Source of the DNA: Deltaproteobacteria bacterium
GTDB taxonomy: Bacteria > Myxococcota_A > UBA9160 > PR03
Length of the DNA: 64,000 bases
Direction: 5' to 3'
Assembly: GCA_035063765.1 (NCBI GenBank)
Contig: JAPSFT010000009.1
Span: 1-64,000, forward strand
The translations under genes were made by a program, and so were the position numbers. The notes beneath the pieces are model-generated. The model was not told the DNA's origin. It saw only the letters and a list, made by a program, of their open reading frames with translations, and did no database searches. Positions 1 through 64,000 of the stretch are shown here, piece by piece (the first letter of the stretch is position 1; each line of letters starts with the position of its first letter).

Positions 1-144
1 CCTCCGCTTCGACTCGGACGCGCGCTTTGTTTGCCGCGGAGGCGCGAGAGGCTGTACCCGCGCGCGCCTTCGAGGCGCTCCGGCGGGCCCTTCCTCCCGC
101 CCGCGAGCGGACGGCCTCGAGGCCGCGTTCCTGGCAGCCCCGTG
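1..144. other. Intergenic, no gene seen
   Basis: This stretch lies downstream of ffh and upstream of the tandem repeat. I see no convincing gene in it on either strand; the open frames are GC-driven and lack recognisable protein sequence. A gene downstream of ffh may begin just beyond the left edge. Confidence 0.5.
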
Positions 145-310
145 TGAGGCCGGTCCCCGGTCTCGGGAAGAGCATCCTGATGGACTTCGCTCGCCTGCGG
201 CTCGCTGCGCGCGCTGAGGCCGGTCCCCGGCCTCAGCGGGAGAGCATCCTGATGGACTTCGCTCGCCTGCGGCTCGCTGCGCGCGCTGAGGCCGGTCCCC
301 GGCCTCAGCG
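145..310. repeat. Tandem 70-72 bp repeat with hairpin
   Basis: Two copies of a 70-bp unit, 169-238 and 241-310, are identical and 72 bp apart. A third, partial copy of the hairpin half with a few mismatches begins at 145. Each full unit holds a conserved box containing CGCCTGCGGCTCGCTGCGCG followed by a perfect hairpin, CTGAGGCCGG-TCC-CCGGCCTCAG (214-236 and 286-308). The second copy runs into the ffh stop codon. The layout looks like a REP-type intergenic element rather than a coding repeat. Confidence 0.85.
286..308 (-). terminator. Hairpin at ffh stop codon, possible terminator
   Basis: A perfect 10-bp stem with a 3-nt loop overlaps the ffh stop codon (305-307). No T-tract follows on the minus strand, so Rho-independent termination is not certain. 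It could equally protect the mRNA 3' end. The same hairpin is repeated at 214-236. Confidence 0.4.
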
Positions 311-1837
311 CTTGCGGCCCCTCTTGCGGGCCTTGCGGGCGTCCTTGCGCTTCTTCTTGGCGTCCTTGCGGCGGCGCGCCTCGGTGGTCGCGGAGACGGT
401 GCGCGCGCGGCCGGTCGGGCCGCCGAGGCCGGCGAAGAGCGAGGGGTCGACGCCGCCGGCGCCGGCGCCCGCGAGCCGGCCGAGGCCGGGGATCCGCGAG
501 AGCAGGCCGCCGGCGCCGCCGCCGCCGATCATCGCCATCATCTCGCGCATCTGGGAGAAGCGCTTCACGAGGTCGCTCACCTCGCTCTGCTGGCGGCCAC
601 TGCCGCGGGCGATGCGCGAGGCGCGGCTGCGGTCGATCAGCTCGGGCCGGCTGCGCTCGGCCGGCGTCATCGAGTGGATCATCGCCTGCACCTTGCCGAG
701 CTCGCCCTCGTCGACGTGCTCGGCGAGCTTCCCGAAGCCCGGCATCTTCGCCATCACGTCGCGCAGCGGACCCATGCGCTGGACGATCCGGAGCTGCTGG
801 AGCAGGTCGTCCATCCCGAAGCGGCCCCGGAGGATCCGCTCGGCGTCCTCCTCGGCCTGCTCGGCCTCCTGCTCGTCGACGACCGCGTCGAAGTCCTCGA
901 CGAGGCCCACGATGTCGCCCATGCCGAGGATGCGCGAGGCGAGCCCCTCGGGCCGGAAGGTCTCGATCCGGTCGAGCGACTCGCCGGTGCCCAGGAACTT
1001 GATCGGGACACCCGTCACGGCCTTGACCGCGAGGGCCGCGCCGCCGCGTGCGTCGCCGTCGAGCTTGGTCAGGATCAGGCCGTCGAGCGCGATGCGCTCC
1101 GAGAAGGCCTTGGCGACGTTCACCGCGTCGCGCCCCATCAGCGCGTCGCAGACCAGCAGCGAGTTGGCGGGCGCCACCCGGCCGCGCACCTCCGCGAGCT
1201 CCTGCATCAGCTCCTCGTCGACCGCGAGCCGGCCGGCGGTGTCGTAGACGAGGGCGTCGAAGCCCTGCCGCTTCGCGCGCTCGGCGGCGGCGGCGCAGAT
1301 CTCGGGCGGGTGCTCGCCGGCGCCGCCCACGTGCACGGGCACCTCGATGCGCTCGCCGAGCTGCTGGAGCTGGAGCACGGCGGCGGGGCGCTGCACGTCG
1401 GCTGCCACCAGCAGCACCTTGCGCCCCTGGCGCTGGAGGTGACGCGCGAGCTTGGCGGCGACGGTCGTCTTGCCGACGCCCTGGAGCCCGAAGAGCATCA
1501 CCGAGGTGACGCCACGCGGGTCGCGCGCGAGCCGGGTGTCGACCGGGCCCATCAGCCCGATCAGCTCCTGCTGGCAGATCGCGACGAAGTGCTGGCCCGG
1601 ACTCGTGCGCAGGAGCCGCCCGCTCTTGTCCCGGACCCGGGTGCGCACCTTCTCGCCGAGCGCGCGCTCCTTCACGCGCGCCAGGAAGTCCTTCACCACC
1701 GCGAAGTCGACGTCGGCTTCGAGCAGCGAGCTGCGGACCTCGCGCAGCGCCTCGTCGACGTTCTCGCCGGAGAGCTCCCGCACGCCCTGGAGGCGCTCGC
1801 GGGCGGCGGTGAAGCCGCGGGTCAGGGTCTCGAGCAT
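305..1837 (-). CDS. ffh: Signal recognition particle GTPase Ffh
   Basis: SRP54 homologue of 510 aa that binds SRP RNA and signal sequences and delivers ribosome-nascent chains to FtsY at the inner membrane. An N-terminal helical bundle (about 1-95) precedes the NG GTPase domain: G1 GLQGVGKTT at 117-125, DTAGR at 199-203, TKLDGD at 257-262. A methionine-rich M domain follows (about 330-450). The protein is longer than E. coli Ffh (453 aa) because of a glycine-rich segment and a strongly basic C-terminal tail of about 30 residues (Arg/Lys runs). A -10-like TATGCT (1871-1876, minus) lies about 34 nt before the ATG, but no good -35 is visible. The stop codon lies in a repeated hairpin. Confidence 0.97.
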   Translation of the reverse strand: MLETLTRGFTAARERLQGVRELSGENVDEALREVRSSLLEADVDFAVVKDFLARVKERALGEKVRTRVRDKSGRLLRTSPGQHFVAICQQELIGLMGPVDTRLARDPRGVTSVMLFGLQGVGKTTVAAKLARHLQRQGRKVLLVAADVQRPAAVLQLQQLGERIEVPVHVGGAGEHPPEICAAAAERAKRQGFDALVYDTAGRLAVDEELMQELAEVRGRVAPANSLLVCDALMGRDAVNVAKAFSERIALDGLILTKLDGDARGGAALAVKAVTGVPIKFLGTGESLDRIETFRPEGLASRILGMGDIVGLVEDFDAVVDEQEAEQAEEDAERILRGRFGMDDLLQQLRIVQRMGPLRDVMAKMPGFGKLAEHVDEGELGKVQAMIHSMTPAERSRPELIDRSRASRIARGSGRQQSEVSDLVKRFSQMREMMAMIGGGGAGGLLSRIPGLGRLAGAGAGGVDPSLFAGLGGPTGRARTVSATTEARRRKDAKKKRKDARKARKRGRKR

Positions 1838-1931
1838 CGCGCGCCTCCGGGCCGGACGGGAGAGCCGGGCAGCATAACGGACCCCGGAAGGGCGTTGCCG
1901 TCGCGCCGGCCGCCGTGCTAGAGCCCGGCCT

Positions 1932-1988
1932 GCTCGACCTCGCCCGCCTGCGGCTCGCTACGCGCTCCGCGCCCGGAGGACCGGGCGC
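1932..1988. repeat. Diverged copy of the box-plus-hairpin element
   Basis: CGCCTGCGGCTCGCTACGCG (about 1944-1963) matches the conserved box of the repeat at 145-310 at nearly every base. As there, a hairpin follows, but with a different stem: GCGCCCGG-AGGA-CCGGGCGC (1969-1988). Conserved box plus variable stem suggests a dispersed intergenic element family that brackets ffh. I see nothing else in 1838-2076. Confidence 0.6.
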
Positions 1989-2076
1989 TCCGCTCGCCCG
2001 ACGCCGGCGGCGAGGGCGCGGGCGCTCCCTACGCGGACCATGGGCGCCAGCGCCGAGCCACCGGAGAGGAAGAGGC

Positions 2077-2292
2077 ATGCCGACGCGGGTCGAGGCGCAG
2101 ATCACCGGGAACGTGTGGAAGATCGAGAAGGCGGTCGGCGACGCGGTCGAGGAGGGCGAGACGCTGATCATCCTCGAGTCGATGAAGATGGAGATCCCGG
2201 TGGAGGCGCCCTGCGCCGGCACCCTCGCCGAGATCCGCGTGGCCGAGGGCGAGAGCGTCGAGGAGGGGGCGGTCCTCGCCGTGATCACCTGA
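2077..2292 (+). CDS. Stand-alone biotin/lipoyl carrier domain protein
   Basis: A 71-aa protein that is only a biotinyl/lipoyl carrier domain, with the attachment motif ESMKM (modified lysine K37) in the middle of two symmetric half-hairpins. Such free carrier domains serve acyl-CoA carboxylases or transcarboxylases and carry carboxybiotin between subunits. The ATG at 2077 is chosen because a purine-rich GGAGAGGAAGAGG lies just upstream; a longer upstream frame has no protein character. No carboxylase subunit is adjacent, so the partner enzyme is outside this window. Biotin is more likely than lipoate because of the MKM motif (family knowledge). Confidence 0.85.
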   Translation: MPTRVEAQITGNVWKIEKAVGDAVEEGETLIILESMKMEIPVEAPCAGTLAEIRVAEGESVEEGAVLAVIT

Positions 2293-2352
2293 CCCGGCGA
2301 GCCCGGCGTGCCTCTCGATCGGCGCCGTGCCCGCTTGATCTACACTGGCCCG

Positions 2353-3228
2353 GTGGCCACTGCATCCAAGCCGAGCGCCCGCGCGGGGGGCGGGCCCGAG
2401 GTCCGGGCGCTGCGCGCCCGAGAGCGCGAGCAGGCGCTCGCGCACCTGCGGCCGCAGGCGCGTGACGATCTCTTCCTCATGGACCTCGTGCGCCAGGTGG
2501 GCGCCCCCGCGCACGGCGACGTCGAGGCCGAGGTGCTGGGCGCCTGGCGGGGCGATGTGCTGGTCGGGCTCGCCTCGCTACGCCCCACGATCGCTCTCGA
2601 GGCCGGTCTCGACGGGGACGCCTCGCGGGCCTTGCTGCGCGCGCTCGGAGCGCTCTCGGCGGGGCTCGTGCGCGCCCCGGCGCCGCTCGTGGCCCGCCTG
2701 TGGGACGAGCTCGCGCGGCGGGGCCGGCGCGCGCTCGTGGACCGGCTCGAGGCGTCGCTGGTGCTCGGAGCGACGGAGGCGCGGCTGCCCGACCCGCCCG
2801 CGGGCGTGCGCGTGCGTCCGGCCGGCCCCGCCGACCTCGATCCGCTCGTCGAGGCCGCGCGCGCGAGCCTGCGCGAGGAGCGCCGGCCCGACCCCTTTCT
2901 CGGCGATCCGCGGGGGTTCCGGCGCTGGGTGGCGTCGCGCCTCGGCCGCGCGCTGCTCGCGGAGCGCGCGGAGCGGGTGCTCTGGGTGGGCTACGCCGAC
3001 GTGCGGCTCGCCGAGGGCTGGCTGCTGCAGGGGGTCTACACGTGGCCCGAGGCGCGGCGCCAGGGGCTCGCCGCCGCCGGCGTCGGGGCCCTGTGCCGGC
3101 AGGCCTTCGCGGCCGGCGCCGCGCACGTCCAGCTCTCGGTCGTCGAGGGCAACCGGCCCGCGCTCGCGCTCTACGAGCGGCTCGGCTTCCGTCCCCACGC
3201 GACGCTGCGCACGCTGCTCTTCGCCTGA
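2353..3228 (+). CDS. GNAT-family N-acetyltransferase
   Basis: About 291 aa. The C-terminal 130 residues have GNAT features: an Arg/Gln-rich acetyl-CoA pyrophosphate-binding segment (ARRQGLAAAGVGAL), a strand LSVVEGNRPALALYERLGF, and the usual YERLGF ending. The N-terminal half resembles the degenerate first GNAT repeat seen in two-domain acetyltransferases. The substrate cannot be inferred. GTG at 2353 is preferred over the in-frame GTG at 2308 because a -10-like TACACT (2341-2346) would place transcription start at this codon; this is inference. It stands alone between the carrier protein and the SDR. Confidence 0.8.
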   Translation: MATASKPSARAGGGPEVRALRAREREQALAHLRPQARDDLFLMDLVRQVGAPAHGDVEAEVLGAWRGDVLVGLASLRPTIALEAGLDGDASRALLRALGALSAGLVRAPAPLVARLWDELARRGRRALVDRLEASLVLGATEARLPDPPAGVRVRPAGPADLDPLVEAARASLREERRPDPFLGDPRGFRRWVASRLGRALLAERAERVLWVGYADVRLAEGWLLQGVYTWPEARRQGLAAAGVGALCRQAFAAGAAHVQLSVVEGNRPALALYERLGFRPHATLRTLLFA

Positions 3229-3287
3229 ACGGGTCCCGCGCGGGGGAACGCTTCGCTAGAGTGCCCCTCCCTGCGAGGAGGTGCACC

Positions 3288-4133
3288 ATGGGTCTGCTCG
3301 ACGGCAAGGTGGCGATCGTGACGGGTGCGGGCGGCGGCATCGGGCGCGAGCACGCGCTCGCCCTCGCGGCGGCCGGCGCAGCGGTCGTGGTGAACGACCT
3401 CGGCGGCGCGCGCGACGGCTCCGGTACCGGCCACTCGATGGCCGACGGCGTGGTCGACGAGATCCGCAAGGCCGGCGGCACGGCCGTCGCGAGCTACGAC
3501 AACGTTGCAACGGTGGCGGGCGGGCAGGCGATCCTGCAGGGCGCCCTCGACGCCTTCCACCAGGTCGACGTGCTCGTCAACAACGCCGGCATCCTGCGCG
3601 ACAAGACGCTCGCGAAGATGGAGGAGGCCGAGTGGGACGCGGTGATCGCCGTCCATCTCAAGGGCGCCTACTGCGTGACCCGACCCGTCTTCAACCACAT
3701 GCGCGACGCCGGGCGCGGCGGATCGATCATCAACACCTCCTCGACCTCCGGCCTCGAGGGCAACTTCGGGCAGACCAACTACGGCGCCGCCAAGGCCGGC
3801 ATCGCGGGCTTCACGCGCTGCCTGGCGATCGAGGGGCACAAGTACGGCGTGCGCGTGAACGCGATCGCGCCGGTGGCGCTCACGCGCATGACCGAGGACC
3901 TGCCGCTCGCGCAGAACGCGGCCTTCAAGGACCGCATGTCGCCCCAACAGATCGCACCGCTGATCGTCTACCTCGCCAGCGACCTCGCCAAGGAGGTGAG
4001 CAAGAAGATCTTCTTCGTCGGCGGCGGGCAGATCTCGGAGATGCGGATGGTGCGCACGCAGGGCGCGACGAAGGCGGAGGGCCTCTGGTCGCCGGAGGAG
4101 ATCGCCGGGAGGATCGGCGAGATCCTCGCCTAG
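3288..4133 (+). CDS. SDR-family oxidoreductase, acyl-CoA dehydrogenase-partner type
   Basis: Short-chain dehydrogenase of 281 aa. NAD(P)-binding TGAGGGIGR at 12-20, NNAG at 98-101, a catalytic Ser about 151-154 and YxxxK with Y165 and K169 are all present. The sequence style (VVVNDLGG after the Rossmann strand, a GHS insert, and a C-terminal part with VGGGQISEM) resembles the dehydrogenase domain of peroxisomal multifunctional enzyme type 2/HSD17B4, so oxidation of a 3-hydroxyacyl-CoA or related steroid-like substrate is a reasonable inference. A good ribosome site, GAGGAGG, precedes the ATG at 3288. Monocistronic by spacing. Confidence 0.88.
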   Translation: MGLLDGKVAIVTGAGGGIGREHALALAAAGAAVVVNDLGGARDGSGTGHSMADGVVDEIRKAGGTAVASYDNVATVAGGQAILQGALDAFHQVDVLVNNAGILRDKTLAKMEEAEWDAVIAVHLKGAYCVTRPVFNHMRDAGRGGSIINTSSTSGLEGNFGQTNYGAAKAGIAGFTRCLAIEGHKYGVRVNAIAPVALTRMTEDLPLAQNAAFKDRMSPQQIAPLIVYLASDLAKEVSKKIFFVGGGQISEMRMVRTQGATKAEGLWSPEEIAGRIGEILA

Positions 4134-4159
4134 CTCCCCGCGCTGCTATCATGCGCCCC

Positions 4160-6796
4160 ATGTCCGAGGGGGCCGATCTCCGCGAGCTCCACGATCCGGG
4201 CGGCGACCGGCGGCAGCCGGCCGATCCGGGCTTCGACGCGGGCGCGGATCCGTTGTCGGCGATGGCGCCGCGCTTCAACCTGTTCTTCCGCTGGTTCGCG
4301 CGCCGCTTCTTCCTCGGCATCACCCTCGACGACGCCACGGTCGCGCGCCTGCGCGCGCTCGAGAGCGCCGGCACGGTGCTCTACGTGATGCGCTACGCGA
4401 GCCGGCTCGACTACTTCCTCTTCAACGCGCTCTTCCTGCGCCACGGGCTGCGGCTCTCCTCGTTCGCGAACGGGATCCACTTCGACTACTACCGGCCGCT
4501 CTGGCAGTCCCTGCGCGCGCGGCTTCGCGCCTGGCGGGGCCGGCGTACGGCCACCGGCCCGCGCGAGCGCGTCCACCGCCTGGTGACGGCGGGCTCGTCG
4601 CTCTTCGTGTTCCTGCGCACCGAGCGGCTCGGCTCGCGGCTGCTCGGGCGGCGCGCCGTCGCGGCCGCGGCGCAGGCCGACCTCGACCTGCTCGCCGAGA
4701 GCGTCGACGCCGTCTGGGAGGCCGGCCCGCCGGTTGCCATCGTTCCGATCGCGCTGTTCTGGCGCAAGGGGCCGCGCAGCGAGCGGCGCTTCCTGAACCT
4801 CGCCTACGGTGCCCCGACCCGGCCGAGCGACGTCGCGAAGGTGGCGTCGTTCCTGGTCAACTACCACAACCTCGCCGTCAAGGTCGGCGACCCGATCGAC
4901 CTGAGCGGCTTCGTGCGCGAGCGCCGCAGCGAGGGCCCCGAGGCCGTTGCCCGCAAGGTGCGCCGGTCGATCCTCGGGTTCCTGTGGCGCGAGGAGAAGG
5001 TGGTCGAGGGCCCCACGCTGCCGCCGCGCCACAAGCTGCAGGAGGCCGTGCTGGCGGAGCCCCAGGTGCGCGAGGCGATCGCCGCCCGCGGCGCCGAGCC
5101 GGGGCGCAGCGTCGAGCAGGCGCGCATGGACGCGGAGAAGTGCTTCCACGAGATCGCGGCGCACATGAACTCGACCTTCCTGGCCGTGGTGAACGCGATC
5201 GTGACGGTGCTGTTCCGCAGGCTCTTCGTCTCGATCGAGACGAGCGGCCTCGAGAAGGTGGCGGAGTACGCCAAGCGCCATCCGATCGTGCTGGTCCCGA
5301 GCCACCGCTCCTACTTCGACTTCCTCCTGCTCTCGTGGCTGTTCTACGCCAACCACCTGGTGCCGCCGCACATCGCGGCGCGCGAGAACATGGGCTTCGG
5401 CCCCTTCGGCTTCGTGTTCCGTCGCGTGGGCGCCTTCTTCATGCGCCGCAGCTTCGACGACCCGCTCTACAAGGCGGTGTTCCGCTCCTACGTGATCTGG
5501 CTGGTCAAGGAGGGCTTCACCCAGGAGTTCTTCATCGAGGGCGCCCGCTCGCGTACCGGCCGCACGATGGCGCCCAAGCTCGGCGTGCTGTCGTGGGACG
5601 TCGAGGGCTTCCTGGCCTCGGGGCGCCGCGACCTCTTCTTCGTGCCCATCTCGATCACCTACGAGCGCCTGCTCGAGGAGGGCGCGATGGTGTCGGAGCT
5701 GGAGGGGGCGAGAAAGCAGGACGAGAGCATGCTCGGGCTCGTGCGCGCGCGGAAGGTGCTGCGCCGGCGCTGGGGGAGCGCCCACCTCTCGTTCGGCGAG
5801 CCGATCTCGCTGGCCGAGTCGATCGGTGCCGACCGGGCGCGCTTCGCCGCCGAGGCCGATCCCGCCGCCGCCGCCGACAAGCGGCAGTTCATCGTCGAGC
5901 TCGGCAACCGCATCGTCGAGCGCATCAACGCTGCCACCGTGGCCAACGCCACCGCCGTGGCGGGCGCTGCCTTCCTGGGCGAGAGCCGGCGCGGCCTGCG
6001 CCGCCACGAGCTGGTGGCGCGCATGCAGGAGATCGTCGACCTGCTGCGCCTCCAGGACGCGCGCATCACGCCGGCGCTGGCGCGCGACCTCGGCGACTTC
6101 GACGACGCGATCGCGTTCCTGCTGCGCAGTGACCTCGTGCAGTCGCAGCCCGACCCGCGCGGCGAGATCCTCTTCTACGAGGAGCGGGCGCGGCGCGCGC
6201 TCGACCTCTACCGCAACTGCATCCTGCACTTCCTGGCCGCGCCGAGCTTCCTGGCCCGCCGCGCGCTGGCCGGCGGCAGCGTCGCGGAGCTGCGCGAGGA
6301 CCTGCGCTTCTGGCTCGACCTGTTCCACCAGGAGCTCTTCACCCAGCGCGGCCTCGTGCTGGCAGCCCATGCCGAGGCCTTTCTCGACTACTTCGAGCGG
6401 CTCGGCGCGATCGAGCGCCACGAGGGTTCCGTGCGCGCCACCGAGAAGGGTCGGCCCTACCTGCGGCGCCTGGCCATGCAGACGCGCGGCCTGCTCGAGG
6501 CGTATGCCGCGGCCTTCGACTCGGCGCTCGCCGACCCCCAGCTCGGCACCAGCCGGCAGGTCGCGCGGCGCGCCGGCGAGGCCTTCGCGCGCAGCGAGCT
6601 CCTGGGCGAGGTGGCGGGCCGCGAGGCCGCCAACCCCGCCACCTTCAGCGCGGCCTACGACGCGCTCGCCCGGCGCGGGATCCTCGAGAAGGTGCGCGCC
6701 GAAGGGGCACGCGAGGCGCTCTACGCGCGCGGGCCGCGCTTCGAGGAGCTCGCCGGGCTCGCCGAACGTCTGGCGGGGGCCCTGCGCGCCGGGTAG
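4160..6796 (+). CDS. plsB: Glycerol-3-phosphate 1-O-acyltransferase PlsB
   Basis: About 878 aa, a membrane-associated enzyme that acylates the sn-1 position of glycerol-3-phosphate to begin phospholipid synthesis. The acyltransferase HX4D motif is HRSYFD (H382-D387), followed by [11 protein letters not shown] (about 457-467) and [11 protein letters not shown] (about 495-505), the ordered blocks of the PlsB/GPAT family. The N-terminal half contains a degenerate acyltransferase-like region and the C-terminal 250 residues are helical. E. coli PlsB is 807 aa. ATG at 4160 is preferred over 4151 because a -10-like TATCAT (4147-4152) overlaps the earlier codon. The preceding SDR ends 26 bp upstream. 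Confidence 0.93.
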
Positions 6797-6810
6797 GTTC
6801 CCGGGCCGCC

Positions 6811-7218
6811 ATGCCCGCGGACACCCCGCCCGCCGACGCGCTCGTCGCTGCTCTCGACTTCTCGAAGGGCAACGGCCTCGTCGTCGCGATCGCGCAGGAC
6901 GCGAAGAGCGGCGAGATCCTGATGGTCGCCCACATGAACGAGCAGTCGCTGCGGGAGACGCTCGCGCGCGGCGAGGTCGTCTACTGGAGCCGCAGCCGGG
7001 GCCTCTGGCACAAGGGCGAGCAGAGCGGGAACGTGCAGCGGCTCGCCAGCGTGCGCGTCGACTGCGACGGCGACGCCGTGCTCCTGGAGGTCGAACAGGT
7101 GGGCCGCGCCGCCTGCCACACCGGCCAGCGAAGCTGCTTCTTCCGCCGCTGGGACGGCGCGCGCTGGGTGGAGGAGGGCGAGCAGGTCTTCGACCCCGCC
7201 GAGGTCTACGGGCGGTGA
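6811..7218 (+). CDS. hisI: Phosphoribosyl-AMP cyclohydrolase
   Basis: A 135-aa enzyme that opens the purine ring of PR-AMP in the third step of histidine synthesis. The zinc cysteines C85, C102 and C109 and the metal-binding DCDGD (84-88) are in place, and the active-site block [17 protein letters not shown] is intact. There is no fused HisE (PR-ATP pyrophosphatase) domain. It is coupled to hisG by a GTGA overlap, but no other his gene is nearby, so the pathway is dispersed in this genome. Confidence 0.96.
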
Positions 7219-8108
7219 GCGCGGGAAAGCCCGCCAAGCGCGTCCTGCGCCTCGGGGTGCCGAAGGGCAGCCTCCAGGACACCACGGTGAAGCTCTTTGC
7301 GCACGCCGGCTACCGGATCGGCATCTCCTCGCGCTCCTACTACCCGACGATCGACGACCCCGAGCTCGAGTGCATCCTGATTCGCGCCCAGGAGATGGCC
7401 CGCTACGTCGAGCAGGGTGTCATGGACGCCGGCATCACGGGGCTCGACTGGGTGCTCGAGAACAAGGCCAAGGTGAAGGAGCTGGCGGACCTCCGGGCGC
7501 CGTGGCCCAACTACCGTCCGGTGCGCTGGGTGCTCGCCGTGAAGGAGGACTCGCGGACGAAGGGCGTCCGGGACCTCGAGGGCAAGCGCATCGCGACCGA
7601 GGCGGTGGGGCTCACCAAGGGCTACCTGCGGAAGCACGGGGTCTCGGCCGAGGTCGAGTTCTCGTGGGGCGCCACCGAGGTGAAGCCGCCCGTGCTGGCC
7701 GACGCGATCGTCGACGTCTCCGAGACCGGCTCGAGCCTGCGCGCCAACGACCTGCGCGTCGTCGACGTGGTGCTCGAGAGCACGCCGCGCTTCATCGCAC
7801 ACCCGGCGGCCGTGCTCGACCCGTGGAAGCGCGACAAGATGGAGCGCATGCTGCTCCTGCTGCGCGGCGCGATCGCGGCGATCGACCGCGTGGGCCTCAT
7901 GATGAACGTGCCGCGCAGCCACCTGGCCAAGGTCCTGGAACAGCTCCCCGCGCTCGCCACGCCGACGATCTCGACGCTCGCCGACGAGCGTTGGGTCGCG
8001 CTCAACACGGTGATCGAGGAGCGCCTGGTGCGCGAGCTGCTGCCGAAGCTCAAGGAGAGCGGCGCCTCGGGCATCGTCGAGTACCCGCTCTCGAAGATCG
8101 TCGACTAG
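7215..8108 (+). CDS. hisG: ATP phosphoribosyltransferase, long form
   Basis: A 297-aa HisG, the first and feedback-controlled enzyme of histidine synthesis, joining ATP and PRPP. Conserved GVPKGSLQ (near 14-21), [13 protein letters not shown] and the PRPP-loop block [12 protein letters not shown] are visible. The length and C-terminal 75-residue ferredoxin-like domain mark the long form, which is inhibited directly by histidine and does not need HisZ. GTG start lies inside the hisI stop codon. Confidence 0.96.
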
Positions 8109-8113
8109 GCGCG

Positions 8114-8668
8114 ATGGCGGGGCGCCTGCGTGCGCTCGCCGGCGCGCTGCCCGCCTGGGCGCAGGTGGGCTGGGAGGCGCTGGCGCCGCGCGCGGCCGGC
8201 GGCGCGGGGCGGCCGCGCATCGTGCAGGCGGTGGTGCGGGGGCCGGACGGGCTCCTGCTCTGCGAGCGCCGGGAGCTGCGCGGCTGGGAGCTGCCGGGCG
8301 GCGCCTGCCTCGACGGCGAGAGCGACGAGGACGCGCTGCGCCGCGAGCTGCGCGAAGAGACCGGGCTCGAGGTCGTGATCGAGCGCCACGTCGGGGACTA
8401 CCGGCGCACCGGCTTCCGCGCCCACACCGCGTGCGTCTTCGCGTGCCGCGCCACGGGCGGCCTCCTGCGCCCGTGCCGCGAGATGCCGCGCGCCGAGTGG
8501 TTCGCCCCGGGCGCGCTCCCCGAAGGCATCTTCCCATGGTTCCGCGGTCCGCTCGAGGACGCGCTCCGCGAGCTCGCGGAGCCCGTCGAACGCCACGAGC
8601 ACCAGGGGCTCGCGGCGATCCTGGCCGGCATGCGGATCGACCTCGCCGCCCGCCGCGGCGGGCGCTGA
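8114..8668 (+). CDS. NUDIX hydrolase
   Basis: A 184-aa protein with an intact Nudix box (about residues 62-84), including the metal-binding RRELREETG. Nudix enzymes cleave nucleoside diphosphates linked to another moiety; the actual substrate cannot be told. An N-terminal 35-residue segment precedes the fold and a histidine-containing C-terminal tail follows. It begins 5 bp after hisG, so it is probably the last gene of the hisI-hisG operon, before the hairpin at 8695. Confidence 0.9.
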   Translation: MAGRLRALAGALPAWAQVGWEALAPRAAGGAGRPRIVQAVVRGPDGLLLCERRELRGWELPGGACLDGESDEDALRRELREETGLEVVIERHVGDYRRTGFRAHTACVFACRATGGLLRPCREMPRAEWFAPGALPEGIFPWFRGPLEDALRELAEPVERHEHQGLAAILAGMRIDLAARRGGR

Positions 8669-8694
8669 CGCGCAGGACGGTCCCCGAAACCGCA

Positions 8695-8722
8695 ACGGGC
8701 CCGGTCTCGCGACCGGGCCCGT
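8695..8722. terminator. Bidirectional 12-bp hairpin terminator
   Basis: A perfect inverted repeat, ACGGGCCCGGTC-TCGC-GACCGGGCCCGT, sits between the convergent NUDIX gene (plus) and the zinc-ribbon gene (minus). No clear T-tract is present on either side. Position and stability make it the likely terminator for both transcripts. Confidence 0.75.
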
Positions 8723-8779
8723 CGGAAGGCGGCTCGAAGCTGGAATCGGGAATCGAGGCGCCGGGAAATCGTCTTGCCG

Positions 8780-9277
8780 CTAGCGGCGGCCCTCGCGCAA
8801 CCCGCTGGCCTCCCACTCCTTGCTGAGCTGGCCGAGCTTGCGCTGGAACTCCTCGAAGGGCTCGTCGAAGGAGAGGATGATCTCGGTGGTGCGCGGGATC
8901 TCGTCGCCGTTGAGCAGCCCCCGGTAGCGGTTCAGGTTGGCGAGGATCGCCTCGGCGACCTTGAGCGCGCGCTTCTCGGTCTTGATCAGCGGGCTCTGCA
9001 GCGTGTAGACGTTGTTGCGGCCCCAGAGGCTCTCGTCGCGCACGATCCCGATCTCGCGGTAGACGCCATTGATCGGGTCGTAGTTGTACTCGACGCGGAC
9101 CTCCTTGAAGACGTCCGAGTTGCCGGTGTAGAACCCGCGCTCCTTCTCGACCTTGCCGAGCTGCCGGCAGCGCGGGCAGTAGAAGGTGTCGCCGTGGTTC
9201 AGGAGGAAGACGCCCTTGGCGTAGTCCTCGCAGTCCGTGTTCTCGCAGTAGCCGACGCCGCGCTTCATGCTGGCCAT
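8780..9277 (-). CDS. Conserved zinc-ribbon protein, unknown function
   Basis: About 165 aa. An N-terminal zinc ribbon uses C11 and C16 (CENTDC) with C34 and C37 (CPRC). The rest is a hydrophilic, aromatic-rich alpha/beta domain (RVEYNYDPINGVYREIG) ending in a basic helical tail. I do not recognise a named family. Codon composition is visibly less GC-extreme than the neighbours, as often seen for strongly conserved or highly expressed genes. The start could be the ATG at 9277 or three codons later (9268). It has an unusually long upstream region holding two candidate promoters. A nucleic-acid or regulatory role is only a guess. Confidence 0.85.
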   Translation of the reverse strand: MASMKRGVGYCENTDCEDYAKGVFLLNHGDTFYCPRCRQLGKVEKERGFYTGNSDVFKEVRVEYNYDPINGVYREIGIVRDESLWGRNNVYTLQSPLIKTEKRALKVAEAILANLNRYRGLLNGDEIPRTTEIILSFDEPFEEFQRKLGQLSKEWEASGLREGRR

Positions 9278-9717
9278 CCCTGGTGTCGTCCTCGGATCGC
9301 CGCCCCTGCTCCGGCGGGGGGCCGGCCGGCGGGTTTCAGTGTTGGCGTTCCGGCCGCCCGCTCCACGGCGGGACGACCCTTCGACCTAGCAGCCCACGTG
9401 CCAAGCCCTCGCGCGCGAGCCATTGCCGATCCGGCGTGCGCGGATCGAAGCGACGTTGCACGGCCCCTGCCGGCACGCGAAGGCCTGCCCGCCGAACCCG
9501 TCGTGTGCGGAAGTGGGAAGCACGCCGGCCGCGATCGCGTGCGGCGCGCAAGTTGCTTCACAGCCGGGGAGGGGGGCCAAGCAGGTCCTCGAATCCGTGG
9601 ATCGTGAAAGCCAGCTCTCGGAGGGCACGTCGGGGAGTCACGGAACGGAATCGCCGGCGAGACAGCGTTCGCCGTGGCTTGGGAGCTGCCCGTTTGTACC
9701 GGCCAGAGCCGCGAAAG
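9278..9717. other. 440-bp non-coding region upstream of zinc-ribbon gene
   Basis: No protein-coding frame here is convincing. On the minus strand it holds a sigma-70-like promoter at its far end (9693-9721) and a sigma-54-like element (9388-9403). It also has several short hairpins, for example CGGCGA...TCGCCG at 9655-9674 and GCACGC...GCGTGC near 9519-9541. It is less GC-rich than surrounding genes. A long 5' leader or a small RNA is possible; I could not match it to RNase P RNA, tmRNA, 6S or SRP RNA. Confidence 0.6.
9388..9403 (-). promoter_or_regulatory. Candidate sigma-54 promoter
   Basis: On the minus strand TGGCACG-N4-CTGCT has GG and GC separated by exactly 10 nt, one mismatch from TGGCACG-N4-TTGCW. 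It would start a transcript about 100 nt before the zinc-ribbon gene. A single match of this quality could occur by chance in such GC-rich DNA. Confidence 0.35.
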
Positions 9718-9721
9718 TCAA
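9693..9721 (-). promoter_or_regulatory. Sigma-70-like promoter directed at zinc-ribbon gene
   Basis: TTGACT (9721-9716), a 17-nt spacer and TACAAA (9698-9693) read on the minus strand. The -35 begins at the ccmD stop codon. Transcription would begin near 9686, about 400 nt before the zinc-ribbon start codon. Confidence 0.5.
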
Positions 9722-9888
9722 CCGGAATTTCGCGCTCGGAGGCGGTCCCGATGCACGTCGGCGGACCCTGGGCGCCGTGCCCCGGCCGCGAGCTCCCGGC
9801 CCAGCCGCCGGCGCTCCCGGACGAGGTGGCCGAGGTACAGCAGGACCACCGCGAACGAGAGCCCGTAGGCCGCGATCACGTAGCCCAC
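9718..9888 (-). CDS. ccmD: Heme exporter subunit CcmD
   Basis: A 56-aa protein with one hydrophobic helix (about residues 2-22, VIAAYGLSFAVVLLYLGHLV) followed by an Arg/Glu-rich cytoplasmic segment (RERRRLGREL). This is the usual CcmD plan: a small membrane protein that helps release holo-CcmE from the CcmABC complex. GTG at 9888 lies inside the end of ccmC (13-bp overlap). Its position directly after ccmC supports the call, since CcmD has little sequence conservation. Confidence 0.8.
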   Translation of the reverse strand: MGYVIAAYGLSFAVVLLYLGHLVRERRRLGRELAAGARRPGSADVHRDRLRARNSG

Positions 9889-10610
9889 CGGCCCTCCTCG
9901 TCGGCACCCCGACGGGCCTCGGCCTGCTCGGCGAGCCGCGCCCGGAGGCCCTCGACCTCGACGCGCCGCACGAGCAGGTGGGCGAAGGCGGCCAGGGTGG
10001 TCAGCACCCCGAGCAGGAAGGGCAGGCCCATGCCGGCGCCGAGGCTGTCCCCGGCCAGGTTGTCGGGATGCATGGCGCGGCCACCCGACAGCTCGATCGC
10101 GAAGTAGTTGAGCGGGATCACGGCGAGCCCGGCGATCCCGTAGACGGCGGCGAAGCGTGCCGCCCGCTCGCTGCCCTCGGTGAAGCTGCGCAGGAGCAGG
10201 TAGGCCAGGTAGGCGAACCAGAGCAGCAGCGTGATCGTGAGCCGCAGGTCCCAGGACCACCAGCGCCCCCAGGTGCCGCGCGCCCAGATCGGGCCGGTCA
10301 GGATCATCAGCGTGCAGAACAGGACGCCGACCGCCGCCGCCGAGCGGGCCAGCCGGTCCCAGGCGTCGTCGCCCCGCCACAGGAAGAGCGCGCCGCCGAC
10401 CGCGGTCAGCGCGAAGCCGAGGTAGGCCGCGAAGGCAAGCGGGGGGTGCAGGTAGAGGATCTTCTGGATGACGCCCTGCACGGCATCCTCGGGGGCGCGC
10501 ACGACGGTCGCCATCCAGAGCGCGGCGAGGCCCGCCAGGAGCCAGGCCGTCGGCGCCCGCAGGCGCGCGGCGATCCGGTCCACGGCCGGGTCCGGCGTCC
10601 GGGCAGCCAT
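9876..10610 (-). CDS. ccmC: Heme exporter CcmC
   Basis: A 244-aa inner-membrane protein with six predicted helices and the tryptophan-rich periplasmic motif (GTWGRWWSWD) that presents heme to CcmE. Conserved periplasmic histidines appear in LHPPLAF and in a second loop (AMHPDN). It acts with CcmA, CcmB and CcmD. The gene lies 25 bp after ccmB in a minus-strand operon and overlaps ccmD. Confidence 0.95.
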   Translation of the reverse strand: MAARTPDPAVDRIAARLRAPTAWLLAGLAALWMATVVRAPEDAVQGVIQKILYLHPPLAFAAYLGFALTAVGGALFLWRGDDAWDRLARSAAAVGVLFCTLMILTGPIWARGTWGRWWSWDLRLTITLLLWFAYLAYLLLRSFTEGSERAARFAAVYGIAGLAVIPLNYFAIELSGGRAMHPDNLAGDSLGAGMGLPFLLGVLTTLAAFAHLLVRRVEVEGLRARLAEQAEARRGADEEGRWAT

Positions 10611-10635
10611 GGCTCCGCCTCCTGGAATCGCGGGG

Positions 10636-11301
10636 TCACTCGTCGAGCACGTACTCGAAGCCCAGGAACGAGACGATCCCGAACACGCCGTCCGTGACCA
10701 CCAGGAGCTGGACGGCGCGCCAACGTAGCGTCCCCGTCTCGAGGAGGCCCGCCGTCGCGTCGACCGCGCCGAGCAGCACCGGCACGAGCAGCGGCAGCAG
10801 GAGCAGCGGCAGCATGACCTCGCGATAGCGGGTCCGCACGGCGATCGCGCCGAAGAGCGTGCCGACGGCGCACAGCCCGATCGAGCCGAGCGCCACGACC
10901 GCGGCGAGCCGGCCGGCGATCGCGCCGAGGTCGACGCCGAAGGCCAGCGCGAAGACCACCGCGGTGGCGGCCTGGACGGCGCCCAGGATCACCAGGTTCG
11001 CGGCCGCCTTGCCGAGGAAGACGAAGCCGCGGTCGGCCGGCGCGAGCGCGAGGCCCGCGAGCGCGTCGTTCTCGAGCTCGAGGGCGAAGGCGCGGTCGAG
11101 GCCGAGCAGCGCGGCGAAGACGTAGGCGACCCAGAGCAGCCCGGGCGCGAGCCGGCGCGCCTCTGCGGCGTCGCGCGCGGGCAGCGCGAAGTGCAGCACG
11201 AGCACGACCAGGAACGCGAACACCGCCATCGCCACCACGCGGTCGCGGCTGCGCCACTCGGTGACGAGGTCCTTCCAGAGGATCGCGAGCACGACGCTCA
11301 T
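10636..11301 (-). CDS. ccmB: Heme exporter permease CcmB
   Basis: A 221-aa membrane protein with six helices, the ABC permease that pairs with CcmA for ATP-driven release of heme-loaded CcmE. A conserved cytoplasmic N-terminus (ILWKDLVTEWRSRD) and ALELENDALAGL are typical of CcmB. ATG at 11301 gives the usual family length; an upstream in-frame ATG at 11334 would overlap ccmA and adds a charged non-conserved segment. Confidence 0.94.
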   Translation of the reverse strand: MSVVLAILWKDLVTEWRSRDRVVAMAVFAFLVVLVLHFALPARDAAEARRLAPGLLWVAYVFAALLGLDRAFALELENDALAGLALAPADRGFVFLGKAAANLVILGAVQAATAVVFALAFGVDLGAIAGRLAAVVALGSIGLCAVGTLFGAIAVRTRYREVMLPLLLLPLLVPVLLGAVDATAGLLETGTLRWRAVQLLVVTDGVFGIVSFLGFEYVLDE

Positions 11302-11343
11302 GCGCGAGGATCCCGAGCGCTCACGCGAGAACATCGAGGGGCG

Positions 11344-12081
11344 TCAAGCCGCCGGGCCCGCCGCGCGCCAGGCGGCCTCCAGCGCCGCGGCGGAGGGCGG
11401 GGCGCCCGCGGAATCGAAGGCCACTCGCCCGCGCACCAGCAGCAGCGCGCGGTCGCCGAGCGCCGCGGCCTGGGCAAGGTCGTGGGTCACGAGCACGACC
11501 GCGCGGCCGGCGGCGGCGAGCGCGCGCACGCGCGCGGCGAGGCGATCGGCCGAGGTCGGGTCGAGGCCCGTGAAGGGCTCGTCGAGCAGCACCACGGGCG
11601 GATCGTGCACGAGCCCGCGGGCGATCGCGAGGCGCTGGGCCTGGCCGCGCGAGAGCGATCCGGCCGGCCGCGCGGCGAGCCCGTCGAGCCCCTGCTCGGC
11701 GAGCAGGATGTCGGCACGCCGCCCGGGGTCCGCGACCCCGTAGAGCCGCCCGGCGAAGGCCAGGTTCTCGCGCGCGCTCAGGTTCGGGTAGAGCAAGGTC
11801 GCGTGGCCGACGTAGCCGACCCGGCCGCGCACGCGGCGCCGGTCGCCACCGGCGGCCGGGCCGATCCGCACGCACCCGGCGCTCGGGCGCGCGAGCCCGG
11901 CCAGCAGGCGCAGGAGCGTGCTCTTGCCGGCGCCGTTCGGGCCGAGCACGGCGAGCACGCTGCCCGCCGGGACCGCGAAGTCGAGCCCGGCCAGCGCCAC
12001 CACCGGGCCGAAGCGCTTCCCGAGGCCTTCGGCGGCGACCGCGACGGCCCTCGGGGCCATCGGGCCGGCCGCCTCGCTCAA
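11344..12081 (-). CDS. ccmA: Heme exporter ATPase CcmA
   Basis: ABC ATPase of 245 aa: Walker A GPNGAGKST (47-55), signature LSRGQAQRL, Walker B VVLLDEP, and a switch histidine in LVTHDLAQ. It powers the CcmABCD complex. TTG at 12081 overlaps the upstream stop (TTGA) and has GAGGTG about 5 nt before it; ATG at 12060 (seven codons later, after a GAGGCGG) is an equally plausible start. The neighbouring ccm genes give the assignment, since the ATPase alone could belong to other exporters. Confidence 0.93.
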   Translation of the reverse strand: MSEAAGPMAPRAVAVAAEGLGKRFGPVVALAGLDFAVPAGSVLAVLGPNGAGKSTLLRLLAGLARPSAGCVRIGPAAGGDRRRVRGRVGYVGHATLLYPNLSARENLAFAGRLYGVADPGRRADILLAEQGLDGLAARPAGSLSRGQAQRLAIARGLVHDPPVVLLDEPFTGLDPTSADRLAARVRALAAAGRAVVLVTHDLAQAAALGDRALLLVRGRVAFDSAGAPPSAAALEAAWRAAGPAA

Positions 12082-14011
12082 GCAGACACCTCGCGCGCGG
12101 GATCCGCTGCGAGGGCGGCGCCGCAGCGCGAGCAGAAGCGATCCCCGGCCCGCGTCCCGGCGCCGCAGGCGCCGCAGGCGGGGGCTTGCGCGGCGGGCGG
12201 AACGACCGCGACGGGGCCGGCCGGGGCCGCCGCCCCGCGCGCCCCCCCCGCGCGACCGTCGTCCTCGGCGCGCAGCAGCGCCGCAGCCCGGGCGCGCAGC
12301 TCCTGGCGCATCGCCGCGTAGTCGGCATCCGAGACCTTCGCGGTCTCGTGATCGTGCTCGAGATCGCGGAGCGCCGCGTAGACGGACTCGCGCTCGTGGC
12401 GCGCGGGGTCCTCGGCGGGCTCGCCCGGGCGCCCGGGGCCGGCTCCGGCCCGCCCCGCCGCCTCGCCGCTGCGCCGGATCGGTCCGCCCAGGAAGGCGAC
12501 CGCGGCGGCGGCGGCCAGCGCCACCAGCCCGTAGCGCAGCGCGCGCGGCAGCCCGGCCGGTGCGCCGAGCTGCACGAGCGCCAGCGACACCGTCTCGTCG
12601 GGCTCCACCTGGAAGGCCTCGAGGTGCAGGTAGCTGCGGTCGGGCGTCGCCACCGGGCGCCGGCGGTGCAGGCGCTCGGATCCGAAACGCAATCCGGTGT
12701 CAGCGACGAAGATCGAGAGCAGGGGCAGCGGCCGGTCGAAGCGGCGCGCGAAGACGGCGCCCGCCGCCGGGTCCGTCACGGGCAGGTGGTAGGCGATCTC
12801 GATCGAGCTCTCGCCGGGCGGCAGCGGGCCGTCGAGGACCGCCTCGCCTTCGTCGCTGGCGCGCAGGCCGCGCTCGAAGAGCGCCCGGTCGAAGCGCAGG
12901 TCGGCGGCGCCCGGCGGCACGTGGAGCGCGAGCAGCGGCTCGCCCGGGCGTCCCGCCACCGGCGCGTCGCCGGCGACCGTGAGCTTCAGCTCCTCGCGTA
13001 CCAGGAGCGCGGCGTCGTCGAGCTCGAGGAAGATGCGCGACTCCTCGAGATGCACGGCGCCGGGATCGACGCGCACGGGCGGCACCGTGAAGCCGGCCGC
13101 CAGCTCGCGTCCGGGCGCCAGGCGCTCGTGGACGAAGCGGCGCCAGCGCCGGCCGTCGATCTCGACCTCGCCCTCGTCGCGCGCGCCGGGCAGGGCCGGC
13201 GCCGGCGCATCGGCCGGGACCAGGACGACCAGGCGGCCCGCCCCGGCCGGCAGCCGCTTGCGCAGCGCCACGGCGCCCGCGGCGTCGGCCGGCACCCGGT
13301 ACTCGAACGAGAGCCCCTGGTCCTGCGCCGCAGGGCCGTCCCAGGCGGAGGGATACACGGGCCCGTAGAAGCGAACGTGCCCGTCCTCCTGGACGAGGCC
13401 CTCGGGCGCGAGGCCGAGCGGGACGTGGAACGCGCTCGCGCCGGCAGGCAGCTCGGCCCGGTAGACCGGCTGGGCGGAGCCGCGCTGCTCCGCGGGTACG
13501 TAGGCCGTGCGCGGGCCCGCGTTCGCGAGCCGGACCCGCTCGAGCACCGCGAGCTGCCCGCCGCGCGGCGTCACCCGCAGCTCCAGCTCACCCACCGACA
13601 CCGCGGAGGGATCGGGGGTCGTCTCCCCGATCCGGATCTCGACCCCGGCCTGCTCGGTCTGTCCGGCCGCGAAGGTGATGCGGGCGCCGGGATAGGCCAC
13701 GCCCGCGTGGCGCGCGCCGACCAGGTAGGCCGTCTCGGGATCGTTCGAGATGCCCTCGAAGGCGAAGGCGCCGTCCGCACCGCTCGTCGCGCGCCGCACG
13801 CCCGGCGCGCTGCCGGCGGGCAGCGCGTAGAGCATCACCTCGACTCCGGCCGCGCGGCCGGGGTCCTCGGCGTGGACGACGCGCCCGCGGATCGCTGCGG
13901 GCCCCGGCGGTACGTCGGCGACCCCGGTGGGCCGGTCGTCGTGCTGGGCCGCTGCGGGCGCCGCCGCCAGCACCGCGAGCCCCAGCGCGAGGAGCGCCGC
14001 CCGGCCCGGCC

Positions 14012-14015
<4 letters not shown>
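12078..14015 (-). CDS. Large membrane protein with zinc ribbon, in ccm operon
   Basis: A 645-aa protein of unrecognised family lying between ccmF and ccmA. A signal peptide (1-24) leads to a carboxypeptidase-regulatory/CNA-B-like beta domain (about 30-120) and more beta-rich periplasmic sequence. One membrane helix (about 492-512) follows. The cytoplasmic tail has a short helical segment (YAALRDLEHDHETAKVSDAD) like the one in CcmI/CcmH-related and zinc-ribbon proteins, then a C-terminal double CxxC ribbon (CGACG...CSRCG). The exported part contains no cysteine, so it cannot replace the thiol-redox partners CcmG/CcmH. ATG at 14015 overlaps the ccmF stop by 4 bp, so co-translation with ccm genes is likely. 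A scaffold role is only inference. Confidence 0.8.
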
Positions 14016-15982
<1,967 letters not shown>

Positions 15983-15985
15983 CGC

Positions 15986-16423
15986 TCAGTAGCTCGCCTG
16001 CTGCGCTTGCTTCGCCTCGAACTTCGAGGGGCACTTGGCCATCACGTTGTCGGCCACGAACACGGCATCGCTGCCCATCCGGCCCTCGACCACCACCTCG
16101 GCCCCGTCCTTGAACATGTCGGGCGCCGTGAGCGTGCCGTAGACGACCCGCAGGGAGTCCGGGGCGGACGCGCCCGGGGCCGCGTGCGGGGGGTCCTGCA
16201 CGACCGCGAAGCGGATCGAGCGCGCGCCCATGTCGCGCTCGATCGAGCCGGGCGCGACGTAGCCGTGGACGCGCGCCGCCCGGCCGGTGTCGGCGGCGCG
16301 GAACTCCGCGAGCGTCTGGAAGTACTGGAAGGTCCCGATCTCCTCGAGGTTGGTGGCGGCGTACCAGCCGAGGAGCACGGCGACCACGACGCCGCCGAGC
16401 GCGATCTGCAGACCCTTGGACAT
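15986..16423 (-). CDS. ccmE: Heme chaperone CcmE, Cys-variant
   Basis: A 145-aa periplasmic protein with an N-terminal anchor (about 7-24) and an OB-fold. The usual heme-binding HxxxY of CcmE is replaced: VMAKCPSKF gives C131 at the histidine position and F135 at the tyrosine position. Cys-type CcmE (CxxxY) is known from Desulfovibrio, where a Ccm system lacking CcmG and CcmH works; here even the tyrosine is changed. ATG at 16423 is chosen over an upstream in-frame start at 16606, which would run through a likely promoter region and adds basic non-conserved sequence. First gene of the ccm operon. Confidence 0.93.
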   Translation of the reverse strand: MSKGLQIALGGVVVAVLLGWYAATNLEEIGTFQYFQTLAEFRAADTGRAARVHGYVAPGSIERDMGARSIRFAVVQDPPHAAPGASAPDSLRVVYGTLTAPDMFKDGAEVVVEGRMGSDAVFVADNVMAKCPSKFEAKQAQQASY

Positions 16424-16515
16424 GGCGAGGGGATTTCCCGGCTCGAGAGAGTGGGTCCAAGCTAGCACCCGGCCGAGGTGTTTCCAGCGCGGCGGAGCCC
16501 TCCGGTGAGCGCCGG

Positions 16516-16545
16516 TTGGCGTTCCCCCCCGGCAGCGGCTATTCG
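16516..16545 (+). promoter_or_regulatory. Weak promoter upstream of aminotransferase
   Basis: TTGGCG, an 18-nt spacer and TATTCG lie just before the ATG at 16554. There is no ribosome site, so the transcript may be almost leaderless. The match is moderate. Confidence 0.35.
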
Positions 16546-16553
16546 CGGGCCCC

Positions 16554-17711
16554 ATGTCCGCCCGCCGCGCAGCGCGCGCCGCCGCCCTCTCGCCGTTCCT
16601 TGCCATGGAGGTGCTCGAACGGGCGCAGGCCCTCGAGCGCGCCGGTGCGCGCGTGATCCATCTCGAGATCGGCGAGCCCGACGCGCCGCCGCCGCCGGCT
16701 GCCGTGGCCGCCTGCGCCCGCGCGCTGGCCGCCGGCGAGACCCGCTACACCGACAGCCGCGGCCTGCCCGAGCTGCGCGCGGCGATTGCCGCCTACGAGT
16801 CGGCGCGCAGCGGCGCCCCCGTCGATCCCCGACACGTGCTGGTGACGAGCGGCACGTCGCCGGCCATGCTGCTGGTGTTCGGGCTGCTGGTCGAGGCCGG
16901 CGGCGAGGTGCTGATCCCGACCCCCCACTATCCCTGCTACCCGAACTTCGTGCGCTTCTGCGGCGGCACGCCGGTCTTCGTGCCGACGAGCGCGGCCGAC
17001 GGCTGGCGGGTGGACCCCGACGCCGTGCGCCGGGCGCTCTCGCCGCGCACCCGCGCGATCGTGGTGGGCTCGCCGGCGAACCCGACGGGCGCGGTGCAGG
17101 ACGAGGCCACCCTGCGCGCGCTCGGCGCGCTCGGCGTCCCGCTCGTGGCCGACGAGCTCTACGACGGGCTCGTCTTCGACGGGGCCCGCGCGCCCTCGGC
17201 GCTGGCCTGCTGCGAGGGCGCCTTCGTCCTCGACGGCTTCTCGAAGCGCTACGCCATGACCGGCTTCCGGCTCGGTCACGTGATCGCACCCGACGACGAC
17301 GCGCTGCGCGCGCTCCAGGTCATGCAGCAGAACCTCTTCATCTCGGCGAGCGAGTTCGCCCAGCGTGCGGGGATCGCGGCGCTCGCCGCGGGCGAGCCGA
17401 CCCGCCAGGCGATGCTGGCCGCCTACCAGCGCCGGCGCGGCCTCCTGGTCGAGGGCCTGCGCGCGCTCGGCTTCGGCGTGCCGGCCCCGCCGCGCGGCGC
17501 CTTCTACGTGTTCGCGGACGCGCGCGCCTTCGGCGCCGACTCGCGCCGGCTCGCCTTCGACCTGCTCGAGCGGGCCCACGTGGCCGTGACCCCGGGGATC
17601 GACTTCGGGGCCGCCGGCGAGGGCTGGCTGCGCTTCACGCTCTCGGCGCCCGACGCGGCCATCGAGGAGGCGCTCGCGCGGATCGCGGGCGTGCTCCCGG
17701 CGCCGCGGTGA
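16554..17711 (+). CDS. Class I pyridoxal-phosphate aminotransferase
   Basis: Aminotransferase of fold type I, 385 aa. PLP residues are visible: NPTG at 177-180, D200 and Y203 (ADELY), and the Schiff-base lysine K231 in DGFSKRYAMTGFRLG, with the substrate-carboxylate arginine near the C-terminus. It resembles AspC/PatA-type transaminases; the amino donor and acceptor cannot be specified. It starts a two-gene operon with engB (GTGA overlap) and is divergent from ccmE. Confidence 0.92.
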   Translation: MSARRAARAAALSPFLAMEVLERAQALERAGARVIHLEIGEPDAPPPPAAVAACARALAAGETRYTDSRGLPELRAAIAAYESARSGAPVDPRHVLVTSGTSPAMLLVFGLLVEAGGEVLIPTPHYPCYPNFVRFCGGTPVFVPTSAADGWRVDPDAVRRALSPRTRAIVVGSPANPTGAVQDEATLRALGALGVPLVADELYDGLVFDGARAPSALACCEGAFVLDGFSKRYAMTGFRLGHVIAPDDDALRALQVMQQNLFISASEFAQRAGIAALAAGEPTRQAMLAAYQRRRGLLVEGLRALGFGVPAPPRGAFYVFADARAFGADSRRLAFDLLERAHVAVTPGIDFGAAGEGWLRFTLSAPDAAIEEALARIAGVLPAPR

Positions 17712-18325
17712 GGATCCGCGACGCGCGCATCGTCGCGAGCGCGGCCGGCGCCGAGGGCTTCCCGCGCGAGGGGCTTGCCGAGGTGGCCTTCCTCGGCCGT
17801 TCGAACGCGGGCAAGTCGAGCCTGCTGAACGCGCTCGCCGGGCGCCGCGAGCTGGCGCGCGTGTCGGCGACGCCGGGCAAGACGCGCCTGCTCCACTTCT
17901 TCCGGATCGAGCGCCTCGACGAGGGCGACCACGCCCACGCGCTGCTCTTCGTGGACCTGCCGGGCTACGGCTTCGCGCGCGTCGCGAAGTCCGAACGCCG
18001 GGCCTGGCAGGCACTCGTCGAGGGCTACCTCGAGCGGCGCGCGCCGCTGCGGGCGGCGGTCCTGATCCAGGACCTGCGCCGCGACGCCGGCGACGACGAG
18101 CTCGCGCTGGTGGACTGGCTCGCCCTGCGCGGCGTCCCGGTCGTGATCGCCGCCACCAAGGCCGACAAGCTCGGCCACGGCGCCCGTGCGGAGCGCCTGC
18201 GCGCGCTCGCGGCCGCCTACGGGAGCCGCGCCCGGCTCGTCGCGACCTCGGCACGCACGCGCCTCGGGGTCGCCGAGCTGTGGGCGGTGCTGGCGGAGCT
18301 CACCAGCGATCAGAAGATCCCGTAG
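17708..18325 (+). CDS. engB: Ribosome biogenesis GTPase EngB/YsxC
   Basis: A 205-aa GTPase needed for assembly of the large ribosomal subunit. G1 GRSNAGKS (30-37), G2 Thr in SATPGKTR, G3 DLPGYG and G4 TKADK are present in the order and spacing of EngB, with a short N-terminus before G1. GTG start in the stop codon of the aminotransferase. Its end overlaps the convergent hydrolase gene by 16 bp. Confidence 0.96.
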   Translation: MRIRDARIVASAAGAEGFPREGLAEVAFLGRSNAGKSSLLNALAGRRELARVSATPGKTRLLHFFRIERLDEGDHAHALLFVDLPGYGFARVAKSERRAWQALVEGYLERRAPLRAAVLIQDLRRDAGDDELALVDWLALRGVPVVIAATKADKLGHGARAERLRALAAAYGSRARLVATSARTRLGVAELWAVLAELTSDQKIP

Positions 18326-19140
18326 CGCGCCGCCACCACCGCGAGGGCGGCGCCGAGCGCCCAGAGCCCGAGCAGCGCGCCGCCCAGCAGGCCCGGGCGG
18401 CGCCCGCGCCAGTCGCCGCGGACCTGGATGGCGCTGGTCCCGGCGAGCAGGGTGACGCCGAGCAGCAGCAGCGGGTGGCGCGTCCGGAACGCGGTGGCGA
18501 GGAGCCAGGCGAGGAGGCTCGCGAGCCCGCCCGCGGCCGCGGCGAGCACCGGCCACAGGGCGGGCTCCTCGAAGAACACGCGAAGGTGTCGATCGCCGGC
18601 GCTGCGCGCGGGCTCGCCGGCGCGCTGCACGAGCTCGCGGACCAGCGCGACGAGCCGGCCGCTCGCCACCGTCGCGGACAGGCGATGGTCGTCGTGCACC
18701 TCGAGCAGGCGGACCCGCTCGGGCGTCCCCGTGCGCGCGAGCGTCAGGCTTGCCGCGATCGGGACCACGTCGTCGCGGGTGCCGTGCACGATCCAGACCC
18801 AGGCGTCCTCGGGAAGCCGCAGCTCGAGGCCGAGCTCGGCGCCGGCCGGGGCGAGGAGCAGGGTCGGGCCGCGCCAGAGCCCGCGCTGGAGGAGGGCGAG
18901 CGCCACCGCGCCGCCAAAGGACGAGCCCACCACGAGGTCGGGCTGGAACGCCGCGGCGGCCCGGCCGATCTGGCCCACGCAGCCCTCGAAGTCGCGCGTG
19001 TCCATCGCGGGCGTGAGCGCGTCGAAGTGCGCGGCGAGCAGGCGCGCCTTGGTGCCCTGGGGCCCGCTCTCCTGGCCGTGCACGAAGAGCACGCGCAGCC
19101 GCCCCGCGCCGGTCTGCACGCCGGCGCCGCCGCGGCTCAC
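18310..19140 (-). CDS. Alpha/beta hydrolase with C-terminal membrane helices
   Basis: A 276-aa protein. Residues about 14-185 form a small alpha/beta hydrolase resembling the YqiA/UPF0227 esterase type: FVHGQESG, a nucleophile-elbow VGSSFGGAVAL (the Ser is in GSSFG) and a late Asp/His pair (HGTRDDVVP, HDDHRL). The remaining 90 residues form about three membrane helices. This fusion is not usual for the esterase family. Last gene of the cof operon by GTGA coupling to cofE; whether it has any role with F420 is unknown. Confidence 0.75.
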   Translation of the reverse strand: MSRGGAGVQTGAGRLRVLFVHGQESGPQGTKARLLAAHFDALTPAMDTRDFEGCVGQIGRAAAAFQPDLVVGSSFGGAVALALLQRGLWRGPTLLLAPAGAELGLELRLPEDAWVWIVHGTRDDVVPIAASLTLARTGTPERVRLLEVHDDHRLSATVASGRLVALVRELVQRAGEPARSAGDRHLRVFFEEPALWPVLAAAAGGLASLLAWLLATAFRTRHPLLLLGVTLLAGTSAIQVRGDWRGRRPGLLGGALLGLWALGAALAVVAARYGIF

Positions 19141-19904
19141 CGGAACAGATCCGCCTGCGGGTCGCGCAGCAGCTCGCGCACCGTGCCGTCGCCCGAGGGG
19201 ATGGCGCCGGCGATCCAGACCGCCGGCACGCCGGCGTCCTTGCCCATCAGCAGGCCGGCGGCGGCGGCGAGCTGGTCGACCTGCGCCATCGCCGTCACCT
19301 CGAGCGGGCGGCCGGCCAGGTCGCGGCGCCCGCGCCAGTCCGCGATCGGGGCGAGGCCCGCGCTGCCGAGCGCCACGTCGACGAGCCCTTCGCGCCAGGG
19401 GCGCCCGAAGGTGTCGGAGACCACCACCCCGAGCGGGCCGTGGCCGGCGGCGAGCAGCGCCTCGCGCAGCCGGCGCGCCGAGGCGTCGGGATCCTCGGGC
19501 AGCAGGACGGCTTGGTCGGCGCCGGGCGCGTTGGAGAGATCGACGCCGGCGTTCGCGCACACGAACCCGTGTCGGGTCTCCGCGATCCAGACGCCGCGCG
19601 CGTGGCGCACGACGCGCGCCGTCTCGCGCAGCACCACCTCGACGTGGCGCGGGTCCTTGCCGTCGGCGGCGGCGATGCGCCGCGCCTCGGGCGAGGGCTC
19701 GACCGTGGCCAGCCGCACGACGCGCCCCTCGGCCTTCGAGACGACCTTCTGGGCCACCACGAGCACGCCGCCCGCGAGGCGCAGGCCCTGCGCGGCGGCG
19801 GCCGACGCGAGGAGCCCGGCGAGGTCGTCGCCGGCGCGGACGGCGGGGATCCCGCGCAGCGCGAGGAGGCGCAGATCCCCGGGCGGGGCCGGCGGCGCGC
19901 TCAC
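19137..19904 (-). CDS. cofE: Coenzyme F420-0:L-glutamate ligase
   Basis: A 255-aa CofE/FbiB-N type ligase that adds gamma-linked glutamates to F420-0 using GTP. Family blocks are clear: VVAQKVVSKAEGR, CANAGVDLSN, VVSDTFGRPWREG and GKDAG. There is no fused nitroreductase-like FbiB domain. GTG start lies inside the cofC stop. With cofC and cofD it completes the side-chain half of F420 synthesis; the FO synthase genes (cofG/cofH) are not in this window. Confidence 0.95.
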   Translation of the reverse strand: MSAPPAPPGDLRLLALRGIPAVRAGDDLAGLLASAAAAQGLRLAGGVLVVAQKVVSKAEGRVVRLATVEPSPEARRIAAADGKDPRHVEVVLRETARVVRHARGVWIAETRHGFVCANAGVDLSNAPGADQAVLLPEDPDASARRLREALLAAGHGPLGVVVSDTFGRPWREGLVDVALGSAGLAPIADWRGRRDLAGRPLEVTAMAQVDQLAAAAGLLMGKDAGVPAVWIAGAIPSGDGTVRELLRDPQADLFR

Positions 19905-20578
19905 GGGGTGCGCGCCCCGGCGCGCGGCGCCGTGCCGGGCGCGAGACCGAACGAGGTGAGGAGCGCGCGCGTGCGCGGCCCGTCGCCGGGGCCGGCCAGG
20001 AACGCGCGCAGGTCCGCCTCGTCGTCGAGGTCGAGCGCGAGCGAGGGGAGCGCGAGCTCGACGAGCGGGACGCCCGCCCGGGCGGCCGCCTCGCGGTGGC
20101 GCCGGGCGCTGTCGGGCCCGAAGCAGGAGGGGAAGGCGTCCGGGGGGCGGCGGGCGAGCGCGGCGGTGCCGCCGTCGAGCGAGGCCGCGAGCGCCGCACG
20201 CGGCGCCGGGCCGGCGGCGAGCGCTTCGAGCAGCCGCGCGAGCTCGCCGGGGCGCGCGCCGGCGACGTCGCCGAGCACCACCAGCAGGCCGTCGGCGCAG
20301 ACGGGGCCGAGCTCGCGCGCGGCGCGGGCGATCGCGGCGTCGAGGCCCGGGTCGTCGCCGCGGAGGGCGCGGGCACCCGCCCGCTCGGCCGCCTCGGCGA
20401 CGCCCGCGTCCGGCGTCACCACCGCGATCGCGTCGAGCCCGGGCACGCGCGCCAGCGCCGCCAGCAGGTCCTCGAGCATGGCGAGCGCCAGCGCCCCGGC
20501 GCGCGCGCGGCCGAGCGCGGCGGCCAGCCGCGACTTGCCCGCCGCGAGCGACTTGACCGGCACGACGGCGGCGGGCAT
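19901..20578 (-). CDS. cofC: Phospho-acid guanylyltransferase CofC/FbiD
   Basis: A 225-aa nucleotidyltransferase that activates 2-phospholactate, PEP or 3-phosphoglycerate with GTP for F420 side-chain assembly. The N-terminal VPVKSLAAGKSRLA and internal VVLGDVAG are characteristic. Which three-carbon acid it uses cannot be read with confidence. It starts 4 bp after cofD and overlaps cofE by 4 bp. Confidence 0.93.
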   Translation of the reverse strand: MPAAVVPVKSLAAGKSRLAAALGRARAGALALAMLEDLLAALARVPGLDAIAVVTPDAGVAEAAERAGARALRGDDPGLDAAIARAARELGPVCADGLLVVLGDVAGARPGELARLLEALAAGPAPRAALAASLDGGTAALARRPPDAFPSCFGPDSARRHREAAARAGVPLVELALPSLALDLDDEADLRAFLAGPGDGPRTRALLTSFGLAPGTAPRAGARTP

Positions 20579-20582
20579 CGCG

Positions 20583-21554
20583 CTAGGACGCGTCGCCGGC
20601 GATCTCGTCGGCGAGCGCGAGCGCCACGCCCGCGAGTCGCGCGGCGGCCCCGGCGTCCCGCATGATCGTGTCGACCGCGCGCGCGCGCAGGCCGAGCGCG
20701 GCGATGTCGGGTGCCTGCGCCGCGTCGCGCGCGTCGAGCACGAAGCCCTGCACCCACTCCCGGTAGAGCGCCGCCACCCCGCGCGCCGACACCTCCGCCC
20801 CGATCCCGCGCAGGAGCCGGTCCGCGGGCCCCTTGACCGGCGCGCCGCCGACGATCGGCGAGACCGCCACCACCGGGGCGCCCGAGGCCGCGATCGCCTC
20901 GCGCACGCCCGGCACCGCCACGATCGGCCCGATCGACACCACGGGGTTGCTGGGACACACCAGGATGCACCGCGCACCGCGCAGCGCCTCGACGACGCCG
21001 GGCGCCGGGCGAGCGGCGCGGGCCGCAGCGAGGTCCACGAGCTCCACCTCGTCGGGCGCGCCGTCGCGCGCCAGGTACTCCTCGAAGTGCACGCGGCGGC
21101 CCCCGCGCAGCCCGACGAAGGTGGGGCAGGGGTCCTCCGACATGGGCAGGATCCGCACCGCCACCCGGTAGGCGCGCCGCACCTCGTCGGCCACGGCCGC
21201 GAGGCCGGCGCCCTCGCGCAGCCGCCCGGTGCGGTGCAGGGCCGTGGCGAGGTCGCGGTCACCGAGCCGGAACCAGGTCGGGTGCCCGAGCGCGCCGAGC
21301 GCCTCGATCACCGAGAAGGTGTCGCCGGCGAGCCCGTAGCCCTTGTCCGGGTCGACCCGACCCGCGAGCGTGTAGGTGACGATGTCGAGGTCGGGGGAGA
21401 CGTGGACGCCGTAGAAGGCGCGGTCGTCCCCGGTGTTGACGACGGCGGTGACGGACGCGGGCGGCACCACGCGCACGAGCCCCGCCAGGAAGCGCGCGGC
21501 GCCGACCCCGCCCGCCAGGACGGCGATCGGGCGCGCCGGCTCGGCCGCGCTCAC
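20583..21554 (-). CDS. cofD: 2-phospho-L-lactate transferase CofD/FbiA
   Basis: A 323-aa enzyme that joins the GDP-activated three-carbon acid to FO. The N-terminal VLAGGVGAARFLAGL, VVNTGDD, the DPDKGYGLAGDTF block and LGDRDLATAL are diagnostic, as is CPSNPVVSIGPI in the second half. GTG start overlaps the stop of the preceding DUF4124 gene. Confidence 0.96.
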   Translation of the reverse strand: MSAAEPARPIAVLAGGVGAARFLAGLVRVVPPASVTAVVNTGDDRAFYGVHVSPDLDIVTYTLAGRVDPDKGYGLAGDTFSVIEALGALGHPTWFRLGDRDLATALHRTGRLREGAGLAAVADEVRRAYRVAVRILPMSEDPCPTFVGLRGGRRVHFEEYLARDGAPDEVELVDLAAARAARPAPGVVEALRGARCILVCPSNPVVSIGPIVAVPGVREAIAASGAPVVAVSPIVGGAPVKGPADRLLRGIGAEVSARGVAALYREWVQGFVLDARDAAQAPDIAALGLRARAVDTIMRDAGAAARLAGVALALADEIAGDAS

Positions 21555-22600
21555 GGACGCGAGACGGCGGGCTGGATCTGCGCGCGGCGCTCGCGCAGCC
21601 GCTCGAGGTCGGCCTGCAGCTGGGGCAGGCGCTGGGCGATGTCGCGGAACTTCGGGTCGTCGACCAGGGCGTCGTGGCGGGTGGCCTCGTCGGAGCTGAT
21701 CAGGCCCATCAGCGCCTCCTCGTCGCGGGCGATCTCCGCCTCCACCTCGGAGATCTGCGCGTCGAGCTTCGCGAGCTCCTCCGCCTCGTCGGGCGCGAGA
21801 TCGCGCGGGGCGGGCGCGGCGACGGCGGCGGGCGCGCTCGGCTCGGGGGCCCGCCCCACGGCCACCGCGGCTTCGGGGGCCGGTAGCCCGGGCGCGCTCT
21901 CCGCGACCGGGGCCTCTCGATCGACCGGGGCCTCGCGCCCGGCCGGGGCCGATCGGGCGGGCGCCGGATCCGGCTCCGGTGCGGGCGGCACGACGGCCAC
22001 CGGAGCACCGTCGGCCTCGAGCGGCGGCGGGGGCGGCGGCGGCGGGGCCAGCGCTGCGTCGTCGATCGCGGGCTCGGGCGCGGGCGCGGCCCTGCCAGCC
22101 GTCGCCGTCGCAGCGACGGGTGGCGCCTCGACCGGCGCCTGCGCCGGCGTCGCCTTCTCGTCTCCGAGGTCGCCCGGCGCCCAGGCCGCCTCGCCGCCCG
22201 GCGCCTCGGACCAGTCGGGCCGGGCCTCGACCGCGTGGACGCCGTCGCTCTCCTCCGGCAGCTCGACGCCCTCGGCCTCGCGCTCGCGCGGCGTCGCAGC
22301 GGCCGGCACGCCCGGAAGCGGCGCGGCGGGGCTCAGGCCCGGCGGGCCGGCATCGCTCTCCAGCCAGTCGGCACCGCGCTTGGCGCCGCCGGCCTGGGTC
22401 ACGCGATCGCGGATCGAGGCGGGGATCCGCTCGCGATCGGTCGTGTAGTGGGCGACGCCGTTCTCGTCGACCCACTTGTAGATGACGGGCGTCTCGGCGC
22501 GTGCGGTGGGGGCGGGCACGAGCGGCGCTCCGAGGGCAGCGAGGACTCCGACCGTGGCGATCAGGCTTGCCGTCGGGAGCGAGAGCCGCGCGCACCGCAT
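21551..22600 (-). CDS. DUF4124-domain exported protein
   Basis: A 349-aa protein. After a signal peptide (about 1-36) comes a DUF4124 motif (VIYKWVDENGVAHYT) at about 39-53. A long Pro/Ala/Glu-rich middle (about 90-280, including a run of eight prolines) and a C-terminal coiled coil (about 285-345) follow. DUF4124 occurs in secreted or periplasmic proteins of unknown function. The Pro/Ala linker could span periplasm or peptidoglycan. It heads the cof operon but has no obvious link to F420. A promoter lies just before its ATG. Confidence 0.88.
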   Translation of the reverse strand: MRCARLSLPTASLIATVGVLAALGAPLVPAPTARAETPVIYKWVDENGVAHYTTDRERIPASIRDRVTQAGGAKRGADWLESDAGPPGLSPAAPLPGVPAAATPREREAEGVELPEESDGVHAVEARPDWSEAPGGEAAWAPGDLGDEKATPAQAPVEAPPVAATATAGRAAPAPEPAIDDAALAPPPPPPPPLEADGAPVAVVPPAPEPDPAPARSAPAGREAPVDREAPVAESAPGLPAPEAAVAVGRAPEPSAPAAVAAPAPRDLAPDEAEELAKLDAQISEVEAEIARDEEALMGLISSDEATRHDALVDDPKFRDIAQRLPQLQADLERLRERRAQIQPAVSRP

Positions 22601-22609
22601 AGGCCGGCG

Positions 22610-22638
22610 ATTCTTCTGGAGGGGCCGATTCCCGTCAA
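22610..22638 (-). promoter_or_regulatory. Promoter of the DUF4124-cof operon
   Basis: On the minus strand TTGACG (22638-22633), a 17-nt spacer and AAGAAT (22615-22610) lead to an expected start within a few bases of the ATG at 22600. The transcript would be leaderless or nearly so. Confidence 0.5.
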
Positions 22639-22757
22639 GAAGGCGGGCCCGGTCCGCCGGAGCCGGCCGCCGGACCCGGGGCGGCTCCGTGTTCACGGAC
22701 CCGGGGTGAACGTCCGGTTGCCGACCCTCGCCCGCGCTGCGGTCGCGGCACGGGGCA

Positions 22758-22773
22758 CGGCACACGCCTTGCT
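22758..22773 (+). promoter_or_regulatory. Sigma-54-type promoter before propeller-like gene
   Basis: CGGCAC-N5-TTGCT: GG (22759-22760) and GC (22771-22772) are 10 nt apart as sigma-54 requires. The surrounding 20 bases match those at 24500-24519 at 18 positions. Transcription would start near 22784, right at the GTG. Confidence 0.6.
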
Positions 22774-22787
22774 CCGGCGCCCGCTCC

Positions 22788-24446
22788 GTGACGCATCCCA
22801 CCCGACGCCGGCTCCGCCCCGTCCTCCTGGCTCTCGCGTGCGCCGGGCTCTCGCTCGCGGGCCTGGCGCTGCCGGCGAGCGCGGCCGGGCCGCCTCCCGT
22901 CGCCGCGGGGCCCGCCGCGGGCGCCCGCCGCTGGTCGCTCGCGGCGGAGCCGGTCGCGGCCGAGGGAGGCCTCCTCGCGCTCGCCACCGCACCCGGCGGC
23001 GCGCTCGCGGCCGGCGACGCGCGCGGCCTGCTGCTGCCCGCAGCGCCCGGCCCCGGGTCGGGCTGGGTTCGCATCCCCCTGCGCGGCGCGGTGCACGACC
23101 TCGCCTTTGCCGCCGATGGTGCGCTCTGGGTCGCGAGCGAGGAGGGCCTGTTCCGCTTCGCCGGCGAGCGCCTCGCCGCGCGCCCGCCGGCGCCGGGCGA
23201 GGCGGCGCGCGCCGTCCTGCGCGTGGCCTCGCGCGGAAGGCTCCTCGCCGTCGCCACCCGGGACGGCGTCCACTGGAGCCGCGACGGGCAGCGCTTCGCG
23301 CGGGTCGAGGGCAGCTTCGGGGAGGCCGAGCCGCCGCGCCCCGACGAGGCGGAGGCCGGCGAGGCGCCGCCGTCCGTCCATGGCATCGCGCTGGCGCCGC
23401 CCGAGGCGCCGGGTGACGCCGCCCTCCTGTGGATCGCCGCCGAACGCGGCGTGTTCCGGGCGCGCCTTGCGGGCCGCGACGGCGCCGCGCGCGTGCTCGC
23501 CACCTCCGTCGCGACGCCGGTCCTGCTGCGCCCGGCGCTCGACGTGAGCGCCGCGGCTGACGGCGTCCTCGTGCTCGGCCGCGACGCGCTCCTCGCCGGC
23601 GACGCGGCCGGGCGACGCTGGAGCGTGTATCGCCCCGAGCTCCCGCCGGGTGCCCTGCCCGTGCGCCTGCTCGCTGCGCCGGGCGGGCTCTGGATCGCCA
23701 CCGGCCGCGGCGTCGTCGAGGCGGAGCGCCCGGACGGGCCCTGGCGCCGGGCGGGCGAGCCCGCCGGCAGCAAGCCCGCCTTCGCGCTCGCCGTCCGGGA
23801 GGGCGAGCTCCTCGTCGCGAGCGCCGTCGGGCTGCTGGTCGGGGGAGCGCCCGGGGTCGGGGGCACTGCGGCCTCCGCTCCCGCGGCCGCGCCGCGCACC
23901 GGGAGCGCCTGCGATCCGCCGATCGCCGCCGTGCAGCGCGCCGCGCTGGCCCATCTCGACCTCACGGGCGCGCGCACCGCCCGCATGTGGCGCGGCGTCC
24001 GCCGCCGGGGCGCGCTGCCGGCGGTCAGCCTCGACGGTGCGCTCGTCGACGACAGCCGCCACTACCGGACCTGGGACGAGTCCTTCACGTCCGGGCAGAT
24101 GCACCGCCTCTTCGACCGGGACCGCGACCGCGAGAAGGAGCGGGCGCTCGCGCTGCGCCTCACCTGGGAGCTCGGGGACCTGCTCTACCACCCGGAGGAG
24201 ATCGACGTCTCGACCGAGATGCGCCGCACGATCGAGCTGCGCGACGACGTGCTCGACGAGCTGAACCAGCTCTACTTCGACCGCCGCCGCGCCCGCGACG
24301 CCGCGGCGGCGGCCGGTGCCGGCACGCCCGAGGCCGCGCGCGAGGCGCTGCGCGCCGAGGAGCTGGCCGCCGGCATCGACGCCTGGACGGGCGGCTGGTT
24401 CGGACCGCGCGCGGGGGCGAGCGTGTGCCCGCCGGGCGACCGGTGA
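22788..24446 (+). CDS. Exported beta-propeller-like protein, unknown function
   Basis: A 552-aa protein with a signal peptide (about 1-32). The first 350 residues consist of repeated strand units with phrases such as GALWVASEEGLFRF and GGLWIATGRGVVEA, typical of propeller repeats of the two-component-regulator/ligand-binding type. A second part (about 365-550) is helical and highly charged (EEIDVSTEMRRTIELRDDV). I do not recognise this C-terminal domain. It has its own sigma-54-like promoter that matches the one before the next, PEP-CTERM gene, so the two may be co-regulated. GTG at 22788 has no ribosome site. Confidence 0.8.
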   Translation: MTHPTRRRLRPVLLALACAGLSLAGLALPASAAGPPPVAAGPAAGARRWSLAAEPVAAEGGLLALATAPGGALAAGDARGLLLPAAPGPGSGWVRIPLRGAVHDLAFAADGALWVASEEGLFRFAGERLAARPPAPGEAARAVLRVASRGRLLAVATRDGVHWSRDGQRFARVEGSFGEAEPPRPDEAEAGEAPPSVHGIALAPPEAPGDAALLWIAAERGVFRARLAGRDGAARVLATSVATPVLLRPALDVSAAADGVLVLGRDALLAGDAAGRRWSVYRPELPPGALPVRLLAAPGGLWIATGRGVVEAERPDGPWRRAGEPAGSKPAFALAVREGELLVASAVGLLVGGAPGVGGTAASAPAAAPRTGSACDPPIAAVQRAALAHLDLTGARTARMWRGVRRRGALPAVSLDGALVDDSRHYRTWDESFTSGQMHRLFDRDRDREKERALALRLTWELGDLLYHPEEIDVSTEMRRTIELRDDVLDELNQLYFDRRRARDAAAAAGAGTPEAAREALRAEELAAGIDAWTGGWFGPRAGASVCPPGDR

Positions 24447-24501
24447 GGGGTGCACGCGGGGCCACGCGCAGGTCCCAGGCGCGCGCTGCGGCTGCGACCC
24501 A

Positions 24502-24517
24502 CGGCATGCGCCTTGCT
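24502..24517 (+). promoter_or_regulatory. Sigma-54-type promoter before PEP-CTERM gene
   Basis: CGGCATGCGCCTTGCT has GG (24503-24504) and GC (24515-24516) 10 nt apart. Transcription would start about 24528, giving a 35-nt leader with a ribosome site (CGGAGG) before the ATG at 24563. PEP-CTERM genes in other bacteria are often sigma-54-dependent (established). Confidence 0.65.
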
Positions 24518-24562
24518 CCTCGCCCCGCCGCACCCCGTCCCCACGACCGGACCGGAGGCACG

Positions 24563-25234
24563 ATGACCCGACCCACGATCCCCGCCCGCATCCTGCCGCG
24601 CGCGGCGGCGCTCGGCGCGGCGCTGCTCGCGGCGCAGCCCGCCACGGCCTTTCCGCTGATCTCGGAGGTGTTCTACGACGCCGTCGGCTCCGACGACGGC
24701 CAGTCCTTCGTCGAGCTCCACGGCACACCCGGCACCGTGCTCGACGGCTGGACCGTCGAGATCGTGAACGGGGCCGACGGGGAGGTGGCGACCACCCTCG
24801 CGCTGCTCGGCGTGATCGGGCCCGGCGGCCTCTACGTCGTCGCCGATCGCCTCGCGGACGGCACGACCGCGGTGGCCGGCGCCGACCTGCTCCTGAACTT
24901 CGACTTCCAGAACGGTCCGGACTCGCTCGTCCTGCGCGGCCCGGCCGGCGTCGCCGACGCCGTCGGCTTCGGCGTGTTCGAAGCCGGGATGGTCTTCGCC
25001 GGCGAGGGCACGCCCGCTCCCGACGTGCCGGCCGGCTCGAGCCTCGCGCGCCACTTCGCGGACCTCGACACGGACGACAACGCGCTCGACTTCGGCGAGC
25101 TCCCGGTGCCGACTCCCGGAAGCGCCCGGCTCGTCCCCGAGCCGGGCGCAGGCGCGCTCGCAATGGTCGGCGCCTTCGGCCTCGTGCTCCTCGGCCGCGG
25201 GCGCGTCCGCTGCTCCCTTCCACCGCTCCGGTGA
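24563..25234 (+). CDS. PEP-CTERM protein with lamin-tail domain
   Basis: A 223-aa exported protein. A signal peptide (about 1-26) is followed by a lamin-tail domain (about 28-130; LISEVFYDAVGSDDGQSF and GPDSLVLRG). The C-terminus has the exosortase sorting signal: VPEPGAG, a hydrophobic helix and a short basic end (GRGRVR). Such proteins are processed by an exosortase and sent to the cell surface or exopolysaccharide. No exosortase gene is in the window. The gene is likely monocistronic. Confidence 0.88.
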   Translation: MTRPTIPARILPRAAALGAALLAAQPATAFPLISEVFYDAVGSDDGQSFVELHGTPGTVLDGWTVEIVNGADGEVATTLALLGVIGPGGLYVVADRLADGTTAVAGADLLLNFDFQNGPDSLVLRGPAGVADAVGFGVFEAGMVFAGEGTPAPDVPAGSSLARHFADLDTDDNALDFGELPVPTPGSARLVPEPGAGALAMVGAFGLVLLGRGRVRCSLPPLR

Positions 25235-25266
25235 CGGCGACCGGCCCCCCACGAGCCGACGCCGGA

Positions 25267-25294
25267 CCCCCGGCGGCCGGGTGGCCGCCGGGGG
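25267..25294 (+). terminator. 12-bp hairpin after PEP-CTERM gene
   Basis: CCCCCGGCGGCC-GGGT-GGCCGCCGGGGG is a perfect 12-bp stem with a 4-nt loop, 33 bp after the stop codon. No T-tract follows, but its place fits a terminator. Confidence 0.65.
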
Positions 25295-25461
25295 TGAGAG
25301 CCGGCGTAAGGCTCGCTCGCCCGGCTGCCGATGACCCGCGCGGGACCTGCGTGTGAGCCGACGGCCCGAGGGCGCACGTGCTCCGCGCGCTGGGCTCGTT
25401 GCACGGGCTCCGGCCCTCGCGCAAACTCGCAGCCCAAGCGGTCGTCCTGGCAGGGGAACGG

Positions 25462-25932
25462 ATGCTCTCGGGGTTCAACACCAACGTCCGCCATCGCGGC
25501 GTCCTGTTCCACGTCCAGACCGAGGACAGCGGGCGGAACCACCCGCACGTGATCACCCACCTCTATCACGGGGGGACGATCCTGGCCTCGGAGAAGAGCA
25601 GCTACCAGCAGCTCCTCGAAGGGGGCGACCTCCCGGCCCGGGTGCGAAGCCTGATGGAGGGCCAGCACGCGGCGATGCTCGCGCGGCTGCGGGCCGGCGA
25701 GCTCGACGAGATCCTGGCCGAGCGGCTCGGGCCCGAGATCTTCGCGGCCACCAAGGCCGCCGGTGCCTCCGGCCACACCCAGCGCACCGGGGAATCGCCG
25801 CCGGCGCCGCCTCCGCCGGCCGCGGCGCTCCCCCCGAGCTCCGCGGACCGGCCGCTCGACGAGCTGATCCTCGACTACCTCGTCGACAACACGCGGCGCG
25901 TGCGCCGCCAGCGCTCCGCCAAGCTCGAGTGA
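25462..25932 (+). CDS. Conserved hypothetical protein upstream of ftsEX
   Basis: A 156-aa protein. The N-terminal 50 residues are dense in conserved-looking motif (FNTNVRHRG, HVQTEDSG, VITHLYHGGTILASE), followed by a helical region, a Pro-rich linker (about 110-128) and a C-terminal helix (ELILDYLVDN). I recall similar proteins in Myxococcota-type genomes but no assigned function. ATG at 25462 is chosen because GGGGAAC precedes it and the conserved part begins there; an upstream GTG at 25378 would add 28 residues. It lies 7 bp before ftsE and may be co-transcribed with the cell-division genes. Confidence 0.8.
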   Translation: MLSGFNTNVRHRGVLFHVQTEDSGRNHPHVITHLYHGGTILASEKSSYQQLLEGGDLPARVRSLMEGQHAAMLARLRAGELDEILAERLGPEIFAATKAAGASGHTQRTGESPPAPPPPAAALPPSSADRPLDELILDYLVDNTRRVRRQRSAKLE

Positions 25933-25939
25933 GCGGCGC

Positions 25940-26698
25940 GTGACCGGGCGCGCTCCCGTCGCCCCCCCGCCGCCGCGCAGCCAGGCCCGTCCGCCCCCCG
26001 TGCGCCGGCCGGGCGGCGAGCCGCTGATCCGGCTGTTCCACGTCTCGAAGACCTACGCGACCGGAAGCTTCGCCTTGCGCGACCTGTCCGTGGAGATCCG
26101 CAAGGGCGAGCTGGTGTTCCTGACCGGCCCGAGCGGCGCGGGCAAGACCACGCTGATGAAGCTCCTGTTCGCCGCCGAGCGCCCGAGCGAGGGCCAGATC
26201 CTGGTGCTCGGCCGCAACGTCGCGCGGCTCGGCGAGCGGCGCATCCCGGCGCTGCGCCGGCGCATCGGGGTCGTGTTCCAGGACTTCAAGCTGATCCCGA
26301 CCCGCTCGATCGAGGACAACGTGGCGCTCGCCCTCGAGGTGCTCGGGCGCCCGCCGCGCGAGGTACGCTCGAAGGTGTTCGCGATGCTGCGCCGGGTCGG
26401 CCTCCAGCACCGGCGCCACGAGCTGCCGCCGGCGCTCTCGGGCGGCGAGCAGCAGCGGGTCGCGCTCGCGCGCGCGCTCGTGAACGAGCCGGCGATCCTG
26501 CTCGCCGACGAGCCCACCGGCAACCTCGACGCCGAGCTCACGGTCGAGATCATGGACCTCGTCGCGGCGGCCGCGGCGCGTGGCACCACGGTGCTGGTGG
26601 CGACCCACGACCTGGCGCTGATCCGGCGCTACGCGCGGCGCACCCTGCGCCTCGAGGCGGGCCGCCTCGTCGAGGACGCGGCCGGCGGCGGCCGGTGA
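25940..26698 (+). CDS. ftsE: Cell-division ATPase FtsE
   Basis: A 252-aa ABC ATPase that works with FtsX to control cell-wall hydrolysis at the septum. Walker A GPSGAGKT (63-70), the FtsE-typical VFQDFKLIPTRS, signature LSGGEQQRVALARAL and Walker B ILLADEPTGNLD are intact. About 28 Pro/Arg-rich residues precede the conserved fold, an unusual N-terminal extension. GTG start. Coupled to ftsX by GTGA. Confidence 0.95.
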   Translation: MTGRAPVAPPPPRSQARPPPVRRPGGEPLIRLFHVSKTYATGSFALRDLSVEIRKGELVFLTGPSGAGKTTLMKLLFAAERPSEGQILVLGRNVARLGERRIPALRRRIGVVFQDFKLIPTRSIEDNVALALEVLGRPPREVRSKVFAMLRRVGLQHRRHELPPALSGGEQQRVALARALVNEPAILLADEPTGNLDAELTVEIMDLVAAAAARGTTVLVATHDLALIRRYARRTLRLEAGRLVEDAAGGGR

Positions 26699-27594
26699 GC
26701 GCCCTCCACCAGCTCTTCACCTTCGTGCGCGCCGCCCTGCGCGGCCTGGCCGGGAGCCCCCTGCCGAGCGTGGTCTCGATCGCGACGATCGCCGTCGCGG
26801 TGATCCCGCTCGGCGGGCTCATGATCATCACCGGCAACATGCGCGCGCTGCTCGACCGCCAGGGCGACGCGCGCCAGGTGACGGCCTTCCTCGACCTCGA
26901 CCTGGACGGCGCCGGGGAGAGCGCGCTCGCGCGGCGCGTGGCGGGGCTCGGCGGCGTGGCGCGCGTCGAGCTCGTCACGCGCGAGGCCGCGCTCGAGCGC
27001 TTCCGCGAGCGGCTCGGGGGCGGCGCCCTGCTCGAGGCGCTCGAGGAGAACCCGCTGCCCGCGTCGATCGAGGTGACCCTCGCGCCCGGCGCCGACCGCG
27101 CCGAGGAGGCCGGCGCGCTGGCCGCCGCGCTGCGGGCGCTGCCCGGGGTCGAGGAGGTGGCGGGCGGGGAGGCCTGGGTCGAGGGCTACGCGCGGGCGTT
27201 GTCGCTGGTCCGCAGCGCGGGTCTCGCGCTCGGGGCCATCCTCGCGCTCGCGACCCTGCTGATCGTCGCCAACACGATCCGCCTCGCCGTCTACGCGCGC
27301 CGCGACGAGCTCGACATCCTGGCCCTGGTCGGCGCGAGCCGGACCTTCCTGCGCGTGCCCTACCTGCTCGAGGGCGTGATCCAGGGGACGCTCGGGGGCC
27401 TGCTCGGGGTCGGGCTCCTCTACGGCCTCTACCGGATCGCGGTCCCCCAGCTCGGTGACGCGCTCGAGCTCTTCCTCGGCTGGTCCGAGCCGGGCTTCCT
27501 GTCGCCCGGGAGCATCGCCGCTCTCGTGGCCGGCGGAGCTGCCTTCGGCCTGGTGGGCGCCGCGGTGGCGGTCGCCCGGACGCGGGTCTCGTGA
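26695..27594 (+). CDS. ftsX: Cell-division protein FtsX
   Basis: A 299-aa membrane protein with four helices and a large periplasmic loop (about 50-170) between the first and second, the FtsX plan. The loop includes the FtsX-type segment (ARRVAGLGGVARVELVTREAALERFRE, read in part) that contacts the hydrolase activator. The cytoplasmic loop (YARRDELDILALVGAS) is well conserved. It follows ftsE by GTGA and precedes the EnvC-like activator by GTGA, as expected for a FtsEX-EnvC unit. Confidence 0.95.
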   Translation: MSALHQLFTFVRAALRGLAGSPLPSVVSIATIAVAVIPLGGLMIITGNMRALLDRQGDARQVTAFLDLDLDGAGESALARRVAGLGGVARVELVTREAALERFRERLGGGALLEALEENPLPASIEVTLAPGADRAEEAGALAAALRALPGVEEVAGGEAWVEGYARALSLVRSAGLALGAILALATLLIVANTIRLAVYARRDELDILALVGASRTFLRVPYLLEGVIQGTLGGLLGVGLLYGLYRIAVPQLGDALELFLGWSEPGFLSPGSIAALVAGGAAFGLVGAAVAVARTRVS

Positions 27595-28847
27595 CCCGCC
27601 GGGCGCCGCCTGCGCCCGGGGCGCGCGGCGCGCGCCGCAGGCGAGCGAAGATCACCACGACGCTCCCGCTCTGGGCGCTGACCACCTTGCTGGCCCTCTC
27701 CGCCCACGCCGTCGAGGACCGCGCGGCACGGCTCGAGCGGCTCGAGAAGGCGATCGAGGAGCGGCGCGCGCGGGTCGCGGCCTTCGAGACCGAGCAGCGG
27801 GGCCTGCTCGACGCGCTCGAGGCCGCGGACCGGGCGATCGCGGCCGCCGCGGACGAGACCGCGCACAACGAGCGCGAGGTCGCCGCCGCCGGGGACGCCG
27901 AGCGCACCGCCGCCGCGCGCCTGCCCGCCCTCGAGGAGACCCTCGCGCGCACGCGCGCCGCGATGGCCGGGCGCGTGGTGGCGCTCTACAAGACGGGCGA
28001 GCTCGGGCCGGCGCAGCTCCTCTTCGCCGCGCAGTCGCTGCGCGAGCTGCTCGAGCGCGTGCGCGCGCTCTCGCTCCTTCTCGAGCACGACCGCCTGCTC
28101 GTGAGCCGCGCCCGCACCGAGCAGGCCGACCTCGACGCCGCCCGCCGCGAGGCCGTCGCCACCGGCGAGCGCGCCCGCCGCGCCCTCGCCGAGCTCGGCG
28201 CGCGCCGGAGCGAGCTCGCCACCGAGCGCGCCGAGAAGCAGCGCCTGCTGGCCCGCGTGCGCGGCGACCGCGCGCGCGAGAGCGCGGCGCTCGGCGAGCT
28301 CGAGGAGGCGGCGCGCGCGCTCGAGGAGGCGCTCGCCGAGCTCGGCGAGGCGCCCGCGCCGCTGCCGGATCTGCCCGCAGGCCCCTCCTTCGCCTCGCTC
28401 CGGGGCCGCCTGCCCGCCCCCGTGGACGCGCCCATCGTGCGCGGCTTCGGGCGCCAGGTGGACGAGCAGTTCCTGACCGAGGTCTTCCACAAGGGCGTCG
28501 ACTTCGGCGCCACGCGGGGCAGCGAGGTGCGGGCGGTCGCCGCGGGGATCGTGCGCTTCGCCGGCTGGTTCCGCGGCTACGGCCGGATGGTGATCCTCGA
28601 CCACGGCGAGCGCTTCTTCACGGTCCACGGCCACCTCGACGAGCTGCGCGTCGAGGTGGGCGACGTCGTCGAGGCGGGCCGCGTGCTCGGCACGGTCGGC
28701 GACACGGGCTCGCTGACGGGCCCGCGCCTCTACTTCGAGGTGCGCGAAGGCGGCCAGGCGGTGGACCCGCGGCGCTGGCTGCGCGCCGCCCCGGGCCCGC
28801 GCGCGGAGCTCGGGGCGGCGGCCCGGCGCGCCGCCGCGGCCTGCTAA
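27591..28847 (+). CDS. envC: EnvC-like murein hydrolase activator
   Basis: A 418-aa periplasmic protein: signal/anchor (about 20-41), a long coiled coil (about 44-260) and a C-terminal LytM/M23 fold (about 280-400). The metallopeptidase site is incomplete. HKGVD (H300-D304) and VHGHL are kept, but the final HxH of active enzymes is replaced by RLYFEV (about 380). The same change (SLYFEI) is found in E. coli EnvC. So it is most likely a non-catalytic activator of amidases controlled by FtsEX. The coupling to ftsX supports this. Confidence 0.88.
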   Translation: MTRRAPPAPGARGARRRRAKITTTLPLWALTTLLALSAHAVEDRAARLERLEKAIEERRARVAAFETEQRGLLDALEAADRAIAAAADETAHNEREVAAAGDAERTAAARLPALEETLARTRAAMAGRVVALYKTGELGPAQLLFAAQSLRELLERVRALSLLLEHDRLLVSRARTEQADLDAARREAVATGERARRALAELGARRSELATERAEKQRLLARVRGDRARESAALGELEEAARALEEALAELGEAPAPLPDLPAGPSFASLRGRLPAPVDAPIVRGFGRQVDEQFLTEVFHKGVDFGATRGSEVRAVAAGIVRFAGWFRGYGRMVILDHGERFFTVHGHLDELRVEVGDVVEAGRVLGTVGDTGSLTGPRLYFEVREGGQAVDPRRWLRAAPGPRAELGAAARRAAAAC

Positions 28848-28931
28848 GATCCGTCGCTTCCGCAAGGCGGCCGCGAGGCTCCGGCCGGCGCCGCCGAATC
28901 GCCCGGCCGTCCCAGGAGTCCACGGATCCCG

Positions 28932-30440
28932 ATGCGACCCACCACCTTCCGCTCCGTCCTCCTCTTCGCGGCCGGCGCCGCGGCCGCCACGGTCTTCCTC
29001 GGGCCCGGGCCGTCCGGCTCGGTGGCTGCCGCCCGCTACGAGGACCTGAGCCTGTTCACCTCGGTGATGCACCTGGTGCGGCGCAACTACGTCGAGGAGG
29101 TGGACGAGACCGAGCTGATCCGCGGCGCCGTGCGCGGGATGCTCGCCGAGCTCGACCCGCACTCGGCCTACATGGACCCCGACGCGCACAAGGAGATGCA
29201 GATCGACACCCGCGGCGAGTTCAACGGCCTCGGGATCGAGATCAGCAAGCGGCGCGACGGCTACATCGAGGTGGTCTCGCCGATCGAGGGCACGCCGGCC
29301 TGGCGGGCGGGCATCGAGCCGAAGGACCAGATCACCGCGATCTGCCCGACCGAGAAGCCCGAGGGCTGGGCCGAGGACTGCAAGAACACCAAGAGCATGA
29401 CGCTCTTCGACGCGGTCAAGCTGATGCGCGGCAAACGCGGCAGCGCGATCACGATCCGCATCTTCCGGGAGGGCTTCGAGCGGCCGCGCCCCTTCACGAT
29501 CACGCGTGACGTGGTGAAGGTGGCGTCGGTCGAGGGGCGGGCGCTCGAGCCGGGCTACGGCTACCTGCGCCTGCGCTCGTTCCAGGAGCGCACCGCGAGC
29601 GAGCTCGAGAAGGAGCTCGCCCAGGTGGTGAAGGAGTCGGGCGGCCAGCTCCAGGGCCTCGTGCTCGACCTGCGCGACAACCCGGGCGGGCTGCTCGACC
29701 AGGCGGTGCAGGTCGCCGACCTGTGGCTCTCCGACGGCCTGATCGTCTACACGAAGGGGCGCGTCGAGAACCAGCAGCAGGAGTTCGCGGCGCACGCCGA
29801 CGGGAGCGAGCAGGCGTACCCGATCGTGGTGCTCGTGAACGCCGGCAGCGCCAGCGCCTCGGAGATCGTGGCCGGCGCGCTCCAGGACCAGGGACGCGCG
29901 CTGGTGCTCGGCGAGCACACCTTCGGCAAGGGCTCCGTGCAGACCGTCTACCCGCTCGAGGACGGCTCCGGGCTGCGCCTCACGACCGCGCTCTACTACA
30001 CGCCTGCCGGACGCTCGATCCAGGAGGTCGGGATCACGCCCGACATCACGGTCGCGGCGAAGGAGGCCGCGAAGGCCGCGGGCGAGGGCGTGGACCCGAG
30101 CGCCGTCGACGAGGACTCCGACGAGCCGCTGCGCGAGAAGGACCTCGAGCGCCACTTCCAGCACCCGCCCGACGCGAACGACGCGGAGGAGCCTCGGGCC
30201 GAGCGGCCCCACCTCGAGCTGCCCGGCGGCCCCGGGACGATCGCCGCGCCGGCCGGGGAGGGCGCCGGGCCCGAGGCGGCCGGCAAGGAGGGTGACGTGC
30301 AGCTCGCCCGCGGCCTCGAGGTGCTGAAGAGCTGGAGCTACTTCGAGAAGCTGCGCGGCGGCGCCACGACCGCGGCCGGCCGGGAGGGTGCGCCGTCGAT
30401 GGCGAGCGCGCCCGACGCGGCCGGCGCCGGATCGCACTGA
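28932..30440 (+). CDS. ctpA: C-terminal processing peptidase CtpA (S41)
   Basis: A 502-aa periplasmic serine protease. Signal peptide (about 1-33), a PDZ domain (about 92-195), and the S41 core with GSASASEI (catalytic Ser about 308) and FGKGSVQT (K333). Two features stand out: the PDZ has an insertion with two cysteines (C138, C150), and the 120 residues after the core are acidic and Pro/Ala-rich. The ATG at 28932 lies 84 bp after the EnvC-like gene, as in many genomes where ctpA follows envC. It may be co-transcribed. Confidence 0.95.
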   Translation: MRPTTFRSVLLFAAGAAAATVFLGPGPSGSVAAARYEDLSLFTSVMHLVRRNYVEEVDETELIRGAVRGMLAELDPHSAYMDPDAHKEMQIDTRGEFNGLGIEISKRRDGYIEVVSPIEGTPAWRAGIEPKDQITAICPTEKPEGWAEDCKNTKSMTLFDAVKLMRGKRGSAITIRIFREGFERPRPFTITRDVVKVASVEGRALEPGYGYLRLRSFQERTASELEKELAQVVKESGGQLQGLVLDLRDNPGGLLDQAVQVADLWLSDGLIVYTKGRVENQQQEFAAHADGSEQAYPIVVLVNAGSASASEIVAGALQDQGRALVLGEHTFGKGSVQTVYPLEDGSGLRLTTALYYTPAGRSIQEVGITPDITVAAKEAAKAAGEGVDPSAVDEDSDEPLREKDLERHFQHPPDANDAEEPRAERPHLELPGGPGTIAAPAGEGAGPEAAGKEGDVQLARGLEVLKSWSYFEKLRGGATTAAGREGAPSMASAPDAAGAGSH

Positions 30441-30453
30441 GCCCGTCCCCGGC

Positions 30454-31665
30454 ATGGCATCGCCGGCCCCGCAGGTGCTCCGGGTGGCGGAGCTGGTGGG
30501 CGCGCTGCGGGCGCTCGTCGAGGACGTGGTGGGCCGCGTGTGGGTGGTGGGCGAGGTGTCGAACCTGCGCCGCGCCGCCTCCGGGCACCTCTACTTCACG
30601 CTGAAGGACGACAGTGCGCAGCTTCGCGCCGTGCTGTTCCGCGCCGAGGCGGCGCGGCTGCCCTTCGAGCCCGCCGACGGCCTCGAGGTGCTGGCCTTCG
30701 CCGAGGCCACCGTCTACGGCGCGCGCGGCGAGCTCCAGCTCGTCGTGCGCCAGCTCGAGCCGCGCGGGCAGGGCGCGCTGCGGCTCGCCTTCGAGCAGCT
30801 GCGCGCGCGGCTCGCGGCCGAGGGCCTCTTCGAGGAGGGCCGCAAGCGCGCGCTCCCGGCGCTCCCGCGCCGGATCGGCATCGTGACCTCGCTGCACGGG
30901 GCCGCGGTGCGCGACGTGATCGAGGTGACCGGCCTGCGCTGGCCGTCCTGCCCGCTGCTGGTGGCCGACGCGCGCGTCCAGGGGCCCGGCGCGGAGTCCG
31001 AGATCGTCGAGGCGCTCCAGCTCCTCGCGAGCCGCCCCGAGGTGGACGTGATCCTGCTCGTGCGCGGCGGCGGCTCGCTCGAGGACCTGTGGCCCTTCAA
31101 CAGCGAGACGGTGGCGCGGGCCCTGGCGCGCTGCCCCGTGCCGGTGGTCTCGGGCGTGGGGCACGAGACCGACCTCACGATCGCCGACCTGGTGGCCGAC
31201 GCGCGGGCGCCGACCCCGTCCGCGGCCGCGGCCCTGGTCCTGCCCGACCGCCGGGCGTTCACCGAGCGGCTCGCGCGCGACCGCCGGCGGCTGCGCGGCG
31301 CGATCGAGGCGCGCCTCGCGCGCGCACGGGCGCGCCTCGAGGCGCGGGCCGGCGCGCTGCACCGCGTCTCGCCGGTGGCGCAGCTCGCGGCCCGGCGCGG
31401 GCGGCTCGCGGGCGACGTCGCGCGCCTCGACGCGGCGCTGCGCCGGCACGTCGCCCGCGCGAGCGCGCAGCTCTCGCTCGCGGCGGCGCGCCTCGATTCG
31501 CTGTCGCCGCTCGCCGTGCTCGGCCGGGGCTACGCGATCGCGCGTCGGGCCGACGACGGCCGGATCGTGCGCGCGCCGGGCGACGTCGCGCCGGGCGACG
31601 AGCTCGCCGTGCGCGTCGCCGGCGGGCGGATCGACGCCCGCGTGACCCGCACCCGCGAGGAGTGA
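30454..31665 (+). CDS. xseA: Exodeoxyribonuclease VII large subunit
   Basis: A 403-aa subunit of the nuclease that degrades single-stranded DNA in repair. An OB-fold tRNA-anticodon-like domain (about 5-100; VWVVGEVSNLRRAASGHLYF), the catalytic core (IVTSLHGAAVRDV, VILLVRGGGSLEDLW, SGVGHETDLTIAD) and a C-terminal Arg/Ala-rich coiled coil ending in VLGRGYAIAR are all standard. ATG at 30454 lies 13 bp after ctpA. XseB is 91 bp downstream and has its own promoter. Confidence 0.96.
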   Translation: MASPAPQVLRVAELVGALRALVEDVVGRVWVVGEVSNLRRAASGHLYFTLKDDSAQLRAVLFRAEAARLPFEPADGLEVLAFAEATVYGARGELQLVVRQLEPRGQGALRLAFEQLRARLAAEGLFEEGRKRALPALPRRIGIVTSLHGAAVRDVIEVTGLRWPSCPLLVADARVQGPGAESEIVEALQLLASRPEVDVILLVRGGGSLEDLWPFNSETVARALARCPVPVVSGVGHETDLTIADLVADARAPTPSAAAALVLPDRRAFTERLARDRRRLRGAIEARLARARARLEARAGALHRVSPVAQLAARRGRLAGDVARLDAALRRHVARASAQLSLAAARLDSLSPLAVLGRGYAIARRADDGRIVRAPGDVAPGDELAVRVAGGRIDARVTRTREE

Positions 31666-31715
31666 CAGCGGCCGCGCGACGCGCTCGGGAGGGGCCCGAA
31701 GGGTCGGCCCGCGGT

Positions 31716-31745
31716 TTGACACCCCGGCGCGCCCGCGGCTAGCCT
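31716..31745 (+). promoter_or_regulatory. Promoter of xseB-ispA-dxs
   Basis: TTGACA, an 18-nt spacer and TAGCCT. The expected start is within about 6 nt of the xseB ATG at 31757, and there is no ribosome site, suggesting a nearly leaderless mRNA. Shares TTGACACCCC with the promoter at 46640. Confidence 0.65.
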
Positions 31746-31756
31746 GCCTCGCTGCC

Positions 31757-32098
31757 ATGGCGGACCGCGCTCTCCCGCCCTCCGATCCCCGCGGCACGCT
31801 CCCCGGCGAGCATCGACCGGAACCCGGCGAGCCCACCTTCGAGGTGGCGCTCGGGCGGCTCGAGGCGATCGTCGGCCGGCTCGAGGAGGGAGACATGGCG
31901 CTCGAGGACGCGCTCGCCGGCTTCGAGGAAGGGGTCCGGCTCTCGCGCCGGCTGGCGGAGCGGCTCGGGGACGCGGAGCGGCGGATCGAGCGGCTCGTGC
32001 GAGAGGGCGGCGGGCTCGCGGTCCGCCCGCTGGAGGCGCCGCCCGGCGACCCGGACCAGGCTCCGCCGCCGGGCGGGCCCGAGGACCCGGAGGCGTAG
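31757..32098 (+). CDS. xseB: Exodeoxyribonuclease VII small subunit
   Basis: A 113-aa protein. The family core is at about 28-80: [33 protein letters not shown]. The N-terminal 25 residues and C-terminal Pro/Gly-rich 35 are extra relative to E. coli XseB (80 aa). It partners XseA. TAG overlaps the GTG start of ispA by one base. Confidence 0.93.
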
Positions 32099-32937
32099 TG
32101 GACGTACAGGCCTACCTCGCCGAGAGCGCGCAGCGCGTGGACGCGGCGCTCGAGCGCCTGCTCCCGCCCGCCGGCGCGCCCCCGCGCGGCCTGCACGCCG
32201 CCATGCGCCATCTCGTCTTCCCGGGCGGCAAGCGCCTGCGCCCGGCGCTGGCCTTCGCGGCCGCCGAGGCGGTCGGCGGGCAGCCCGAGCACGCGCTGCC
32301 GCTGGCGGCCGCCGTCGAGCTCGTCCACACCTACTCGCTCGTCCACGACGACCTGCCCTGCATGGACGACGACGACGAGCGGCGCGGCCGCCCGACCGTC
32401 CACGTGGCCTACGGCGAGGCGACGGCGGTGCTGGCCGGCGACGCGCTGCTCGCAGCGGCCTTCGAGACGCTCGCGCAGGCGCCGGGCGACGCCGCCCGCA
32501 CGGTCGCTGCCCTGCGCGAGCTCGCCCACGCCGCGGGCGCGGCGCAGCTCGTCGGCGGCCAGGCCGACGATCTCGACTTCGACCCCGCGCGCGTCGACGA
32601 GGCGTGGGTGGACTCGGTGCACCGGCGCAAGACCGCCGCGCTCTTCGCGGCGGCCGTGGGCGGCGGCGCGCGCCTGGCGGGCGCGGGCGAGCCGGAGCTC
32701 GAGCGCCTGCGCCGCTTCGCGCTGGCGACGGGCGTGGCCTTCCAGATCGCCGACGACGTCCTCGACGACGAGCCCGGCGCCGGCGAGTGCTCGCTCGTCG
32801 CGCTGATCGGCCAGGACGCCGCCCGCGCCCGCGCCGAGGCGCTGCTCCAGGACGCGCTCACCGCCCTCGACCCCTTCGGCACGCGCGCCGATGCGCTGCG
32901 CCTGCTCGCCCGCTTCGCGGTCGGGAGGACCCGATGA
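32098..32937 (+). CDS. ispA: Polyprenyl synthetase, IspA-like
   Basis: A 279-aa prenyl-chain synthase (geranyl/farnesyl-diphosphate type). The first Asp motif is [14 protein letters not shown] (D84-D90) with the four-residue spacing of bacterial FPP synthases, and the second is DDVLD (219-223). After the second motif the usual loop with conserved lysines (GKxxGKD...GKST) is missing: the protein goes straight to [19 protein letters not shown]. Lysines of that loop bind diphosphate in E. coli IspA, so activity or chain length may differ. Gene order xseB-ispA-dxs is the common bacterial one. Confidence 0.92.
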
Positions 32938-34838
32938 GCGGTGGAGGCCTGCCGGCGGGCGAGTCCCTGCTGCCCCGCATCGCGGATCCCGCGGACCTGC
33001 GCGCGCTCCCGCGCGAGGAGGTGGCGCGGGTGTGCGCGGAGCTGCGCCAGGAGATCGTCGAGCGGGTCTCGCAGACCGGCGGTCACCTGGCCTCGAGCCT
33101 GGGCGCGGTCGAGCTGATCACCGCGCTCCACTACGTCTTCGACACGCCGACGGACCGGCTGGTCTTCGACGTCGGCCACCAGGCCTACGCGCACAAGATG
33201 CTGACCGGGCGCCGCGCGGCCTTCGACCGGATCGGCCAGGCCGGCGGGATCGGCAAGTTCCTGCGCCGCGCGGAGTCGCCCTACGACCACTTCGGGGCCG
33301 GCCACGCGGGCACCTCGATCTCGGCCGCGCTCGGCATCGCGCGGGCGCTCCAGCACCGCGGGGCGCCGGGCCGGGCGATCGCCTTCATCGGCGACGGCGG
33401 GATGACCGCCGGCATGGCCTTCGAGGCGCTCAACCACGCCGGCGAGCTGGGCCAGAAGAACCTGCTCGTCGTCCTCAACGACAACGAGATGTCGATCGCG
33501 CCGAACGTCGGAGCGCTCTCGTCCTTCCTCTCGCGCAAGCTGTCGGCGCCGCTGGTGCGCCGGCTCAAGACGGTCGCCAAGGACGTGCTCGCGACGCTGC
33601 CGGGCGACCTCGTGCACTGGGCGCACAAGGCCGAGGAGTCGTTCAAGGCCTTCATCTCGCCGAGCCTGCTCTTCGAGGCGCTCGGCTTCCGCTACCTGGG
33701 CCCGATCCCGGGCAACTCGATCGACCCGGTGCTCGAGACGGTCACGAACGCGCGCCGGATGCTCGAGGGCGGCGAGGGCCCGATCCTGATCCACGCGATC
33801 ACCGCCAAGGGCTACGGCTACCCGCCGGCCGAGGCGGACCCCTTCAAGTACCACGGCGTGACCCCCTTCGAGATCACCTCGGGCGAGATGCGCAAGAGCA
33901 GCGGCGGGCCGCCCTCCTACACGCGGGTGTTCTCGGACGCGCTCGTCGAGCTCGCCGGCGAGGACCCGCGCATCGTCGCGATCACCGCCGCCATGCCCGA
34001 CGGCACCGGCCTCGACCGCTTCCGGGCCGCCCACCCGGAGCGCTGCTACGACGTCGGCATCGCCGAGCAGCACGCGGTGACCTTCGCGGCGGGCCTGGCG
34101 GTCGAGGGCATGAAGCCGGTGGCGGCGATCTACTCGACCTTCCTCCAGCGCGCCTTCGACCAGGTCGTGCACGACGTGTGCATCCAGAACCTCGACGTGA
34201 CCTTCGCGCTCGACCGCGCCGGCCTGGTCGGCGCCGACGGGGCCACCCACCAGGGCTTCTACGACCTGGCCTTCCTGCGCGCGCTCCCGAACATGGTCGT
34301 GATGGCGCCCAAGGACGAGAACGAGCTGCGCCACATGCTGAAGACGGCGATCGAGCACCCCGGTCCGGCGGCGGTGCGCTATCCGCGCGGGAACGGCTTC
34401 GGCGTGCCGCTCGACCCGGACCTGAAGACCGTGCCGATCGGCGAGGCCGAGCTGCTGCGCGACGGCGACGACGTGCTGGTGGCCGCAATCGGCACGCTGG
34501 CGCACGCAGCGCTCGAGGCGGCCAACGAGCTGCACGCGGCCGGGATCTCGGCGGCGGTCGTGAACGCGCGCTTCGTGAAGCCCCTCGACGCGCGGCGCCT
34601 GGCCGAGCTGGCCGCGCGCTGCCGCGCCGTCGTGACGATCGAGGAGGCCTGCGGCCCGGGCGGCTTCGGCGCGGCGGTGCTGGAGGCGCTGGCCGCGGCC
34701 GGCGTCGCCGTGCCCGTGCGCTGCCTGGCGCTCCCGGACCGGATCGTCGAGCACGGCGACCCCGACGCGATCCGCGCCGACCACGGCCTCGACGCCCCCG
34801 GCATCGCCCGCGCCGCGCGCGAGCTGCTCGGGCGCTGA
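32934..34838 (+). CDS. dxs: 1-deoxy-D-xylulose-5-phosphate synthase
   Basis: A 634-aa thiamine-diphosphate enzyme that joins pyruvate and glyceraldehyde-3-phosphate in the first step of the MEP isoprenoid route. ThDP-binding GDGGMTAG at 153-160 with the trailing NDNEMSIAPN, the DHFGAGHAGTSIS block near 118-130, and the transketolase C-terminal part (DVGIAEQHA) are intact. ATG overlaps the ispA stop (ATGA). Confidence 0.97.
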   Translation: MSGGGLPAGESLLPRIADPADLRALPREEVARVCAELRQEIVERVSQTGGHLASSLGAVELITALHYVFDTPTDRLVFDVGHQAYAHKMLTGRRAAFDRIGQAGGIGKFLRRAESPYDHFGAGHAGTSISAALGIARALQHRGAPGRAIAFIGDGGMTAGMAFEALNHAGELGQKNLLVVLNDNEMSIAPNVGALSSFLSRKLSAPLVRRLKTVAKDVLATLPGDLVHWAHKAEESFKAFISPSLLFEALGFRYLGPIPGNSIDPVLETVTNARRMLEGGEGPILIHAITAKGYGYPPAEADPFKYHGVTPFEITSGEMRKSSGGPPSYTRVFSDALVELAGEDPRIVAITAAMPDGTGLDRFRAAHPERCYDVGIAEQHAVTFAAGLAVEGMKPVAAIYSTFLQRAFDQVVHDVCIQNLDVTFALDRAGLVGADGATHQGFYDLAFLRALPNMVVMAPKDENELRHMLKTAIEHPGPAAVRYPRGNGFGVPLDPDLKTVPIGEAELLRDGDDVLVAAIGTLAHAALEAANELHAAGISAAVVNARFVKPLDARRLAELAARCRAVVTIEEACGPGGFGAAVLEALAAAGVAVPVRCLALPDRIVEHGDPDAIRADHGLDAPGIARAARELLGR

Positions 34839-34949
34839 CGCACCCGGGTCGGGGCGCGGGTGGTCGAGCCGCCCCGCGCGGGGTCGCCGGGACGGAGCGG
34901 CCGGCGCCGGTCGCGCGCGGGGCCCCGGGGTTTGGTACGCAGGGCGGCG

Positions 34950-35717
34950 ATGGCGCCCCAGCACCCGCGGCTCGACGAGCGTCTCGTGCTCGACGGCCTC
35001 GCCGAGAGCCGCGCGAAGGCGCAGGCCCTGGTCATGGCCGGCCGGGTCCGGGTGGACGGGGTGGTCGCCGACAAGCCGGGGACCCGCGTGAAGCCCGGCG
35101 CCGCGGTGTCGCTGCAGGGGCCCGCGTCGCGCTTCGTCTCGCGCGGGGGCGACAAGCTCGCCGGGGCGCTCGACGAGCTCGGGATCGACCCGGCCGGGCT
35201 CGGCTGTCTCGACGTCGGCGCCTCCACGGGCGGCTTCACGGACTGCCTGCTCCAGCGCGGGGCCCGGCGCGTCGTCGCGGTCGACGTCGGGCACGGCCAG
35301 CTCCACGAGAAGCTGCGCGCGGACCCGCGCGTCGTGGTGGTGGAGCGTGCCAACGCCCGACACCTCGAGGCGTCGGCACTCGCCGGCGAGCAGCCGGAGC
35401 TGGTCGTCGTGGACGTCTCCTTCATCTCGCTGCGGCTCGTGCTGCCGCGCCTCGCCGCGCTCGCGCCCGAGGCCGACTGGCTGCTCCTCGTGAAGCCGCA
35501 GTTCGAGGTCGGGCGCGAGCAGGTGGGGGCGGGCGGGGTGGTGCGCGACGACGCGCTCCGGCGGGCCGCCGCGGGCGCGGTGCGGGCGGCGGCCGAGGCG
35601 CTCGGCTGGCGCTGGCGCGGCGAGGTCGAGAGCCGGGTCGCGGGCCCCAAGGGGAACCGCGAGATCTTCCTGTGGCTGCGTGCGCCTGCTCCGGGCGGCG
35701 CTCGCACTTCGAGTTGA
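34950..35717 (+). CDS. tlyA: TlyA-family rRNA methyltransferase
   Basis: A 255-aa protein: S4 RNA-binding domain (about 8-60) followed by an FtsJ-like fold with K69 (SRGGDKLAGAL), SAM motif DVGASTGGFTDC (88-99), D-containing VVVDVSFISL and VKPQFE, and a final Glu in GNREIF. TlyA proteins 2'-O-methylate 16S and/or 23S rRNA cytidines; some are described as haemolysins. ATG at 34950, after a 111-bp GC-rich gap from dxs with no other gene. Confidence 0.94.
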   Translation: MAPQHPRLDERLVLDGLAESRAKAQALVMAGRVRVDGVVADKPGTRVKPGAAVSLQGPASRFVSRGGDKLAGALDELGIDPAGLGCLDVGASTGGFTDCLLQRGARRVVAVDVGHGQLHEKLRADPRVVVVERANARHLEASALAGEQPELVVVDVSFISLRLVLPRLAALAPEADWLLLVKPQFEVGREQVGAGGVVRDDALRRAAAGAVRAAAEALGWRWRGEVESRVAGPKGNREIFLWLRAPAPGGARTSS

Positions 35718-35741
35718 CGCCCGGGGGGTCGGGCTTATCCT
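35714..35741 (+). promoter_or_regulatory. Promoter upstream of iscA-iscS
   Basis: TTGACG, a 16-nt spacer and TATCCT. It overlaps the tlyA stop codon. The start would be near 35748, giving a leader of about 33 nt with GAGGAGAA before the ATG at 35781. Confidence 0.65.
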
Positions 35742-35780
35742 CCCGCAGTCGCTTCGCTTTTCGCCCGAGGAGAACGGACC

Positions 35781-36113
35781 ATGGCGCTCGTCGAGCTGAC
35801 CCCCGCCGCCCAGGATCGCGTGAAGGCGCTCCTCGACCGCGACGGCAGGCTCGAGACGCACGGCCTGCGCCTCAAGGTCGTGGGTGGCGGCTGCTCGGGC
35901 CTCCAGTACGAGCTCGGCTTCGACGACCGCGTGACCGACGACGACAACGCCTTCCAGGCGGGCCCGGTCCGGATCGTCGTCGACGACAAGAGCGCCGTGT
36001 ACCTGGCCGGGACCGTGCTCGACTACGTCGACACGCTCCAGGAGTCGGGCTTCAAGATCCAGAACCCGAACGCCAAGAGCTCCTGCGGCTGCGGCCAGTC
36101 CTTCGGCGCCTGA
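35781..36113 (+). CDS. iscA: A-type iron-sulfur carrier (IscA/ErpA)
   Basis: A 110-aa A-type carrier that hands Fe-S clusters to target proteins. The three ligand cysteines lie in GGGCSGLQY and SSCGCGQSF, with the usual spacing. Whether it is IscA or ErpA cannot be settled from sequence alone. It is followed 16 bp later by a cysteine desulfurase. A scaffold protein (IscU/SufU) is not present here. Confidence 0.94.
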   Translation: MALVELTPAAQDRVKALLDRDGRLETHGLRLKVVGGGCSGLQYELGFDDRVTDDDNAFQAGPVRIVVDDKSAVYLAGTVLDYVDTLQESGFKIQNPNAKSSCGCGQSFGA

Positions 36114-36129
36114 GCTCCGGAGGCGCAGA

Positions 36130-37311
36130 GTGCCTGCGCCGCCCATCTACCTCGACCACCAGTCCACCACGCCCGTCGATCCGCGCGTCGTCGAGGCGAT
36201 GGCGCCCTGGTGGACGCGCGACTTCGGCAACGCCGCGAGCCGCACCCACGTCTTCGGCTGGCGCGCCGAGGCGGCCGTCGAGGCGGCGCGCGCGACGCTG
36301 GCGCGCGCCGTCGGCGCCGCCGATCCGCAGGAGATCGTGTTCACGAGCGGCGCCACCGAGAGCGACAACCTGGCGCTCGCCGGTTTGGCCCGCGCGCAGC
36401 GCGGGCGGGGCGGCCACCTCGTGACGGTGGCCAGCGAGCACCCCGCGGTCCTCGACACCGCGCGGGCGCTGGCGGCCGAGGGCTTCACGCTGACCGAGCT
36501 GCCGGTGGACGGCGCCGGCTTCGTCGATCCCGACGACGTCGGGCGGGCCCTCACGGACGACACGGTCCTGGTCTCGGTCATGTGGGCGAACAACGAGATC
36601 GGCGTGCTCCAGCCGATCGAGGCCATCGCCGAGCGCTGCCGCGCGCGCGGGGTGGCGTTCCACAGCGACGCCGCGCAGGCCGTCGGCAAGGTGCCGGTCG
36701 ACGCGGCGGCGGCCGGCGTGGACCTGCTCTCCTTCACCGCCCACAAGCTCTATGGCCCGAAGGGCATCGGCGCGCTGCGCGTGCGGCGGGGCCGGCCGCG
36801 GCTGCGGCTCGCGCCGCTCCTGCACGGCGGCGGGCACGAGGGCGGCCTGCGCTCGGGCACGCTGCCGGTGCCCCTGATCGTCGGCTTCGCGCGGGCGGTG
36901 GAGCTGGCGCTCGCCGAGCGCGAGGCCGAGGCGGCCCGCCTCGCGGCGCTGCGCGCGCGGCTCCTCGATCGGCTGCGCGCGGAGCTCGACGGGGTGTTCG
37001 TGAACGGCGACCTCGGGCGGCGCCTGCCGGGCAACCTGAACGTGGGGTTCGAGGGTGTGGATGCCGACGGGCTGCTGGCGGCGCTCCCCGAGCTCGCGAT
37101 CTCGACCGGCTCCGCCTGCGCCTCGGCACGCGCCGAGCGCAGCCACGTCCTGCGTGCCCTCGGCCGGTCGGATGCGGAGCTGCGGGCCTCGGTGCGGATC
37201 GGGCTCGGCCGGGGCACGGGCGAGGCCGAGATCGACGCCGCGGCCGATCGGCTCGTCGCGGAGGTCCGCGCACAGCGCGCGCGCCGCACACCGGCTGCGC
37301 GCCCCGCGTAG
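36130..37311 (+). CDS. iscS: Cysteine desulfurase (NifS/IscS family)
   Basis: A 393-aa PLP enzyme that takes sulfur from cysteine for Fe-S clusters and thio-modifications. YLDHQSTTPVDPRV at the N-terminus, the PLP lysine K206 (SFTAHKLYGPKG), the active-site loop C330 (STGSACAS) and RIGLGRGT are all conserved (group I). A GTG start at 36130 has GGAGG upstream. Paired with the A-type carrier in one operon. Confidence 0.95.
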   Translation: MPAPPIYLDHQSTTPVDPRVVEAMAPWWTRDFGNAASRTHVFGWRAEAAVEAARATLARAVGAADPQEIVFTSGATESDNLALAGLARAQRGRGGHLVTVASEHPAVLDTARALAAEGFTLTELPVDGAGFVDPDDVGRALTDDTVLVSVMWANNEIGVLQPIEAIAERCRARGVAFHSDAAQAVGKVPVDAAAAGVDLLSFTAHKLYGPKGIGALRVRRGRPRLRLAPLLHGGGHEGGLRSGTLPVPLIVGFARAVELALAEREAEAARLAALRARLLDRLRAELDGVFVNGDLGRRLPGNLNVGFEGVDADGLLAALPELAISTGSACASARAERSHVLRALGRSDAELRASVRIGLGRGTGEAEIDAAADRLVAEVRAQRARRTPAARPA

Positions 37312-37376
37312 CTCCGTTTCCACCCCGCCGCTACCCTGGGCCGTCCCGTTCCCCCGAGGACCCCTACGGAAGGCAC

Positions 37377-37988
37377 ATGGCCGAGCAGAAGGCGACGAAC
37401 ATCACCTGGCACCAGCAGACGGTGGCGCGCGCGGACCGCGAGAGGCTGCTCGGGCAGAAGGGGGTGACGATCTGGCTGACCGGCCTCTCGGGCTCGGGCA
37501 AGAGCACCATCGCCGTCGCGGCCGAGGAGGCCCTGCTCCGCCGCGGCCGGCTCGCCTACGTGCTCGACGGCGACAACATCCGCCACGGCCTGAACAAGAA
37601 CCTCGGCTTCTCGCCCGCCGACCGCACCGAGAACATCCGGCGGATCGGCGAGGTGGCCCGCCTCTTCACCGACGCCGGCGTGCTCGTCTTCACCTCGTTC
37701 ATCTCGCCCTACCGCGCGGACCGCGACCTGGTGCGCGGCCTCCACGACCCGGGCCGCTTCGTCGAGGCCTACGTCGCCGCGAGCGTCGCGACCTGCGAGT
37801 CGCGCGACGTGAAGGGGCTCTACAAGAAGGCGAGGGCGGGCGAGATCCCGGAGTTCACCGGCATCTCGGCGCCCTACGAGGCGCCGGAGCGCCCGGAGCT
37901 GGTGCTCGACACCAATCGCCAGACCGTCGAGGAGAGCGTGGGCCAGCTCGTCTCGTTCCTGGAAGAGAAGGGCTACCTCTCGTCGTGA
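37377..37988 (+). CDS. cysC: Adenylylsulfate kinase
   Basis: A 203-aa APS kinase that makes PAPS for sulfation or sulfate reduction. P-loop GLSGSGKST (36-44), DGDNIRHGLN and FISPYRADRD are family landmarks. There is no fused CysN/ATP-sulfurylase domain and no sulfurylase nearby, so it could provide PAPS for sulfated surface molecules rather than assimilation (inference). A -10-like TACCCT is at 37332-37337. The next lipoprotein gene overlaps by GTGA. Confidence 0.96.
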   Translation: MAEQKATNITWHQQTVARADRERLLGQKGVTIWLTGLSGSGKSTIAVAAEEALLRRGRLAYVLDGDNIRHGLNKNLGFSPADRTENIRRIGEVARLFTDAGVLVFTSFISPYRADRDLVRGLHDPGRFVEAYVAASVATCESRDVKGLYKKARAGEIPEFTGISAPYEAPERPELVLDTNRQTVEESVGQLVSFLEEKGYLSS

Positions 37989-39754
37989 CGAGCCGGCTCC
38001 GCAGGCCGCTGCCCGTGCTCGCTGCGCTCGCGACGCTCGCGACCCTGGGCCTCGCGGGCTGCTCCACGCTGCTCGCTCCGGTCCGCTCCCAGCCCGACGT
38101 GGTGGAGCGCCCCGGTGCGCCGGCCGAGTACGACTATCTGGTCGGCCGCGAGCTCGAGCTCGACGGGGATCTCGAGGGGGCGCTGGCCGCCTACCAGCGG
38201 GCGCTGGCCAAGGATCCCGCGTCCGCGCTCCTCGATCGCAAGGTGGCGGAGATGCTGGCCCGGGCCGGACGCCCGGACGAAGCGGTGGCCTACGCGCAGC
38301 GCGCCCTCGAGCTCGACCCGGACGACGCCGACCTGCGCGTCTTCCTGGGCACCCTCCACCGCCTGCGCCGCGACGTCGGGGCCGCCGAGGCGGTGCTGCT
38401 CGAGCCCGACGGGACACCGCTCGACGCCGATTCGGCGCTGCTCCTCTACGGCCTCTACGCCGACGCCAATCGCAACGAGGACGCGCTGCGCACGGCGCGC
38501 TGGATGGTGCGCGCCGATCCGACCAGCCTGCGCTCGTACTTCGCGCTCGCGCGGGCCTACGAGAAGATGGACCGCCACGCCGAGGCCGAGCGGACCCTGC
38601 GCCAGGCGCTGAAGCAGCATCCGGACAGCCTGGCCGTCTACTCGGCGCTGGCGCGGGGTCGCCGCCAGCGCGGTGACCGCGACGGCGAGATCGCGATCTA
38701 CCGCGAGGTGCTGCGCGTCCAGCCCCACCACCACCCGACGCTGGTGGCCCTGGCCGACGCCTACCTCGGGCTCGAGCGCTGGGACGACGCGCGCCGCACG
38801 CTCGAGGAGATCGAGCGGCGCCATCCCGAGGACCTGCGCTCGATCGTCCGGCTCGGCTACCTCGACCTCGAGCAGAAGGACTACCAGGCCGCGGCGGCGC
38901 GCTTCGAGAAGGCGCTCGCGGACAACCCCGAGCAGTACGAGGTGTACTACCTGCTCGGGCTGGTCCAGCGGCGCGCGGATCGGCTCGCCGAGGCGCAGGC
39001 CAGCTTCGAGCGCGTGCCGCCCGAGCACGAGCGCTGGTCCGACGCGCGGCTCCAGATCGCCTCGATGAAGGAGCGGGAGGACGATTTCGCGGGTGCGCTC
39101 GCCGAGGCGGAGGCGGTGCGCGCGCGCGCGCCCTCGCGCCAGCTCGACCTCTACGTCGCGAGCCTGCGCTCGAAGGCGGGCGACTTCGAGGGGGCGGTGG
39201 ACTTCCTGGAGGACCTGCTCGAGCGGACGCCGGGCGACGAGGACCTGCTCTACAACCTCGGGGTCGTGTACGGCGAGGCGGGCCGCAGCGAGGAGTCGCT
39301 GGCCTACATGCGCCAGGTACTCGCCGTGAGCCCCGATCATCCGGGCGCCCTCAACTACGTGGGCTACACGATGGCGGAGCAGGGCCGGGACCTCGACGAG
39401 GCCGAGCGCATGGTGGTGCGCGCGAGCGAGCAGAGGCCCGACGACGGCTACATCACCGACAGCCTGGGCTGGATCTACTACACGCGCGCGAAGCAGATGC
39501 TCGATGCCGGGCGCGTCGAGGAGGGCCGCGCGATGCTCGAGCGGGCGGTCCGCGAGCTCGAGCGCGCGGCGCAGCTCACCGGCGGCGACCCGGTGATCTC
39601 CGAGCACCTGGGCGACGCCTACCTGCTGCTCGAGGACCGCGCCCGCGCGCTGCGCTTCTACGAGGAGGCCGTCCACCTCGAGCCGCGCGAGGCCGAGCAG
39701 CCGAAGCTGCGCGAGAAGCTCGAGCGCCTGCGCCGGGAGCTCGCGCCCCGGTGA
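37985..39754 (+). CDS. TPR-repeat lipoprotein
   Basis: A 589-aa lipoprotein with lipobox LGLAGC (C26). Almost the entire mature part is tetratricopeptide repeats (about 14), e.g. ALDPDDADLR-type and YNLGVVYGEAGRSEESLAYM. Such proteins build scaffolds at the envelope; this one resembles the large TPR lipoproteins that occur before LolB-like genes in proteobacteria. It heads a coupled run: TPR lipoprotein, LolB-like lipoprotein, oppA, oppB. GTG start in the cysC stop codon. Confidence 0.9.
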   Translation: MTSRLRRPLPVLAALATLATLGLAGCSTLLAPVRSQPDVVERPGAPAEYDYLVGRELELDGDLEGALAAYQRALAKDPASALLDRKVAEMLARAGRPDEAVAYAQRALELDPDDADLRVFLGTLHRLRRDVGAAEAVLLEPDGTPLDADSALLLYGLYADANRNEDALRTARWMVRADPTSLRSYFALARAYEKMDRHAEAERTLRQALKQHPDSLAVYSALARGRRQRGDRDGEIAIYREVLRVQPHHHPTLVALADAYLGLERWDDARRTLEEIERRHPEDLRSIVRLGYLDLEQKDYQAAAARFEKALADNPEQYEVYYLLGLVQRRADRLAEAQASFERVPPEHERWSDARLQIASMKEREDDFAGALAEAEAVRARAPSRQLDLYVASLRSKAGDFEGAVDFLEDLLERTPGDEDLLYNLGVVYGEAGRSEESLAYMRQVLAVSPDHPGALNYVGYTMAEQGRDLDEAERMVVRASEQRPDDGYITDSLGWIYYTRAKQMLDAGRVEEGRAMLERAVRELERAAQLTGGDPVISEHLGDAYLLLEDRARALRFYEEAVHLEPREAEQPKLREKLERLRRELAPR

Positions 39755-40551
39755 GGGCGCGGCGCCCGGCTCGCACGCGCGCCTTCGCCGCTCCCGCCCT
39801 CGCCCTGCTGCTCGCGTTCGCGTTCGCGTGCGCCGGCGCGCGCGCGCCGCGCGCGACGCCGCTCGCGCCCGCCGACACCCGCCCCGGTGCGCTGCTCGAC
39901 GCGCTCGCGCAGACCGGCGCGGCGCGCCGCTCGCTGCGGGGCGTCGCGCGGCTCGCGGTCGAGGGGCCGGCCGGCGGCGGCCGCGCCCGGCAGATCCTGC
40001 TCCTCGAGCGCCCGGCGCGCCTGCGGGTCGAGATCCTGGGCCTGCTCGACCAGCGCGTCGCCGTGCTCACGACCGACGGCGTCCACTACCGGCTCTACCG
40101 CGCCGAGGACGGCTCGCTCACGGGCGGCCCCGTCCACGACGCGCTCCTGTGGGAGGTCGCGGGCCTCGCGGTGACGCCCGAGCAGGCGGTGCAGATCCTG
40201 CTCGGGGCGCCCGAGCCGCCCCCGGGCGCACGGCTCGCGGGCGGCGCCGAGCTCGCCGACGGCCGGGTGCGCCTCGACCTGCGCGTGCCCGACCGGCCCG
40301 GGACGACCCGGCTCGAGTTCGACCCGGCCGGCCGCCTGATCGGCTGGGCCCGGCTCGGCGCGGGCGGCGAGGCGCTCCAGGAGGCTCGCTTCGGGGACTA
40401 CCGGGCGCTCGGCGGCGACGCGTTCCCCTTCGCGATCGAGCTCGCCGACCACACCACCGGCGCCGAGGCGCGGGTGCACTTCGCCTCGGTCGAGCTGGAC
40501 CCGGTGCTCGCGCCGGAGCTCTTCGAGCTGCGCGTCGGGAGCGGAGGGTGA
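39751..40551 (+). CDS. LolB-like outer-membrane lipoprotein
   Basis: A 266-aa lipoprotein with lipobox FAFAC (C27). The fold looks like a beta-rich LolA/LolB or DUF4292 type: LRGVARLAVEGPAGGGRARQILLLERPARLRVE (in part), RLYRAEDGSL, and a C-terminal PFAIEL...ARVHFASVELDP. In other bacteria LolB takes lipoproteins from LolA into the outer membrane. Homology is by pattern, so this is tentative. Coupled on both sides by GTGA. Confidence 0.7.
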   Translation: MRARRPARTRAFAAPALALLLAFAFACAGARAPRATPLAPADTRPGALLDALAQTGAARRSLRGVARLAVEGPAGGGRARQILLLERPARLRVEILGLLDQRVAVLTTDGVHYRLYRAEDGSLTGGPVHDALLWEVAGLAVTPEQAVQILLGAPEPPPGARLAGGAELADGRVRLDLRVPDRPGTTRLEFDPAGRLIGWARLGAGGEALQEARFGDYRALGGDAFPFAIELADHTTGAEARVHFASVELDPVLAPELFELRVGSGG

Positions 40552-42599
40552 GGGCGCGGCCCGTGGCCGGGGCGCTGGCTGCGCGCCTCCCGGCGGTCGC
40601 GCTCGCGGCGCTCGCCCCGATCGCCGTGCTCGCGTGCGGCAACAACCCCTATCCCGGCGGCGACGACGCGCTGCGCGTCCTCTACACGCCCTACAGCGCG
40701 CCGCCCAAGACCCTCGATCCGCAGGTGGCCTACGCGACCGTGGATCACGACGTGCTCTCGAACGTCTACGAGACGCTGCTCGAGTACCACTACCTGCGCC
40801 GGCCCTACGAGCTGATCCCCGCGCTCGCGACCGCGGTGCCCGAGCCGCGCCGGCTCCCGGACGGCGGTGTCGCCTACGCCTTTACGCTGCGGCCCGGGAT
40901 CGCCTACGGCACGGACCCCTGCTTCGCGCTCGGGACGCCGGGGGCGACGAGCCGGGAGCTGGTGGCCTCGGACCTCGCGTTCGGGCTCCAGCGCATCGCG
41001 GATCCCGCCGTGGGCAGCCCGGTGCTCGTCACCTTCGCGAAGATCCGGGGCCTCGCGGCCTTCGGCGAGCGGCTCGCCGCGCGGCGCGCCGGGGAGCCCG
41101 GCTTCGCGGCGCTGCGCATCGACGAGCAGTACCGCCGTGCCGGCCCGGTCGAGGGCCTGCGCGTCACCGGTCCGTACCGCTTCGAGGTCGTGCTCGACGC
41201 GCCCTACCCGCAGATCCTCTACTGGTTCGCGATGCCCTTCACCTCACCGGTGCCGTGGGAGGCCGTGGCCTGGTACGACGGCGAGGACGGCCGCCCCCCC
41301 TTCGCCGAGGTGGCGGTCGGCACGGGCCCCTTCCGGCTCGCGCGCTACGACAAGCGCAGCCGCATCGTGCTCGACCGCAACCCCGACTGGTGGGGCGCCC
41401 GCCATCCCGAGTGGCGCGCGCCCTCGGCGCTCTACCCGGCCGACGGCGAGCCCGGGGACGCGGCCCGCGGCGCGCTCGACCCGCGGCTCGCCGGGCGCCC
41501 GCTGCCCTTCCTCGATCGCGTCGAGATGCGGCTCGAGAAGGAGTCGATCCCCGCCTTCGCGAAGTTCGTGCAGGGCTACTACGACCGCTCCGCGATCCCG
41601 AAGGAGAGCTTCGACCGGACCGTGAGCGAGGGCCGGCTCGGCCCCGAGATGGAGGCGCGCGGCATGCGCCTCGAGCGCGCGGTGCGGCCGGGCGTCTACT
41701 ACCTGGGCTTCAACATGGACGATCCCGTGGTCGGCGCGCCGGCCGGCGCGCGCGCGCGCAAGCTGCGCCAGGCGATGAGCCTCGCGGTCGACGTGCCGGA
41801 GTTCCTGCGCGTGTTCCTGAACCGGCGCGGGATCCCCGCCCAGTCGCCGATCCCGCCCGGGATCTTCGGCTACGACCCGGCCTACCGGAACCCGTACCGG
41901 ACCCTCGACCTCGAGCGGGCCCGCGCGCTGCTCGCGGACGCCGGCTACCCGGGCGGCGTCGACCCGGCGAGCGGGCGCGCGCTGCGCATCACCTTCGACA
42001 CGCCCGACACCACCGTGCAGTCGCGCCTGCGCTTCCAGTTCCTGATCGACGGCTGGAAGCAGCTCGGCCTCGACGTCGAGCTGGCGGCGACCAGCTACAA
42101 CCAGTTCCGTGACAAGGTGCGCAACGGCGCCTACCAGCTCTTCTTCTGGGGCTGGGTCGCCGACTACCCGGACCCCGAGAACTTCCTGTTCCTGCTCTGG
42201 AGCGAGATGGCCGAGGCGAAGAGCGGAGGCCCCAATACCGCCAACTTCGCGGACCCGCGCTTCGACGCCCTCTTCGACGAGCTCAAGGACCTCGAGAACG
42301 GGCCGCGCCGCGCGGCGCGGATCCGCGCGGCGCTGGCGCGGCTCGAGACCGAGCGGCCCTGGATCGAGCTCTTCCATCCCGAGGACTACGCGCTCGTGCA
42401 CGGCTGGCTCGACGGCGTGAAGCCGATGGGGCTCCCGGTGCCGGTCTGGAAGTACTACGCGGTGACGCCCGACGCGCGGGCCGTGGCGCGCCGCGCATGG
42501 AACCAGCCGGTGCGCTGGCCGGCCTGGGCGCTCGGCGGGCTCGCCCTCGCGGGCCTCGGTCCGGCCGTCGCCACCTGGCGGCGGGAGCGGCGCGCGTGA
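40548..42599 (+). CDS. oppA: Peptide ABC transporter substrate-binding lipoprotein
   Basis: A 683-aa SBP_bac_5-type protein that captures peptides for OppBCDF. It has a lipobox (IAVLAC, C30) and the usual core: YETLLEYHY, GTGPFRLARY, LRQAMSLAVDV, LADAGYPGG and FFWGWVADYPDPENF. Unusually, a second hydrophobic helix (about 661-678) near the C-terminus is followed by a basic end (RRERRA), so it may be anchored twice. There are also long inserts relative to E. coli OppA (543 aa). GTG start coupled to the previous gene. Confidence 0.9.
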   Translation: MRARPVAGALAARLPAVALAALAPIAVLACGNNPYPGGDDALRVLYTPYSAPPKTLDPQVAYATVDHDVLSNVYETLLEYHYLRRPYELIPALATAVPEPRRLPDGGVAYAFTLRPGIAYGTDPCFALGTPGATSRELVASDLAFGLQRIADPAVGSPVLVTFAKIRGLAAFGERLAARRAGEPGFAALRIDEQYRRAGPVEGLRVTGPYRFEVVLDAPYPQILYWFAMPFTSPVPWEAVAWYDGEDGRPPFAEVAVGTGPFRLARYDKRSRIVLDRNPDWWGARHPEWRAPSALYPADGEPGDAARGALDPRLAGRPLPFLDRVEMRLEKESIPAFAKFVQGYYDRSAIPKESFDRTVSEGRLGPEMEARGMRLERAVRPGVYYLGFNMDDPVVGAPAGARARKLRQAMSLAVDVPEFLRVFLNRRGIPAQSPIPPGIFGYDPAYRNPYRTLDLERARALLADAGYPGGVDPASGRALRITFDTPDTTVQSRLRFQFLIDGWKQLGLDVELAATSYNQFRDKVRNGAYQLFFWGWVADYPDPENFLFLLWSEMAEAKSGGPNTANFADPRFDALFDELKDLENGPRRAARIRAALARLETERPWIELFHPEDYALVHGWLDGVKPMGLPVPVWKYYAVTPDARAVARRAWNQPVRWPAWALGGLALAGLGPAVATWRRERRA

Positions 42600-43561
42600 G
42601 CGCCTGGCTGGTGCGCCGGCTCCTGTGGGGCGCCGCCACCGTCTTCGGTGTGCTCGGCTTCCTGTTCCTGCTCTTCTTCGCGACCGCCGAGCCCGAGGAC
42701 ATCGCCCGGCGCGCGCTCGGCGAGAAGGCGCCGCCCGAGGCGGTGGCGCAGTGGATCACGAGCCACGGCTACGACCGGCCCCGGGTCTGGAACCCCGCCG
42801 CTCCCACCGACACCATGCTCTTCGAGCACTTCCGGCGCATGCTCGCCTTCGACTTCGGGCGCAGCGACGCCGACGACGTGCCGATCGCACAGCGCCTGCG
42901 CGAGGGCGTGGGCGCGAGCCTCTCGCTCACCGTACCGCTCTTCCTGCTCGGGATCCCGCTCGCCCTCGGCGCGTCGCTCTTCGTGGCCTTCTTCCGCGAG
43001 ACCTACATCGACCGCGCCGGGGTGGTGCTCGCGGTGGTGGTGATGAGCGTGTCGATCCTGATCTACATCCTGGCCGGCCAGTACCTGATCGGCGTGCTGC
43101 TGCGCTGGTTCCCGATCTCGGGCTTCGACGCCGACCCGGCCGTCCTCGCGCGCTTCCTGGCGCTGCCGGTCGGAGTGGGCCTCCTGCACGGGCTCGGCAG
43201 CGACCTGCGCTTCTACCGCACCGTCTTCGTCGAGGAGACCTCGCGCGACTACGTGCGCACCGCCTTCGCGAAGGGGGCCGGCGAGGGCCGGGTGATGGCC
43301 CGCCACGTGCTGCCGAACGCGATGCTCCCGATCCTCACCCACGAGGTGGTGCGGATTCCGGGTCTCTTCACCGGCGCGCTCCTGCTCGAGTCCTTCTTCG
43401 GCATCCCCGGGCTCGGCTCGATGACCGTCGACGCGATCGACGCCAACGACTTCGCGACCCTGCGCGTGATGGTGTACGTGGGAGCCCTGCTCTTCATCGC
43501 CGCGCAGATCGTCACCGACGTGGCCTACACCGTGGTCGACCCGCGCGTGCGGCTCACGTGA
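42596..43561 (+). CDS. oppB: Peptide ABC transporter permease OppB-like
   Basis: A 321-aa inner-membrane protein with six helices and the binding-protein-dependent permease EAA loop (AFAKGAGEGRVMARHVLPNA, partly quoted), then IPGLFTGALLLESFFGIPGLG. It is the first of the two Opp permeases. GTG start in the oppA stop codon. Confidence 0.92.
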   Translation: MSAWLVRRLLWGAATVFGVLGFLFLLFFATAEPEDIARRALGEKAPPEAVAQWITSHGYDRPRVWNPAAPTDTMLFEHFRRMLAFDFGRSDADDVPIAQRLREGVGASLSLTVPLFLLGIPLALGASLFVAFFRETYIDRAGVVLAVVVMSVSILIYILAGQYLIGVLLRWFPISGFDADPAVLARFLALPVGVGLLHGLGSDLRFYRTVFVEETSRDYVRTAFAKGAGEGRVMARHVLPNAMLPILTHEVVRIPGLFTGALLLESFFGIPGLGSMTVDAIDANDFATLRVMVYVGALLFIAAQIVTDVAYTVVDPRVRLT

Positions 43562-43587
43562 GCTCGCGGGAAGAAGGGTCCTAGCGC

Positions 43588-44604
43588 GTGGAAGCGCACG
43601 TCGCGGCCAACCTCGGACTGGTGGGGCTCGGCGCCGTGGTCGCGCTGGCGGCCTGGCGCGGGCGGCGCAGCCCGTTCTGGCGTGCGCGGCTGGCCGCGAT
43701 CGCCCGGCGCCGGCCGCTCGCGCTCGCCGTGATCGCGGGCTTCGCGGCGGTGGCGCTCCTCGACACCGTGTCGTGGCGAGACGCGCAGGAGCAGGCCGGC
43801 GGGATCGGCGAGCCGCGCAGTGCGCTCGTGCGGCTCTTCCCGGCCGACTTCCGGGAAGCCAGCTACTCGGCGCCCTTCGCCGCCGTCGAGTTCTACGGCG
43901 GCGCGCCGCTCGCCCACCCGGGCCGCCACCTGCTCGGCACCGACATCCTGGGCCGCGACGTGCTCCTGCTGACGCTCCAGGGCGCGAAGGTGGCGCTGCT
44001 GGTCGGGGGGCTCACCTGCGCGATCGCGATCCCGCTGGCGCTCTTCCTGGGCGTGCCCGCCGGCTGGTTCGGCGGGCGCATCGACGACCTGGTGTTCTTC
44101 CTGGTCTCGACGCTCGCCTCGATGCCCTCGATCCTGCTCCTGATCGCGCTGGTCACCGCGATCGGGCGCGGGCCGCTCCAGGTGTGCTTCGCGCTGGCGG
44201 TGACCGGCTGGGTCGGCTTCTGCCGGCTCGCGCGCGCGGAGACGCTCAAGATCCGCGAGCTCGACTACGTGCAGGCGGCACGCGCCCTCGGCGTGCCCAC
44301 CCGGCGCATCCTGTGGCGTCACGTGCTCCCGAACCTGACGCACCTGATCGTGATCACCTTCGTGCTCACCTTCTCGAGCCTGGTGCTCTCGGAGGCGGTG
44401 CTCTCCTGGCTGGGCCTCGGCCTCGAGGGGAGCTGGGGGCAGATGATCGACCAGGCGCGCGACGAGCTCTCGCGCGCCCCGGTGATCTGGTGGAACCTCG
44501 GCGCCGCCTCGCTGGCCCTCTTCACGCTGATCCTGGCCGTGAACCGCGTCGGTGACGCCGTCCGCGACGTGCTCGACCCGCGCACCGCGCGCGAGCAGGA
44601 GTGA
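43588..44604 (+). CDS. oppC: Peptide ABC transporter permease OppC-like
   Basis: A 338-aa permease with an N-terminal extension that contains an extra helix (typical of OppC/DppC), [11 protein letters not shown], and an EAA loop ([20 protein letters not shown], partly quoted). It pairs with OppB. GTG start 26 bp after oppB; the gene lies 9 bp before the first ATPase. Confidence 0.92.
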
Positions 44605-44613
44605 GCGGAGATC

Positions 44614-45611
44614 GTGGCGGCCCTCGCGCAGCCGGATGCCGGAGCCCTGCTCAGCGTCGCGGGCCTCGTCACGAGCTTCCCCGCCGCCGGCGGCCGCCGC
44701 GTCGCGGTGGTGGACGGCGTGGACCTCGCGATCGCGCGCGGCGAGGTGCTGGCTCTCGTCGGGGAGTCGGGCTGCGGCAAGTCGCTGACCGCGCTCTCGA
44801 TCGTGCGCCTCGTGCCGAGGCCGGGGCGGGTCGAGGCGGGGCGCGTGTGGCTCGCGGGCCGCGCGCTCGAGGGCCTCGGCCCGGGCGGCTGGCGGCGCGT
44901 CCGCGGGGGCGAGATCGGGATGATCTTCCAGGAGCCGATGACGAGCCTGAACCCGGTCCAGACGGTCGGCGCGCAGGTGGCCGAGGCCGTGCGGCTCCAC
45001 GGCGGGGGCTCGCGGGCGGCGGCGCGCGGGCGGGCGCGCGAGCTCTTCGAGCAGGTCGGGATCCCCGACCCCGGGGCGCGCCTCGACGCCTTTCCGCACC
45101 AGCTCTCGGGCGGGCTCAAGCAGCGCGCGATGATCGCGATCGCGCTGGCCGCCCGGCCGCGGCTGCTGATCGCCGACGAGCCGACCACCGCGCTCGACGT
45201 CACGGTCCAGGCCCAGATCCTCGACCTGCTGCGCGTGCTCGGCCGCGAGCTCGGGATGGCGGTCCTGCTGATCACCCACGATCTCGGCGTGGTGAACGAG
45301 CTGGCCGACCGGGTGGCGGTGATGTACGCGGGGCGCGTCGTGGAGCAGGGCACGCGCGCCGAGGTGCTGGCGGCACCCCGCCACCCCTACACCGAAGGGC
45401 TCCTGCGCTCGCTGCCCGCGCGCGCCCCGCGCGGCGCCCGCCTCGCCGAGATCCCGGGCGCGGTGCCGCCGCCCGAGGCGTGGCCGCCCGGCTGCCGCTT
45501 CGCGGAGCGCTGCCCGCACGCCTTCGCCGCCTGCGCCGCGGCGCCCGGCTGGACCCGGCTCTCGCCGACCCATGCCGTCCGGTGTCACGTGGTCGCCCGG
45601 GAGAGCGGTGT

Positions 45612-45615
<4 letters not shown>
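44614..45615 (+). CDS. oppD: Peptide ABC transporter ATPase OppD
   Basis: A 333-aa ATPase: Walker A GESGCGKS (50-57), [27 protein letters not shown] and [12 protein letters not shown]. The C-terminal oligopeptide-transporter domain has the cysteine cluster ([14 protein letters not shown]) that can bind an Fe-S cluster in OppD/DppD families. GTG start at 44614. Confidence 0.94.
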
Positions 45616-46639
<1,024 letters not shown>

Positions 46640-46643
<4 letters not shown>

Positions 46644-46668
46644 CACCCCAGACCCCCCGGGCGACCCT
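46640..46668 (+). promoter_or_regulatory. Promoter upstream of HPr-like gene
   Basis: TTGACA is perfect; after 17 nt comes GACCCT, a weak -10. Start is expected at or within a few nt of the ATG at 46678, with no ribosome site. TTGACACCCC is shared with the xseB promoter. Confidence 0.45.
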
Positions 46669-46677
46669 GCGCGTCAC

Positions 46678-46989
46678 ATGCGCCTCGAGTACACCTTCGA
46701 CATCTCCGACGTGCCGGTCCCGCGCTTCTCGATCGAGGCCGTCGAGGGGATCGGCAAGCTGTTCACGCTCGCGACGCTGGTGATGAACGTGCTGGCGGTG
46801 CGGCCGCGGGTGGAGATCGTCTTCCACGGCCTGAACCCCGAGGACCCGACCCGCAAGATCGACGCCTTCCGCGAGATCCTGGCGAGCTGCGAGGCGGGTG
46901 CGAAGGTGCGCTTCCAGGCCGGACAGGGCGGCCGGGTGCCCGGCTCCTCGAGCTCCTTCCAGTGGCTCTCGGTGGAGGCCGGCGCGTAG
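46678..46989 (+). CDS. Small HPr-like protein, unknown function
   Basis: A 103-aa protein I do not recognise by name. Its middle (about 15-78: LFTLATLVMN, VRPRVEIVFHG, RKIDAFREILASC, GAKVRFQAG) has the strand-helix order of HPr-fold proteins, but the phosphorylated His of HPr is absent. It has its own promoter and no ribosome site. The end of the opposite-strand kinase gene overlaps it by 227 bp. Protein-like composition makes this strand the better coding choice there. Confidence 0.6.
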   Translation: MRLEYTFDISDVPVPRFSIEAVEGIGKLFTLATLVMNVLAVRPRVEIVFHGLNPEDPTRKIDAFREILASCEAGAKVRFQAGQGGRVPGSSSSFQWLSVEAGA

Positions 46990-48616
46990 CCGATCCCGCT
47001 CCGGCCCCCGCTGGCGGGCGGGCGCCGGTCCCGGGGTCTTCGCGGGGCGGGCCGCAGCCGGACCAGCGATGGCGGCGGGCGAGGCTCGCGCGCACGACGC
47101 GGGCGAGCGCAGGACCGGCGCCGCCCGGGAAGGGGAGGGCGCGCGCGTAGCGGCGCCAGGCGCGCAGCCGCGCGTCGTTCGGGAACGCGTCGGGCAGCGA
47201 GGCGTGCAGCTCGGCGAGCGCCTGGATCCGGCGCTCGTCGGGCAGCGGGCGGCGGAAGCGCACGGCCTCGAGGTCGATGAGGCGCGCTTCGAGGCCGCGC
47301 GCGCCGCTGCGCAGGTAGACGTGCGTGCCCTGGAGATCGCCGTGGTCGACACCACGGCGGTGCAGGGCGACGAGCAGGGCCGCGAGCGCGTCGAGCACCG
47401 CGGCTGCTTCGAGCCCTTGCGCGAGCGCGAAGGCGGACGGGACGCCGGGGCGCACGTCCTCGAGCACCACCCAGGAGCGGACCGGCACGCCTGCGCGGCG
47501 GCGCTCGAGCCACGCCTCGGGCCGCGCGACACCGATCCGGCGCAGGGCGATCCCGTGCCCGGCGCGCCAGGCGCGCCGGGCGGCCGAGCCGCGCAGCACG
47601 TCGGCGAGCGCGCGGCCGAGCCCGCGCCACGGCGCCTCCTTCACGACGAGGGCGCGGCCGCCGAGCACGTGGCCCGTGACGCGCGCACGGTGATCGTCCT
47701 TCAGCACGCGCGTGTCCGCGGCCGCGAGCGCCTCGGCGTGCGCGGCGAGCAGGCCCCGGAGCGCCCCGTCCTCGAGCGTGCGCAGGCGCAGCCCGCGCAG
47801 CCCCTCGCCACGCACGCGGGCCACGGCGCGCCCCGGCCGCAGCAGGCGCCGGGTGCGCCCGCGCGCGAACTGCTCCGCGCGCCGGTCGGCGGCGGCGCCC
47901 GCCGCCCGCAGCGCCGCGCGCGCCGGCGCGTCGAAGGGCCGCGCGAGCCCGAGCGCGGCCGCGCGCAGGCGCACGCGCTCCGCCAGCGGGACGAGCGGCC
48001 CGAGCCCGTGCTCGAGGCGCGCGAGGTCGCGCGCGCGGGCGGCGGCGCTGCGGGTGCGGCGCGCGTGCTGCCAGTCGAGCACGATCGGGGCGCCGGCGCG
48101 GACCAGGAGGTTCCCGGGGTGGAGGTCGGCGTGGACCCAGCCGGCCGCGTGGAGCCGCGCCACCAGCGCGCCGAGCGCGCCGAGCAGCGCACGGCGCGCG
48201 CGCGGCGCAGCCGCCAGCAGGGCGGTCTCGAAGGACACGCCCTCGATCCAGGCCATCGCGAGCAGGCGGTCGCCGCCGGGGAGGGTGCCGAGCGCGAGCG
48301 GCTCCGGCACCGGCAGGCCCGCTGCGTGCAGAGTGGCGAGCGCGCGCCACTCGCGCGCGGCCGGCGCGCGGCCGATCCGCGCCTTCACGGCTTCGCGCCC
48401 GGGATGCCGCCCGGATCCGACGCGGAACTGTTTCAGCAGGACCGGGCGCCCACCGGCCACGACGCGCAGCGCGCGGCGCCGCGCGTTGTCCGTGATCGCG
48501 GTGACGGCGCCGGCGGCGAGGGCGCCCTCGAGCACACGGTGGAGGTCCGGAGCGCCGTGGCTCCACCGCACGCGAGCGAGGCCCGCTTCCGCCCGGGACC
48601 CGAGCGGGGCGGTCAC
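46763..48616 (-). CDS. Tandem LPS-kinase-like protein (double kinase)
   Basis: A 617-aa protein with two kinase-like halves of the lipopolysaccharide core kinase (WaaP/KdkA/RIO-like) type. First: LLKQF, WIEG, HADLHPGN (about 160-167) and VLDWQHARR. Second: LVVKEA, VVLEDV, HGDLQGTHVYL (about 421-431) and LIDLEAVRF, where the usual Asn is replaced by His. The last 98 residues (codons upstream of 46763-47060) are Pro/Arg/Ser-rich and mostly opposite the plus-strand HPr-like gene, so they look like read-through. GTG start in the glycosyltransferase stop. A role in phosphorylating LPS core sugars is inferred. Confidence 0.75.
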   Translation of the reverse strand: MTAPLGSRAEAGLARVRWSHGAPDLHRVLEGALAAGAVTAITDNARRRALRVVAGGRPVLLKQFRVGSGRHPGREAVKARIGRAPAAREWRALATLHAAGLPVPEPLALGTLPGGDRLLAMAWIEGVSFETALLAAAPRARRALLGALGALVARLHAAGWVHADLHPGNLLVRAGAPIVLDWQHARRTRSAAARARDLARLEHGLGPLVPLAERVRLRAAALGLARPFDAPARAALRAAGAAADRRAEQFARGRTRRLLRPGRAVARVRGEGLRGLRLRTLEDGALRGLLAAHAEALAAADTRVLKDDHRARVTGHVLGGRALVVKEAPWRGLGRALADVLRGSAARRAWRAGHGIALRRIGVARPEAWLERRRAGVPVRSWVVLEDVRPGVPSAFALAQGLEAAAVLDALAALLVALHRRGVDHGDLQGTHVYLRSGARGLEARLIDLEAVRFRRPLPDERRIQALAELHASLPDAFPNDARLRAWRRYARALPFPGGAGPALARVVRASLARRHRWSGCGPPREDPGTGARPPAGAGAGSATRRPPPRATGRSSRSRAPGRPVRPGSAPSHPPRSSPGSRGRRRSCGSGPRGSGRGRRSPPAAAPPARSSPASRA

Positions 48617-49731
48617 GACGCGGGCCGGCGCGCGCCGGCGAGCCGCTGGTAGAGGGCGCGGACCGCCGCGATCCGCACCGGGACCGAGTGGGCATGGGCC
48701 GCCTGGCGTGCCGCCGCGCCGCGGGCACGCCGGACGGCCGGGTCGCCGAGCGCGTCGAGGGCCGCGGCGAAGCCCGCGGCGTCCTCCGCGTCCGGCACCA
48801 CCAGGCCCCCCTCGCCGAGCGCCTCGGCCGCCCCCGCCGCTGCGCTCGTGACGACCGGGATGCCGCTCGCGGCGGCCTCCAGGCAGACGGCGCCGAAGGC
48901 GTCGTAACGGGTCGGCAGGAGCAGCGCGTCGGCCGCCGCGTAGAGGCGCTCGACGTCGCCGCGGCGGCCGAGGAAGCGCACGCGCCCACCGACCCCGTAC
49001 GAGGTCGCAAGCGCCTGCCAGGGCGCCACGGCGTCGGCGCCGGCGACCCAGAGCGAGGCCTCGCGGCGGCGCGCACGGGCCAGCGCGGCGAGCGCCACGT
49101 CGAGCCCCTTGCGGCGCCAGCCGGAGCCGACCAGCAGCCACACGGGCCCGGCGCCGGCGCCCAGCTCGGCCCGCAGGGCCGCGGCTGCGCCGGGCTCGCC
49201 CGGGTGGAAGCGCTCGAGGTCGACACCGTAAGGGATCACCACGAGCCGCTCGCGGGCGACGCCGTGCCGGCGCGCGATCCCCTCCGCCACGAAGCGCGAC
49301 GGGCACAGGATCGTCTGGCTCGGATCCGCGAAGATGCGCCGCTCGATCCCGAGCAGTACGGCATGGCGTGGCGAGAGCCGCCGGAACCCGCGCCGCCAGC
49401 CCGGGTACTGGCGCGCCATGTACTCGGCGTGGCTGCCGCCGTCAGCCGAGTACACGTCCTGATGTCGGGTGCGGGAGAAGGAGTGCACGACGTCGAAGCC
49501 GCCGCGGGGCGCCGCGCGGGCCGCCGCGCGCGAGAAGGCGAGGACGCGCGCCGGTTGCCAGGTACGCGGGACGCGCACCGGGGCGAGCGAGACCGCGGGC
49601 GCCGCGGCGGCGCTCCGCGCCACCACCTGCACGCGGTCGCCGGCCGCCGCGAGGCCGTGGGCGAGCTGCCAGGCCGCCCCCTCGACGCCGCCCTGCGGCT
49701 CGAAGCGCTCGATCACGAGGGCGATCCGCAC
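48613..49731 (-). CDS. Glycosyltransferase family 4 protein
   Basis: A 372-aa GT4 enzyme of the GT-B fold, resembling WaaG-type LPS core glucosyltransferases: VIERFEPQGGVEGAAWQLA at the N-terminus, VIPYGVDLERFHPGE, LVGSGWRRKGLD and the nucleotide-sugar site TRYDAFGAVCLEAAASGIPV. It precedes the tandem kinase gene by a GTGA overlap, which fits a joint role in core oligosaccharide synthesis. Confidence 0.9.
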   Translation of the reverse strand: MRIALVIERFEPQGGVEGAAWQLAHGLAAAGDRVQVVARSAAAAPAVSLAPVRVPRTWQPARVLAFSRAAARAAPRGGFDVVHSFSRTRHQDVYSADGGSHAEYMARQYPGWRRGFRRLSPRHAVLLGIERRIFADPSQTILCPSRFVAEGIARRHGVARERLVVIPYGVDLERFHPGEPGAAAALRAELGAGAGPVWLLVGSGWRRKGLDVALAALARARRREASLWVAGADAVAPWQALATSYGVGGRVRFLGRRGDVERLYAAADALLLPTRYDAFGAVCLEAAASGIPVVTSAAAGAAEALGEGGLVVPDAEDAAGFAAALDALGDPAVRRARGAAARQAAHAHSVPVRIAAVRALYQRLAGARRPAS

Positions 49732-49743
49732 CCGGGACGGAGG

Positions 49744-49968
49744 TCAGTCGGAGCGGCGGCGCGCGAGCGCGAGCGCGCCGAGCGTGGCCACGGCGAATCC
49801 GAACGGGCTCGCGAGGCCGCTCGGCGCCGGCGGGCAGAAGCGCCCCTCCCACGCGCGCGCGCGGGCAATCGCGGCCTCCTCGGCGCCCTGCGCGGCCCCG
49901 GCCGGCGCCGGACCGGCCAGGGCCAGGATCGCGAGCGCGGTGAGGAGGGTGGGGCGCAGGCTCGACAC
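49744..49968 (-). CDS. Small exported protein with C-terminal sorting-like tail
   Basis: A 74-aa protein with a signal peptide (about 1-26), a short mature part holding one Cys (RFCPPAPSG), a hydrophobic helix (FGFAVATLGALALA) and a final RRRS. The tripartite end resembles PEP-CTERM or MYXO-CTERM signals but has no PEP. GTG at 49968 is chosen because the signal peptide begins there. It lies 12 bp before the glycosyltransferase. Function unknown. Confidence 0.55.
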   Translation of the reverse strand: MSSLRPTLLTALAILALAGPAPAGAAQGAEEAAIARARAWEGRFCPPAPSGLASPFGFAVATLGALALARRRSD

Positions 49969-50028
49969 GGGGCCGCAGGGTATCCGAGTCCCTTCCGGCT
50001 GCCCAGGAGACGAGCGCGCCGAATCGGG

Positions 50029-50056
50029 TTGACGGCTCGGGACGCGCTCGTACAAT
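50029..50056 (+). promoter_or_regulatory. Promoter of TetR-ABC operon
   Basis: TTGACG, a 16-nt spacer and TACAAT, the best -10 in the window. Start near 50063 gives a leader of about 36 nt with GGGAG before the TTG at 50099. Confidence 0.7.
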
Positions 50057-50098
50057 GCCGCGACCTCGCCTGCCGGTTTCCGATGGGAGCACGCAGAG

Positions 50099-50791
50099 TT
50101 GTCGGCATCGAGAGCCCCTCTTCCGCGCGCGCCCGGCACGGCCCCGGCGCCCCCCGACACGGCGCCCGCCGCGAATCCGCGCGGCGCGAAGCGCGAGCAC
50201 ATCCTCGAGGCGGCGATCCGGGTCTTCGCGCGGCGCGGCTACCACGGCGCCCGCGTCTCCGACATCGCCGCCGAGGCGGACATCGCCTACGGCCTCGTCT
50301 ACCACTACTTCAAGAACAAGGAGGAGATCCTCCGCACCATCTTCGAGGAGCGCTGGAATGCGTTCCTCCGGGTCGTGGACCAGATCGCGGACGGGCCGGG
50401 CCCGGCCGGCGACAAGCTCCACGCGGTGGCGGGGCTGATCCTCTACGCCTACCGGCGTCGGCCGGACTGGGTGAAGGTCCTGGTCTTCGAGATCCAGCGC
50501 TCGTCGCGCTTCTCGGAGCCCGAACAAATCCGGGCCGTCGGGCGTCTGTTCGGGTCCGTCGCGCGGATGGTACGTGCCGGCCAGGAGACGGGGGAGCTGC
50601 GTGGGGACATCGACGCACAGCTCGCCTGCCTCGCCTTCATCGGAGCCTTGGAGACCATGATCACGAGCCAGGTGCTGGGGCACACGCGCCTTCCCGAGGG
50701 CCCCGAGGCCTCGGACGACCGCAGCGTCACCGCGGTGGTGGAGCTCTTCCTCGGCGGGCTGCGCGCCGGGCGCGGAGCGCCGGACCGATGA
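50099..50791 (+). CDS. TetR-family transcriptional regulator
   Basis: A 230-aa repressor-type protein. A Pro/Ala-rich N-terminus (about 1-28) precedes the HTH (about 38-80): ILEAAIRVFARRGYHG, DIAAEADIAYGLVYHYFKNKEEIL. The ligand domain resembles FadR/AcrR members. It starts with TTG (GGGAG upstream) and its ATGA overlap with the ATPase gene makes it part of the operon it probably controls. Confidence 0.88.
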   Translation: MSASRAPLPRAPGTAPAPPDTAPAANPRGAKREHILEAAIRVFARRGYHGARVSDIAAEADIAYGLVYHYFKNKEEILRTIFEERWNAFLRVVDQIADGPGPAGDKLHAVAGLILYAYRRRPDWVKVLVFEIQRSSRFSEPEQIRAVGRLFGSVARMVRAGQETGELRGDIDAQLACLAFIGALETMITSQVLGHTRLPEGPEASDDRSVTAVVELFLGGLRAGRGAPDR

Positions 50792-51555
50792 TCGAGGCCC
50801 ACGGCCTCTCGAAGCGCTACGGGGATCTGCTCGCAGTGGACCGGGTGAGCTTCTCGGTACAGCCCGGCGAGGTGGTGGGCTTCCTGGGCCCGAACGGGGC
50901 CGGCAAGACCACCACGATGCGCATGCTGACCGGCTTCGTGCCGCCGACCGACGGCAGCGCCACGATCGCCGGGCACGACATCTTCGAGGACCCGCTCGCC
51001 GCGCGCCGCGCCGTCGGCTACCTGCCCGAGACCCCACCGCTCTATCCCGAGATGAGCGTCGAGGACTTCGTCGCCTACGTGGCGCGTCTCAAGGACGTGC
51101 CGCGCGCCGGGCGCCGCGCCGCGGTGGACCGCGCGCTCGCGCGCTGCGGCCTCGCCGACGTGCGCCGGCGCGTGATCGGCGCGCTCTCGAAGGGCTATCG
51201 CCAGCGCGTCGGCCTCGCCCAGGCGATCGTGCACGATCCGGCCGTGCTGATCCTCGACGAGCCCACGGTCGGGCTCGACCCGATCCAGATCCGCGAGATC
51301 CGGGCGCTCATCGCCGAGCTCGCGGCGGAGAAGCAGGGCGAGCGCGCGCGCACGGTGATCCTGTCCACCCACATCCTCCCCGAGGTCGAGGCGATCTGCC
51401 GGCGCGTGCTCGTGATCAGCCGGGGCCGCAAGGTGGTGGACCAGCCGCTCGCGGAGCTCACGCGCGGCGGCGCGAGCCTCGAGGAGATCTTCGCGCGCGC
51501 CACCGCCCGCGAGCCGGACGCGGGCGAGGCGCCTGCCGGGGAGGCGCACCCGTGA
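50788..51555 (+). CDS. ABC transporter ATPase, GldA-like
   Basis: A 255-aa ATPase of the ABC-2/GldA type: Walker A GPNGAGKTTT (34-43), LSKGYRQRVGLAQAI signature and Walker B VLILDEPTVGLDP. It works with the permease and GldG-like proteins encoded after it. In Bacteroidetes GldAFG are needed for gliding; outside that group homologues occur without a proven motility role. Confidence 0.92.
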   Translation: MIEAHGLSKRYGDLLAVDRVSFSVQPGEVVGFLGPNGAGKTTTMRMLTGFVPPTDGSATIAGHDIFEDPLAARRAVGYLPETPPLYPEMSVEDFVAYVARLKDVPRAGRRAAVDRALARCGLADVRRRVIGALSKGYRQRVGLAQAIVHDPAVLILDEPTVGLDPIQIREIRALIAELAAEKQGERARTVILSTHILPEVEAICRRVLVISRGRKVVDQPLAELTRGGASLEEIFARATAREPDAGEAPAGEAHP

Positions 51556-52352
51556 GGCACGTCGGCGCGATCGCCGGCCGCGAGCTCAAGTCGCTCTTCG
51601 CGTCGCCCGTGGCCTACGCCGTGCTGGTGCTCTTCGCGGTGCTGGCCGGCTTCTTCTTCCTCACGGGCGTGCTCCAGTTCCAGGACTACGTGGCACGCCT
51701 CCAGGCCTTCCAGGCCGGGGAACAGCTCACCGAGCTCAACGTCAACGACCACGTGATCGCGCCCTTCATCCACGTGATGGGGGTCGTGCTGCTGTTCCTG
51801 GTGCCCGGCATCACGATGGGCCTGTTCGCCTCCGAGAAGACCAACGGCACCCAGGAGCTCCTGCTCACCAGTCCGATCACGATCTGGGAGCTGGTGGCCG
51901 GCAAGTTCCTGGCGGCCGCGGCGTTCGTGACGCTGCTGGTGGCGCTGCTCGGGATCTATCCGGCCATCCTGTTCGCCTACGGCGACCCCGAGCTCGAGAA
52001 GACCCTGGCCGGGATGGGCGGCCTGTGGCTGCTCGGCCTGGCCTACGCGGCGGTGGGTGCCTTCGCCTCCTCGGTCACGCGCAACCAGCTGGTCGCCTTC
52101 TTCCTCGCCTTCGTGATCCTGCTGGTCCTGTGGATGATCGGCTTCGTCGCCGACCTCGGCGCGGCCAGCGGCATGGGCGGCGGGCTCGGGGAATGGGTGA
52201 GCGGCGCGATGCGCTGGCTCTCCACGGCGGAGCACTTCGAATCGATGCTGATGGGCCTCATCGACACCAAGCACGTCGCCTACTTCGCGGCCCTGGTCGC
52301 GGGGTTCCTGATCGTGACCAAGGCGGCCGTCGAATCGGTCCGGTGGCGCTGA
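51552..52352 (+). CDS. ABC-2 permease, GldF-like
   Basis: A 266-aa membrane protein with six helices (N-terminal FASPVAYAVLVLFAVLAGFF; LFLVPGITMGLFASEKTNGT is the conserved cytoplasmic block). It pairs with the GldA-like ATPase. GTG start inside the ATPase stop codon. Confidence 0.9.
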   Translation: MRHVGAIAGRELKSLFASPVAYAVLVLFAVLAGFFFLTGVLQFQDYVARLQAFQAGEQLTELNVNDHVIAPFIHVMGVVLLFLVPGITMGLFASEKTNGTQELLLTSPITIWELVAGKFLAAAAFVTLLVALLGIYPAILFAYGDPELEKTLAGMGGLWLLGLAYAAVGAFASSVTRNQLVAFFLAFVILLVLWMIGFVADLGAASGMGGGLGEWVSGAMRWLSTAEHFESMLMGLIDTKHVAYFAALVAGFLIVTKAAVESVRWR

Positions 52353-52353
52353 G

Positions 52354-53994
52354 ATGACGGGACTCCCCGCGCTGCTCGGCGGCCTCGGCCTGGTCTTCTT
52401 CGTGTTCGGGCTGCTCTCGGTGTTCCTCTTCGTGCTGGGCCTGCTCTCGAACCTGGCCTGGATGATCGGGAACTTCGCGATCGGGCTGGGCCTGCTGGCC
52501 GCGGCCGGGGTCATGAGCCTCGACACGCTGCGCGAGCGGCTGTCGTCCGGCGAAGGCCGGCGCATCGGCCGCTACGGCACGAGCGCGGTGGCACAGACCC
52601 TCGTGCTGCTCTTCATCGTGGGCGCGCTGGCCTTCTTCGCCAACCGCTACGACAAGCGCTTCGACGTCTCGGAGGCGGGCGTGCACTCGCTCTCCGACCA
52701 GACCACGAAGGTGCTCGCCGGCCTCGAGCAGGACGTCGAGGTGGTGGCCTTCTACCCGAAGGTCGAACAGCCGGCGATCCGGGAGCTGCTCGAGAAATAC
52801 AGCTACGTGAGCCCGCGCTTCCAGGTGACCTACGCCGACCCGAACCAGCGCCCGGATCTGGTCGAGAAGTACGGCATCGCACCGGAGCGGCTGGGCGAGG
52901 GCCTGCTGCGCGTGGCGATCGGGGGCGAGTCGGTGGAGATCGACCAGCCCGACGAGTCGAAGCTCACCAACGCGCTGGTCAAGCTCACGCGGCAGGGCCA
53001 GAAGAAGGTGTACTTCGTCACCGGCCACAACGAGCGGCCGACCGAGGGCAAGGACGCCGAGGGCAAGGAGGGCTTCGCGCGCGCCGCCGAGGCCCTGCGC
53101 AACGAGAACTACGAGGTCGCGACGATCAACCTGGAGACCCGGGCCGAGGTGCCCGAGGACGCCGACGTGGTGATCCTGGCCGGACCCACGCGCCCGCTGC
53201 GCCCCGGCGACGCCGACAAGCTCGACCGCTACCTGGCGCGCGGCGGGGCCGTGCTCGCGATGGTCGACCCGCGCGCGCAGACGGACCTCGTCGACGTGCT
53301 CGGCGGCTGGGGCGTCGAGGTGGGGCAGGACGCGATCGTGGACCGGCTCCAGAGCCTCTTCGGCCAGGCCATGTCGCCGATGGCGGGCCAGTACGCGGAC
53401 CACGACATCACCCGCGAGATGCGCGAGGTCACGCTCTTCCCGATGGCGCGCAGCGTGCGCCCGCGCGAGCCGGCGCCTGCCGACCCGGCCCATCCCGAGG
53501 CGGCGAGCAACCGCTCCTTCGTCGAGCTCGTGCTCACCAGCGAGAACGCCTGGGCCGAGCGCGATCTCGACCAGCTCTTCGCGAGCGGCAGCGCCGAGCT
53601 CGGCGCCGACGACCTGCCGGGTCCCGTGTCGCTGGCGGTGGCGGGCCGGCCGCACACCGCGAGCGCACCGCCGCCGGCCACGACGGCCGAGGGCACCGAG
53701 CCGCAGGCGCCGCCCGAGCCGCGCCTCGTGGTGTTCGGCGACAGCGACTTCGCGTCGAACCAGGCGATCGGGGCCTACCGCAACCGCGACCTGTTCGTGA
53801 ACTCGGTGAACTGGCTGCTCGGCGACGTCGAGGCGATCGCGGTGCGGCCCAACCAGTCGCGCGCGTCGCGGCTCATGCTGTCGAACGAGCAGCTCTCGAC
53901 GATCCGCTACGTGGCGCTCTTCGTGCTGCCGCAGGCGATCGCGATCTTCGGCGTGCTGGCCTGGTGGAGCCGGCGCCGCGCCCCCGGGCGCTAG
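52354..53994 (+). CDS. GldG-like ABC-type membrane protein
   Basis: A 546-aa protein with two N-terminal helices, a third (about 87-104) and a C-terminal helix (about 520-540) bounding a large extracytoplasmic domain (ABC_transp_aux/DUF4350-like: LSDQTTKVLAGLEQDVEVVAFY, YVSPRFQVTYADPNQRPD, GGAVLAMVDP, GDSDFASN). It belongs to the uncharacterised GldG family. Start 1 bp after the permease stop. Confidence 0.85.
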   Translation: MTGLPALLGGLGLVFFVFGLLSVFLFVLGLLSNLAWMIGNFAIGLGLLAAAGVMSLDTLRERLSSGEGRRIGRYGTSAVAQTLVLLFIVGALAFFANRYDKRFDVSEAGVHSLSDQTTKVLAGLEQDVEVVAFYPKVEQPAIRELLEKYSYVSPRFQVTYADPNQRPDLVEKYGIAPERLGEGLLRVAIGGESVEIDQPDESKLTNALVKLTRQGQKKVYFVTGHNERPTEGKDAEGKEGFARAAEALRNENYEVATINLETRAEVPEDADVVILAGPTRPLRPGDADKLDRYLARGGAVLAMVDPRAQTDLVDVLGGWGVEVGQDAIVDRLQSLFGQAMSPMAGQYADHDITREMREVTLFPMARSVRPREPAPADPAHPEAASNRSFVELVLTSENAWAERDLDQLFASGSAELGADDLPGPVSLAVAGRPHTASAPPPATTAEGTEPQAPPEPRLVVFGDSDFASNQAIGAYRNRDLFVNSVNWLLGDVEAIAVRPNQSRASRLMLSNEQLSTIRYVALFVLPQAIAIFGVLAWWSRRRAPGR

Positions 53995-54006
53995 GGGCTC
54001 CGCGCG

Positions 54007-55563
54007 GTGTCCTGGCGCAATACACTGGTGCTGCTCGCGGTCGCGGTGCTGCTCGGCGCCGGGATCTGGCTCTCGAACCGCCGGGAGAGCGAGCAGCAGG
54101 AGGCCGAGGAGCAGGCCAAGCGCCTGTTCGGCGCGCTCGAGGCCGGCCAGGTCGAGTGGGTGGCGCTGACCACCAGCGACGGGCGCGAGGCGCGCCTCGC
54201 CCGCCAGGAGGGCGCCTGGCGCATGACCGGGCCGGTCGACTTCCCGGCCGACCCGACGGCCGCCGACGCGATCGCCGGCGCGCTCGCCAGGCTCACCAGC
54301 GAGGCGGTGATCGAGGATCCCGAGCCCCCCGCGGTCTACGGCCTCGGCGAGGGCGTGCGGATCGTGCGCTTCGCGGCGAAGGGGCAGGAGCACGAGCTGC
54401 GCCTCGGCAAGAAGACGCCCGTCGGGTCCAGCCACTACGCCGCCACCGGCGCGGGCGAGGGCGCCCCCGTCTACACCGTCGCCGCCTTCGCGACCACGGC
54501 CTTCGACAAGGCGCTCGACGACCTGCGCGAGCGGCGCCCGTTGCGCTTCGAGCGCGAGGCCGTGACCCGCATCGAGGCGGACTGGACCGGCGGGCGCGCC
54601 GTGGTCGAGAAGCAGGACGGGCGCTGGAAGCTCGTCGAGCCCTTCGCCGGCGAGGCCGACGAGGACACCATCGAGACCCTGCTCTCGGACCTCGCCTTCC
54701 TGCGCGCCGCGGGCTTCGTCGACGAGCCGCCGCCGCCCGCCGAGGTGGGGCTCGATGCGCCGGAGTACCGCGTCGTGCTGATCGGGACCGCGGCCGAGGG
54801 CAAGCCGGCTCCGCGCTGGGAGCTCGCGATCGGCAGCGTGATCGAGCCGAACGCGCGGGCCGGCAAGGCCGCCGAGCCCGCGCTCTACAAGATCCCCGTG
54901 GACCGCTTCGAGAAGCTCCCGAAGAAGGTCGAGGCGTTCCGCTTCAAGCAGCTCTCGCAGTTCGTCGCGAGCGACGCCGAGCGCTTCGAGCTGATCTTCC
55001 CCGATCTCGCCGCCGCCCGGCAGGGCGCGAGCGAGGTGGTGACGATCACCGGCACCCGCACCGACGAGGGCTGGGAGACGACGCCCGAGCCGATGGCCGC
55101 GGGCCTCGCCGCGCGCATGGTGGCCGAGCTCTCGCGCCTCGACGCCGCCGGCATCGCGGCCGACGAGGTCGGCCCGCAGGAGCTCGCGGGGCTCGGCCTC
55201 TCGCCGCCGCACGCGACGATCCGCGTCTACGGCAAGCCCGAGGTCCCGGAGGGCACGGCGGGGGCGGACGAAGGCGCGGCGGCGCTGCTCGCCGACCTCC
55301 AGCTCGGCGTCCAGGACGGCGACCGCATCATCGCCCGCCGCGCCGACCGCCCGACGATCTTCCGCCTCGACGCCGCGAAGGCCGAGGACGTCCCGGTGAG
55401 CCTCGAGGCCTTCCGAAACCGCTTCGTGTCGAAGGAGGCGCCGGCCGAGGAGACGGAGTCACTGCCCGGCGTGCCGGCGGCCGACGCGCCGGCGGCCGGA
55501 GCGGCGCCGCCGGCCGAGGCGCCGGCGCCGGCGGAGGGCGCGGCGCCGCCCGGCGGACCCTGA
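54007..55563 (+). CDS. DUF4340-domain protein
   Basis: A 518-aa membrane-anchored protein (helix at about 5-22) with DUF4340 repeats (WVALTTSDGREARLARQEGAW, IRIVRFAAKGQEHELRLGKK in part, LRFERE, RWKLVEPF). The C-terminal 60 residues are Pro/Ala-rich. DUF4340 proteins typically follow GldG-like genes. It completes the TetR-GldA-GldF-GldG-DUF4340 operon; the exported substrate is unknown. GTG start. Confidence 0.87.
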   Translation: MSWRNTLVLLAVAVLLGAGIWLSNRRESEQQEAEEQAKRLFGALEAGQVEWVALTTSDGREARLARQEGAWRMTGPVDFPADPTAADAIAGALARLTSEAVIEDPEPPAVYGLGEGVRIVRFAAKGQEHELRLGKKTPVGSSHYAATGAGEGAPVYTVAAFATTAFDKALDDLRERRPLRFEREAVTRIEADWTGGRAVVEKQDGRWKLVEPFAGEADEDTIETLLSDLAFLRAAGFVDEPPPPAEVGLDAPEYRVVLIGTAAEGKPAPRWELAIGSVIEPNARAGKAAEPALYKIPVDRFEKLPKKVEAFRFKQLSQFVASDAERFELIFPDLAAARQGASEVVTITGTRTDEGWETTPEPMAAGLAARMVAELSRLDAAGIAADEVGPQELAGLGLSPPHATIRVYGKPEVPEGTAGADEGAAALLADLQLGVQDGDRIIARRADRPTIFRLDAAKAEDVPVSLEAFRNRFVSKEAPAEETESLPGVPAADAPAAGAAPPAEAPAPAEGAAPPGGP

Positions 55564-55580
55564 ACGGCTCGACCCGCGTC

Positions 55581-56552
55581 TCAGCGGACCCGGGCAGCGC
55601 CGGCCGCCAGGTGTCCGCAGGCGTCTTCGACGATCGACCGGAGGAGCGTCCCGGCCGGCGGCACGCTCCCGATGAAGCTCGCCGCCTCGCCGACGAAGAC
55701 CCCGGTCCCCTCGGCGTCTCCCTGGTTCCACGCCCGGGTGTAGCCCGGCAGCTCCTCGTGGGCCTTCGCGCGCAGCTCCTCCTCCTGCCCGTGCCAGCGG
55801 GCCACGAAGCGGTTGCGGAGCACGCGCGCGGTGAAGGGGGCCGGCCAGGCCTTCGCGCGGACGATGTCGACGACCCGGGTTCGCAGGGTGTCGTCGGCGC
55901 TGGCGGCGATCGCCGCCGCGTGGAACCCGGTGGGCACGGACGCCTCGCGGGTGGCCCAGAACCGCGAGCCCATGAGCACGCCGTCGGCGCCGAGCATCAA
56001 CGCGGCGGCGAGGCCGCGTCCGTCGGCGATCCCGCCGGCCGCGACGACGAGGGTGTCGGGGTGCTCCTTCGCGCAGAGATCGACGATCTCCGGCACGAGG
56101 GTGATGGTGCTCCGGGTGGCACCGTGCCCGCCCGCCGCCGTCCCCTGCGCCACCAGGACCGCCGCACCCGCGGCGAGGGCCGCGCGCGCCATCTCCCGAT
56201 CCTGGACCTGGCAGAGGAGCGGCACGCCCGCGTCGTGGATGCGCTTCGCGAACGGCCGGGGGTCGCCGAAGGAGAGCAGGAGCGCGGCCGGACGGTGGCC
56301 GAGCACGAGGTCGAGGAGCGCCGGCGCCTGGGCGAGGGACCAGGTGATGAAGCCGCATCCGACGCGCGCGTCGCCCGCGCGCTCGAGCTCCGACCGGAGC
56401 CAGTCGGGATCCCCGTAGCCGCCGCCGATCAGCCCGAGCCCTCCCGCGCGCGAGACCGCGCCCGCGAGCGCCCCGCCGGCTGCGAACGCCATGGGCGCGA
56501 GGATCACGGGATGCTCGAGCGCGAAGCGATCGGTTAGTCGCGTCCTCAGCAT
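55581..56552 (-). CDS. Nitronate monooxygenase family protein
   Basis: About 323 aa, an FMN-dependent TIM barrel of the NMO/2-nitropropane dioxygenase family: ILAPMAFAAGGALAGAVSRAGGLG, QGTAAGGHG, AAGGIADGRGLAAALMLGADGVLMGSRF (partly quoted). The His in AAGGHG is the catalytic base in NMO class I. Some relatives are enoyl reductases. Start at 56552 is favoured: GGGA is 9 nt upstream; the alternative at 56561 is not. Divergent from metY. Confidence 0.9.
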   Translation of the reverse strand: MLRTRLTDRFALEHPVILAPMAFAAGGALAGAVSRAGGLGLIGGGYGDPDWLRSELERAGDARVGCGFITWSLAQAPALLDLVLGHRPAALLLSFGDPRPFAKRIHDAGVPLLCQVQDREMARAALAAGAAVLVAQGTAAGGHGATRSTITLVPEIVDLCAKEHPDTLVVAAGGIADGRGLAAALMLGADGVLMGSRFWATREASVPTGFHAAAIAASADDTLRTRVVDIVRAKAWPAPFTARVLRNRFVARWHGQEEELRAKAHEELPGYTRAWNQGDAEGTGVFVGEAASFIGSVPPAGTLLRSIVEDACGHLAAGAARVR

Positions 56553-56623
56553 TCGATACATTCCCGCCCGTCCCGACCCGAGACCCCACCTCCGGGGGCT
56601 CGACGCGGAGCCGAGAGAGGCCG

Positions 56624-57949
56624 ATGGCGGAAGCGAAGACGAGACGCATCGACACGCTGGCGATCCACGCCGGCCAGGCGCCGGACCCGACGACCGGCTC
56701 CCTCGCGGTGCCCATCCACCAGACGACGAGCTTCGTCTTCGAGGACGCCGAGCACGCGGCAGACCTCTTCGCGTTGCGGCGCTTCGGGAACATCTACACC
56801 CGGCTCACGAACCCGACGACGGCGGTCCTGGAAGAGCGCCTCGCGGCGATGCACGGCGCCACCGGCGCGACGGCGACCTCCTCCGGCATGGCGGCCATCT
56901 TCTACGCCGTCGCGACGATCACGAAGGCCGGCCAGAACATCGTCGCCGGCTCGAACCTCTACGGCGGCACGCTCACCCTCTTCCAGCACACGCTCCCTCG
57001 CTTCGGCATCGAGGTGCGGGTCGTGGACACCCAGGACCTCGACGCCGTGCGCGCCGCGATCGACGCGGAGACCCGGCTCGTCTTCACCGAGTCGGTCGGC
57101 AACCCGCGCGGCAACGTCGACGACTTCGAGGCGCTGGCCCGGGTCGCCCACGAGGCCGGCATCCCCTTCGTCGTGGACAACACCTTCACGCCGCCGCCGC
57201 TCTTCGATCCCTTCGCCCACGGGGCGGACATCGCCGTGTACGCGCTCACGAAGATGATCGGGGGGCATGGCACCTCGATCGGCGGGATCGTCATCGAGAA
57301 GGGCGACTTCGACTGGAAGCGTAGCGGACGGTTTCCGGAGATCTGCGAGCCCGACCCGAGCTACCACGGCGTGAACTTCTGGGAGGCCTTCGGCAATCAC
57401 CCGAAGGCCGTGGCGCCGGGGCTGGCCTTCGCCCTGAAGATCCGGACCGGCCTGCTGCGGAACACCGGCGCCTGCCTCTCGCCCTTCAACGCGCAGCAGA
57501 TCCTGCTCGGCATCGAGACGCTCCCGCTCCGGGCGCGCCGCCACGCCGAGAGCGCCCAGGTGGTCGCGCGGCACCTCGAACAGCATCCGCTGGTCGAGTG
57601 GGTGCACTTCGCGGCGCTTCCCTCGCACCCGGATCACGCCCGCTGCAAGAAGTACATGCCGCTCGGGCCGGGAGCGGTCTTCGGCTTCGGGATCCAGGGC
57701 GGGGCCGAGGCCGGCAGGCGGTTCATCGGGGCCGTGAAGCTGGCCTATCACCTCGCGAACGTCCTCGACGCCAAGACGCTCGTGATCCACCCCGCCTCGA
57801 CGACGCACCAGCAGCTCTCCGAGGAGGAGCAGCGCGCGGCGGGCATCACGCCCGACCTCGTGCGCCTGTCCGTCGGCCTCGAGGACGTGGAGGACATCCT
57901 CGCAGATCTCGACCAGGCGCTCGCCGCCAGCCAGTCCGGATGCCGCTGA
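56624..57949 (+). CDS. metY: O-acetylhomoserine sulfhydrylase
   Basis: A 441-aa PLP enzyme of the cystathionine-gamma-synthase family that makes homocysteine from O-acetylhomoserine and sulfide. SSGMAAIF, YGGTLTLF, the Asp in VVDNTF and the PLP lysine K210 (YALTKMIGGHGT) are conserved, with the long form typical for MetY. Good ribosome site GAGAGAGG. The metA stop-overlapping downstream gene supplies its substrate. Confidence 0.94.
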   Translation: MAEAKTRRIDTLAIHAGQAPDPTTGSLAVPIHQTTSFVFEDAEHAADLFALRRFGNIYTRLTNPTTAVLEERLAAMHGATGATATSSGMAAIFYAVATITKAGQNIVAGSNLYGGTLTLFQHTLPRFGIEVRVVDTQDLDAVRAAIDAETRLVFTESVGNPRGNVDDFEALARVAHEAGIPFVVDNTFTPPPLFDPFAHGADIAVYALTKMIGGHGTSIGGIVIEKGDFDWKRSGRFPEICEPDPSYHGVNFWEAFGNHPKAVAPGLAFALKIRTGLLRNTGACLSPFNAQQILLGIETLPLRARRHAESAQVVARHLEQHPLVEWVHFAALPSHPDHARCKKYMPLGPGAVFGFGIQGGAEAGRRFIGAVKLAYHLANVLDAKTLVIHPASTTHQQLSEEEQRAAGITPDLVRLSVGLEDVEDILADLDQALAASQSGCR

Positions 57950-58842
57950 TCATCCAGAACGACCTGCCCGCGACGAAGATCCTCGACGCGGAGGGGATCT
58001 TCGTCATCCCGCGGAGCGAGGCGGTCCGCCAGGACATCCGGGCGCTCCAGGTGGCGCTCGTGAACCTGATGCCGACGAAGGTCGAAACCGAGACGCAGAT
58101 CGCGAGGCTCCTCGCCAACTCGCCGCTCCAGGTCGAGCTCACGCTCGTCACGATGGACTCCCATCGGGCCGTGAACACCTCCGAGGAGCACCTGCTCCAG
58201 TTCTACCAGACCTTCGATCGCGTGCGGGATCGGCGCTTCGACGGGCTGATCGTCACGGGGGCGCCCGTGGAGCGCCTGCCCTTCGAGGAGGTCGACTACT
58301 GGCCCGAGCTCGTCTCGCTCTTCGAATGGAGCGGCTCGCAGGTGCACGCCTCGCTCTTCATCTGCTGGGGCGCGCAAGCGGCGCTCCATCACTTCCACGG
58401 GATCCCGAAGTATCCCCTCGTCGCGAAGCACTCCGGGGTCTACAAGCACCGGCTCGTCACCCCGTACGCGCCGGTCGTCCGTGGCATCGACGACGAGTTC
58501 TACGTGCCCGTGAGCCGCTTCACCGAGGTGCGCAAGGAGGACGTCACGAAGATCGGCGCGCTCGAGATCCTCGCCGAGTCGCCGGGGACGGGGCTCTACC
58601 TCGTGCACGATCGGGACCACCGGAGGCTCTACTCCTTCAATCACGCCGAGTACGATCCCGATACGCTGGCCCGCGAGTACCGGCGCGATCTCGAGAAGGG
58701 CCTGCGGCCGTCGGTCCCGTGCAACTACTACCCGGACGACGACCCGGCCCAGCCCCCGGTGGTCCGCTGGCGCTCGCACGCCTGGGCGCTCTTCGCGAAC
58801 TGGCTCAACTACGAGGTGTACCAGGGCTTCTCGCCCCTGTGA
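57940..58842 (+). CDS. metA: Homoserine O-acetyltransferase, MetA type
   Basis: A 300-aa HTS-family enzyme acylating homoserine. Catalytic C142 (FICWGAQAAL), H235 and E237 (NHAEYD) sit at exactly E. coli MetA numbering. E111 (TGAPVERLPF) is the residue that in the family marks acetyl-CoA instead of succinyl-CoA use (E. coli has Gly). The 10-bp overlap with metY, an acetylhomoserine enzyme, agrees. So this is most likely an acetyltransferase despite the usual MetA annotation as succinyltransferase. Confidence 0.93.
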   Translation: MPLIIQNDLPATKILDAEGIFVIPRSEAVRQDIRALQVALVNLMPTKVETETQIARLLANSPLQVELTLVTMDSHRAVNTSEEHLLQFYQTFDRVRDRRFDGLIVTGAPVERLPFEEVDYWPELVSLFEWSGSQVHASLFICWGAQAALHHFHGIPKYPLVAKHSGVYKHRLVTPYAPVVRGIDDEFYVPVSRFTEVRKEDVTKIGALEILAESPGTGLYLVHDRDHRRLYSFNHAEYDPDTLAREYRRDLEKGLRPSVPCNYYPDDDPAQPPVVRWRSHAWALFANWLNYEVYQGFSPL

Positions 58843-58969
58843 CGAGCGGGTTCCCGCCCGGGGCTCGGCGCCGCCGCGTGAGGGTCCGCGTGCAGGACGC
58901 CGTTGCTCGCGAGGATCGAGCGCCCGCTGGCGCGCGCGGGGCCACCGGCGCCCGCCGATCGCCAGCCGG

Positions 58970-59413
58970 CTACCGCGCCTCGCCGGCGGCCGGCGGCCGC
59001 GTCTGCGAGGGGGCGGGCTCGAGCCGTTCGAGGCGCTGGCGCAGCAGCGCGACCTCCTGGGCGAGATCGCGGATGTGGACGGCCGACTGCGAGATGCGCA
59101 CGGCGTAGTTGAGGCAGATCGCGACCAGGAAGAGCTGTCCGAGCATGAAGAGCGTGGCGCTGATGGTCCAGGCGCCGAGCAGGCGCGAGAGCCAGCGCAG
59201 CACGTCGAGGTCCACGCCGACGACCAGCGTCGCGAGCGCCACCGCCATCCAGATCGGCGTGTACTCCGCACGCAGGGTGCGCCGGCGGACGAGCCACAGC
59301 ACGCCGGCGGCGAGCGAAAGCCCGAAGACGAGCGCCACCGCCTGGGCGGCGCCCGACTCGGGAGCGTGGAGGAAGAGCTCCCGCAGGTCGGCCAGGCGTT
59401 CGGCCTCGGTCAT
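58970..59413 (-). CDS. DUF2304 membrane protein
   Basis: A 147-aa protein with three membrane helices (about 22-42, 53-73 and 85-108) and a C-terminal coiled coil (about 110-135). This is the DUF2304 pattern, commonly found next to polyprenyl-phosphate-sugar GT2 enzymes; its function is unknown. Last gene of the right-hand minus-strand cluster. The 127 bp between it and metA has no gene that I can see. Confidence 0.85.
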   Translation of the reverse strand: MTEAERLADLRELFLHAPESGAAQAVALVFGLSLAAGVLWLVRRRTLRAEYTPIWMAVALATLVVGVDLDVLRWLSRLLGAWTISATLFMLGQLFLVAICLNYAVRISQSAVHIRDLAQEVALLRQRLERLEPAPSQTRPPAAGEAR

Positions 59414-59423
59414 CGCGATCCCC

Positions 59424-60122
59424 TCATCGACGCGACTCCGTCCAGAGCGAGAGCAGCATCTTGTAGGCGTAGTAGAAGTCGCGCGTTCCGCCGTGCAGCG
59501 TCGAGCTGCGCGGGCTCTCGTACATCTTCACCGGCACCTCGTGGATCCGGATGCCGCGGCGGACCGCTGCCACGAGCACGTCGACGTCCGGGTAGTCGGG
59601 CGGGAAGAAGGGCTCGCAGTAGAGCGCGATCACCCGGCCGTTCAGCGCCTGGAAGCCCGAGGTGGGATCGCTCACCTCGACCCCGGCGAAGCGAGCGAGC
59701 GCCGAGAGGAGCCGGCGCCCGAAGCTGCGCAGCGGCCCCATCCGGTAGTCGGACGGCGCGACGAAGCGCGAGCCGATCGCGAGGTCGCACGCGCCGCCCG
59801 TGACCAGGGCAGCGAGGCGCGGGATCTCCGCGGGGTCGTGCTGGCCGTCGGCGTCGAGCTGGACGACGAGGTCGGCGCCCCGCCGGCGCGCGTACTTGTA
59901 GAGCGTCTGCAGGGCGGCGCCGTAGCCGAGGTTGAAGGGATGGCGGAGCACCGTGGCGCCGTGGTGCGCAGCGACGTCCCCGGTGCCGTCCCGCGAGCCG
60001 TCGTCGACGACGACGATCTCCGCCGAGGGCATCGCCGCGACGACGGAGCGGAGTACGCCGGGCAGCCGGGCGGCCTCGTTGTAGGCGGGCAGGCCGACGA
60101 TCACGGGCCGGCGGAACGCCAC
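59424..60122 (-). CDS. Family 2 glycosyltransferase (DPM-like)
   Basis: A 232-aa GT-A enzyme: VGLPAYNEAARLPGVL at the N-terminus, VVVDDGSRDGTGDVA, the DXD in QLDADGQHDP and GSRFVAPSD. It resembles dolichol/polyprenyl-phosphate mannosyl- or glucosyltransferases, but has no C-terminal membrane helices; DUF2304 next door may supply the membrane part (inference). GTG start 22 bp inside the methyltransferase gene. Confidence 0.92.
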   Translation of the reverse strand: MAFRRPVIVGLPAYNEAARLPGVLRSVVAAMPSAEIVVVDDGSRDGTGDVAAHHGATVLRHPFNLGYGAALQTLYKYARRRGADLVVQLDADGQHDPAEIPRLAALVTGGACDLAIGSRFVAPSDYRMGPLRSFGRRLLSALARFAGVEVSDPTSGFQALNGRVIALYCEPFFPPDYPDVDVLVAAVRRGIRIHEVPVKMYESPRSSTLHGGTRDFYYAYKMLLSLWTESRR

Positions 60123-60832
60123 GCCACCGTCAGGTAGCGGTTCGTGAAGCCGAAGCGCAGCGTGGCGGCGGCCCTGCGCAACGCCGCCCGCGGGTGGTGC
60201 AGGTAGTAGCGGAGCAGGTCCGGCCGCAGGTCCGCCATGCGCTGCTCCGTGCGGCCGAGCGCGGCGAAGAGCCGGTAGGGCTGGACCTGGGGGAGCGAGG
60301 CGACCTCGCGCAGGCCGAGGCCCGCGAACAGGCGGCGGAACGAGGCGGCGGTGAAGTCGTGCAGGTGGTGCAGGTTCACGTCCGCCGACGGCGTCGTCGG
60401 CGCCGACGCCACGAGGACGCCGCCCGGCCGGAGCAGGCTCGCGAGGTGCGCCACGAGGCGCCCGGGCTCGGGCACGTGCTCGATCGTCTCGAGCGAGACG
60501 ATCGTGTCGAAGCCGGCCGCGTCCCGGAAGGTGAGCCCGTCGCAGGCGCGGTACTCGACGCCCTCGCGCCCGTAGTGGTCGCGGGCGTAGGCGACGGCCT
60601 CGGGCGAGAGGTCGACGCCGAGGGCGCTCTCGACGCCGGCCGCGTCGTCGGCCACGAGGCGCGTGCCGTAGCCGACCCCGCAGGCGAGGTCGAGGAGACG
60701 TCCGGGGCGGGCGCAGCGCGCCGCGAAGCGGTAGCGCTCCAGGTGCAGCTCGAGCGTCTGCCGGCCCGTGACGTCCCGGCCGTCGAGCTCCGAGGGCACC
60801 AGGCGCTCGAGCGTGCTGGCATCGACGGGCAT
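60101..60832 (-). CDS. Class I SAM-dependent methyltransferase
   Basis: A 243-aa methyltransferase with SAM motif LLDLACGVGYGTRLV (about 46-60), an acidic post-I (VDLSPEA), SLETIEHVPEPGRLV and LLRPGGVLVASAPT. The substrate is unknown; the neighbourhood suggests a sugar or lipid-linked glycan. ATG at 60832 follows the large membrane protein by 10 bp. Confidence 0.9.
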   Translation of the reverse strand: MPVDASTLERLVPSELDGRDVTGRQTLELHLERYRFAARCARPGRLLDLACGVGYGTRLVADDAAGVESALGVDLSPEAVAYARDHYGREGVEYRACDGLTFRDAAGFDTIVSLETIEHVPEPGRLVAHLASLLRPGGVLVASAPTTPSADVNLHHLHDFTAASFRRLFAGLGLREVASLPQVQPYRLFAALGRTEQRMADLRPDLLRYYLHHPRAALRRAAATLRFGFTNRYLTVAWRSAGP

Positions 60833-60842
60833 GGCGGCGATG

Positions 60843-62795
60843 CTAGCCCGGATTCCGCGCCGGGCCGCTCGCGCGGACCCGGAACAGGTGCACGTTCCCG
60901 ACGGAGCCGAGCGGCTCGAAGCCGGACATCTCTTCGAAACGCCGCCGGCTTGCCTCGCCGCCCTGCACCAGGACGTGTGTCACCCCGAGCGCCCGGAGTC
61001 CGGGCCCGCCCGGGTCGAGCCGCAGCGCGAGGACGTCCCGGGAGACGAGGCGGAAGGGCGGGCCCGCGACCCGCCTCGCCACCAGGTTCACGTGGGCGTA
61101 GCGGTTGTAGATCTCCTGCGCGGCGGCGGAGGGGTCGATCCGGCGCCAGAGCTCGAGCTGGGGCACGGGGTGCACGCCGCTGATCGACCGGACGCCCAGG
61201 ATCCGGAACAGGTTCCCGATCTCGTCGGGCCCGAAGGAGGCCCAGACGCTGCGGCCACCCTCGGCGCGGTCGATCGCGAGGATGCGCTGCGAGACCTCGT
61301 TCTCGACCAGCCAGCGCGTGCCGCCGACGGTGAGGGGGTGGAACCAGATCGCGCCGGCGAGCGAAGCCGCGGCCAGGATCGCCAGCGGCCAGCGGGGCCG
61401 GCGCGCCACCAGCACGAGCCACGCGAGCCCGCCGTTCGCCACGACGAGGGCCCCCAGCAAGAGGGGCGGGGCGCCCGGGAGATCGCGAGCCAGCTCGAGC
61501 GCCGCCGCGCCGAGCAAGGCGCTCCAGCCCGCGGCGAGCCCGACCCCGAGCCCCAGCCTCCGCTCCTCCGCTCGCAGCGGCTCCGCGCGCGCGAGCCAGC
61601 GGACGACCAGCAGCGTATCGGCGAGCCCGATGCCGATCACGGCGCGCGGGCCGGGCACCAGCGAGAGCCCCGTGGCCCGCGCCACGAGGGCCGGCGCGCC
61701 GATCACCGTGAAGGCGCCGAGCAGCCAGAGGTAGACGAGCAGCGCCGCGGCGACCGGGTCGACCCGCTCGCCGCGTGCCCAGCGGACCAGCCAGAGCACG
61801 GCGGGGACGGGTGCCAGGAGCCAGAACGAAGCAGCCTCGCAGATGTTGTGCAGCGGCCCCCAGCCCTCCGCCCACCAGGCGGCGGCGAGATTCGCGGTCG
61901 TGAGCTGCGCGAGCGTCCGTCCCCCTCCGGTCGAGACCCGGGCGCCGGGATAGGCGGTCTGCCGCATGGTCTCGATCGACTCGCGCGCCGCGAGGTAGAG
62001 GCCCGCCACCGCCGCGAGCACGACCAGGGCCGCCGCGATCGCCGCCAACAGGCGCAGCCCCGGGTGGCGTCGCCACGGAGCCTCGCCACGCAGCTCGAGG
62101 GCGCGCCCCACGAGCAGCGCCACGACCAGCCAGGCGAGGGTCACCTGGTACGGGGGATAGGTCGCCAGGGCGAAGCAGGCTCCTGCGAAGCCGAGGCCGG
62201 CGCCGCTCGCGACGATTCCGGCCCGGCTTTGCGCGCGCAGCAGCGAGGCGGCCGCCAGGAACACGCCGCCGCCGGCGGCCGCGATCGTCGCGGACTGGAA
62301 GTACGACCAGAGCTGGAAGAAGGGCGCTGCGGTGACGGCGAGTGCGCCGATCCCGGCCAGGTCGGCGCGCCCGGCCGACACCACGAAGAGTACGCCGTAC
62401 CACACCGCGAACAGCCCGAGAACGCGCGACCACCAGAGCCATGCCACCCCGACGTCGCCGCCCAGGAAGAAGCCCCAGACGGTCGGCCGGAAGGCGACGA
62501 GCGGGTGCGCCACGGGCAGCTCGAAGGGCACGAGGGCGCTCTGGCCGAGGGCGATCGACTCGTTCACGAGCGGGAACGGCGGATCGTGCGCGCGCTGAGC
62601 GAGCGCGAGCGGCAGGTGCACCTTCCAGTCGTCCGAGCGGATCGACCGGGGCGCCCCGAGCAGCACCTCGCCCGGCTCGCTGCCGTCGATCACCTGGTGC
62701 CACATCGCGAGCGAGAAGCCATGCACGCGCAGGCCGACCAGCAGCGCGAAGACGAGCAGCACGCCGGCCGGCACGGCCCAGGGCGAGCGCCTCAT
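60843..62795 (-). CDS. Multispanning membrane protein, YfhO/GT-C-like
   Basis: A 650-aa integral membrane protein with about 12-13 helices. A periplasmic loop near the N-terminus has SIRSDDWKVHLPLALAQ, of the type found in YfhO-like and GT-C glycosyltransferases, and the C-terminal 130 residues are soluble (GVRSISGVHPVPQLELW, LGVTHVLVQGG). A role in glycosylating surface glycans is inferred, but the family is uncertain. ATG overlaps the stop of the upstream membrane protein (ATGA). Confidence 0.75.
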   Translation of the reverse strand: MRRSPWAVPAGVLLVFALLVGLRVHGFSLAMWHQVIDGSEPGEVLLGAPRSIRSDDWKVHLPLALAQRAHDPPFPLVNESIALGQSALVPFELPVAHPLVAFRPTVWGFFLGGDVGVAWLWWSRVLGLFAVWYGVLFVVSAGRADLAGIGALAVTAAPFFQLWSYFQSATIAAAGGGVFLAAASLLRAQSRAGIVASGAGLGFAGACFALATYPPYQVTLAWLVVALLVGRALELRGEAPWRRHPGLRLLAAIAAALVVLAAVAGLYLAARESIETMRQTAYPGARVSTGGGRTLAQLTTANLAAAWWAEGWGPLHNICEAASFWLLAPVPAVLWLVRWARGERVDPVAAALLVYLWLLGAFTVIGAPALVARATGLSLVPGPRAVIGIGLADTLLVVRWLARAEPLRAEERRLGLGVGLAAGWSALLGAAALELARDLPGAPPLLLGALVVANGGLAWLVLVARRPRWPLAILAAASLAGAIWFHPLTVGGTRWLVENEVSQRILAIDRAEGGRSVWASFGPDEIGNLFRILGVRSISGVHPVPQLELWRRIDPSAAAQEIYNRYAHVNLVARRVAGPPFRLVSRDVLALRLDPGGPGLRALGVTHVLVQGGEASRRRFEEMSGFEPLGSVGNVHLFRVRASGPARNPG

Positions 62796-64000
62796 CGCGT
62801 GCCGGGCGCCCGGGCCGGAGCGCTGCCGCCGGCGGTCGGCCAGGCGGCGAAGGCCGCGACCGCGTTGCCCGTGCCGACGCCGGCCTGCTCGATCCGATCG
62901 ATCCGCCAGGGGGAGCCCGGCGCGCTGCGGACCAGGAAGAAGCGCTGCTCGAAGGGCGCGCCCTCCGGCGCGGTGAGCGGGAGCGAGACCTCCGCCCGGT
63001 CCGCGTCCACCTCCACCGAGGCCGCCCCGGCGCCGAGCCGGCCCGCGAGTCGGAGGACCGGCCCGCCCGTCTGCACGGCGAGCCAGCCGAGCAGGCGGTC
63101 CTCCGGGCGGACGTCGCGTGCCTCGCCCGCCGTGGCCGCGGTGCCCACCCCGAGGCCGTGCTGCTCGTGGGCGGCCGGGGTGAGGAGCGGCAGCGTGCGG
63201 AGCGGGTCGCGGCCGAGCGCCCGGAGGTAGGCGTAGACGGTCGCCTGCGGGCTCCCTTCCGGGGCGGCCGGGAGCGCGGCGGCGGGAGCTTCCGGGCGCG
63301 GCGCCTCCCACCAGCCCCAACGCGTGGCCCATCCCGCGGCGAGCGCGTAGGCGAGCAGGGCCGCGCGTGCGGCGGCGCGCGCGCCGCCGGGCAGCGAGGC
63401 GGTCCCGAGCGCGAGCAGGAGCGCGAAGGGCAGGAGCGCCGGCAGCAGGTAGCTCGCCTTCACCGCCGAGTAGTAGGGCAGCAGCCAGCTCTGCACGACG
63501 AAGCCGGCGAGCAGCAGCGCCGCGAACAGGAACCACGGCGCGGTCGGGCCGAGCCGGTGGCGCCGGCGCCATGCAGCGCGGGCGCCGAGGCACCCGATGG
63601 CGGTCGGCAGCAGGCCCCCGATCGCGAGCAGCGCCGCCACGCGCGCCACCCGGGGATCCTTCGCCGGCAGCAGCCGGCCATGGCCGTCGGCCCAGGTGCT
63701 GGCGTAGAGGAGCCCCGGCACGGAGGTCACCATGCCCGGCGCATCGTGGAACGGGGCGACGAGGGCCGAGCGCGGGACCCGGAGGTAGTGGGCGAGCGAG
63801 CGGAAGCCGGGTGGCTGCCCCGACATCGCCGCCCGCATCGCCTCGGAGTGCGCGTACCCGCTCAGGGGGGCGAGGAGCGAGCCGCCGTGCGCCAGGAGGC
63901 GGCCGTAATGGGCCCCGAGCAGCAGCACCGCGACCAGCGCCGAGAGGGCGAGCGGGCGCAGCGCCCGCGCGGGGGAGCGGCGCCCCCGCCAGGCCAGCCA
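62792..64000 (-). CDS. Partial multispanning membrane protein, right edge
   Basis: C-terminal part of a larger protein: the frame stays open from 62792 to the window edge and the sequence upstream of the apparent GTG at 63928 is protein-like and hydrophobic, so the true start is beyond 64000. It has several membrane helices (about 400 codons visible) and a soluble C-terminal domain (about the last 150 residues) with strands suggesting a nuclear-transport-factor-like or other small alpha/beta fold. It resembles GT39-like glycosyltransferases, but no motif is decisive. The next gene overlaps by ATGA. Confidence 0.7.
   Translation of the reverse strand, partial: WLAWRGRRSPARALRPLALSALVAVLLLGAHYGRLLAHGGSLLAPLSGYAHSEAMRAAMSGQPPGFRSLAHYLRVPRSALVAPFHDAPGMVTSVPGLLYASTWADGHGRLLPAKDPRVARVAALLAIGGLLPTAIGCLGARAAWRRRHRLGPTAPWFLFAALLLAGFVVQSWLLPYYSAVKASYLLPALLPFALLLALGTASLPGGARAAARAALLAYALAAGWATRWGWWEAPRPEAPAAALPAAPEGSPQATVYAYLRALGRDPLRTLPLLTPAAHEQHGLGVGTAATAGEARDVRPEDRLLGWLAVQTGGPVLRLAGRLGAGAASVEVDADRAEVSLPLTAPEGAPFEQRFFLVRSAPGSPWRIDRIEQAGVGTGNAVAAFAAWPTAGGSAPARAPGTR

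Follow-up and report, generated by a model that had tools for sequence, protein, structure and literature searches.

The closest described relatives of the CcmE protein studied here belong to the Cys-type cytochrome c maturation (Ccm) system, which a 2011 FEBS J review of System I named System I* (PMC3601427). According to the accessible part of that review, CPSKY is found in 25 of 36 System I* bacterial genomes, the Y is replaced by F in four Cys-type CcmE proteins, and CcmH is present in about a third of the bacteria with this system. The F-types are counted there inside System I*, so Tyr is no strict requirement for membership. The same part of the review reports that a Desulfovibrio Cys-type operon yields holocytochrome c in Escherichia coli, with covalent heme on its CcmE, and that E. 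coli CcmE is functional after removal of its Tyr (citing Harvat 2009). In archaea, Cys120 of the CxxxY CcmE of Methanosarcina is required for heme attachment (eLife 2022, PMC9084895). Our literature search found no paper naming CPSKF, found CPSKY only in the 2011 review, and found no experimentally tested CPSKF CcmE.

We analyzed a stretch of 64,000 nucleotides from a deltaproteobacterial genome, called the window below. A first-pass annotation of this DNA had described a CcmE of the Cys-type in which Phe takes the place of Tyr, reading VMAKCPSKF with C131 and F135 at the positions of E. coli H130 and Y134. Our own reading of the motif and an alignment to the E. coli structures 8ce8_E and 1sr3_A bear this out. 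The annotation had also cited the CxxxY system of Desulfovibrio, which lacks CcmG and CcmH, and the literature agrees with that precedent. Its further statement that loss of the Tyr was not known from the described variant has to be withdrawn: the Phe variant is already reported, in one sentence in the accessible part of the 2011 review, with its four F cases (PMC3601427).

The ccmE gene and its operon

The ccmE gene lies at 15986..16423 on the minus strand and encodes, from an ATG start, a heme chaperone of 145 amino acids (translation MSKGLQ...VFVADNVMAKCPSKFEAKQAQQASY). The protein matched the Pfam CcmE profile PF03100 with 74.4 bits (E 1e-20; cut-off, 24.6 bits). AlphaFold2 predicted, with a mean pLDDT of 89.1, an N-terminal transmembrane helix (residues 3-25) followed by an OB-fold barrel whose last strand spans residues 122-129, and the C-terminal heme motif (129-135) comes directly past that strand. 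The best PDB matches were the CcmE structures 8ce8, 1sr3, 1lm0, and 1j6q, and CcmE of Desulfovibrio vulgaris (2kct) ranked sixth. The profile match, the membrane anchor and OB-fold carrying the motif, and the presence of ccmA, ccmB, ccmC, ccmD, and ccmF alongside place the protein in the CcmE family. The source genome has one copy of ccmE, and a degenerate DNA pattern for AKCP[S/T]KF occurred once in the window, against 0.00 occurrences expected from shuffles.

The heme-binding segment reads NVMAKCPSKFE. In the alignment, VMAKCPSKF lies over VLAKHDENY of E. coli CcmE, which puts Cys131 (codon 16031..16033, minus strand), the presumed residue of covalent heme attachment, at the position of His130, and Phe135 (codon TTC, 16019..16021, minus strand) at the position of Tyr134. 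The Cys at the covalent heme position is the defining residue of System I*; the Tyr four residues past it, which is the majority form in System I*, is missing and Phe135 stands there. Cys131 was invariant across an alignment of 61 CcmE proteins. The window protein and E. coli CcmE (HxxxY; 1sr3, 8ce8) share the fold and the position of the motif, but they differ in the two motif residues and their identity is low (24-26%). CcmE of Methanosarcina acetivorans (CxxxY; PMC9084895) likewise has Cys as the heme-attachment residue, but it retains the Tyr, and CcmD, CcmH, and CcmI are absent there.

The operon runs in the order ccmE, ccmF, orfX, ccmA, ccmB, ccmC, ccmD, with all genes on the minus strand. 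The ccmF gene for the heme lyase subunit (14012..15982; PF16327, 201.8 bits, and PF01578, 112.8 bits) encodes the WWD motif, and the four His residues expected in this protein are present. It is followed by orfX (12078..14015), a conserved uncharacterized gene, and by ccmA for the ABC ATPase (11344..12081), which was assigned by PF00005 (106.8 bits) and operon position. Next come ccmB (10636..11334; PF03379, 108.5 bits) and ccmC (9876..10610; PF01578, 115.1 bits), in whose product the WWSWD motif is accompanied by two His residues that are candidate heme ligands. The last gene is ccmD (9718..9888; PF04995, 35.2 bits, cut-off 25.6), with a putative GTG start.

Further maturation genes are found elsewhere in the source genome. 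A CcmH domain (55.4 bits) is encoded at G000:C6:135662-135967 (region L213, G000:C6:127000-146000), unlinked to the ccm operon. This protein is divergent: MSPFCPGRTLMAC replaces LRCxxC, so that the Cys pair is more widely spaced, and Actinomycetota that have a CPSKF CcmE share this form. CcmH domains were present in 57 of the 61 genomes in a sample of the window's order, source genome included, and in 13 of 15 genomes in a mixed set that was mostly Chloroflexota and Actinomycetota. At another locus (L288, G000:C4:164240-165474), a CcdA-like gene is directly followed by a gene for a thioredoxin-like lipoprotein with WCEPC, and the two products may act together as reductants in cytochrome c maturation. 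The search for canonical CcmG with TIGR00385 gave no match over the cut-off (best, 56.1 against 123.15 bits), as was also the case in many control genomes, which likewise had matches only below it. We found 17 matches to cytochrome c domains, 13 of them above cut-off, whose proteins are candidate clients.

These genes change the comparison with Desulfovibrio desulfuricans System I* (CPSKY; Allen 2006 and Goddard 2010, as presented in the accessible part of PMC3601427). The two systems have in common the CcmE fold with a single transmembrane anchor, the Cys in place of His, PSK between the motif residues (the majority form), and a CcmABCDF operon. However, that system has Tyr where the window has Phe, and it works without CcmG and CcmH, whereas here other loci of the genome encode CcmH-like, CcdA, and thioredoxin proteins. 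Absence of CcmH and CcmG is a trait of the Desulfovibrio system and is not general in System I*, and the genome of the window departs from it. The tie to CcmG/CcmH absence that the first-pass annotation had implied therefore fails: since CcmH and CcdA/WCEPC are encoded, the comparison with the CcmG/CcmH-free Desulfovibrio system is not transferable.

Distribution and evolution of the Phe and Tyr forms

The first-pass annotation had proposed counting motif types in related genomes and had named a sequencing error as grounds for discarding its claim. We looked at both in the order sample, which comprised the source genome and 60 relatives of the same order. Among 58 CcmE genes found in the 61 genomes, 57 encode CPSKF; these come from 11 families and use varied synonymous codons. 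The one remaining CcmE is His-type, carries HDETY, and lies on contig C47 of genome G030 (L002 / L209). That contig also encodes a canonical CcmH (178 bits), and the contamination of the G030 assembly is 7%; the HDETY protein is probably encoded by foreign DNA or contamination. With CPSKF in every order-typical CcmE and varied codons behind it, sequencing error and chance are ruled out.

We then scanned 284 genomes of the phylum with a DNA pattern that tolerates either Phe or Tyr and requires a CP[S/T]K-like spelling, so that other C-type and H-type CcmE proteins are uncounted. Matches came from 92 genomes, and among the matches listed the split was complete: Phe in 51 of 51 inside the window's order and Tyr in 41 of 41 outside it. 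Six of the Tyr matches belong to a different order within the class of the window, and the sister order is CPSKY. Sampled pattern matches from other phyla were mixed, with 28 Phe against 6 Tyr in Chloroflexota and 15 Phe against 4 Tyr in Actinomycetota. A Phe-pattern scan of named species returned at least 120 matches, at least 106 of which were CcmE by HMM. Among the matches listed, the Phe-form CcmE proteins came from Myxococcota/Deltaproteobacteria metagenome-assembled genomes, Chloroflexota (many of them Ktedonobacteria), Thermomicrobiota, Actinomycetota, and one Sysuimicrobiota record. The Ktedonobacteria include cultured organisms, e.g., Thermosporothrix hazakensis and Dictyobacter. Phe is thus fixed throughout the order and frequent in Chloroflexota and Actinomycetota, a distribution that is new here. 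The four CxxxF proteins in the accessible part of PMC3601427 share the Cys-type motif and the Y-to-F replacement; what differs here is the fixation across an order and the abundance in those two phyla.

Because CcmE is short, we followed the Tyr/Phe state on a tree of CcmF (61 rows) in its place; the tree came from a quick search and has a long outgroup branch. The window's order forms one clade (support 99) that is sister to the Tyr-type genomes of the same class (support 100). The state changes four times on this tree, at least three of the changes being forced by well-supported branches, in a count that is free of direction. No support emerged for horizontal acquisition of the operon from either Chloroflexota or Actinomycetota, as CcmF of the window's order falls outside the F-type groups of the other phyla. 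The repeated interchange of Tyr and Phe fits a permissive position. The clean fixation of Phe in the order, with Tyr elsewhere in the phylum, suggests that the residue matters in each background, more than would follow from a fully neutral exchange.

Heme handling by the CPSKF protein

The Tyr of E. coli CcmE is an axial ligand of the heme iron. We consider it quite likely that the window encodes a functional Cys-type (System I*) CcmE in which this ligand is not needed. The operon is complete, the CcmC and CcmF motifs are intact, the genome encodes cytochrome c domains, and the protein has the CcmE fold. That CPSKF is invariant in 57 of 57 order-typical CcmE proteins suggests that purifying selection maintains a working protein. 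On the other hand, Tyr was shown to be dispensable in a CcmE of the His-type, whereas the window protein is Cys-type.

We infer from homology that heme is carried covalently on Cys131 and delivered to CcmF. CcmABCD would load the heme, presumably through a thioether bond between Cys131 and a heme vinyl group, and the chaperone would then take it to CcmF for attachment to c-type cytochromes. The unlinked CcmH-like protein, the CcdA/thioredoxin proteins, and possibly OrfX would help in this. We likewise infer the chemistry and the consequence of Phe135 and, with less certainty, how the iron is ligated without Tyr, for which the simplest account would be that the Tyr ligand is dispensable. Most likely, this lineage does without Tyr ligation and keeps the function of CcmE. 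The iron site would then be open or hold water or another ligand, and Phe would retain an aromatic contact with the heme. If the CPSKF protein works without Tyr, natural CcmE proteins have repeatedly lost or gained a presumed axial ligand, and models of how CcmE holds and releases heme are narrowed. The Ktedonobacteria cultures with the Phe form make the question of the Tyr directly testable.

Could another residue have replaced the Tyr ligand? In the window's order, the candidates would be His53 or His80 (codon 16184..16186, minus strand), a speculative alternative heme ligand in a DPPH loop. The loop is specific to this order, where nearly all members have it, and we did not find it by alignment in the Tyr-type sister order or in other phyla. 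His80 was an attractive candidate in an alignment of 14 sequences. However, it is missing from at least three CPSKF members (L032, L047, and L051) and so is not invariant, and the CPSKF proteins of Chloroflexota and Actinomycetota have no DPPH loop. On these grounds we set His80 aside; a replacement ligand of either kind seems unlikely and would be possible in this order only.

We regard as less probable still, and in fact very improbable, that CPSKF marks a distinct chemistry of heme release, co-adapted with the divergent CcmH (MSP[FY]CPGxTLxxC) and with OrfX. F-type genomes from both the window's order and Actinomycetota encode the variant CcmH, and OrfX is common to the F-type operons of three phyla. 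Yet at least some F-type genomes of Chloroflexota/Thermomicrobiota have a CcmH with LRCPVC or LLCPVC, and the sister order has OrfX too, in operons of the Tyr type. A strict tie can be rejected, as neither partner follows Phe in every case. To the idea that this CcmE is degenerate or nonfunctional, through an assembly error or decay of the copy, and that another system matures the cytochromes c, we give almost no credence. Nothing but the missing residue, which is conserved elsewhere, speaks for it. The order-wide invariance of the motif already contradicts the idea, and the single ccmE copy, the intact operon, and the many cytochrome c domains also count against it.

OrfX and neighboring genes

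A functional CcmE that does without the Tyr ligand thus remains our preferred reading, and its operon contains one further protein, OrfX. OrfX consists of a signal peptide, a CarboxypepD_reg-like domain, beta-sandwich lobes, one transmembrane helix, and a CcmI-like cytosolic helical hairpin. In Foldseek searches, the beta-sandwich domains resembled ribophorin I and M1 aminopeptidase domains with low TM-scores. The two-helix cytosolic segment matched the CcmI model weakly, in 18 of 30 members at an E value of 0.1 or less (best, 1.2e-05). Members from the window's class have an extra zinc ribbon at the C terminus. In C-type ccm operons of the Tyr-type sister order, Chloroflexota, and Actinomycetota, the gene again lies between ccmF and ccmA.

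OrfX may stand in for CcmI. A broader proposal is conceivable, although we lean against it: the CPSKF protein would coordinate heme iron unlike both described types, with Tyr ligation dispensable across at least three phyla, and OrfX would be a new Ccm component. In this component, a CcmI-like cytosolic hairpin would be joined to a beta-sandwich ectodomain (ribophorin I/M1 aminopeptidase-like) in place of TPRs, presenting apocytochrome to CcmF.

Upstream of the ccm region, at 19137-22595 on the minus strand, lie open reading frames that, from reading alone, look CofE-, CofC-, and CofD-like (coenzyme F420 biosynthesis).
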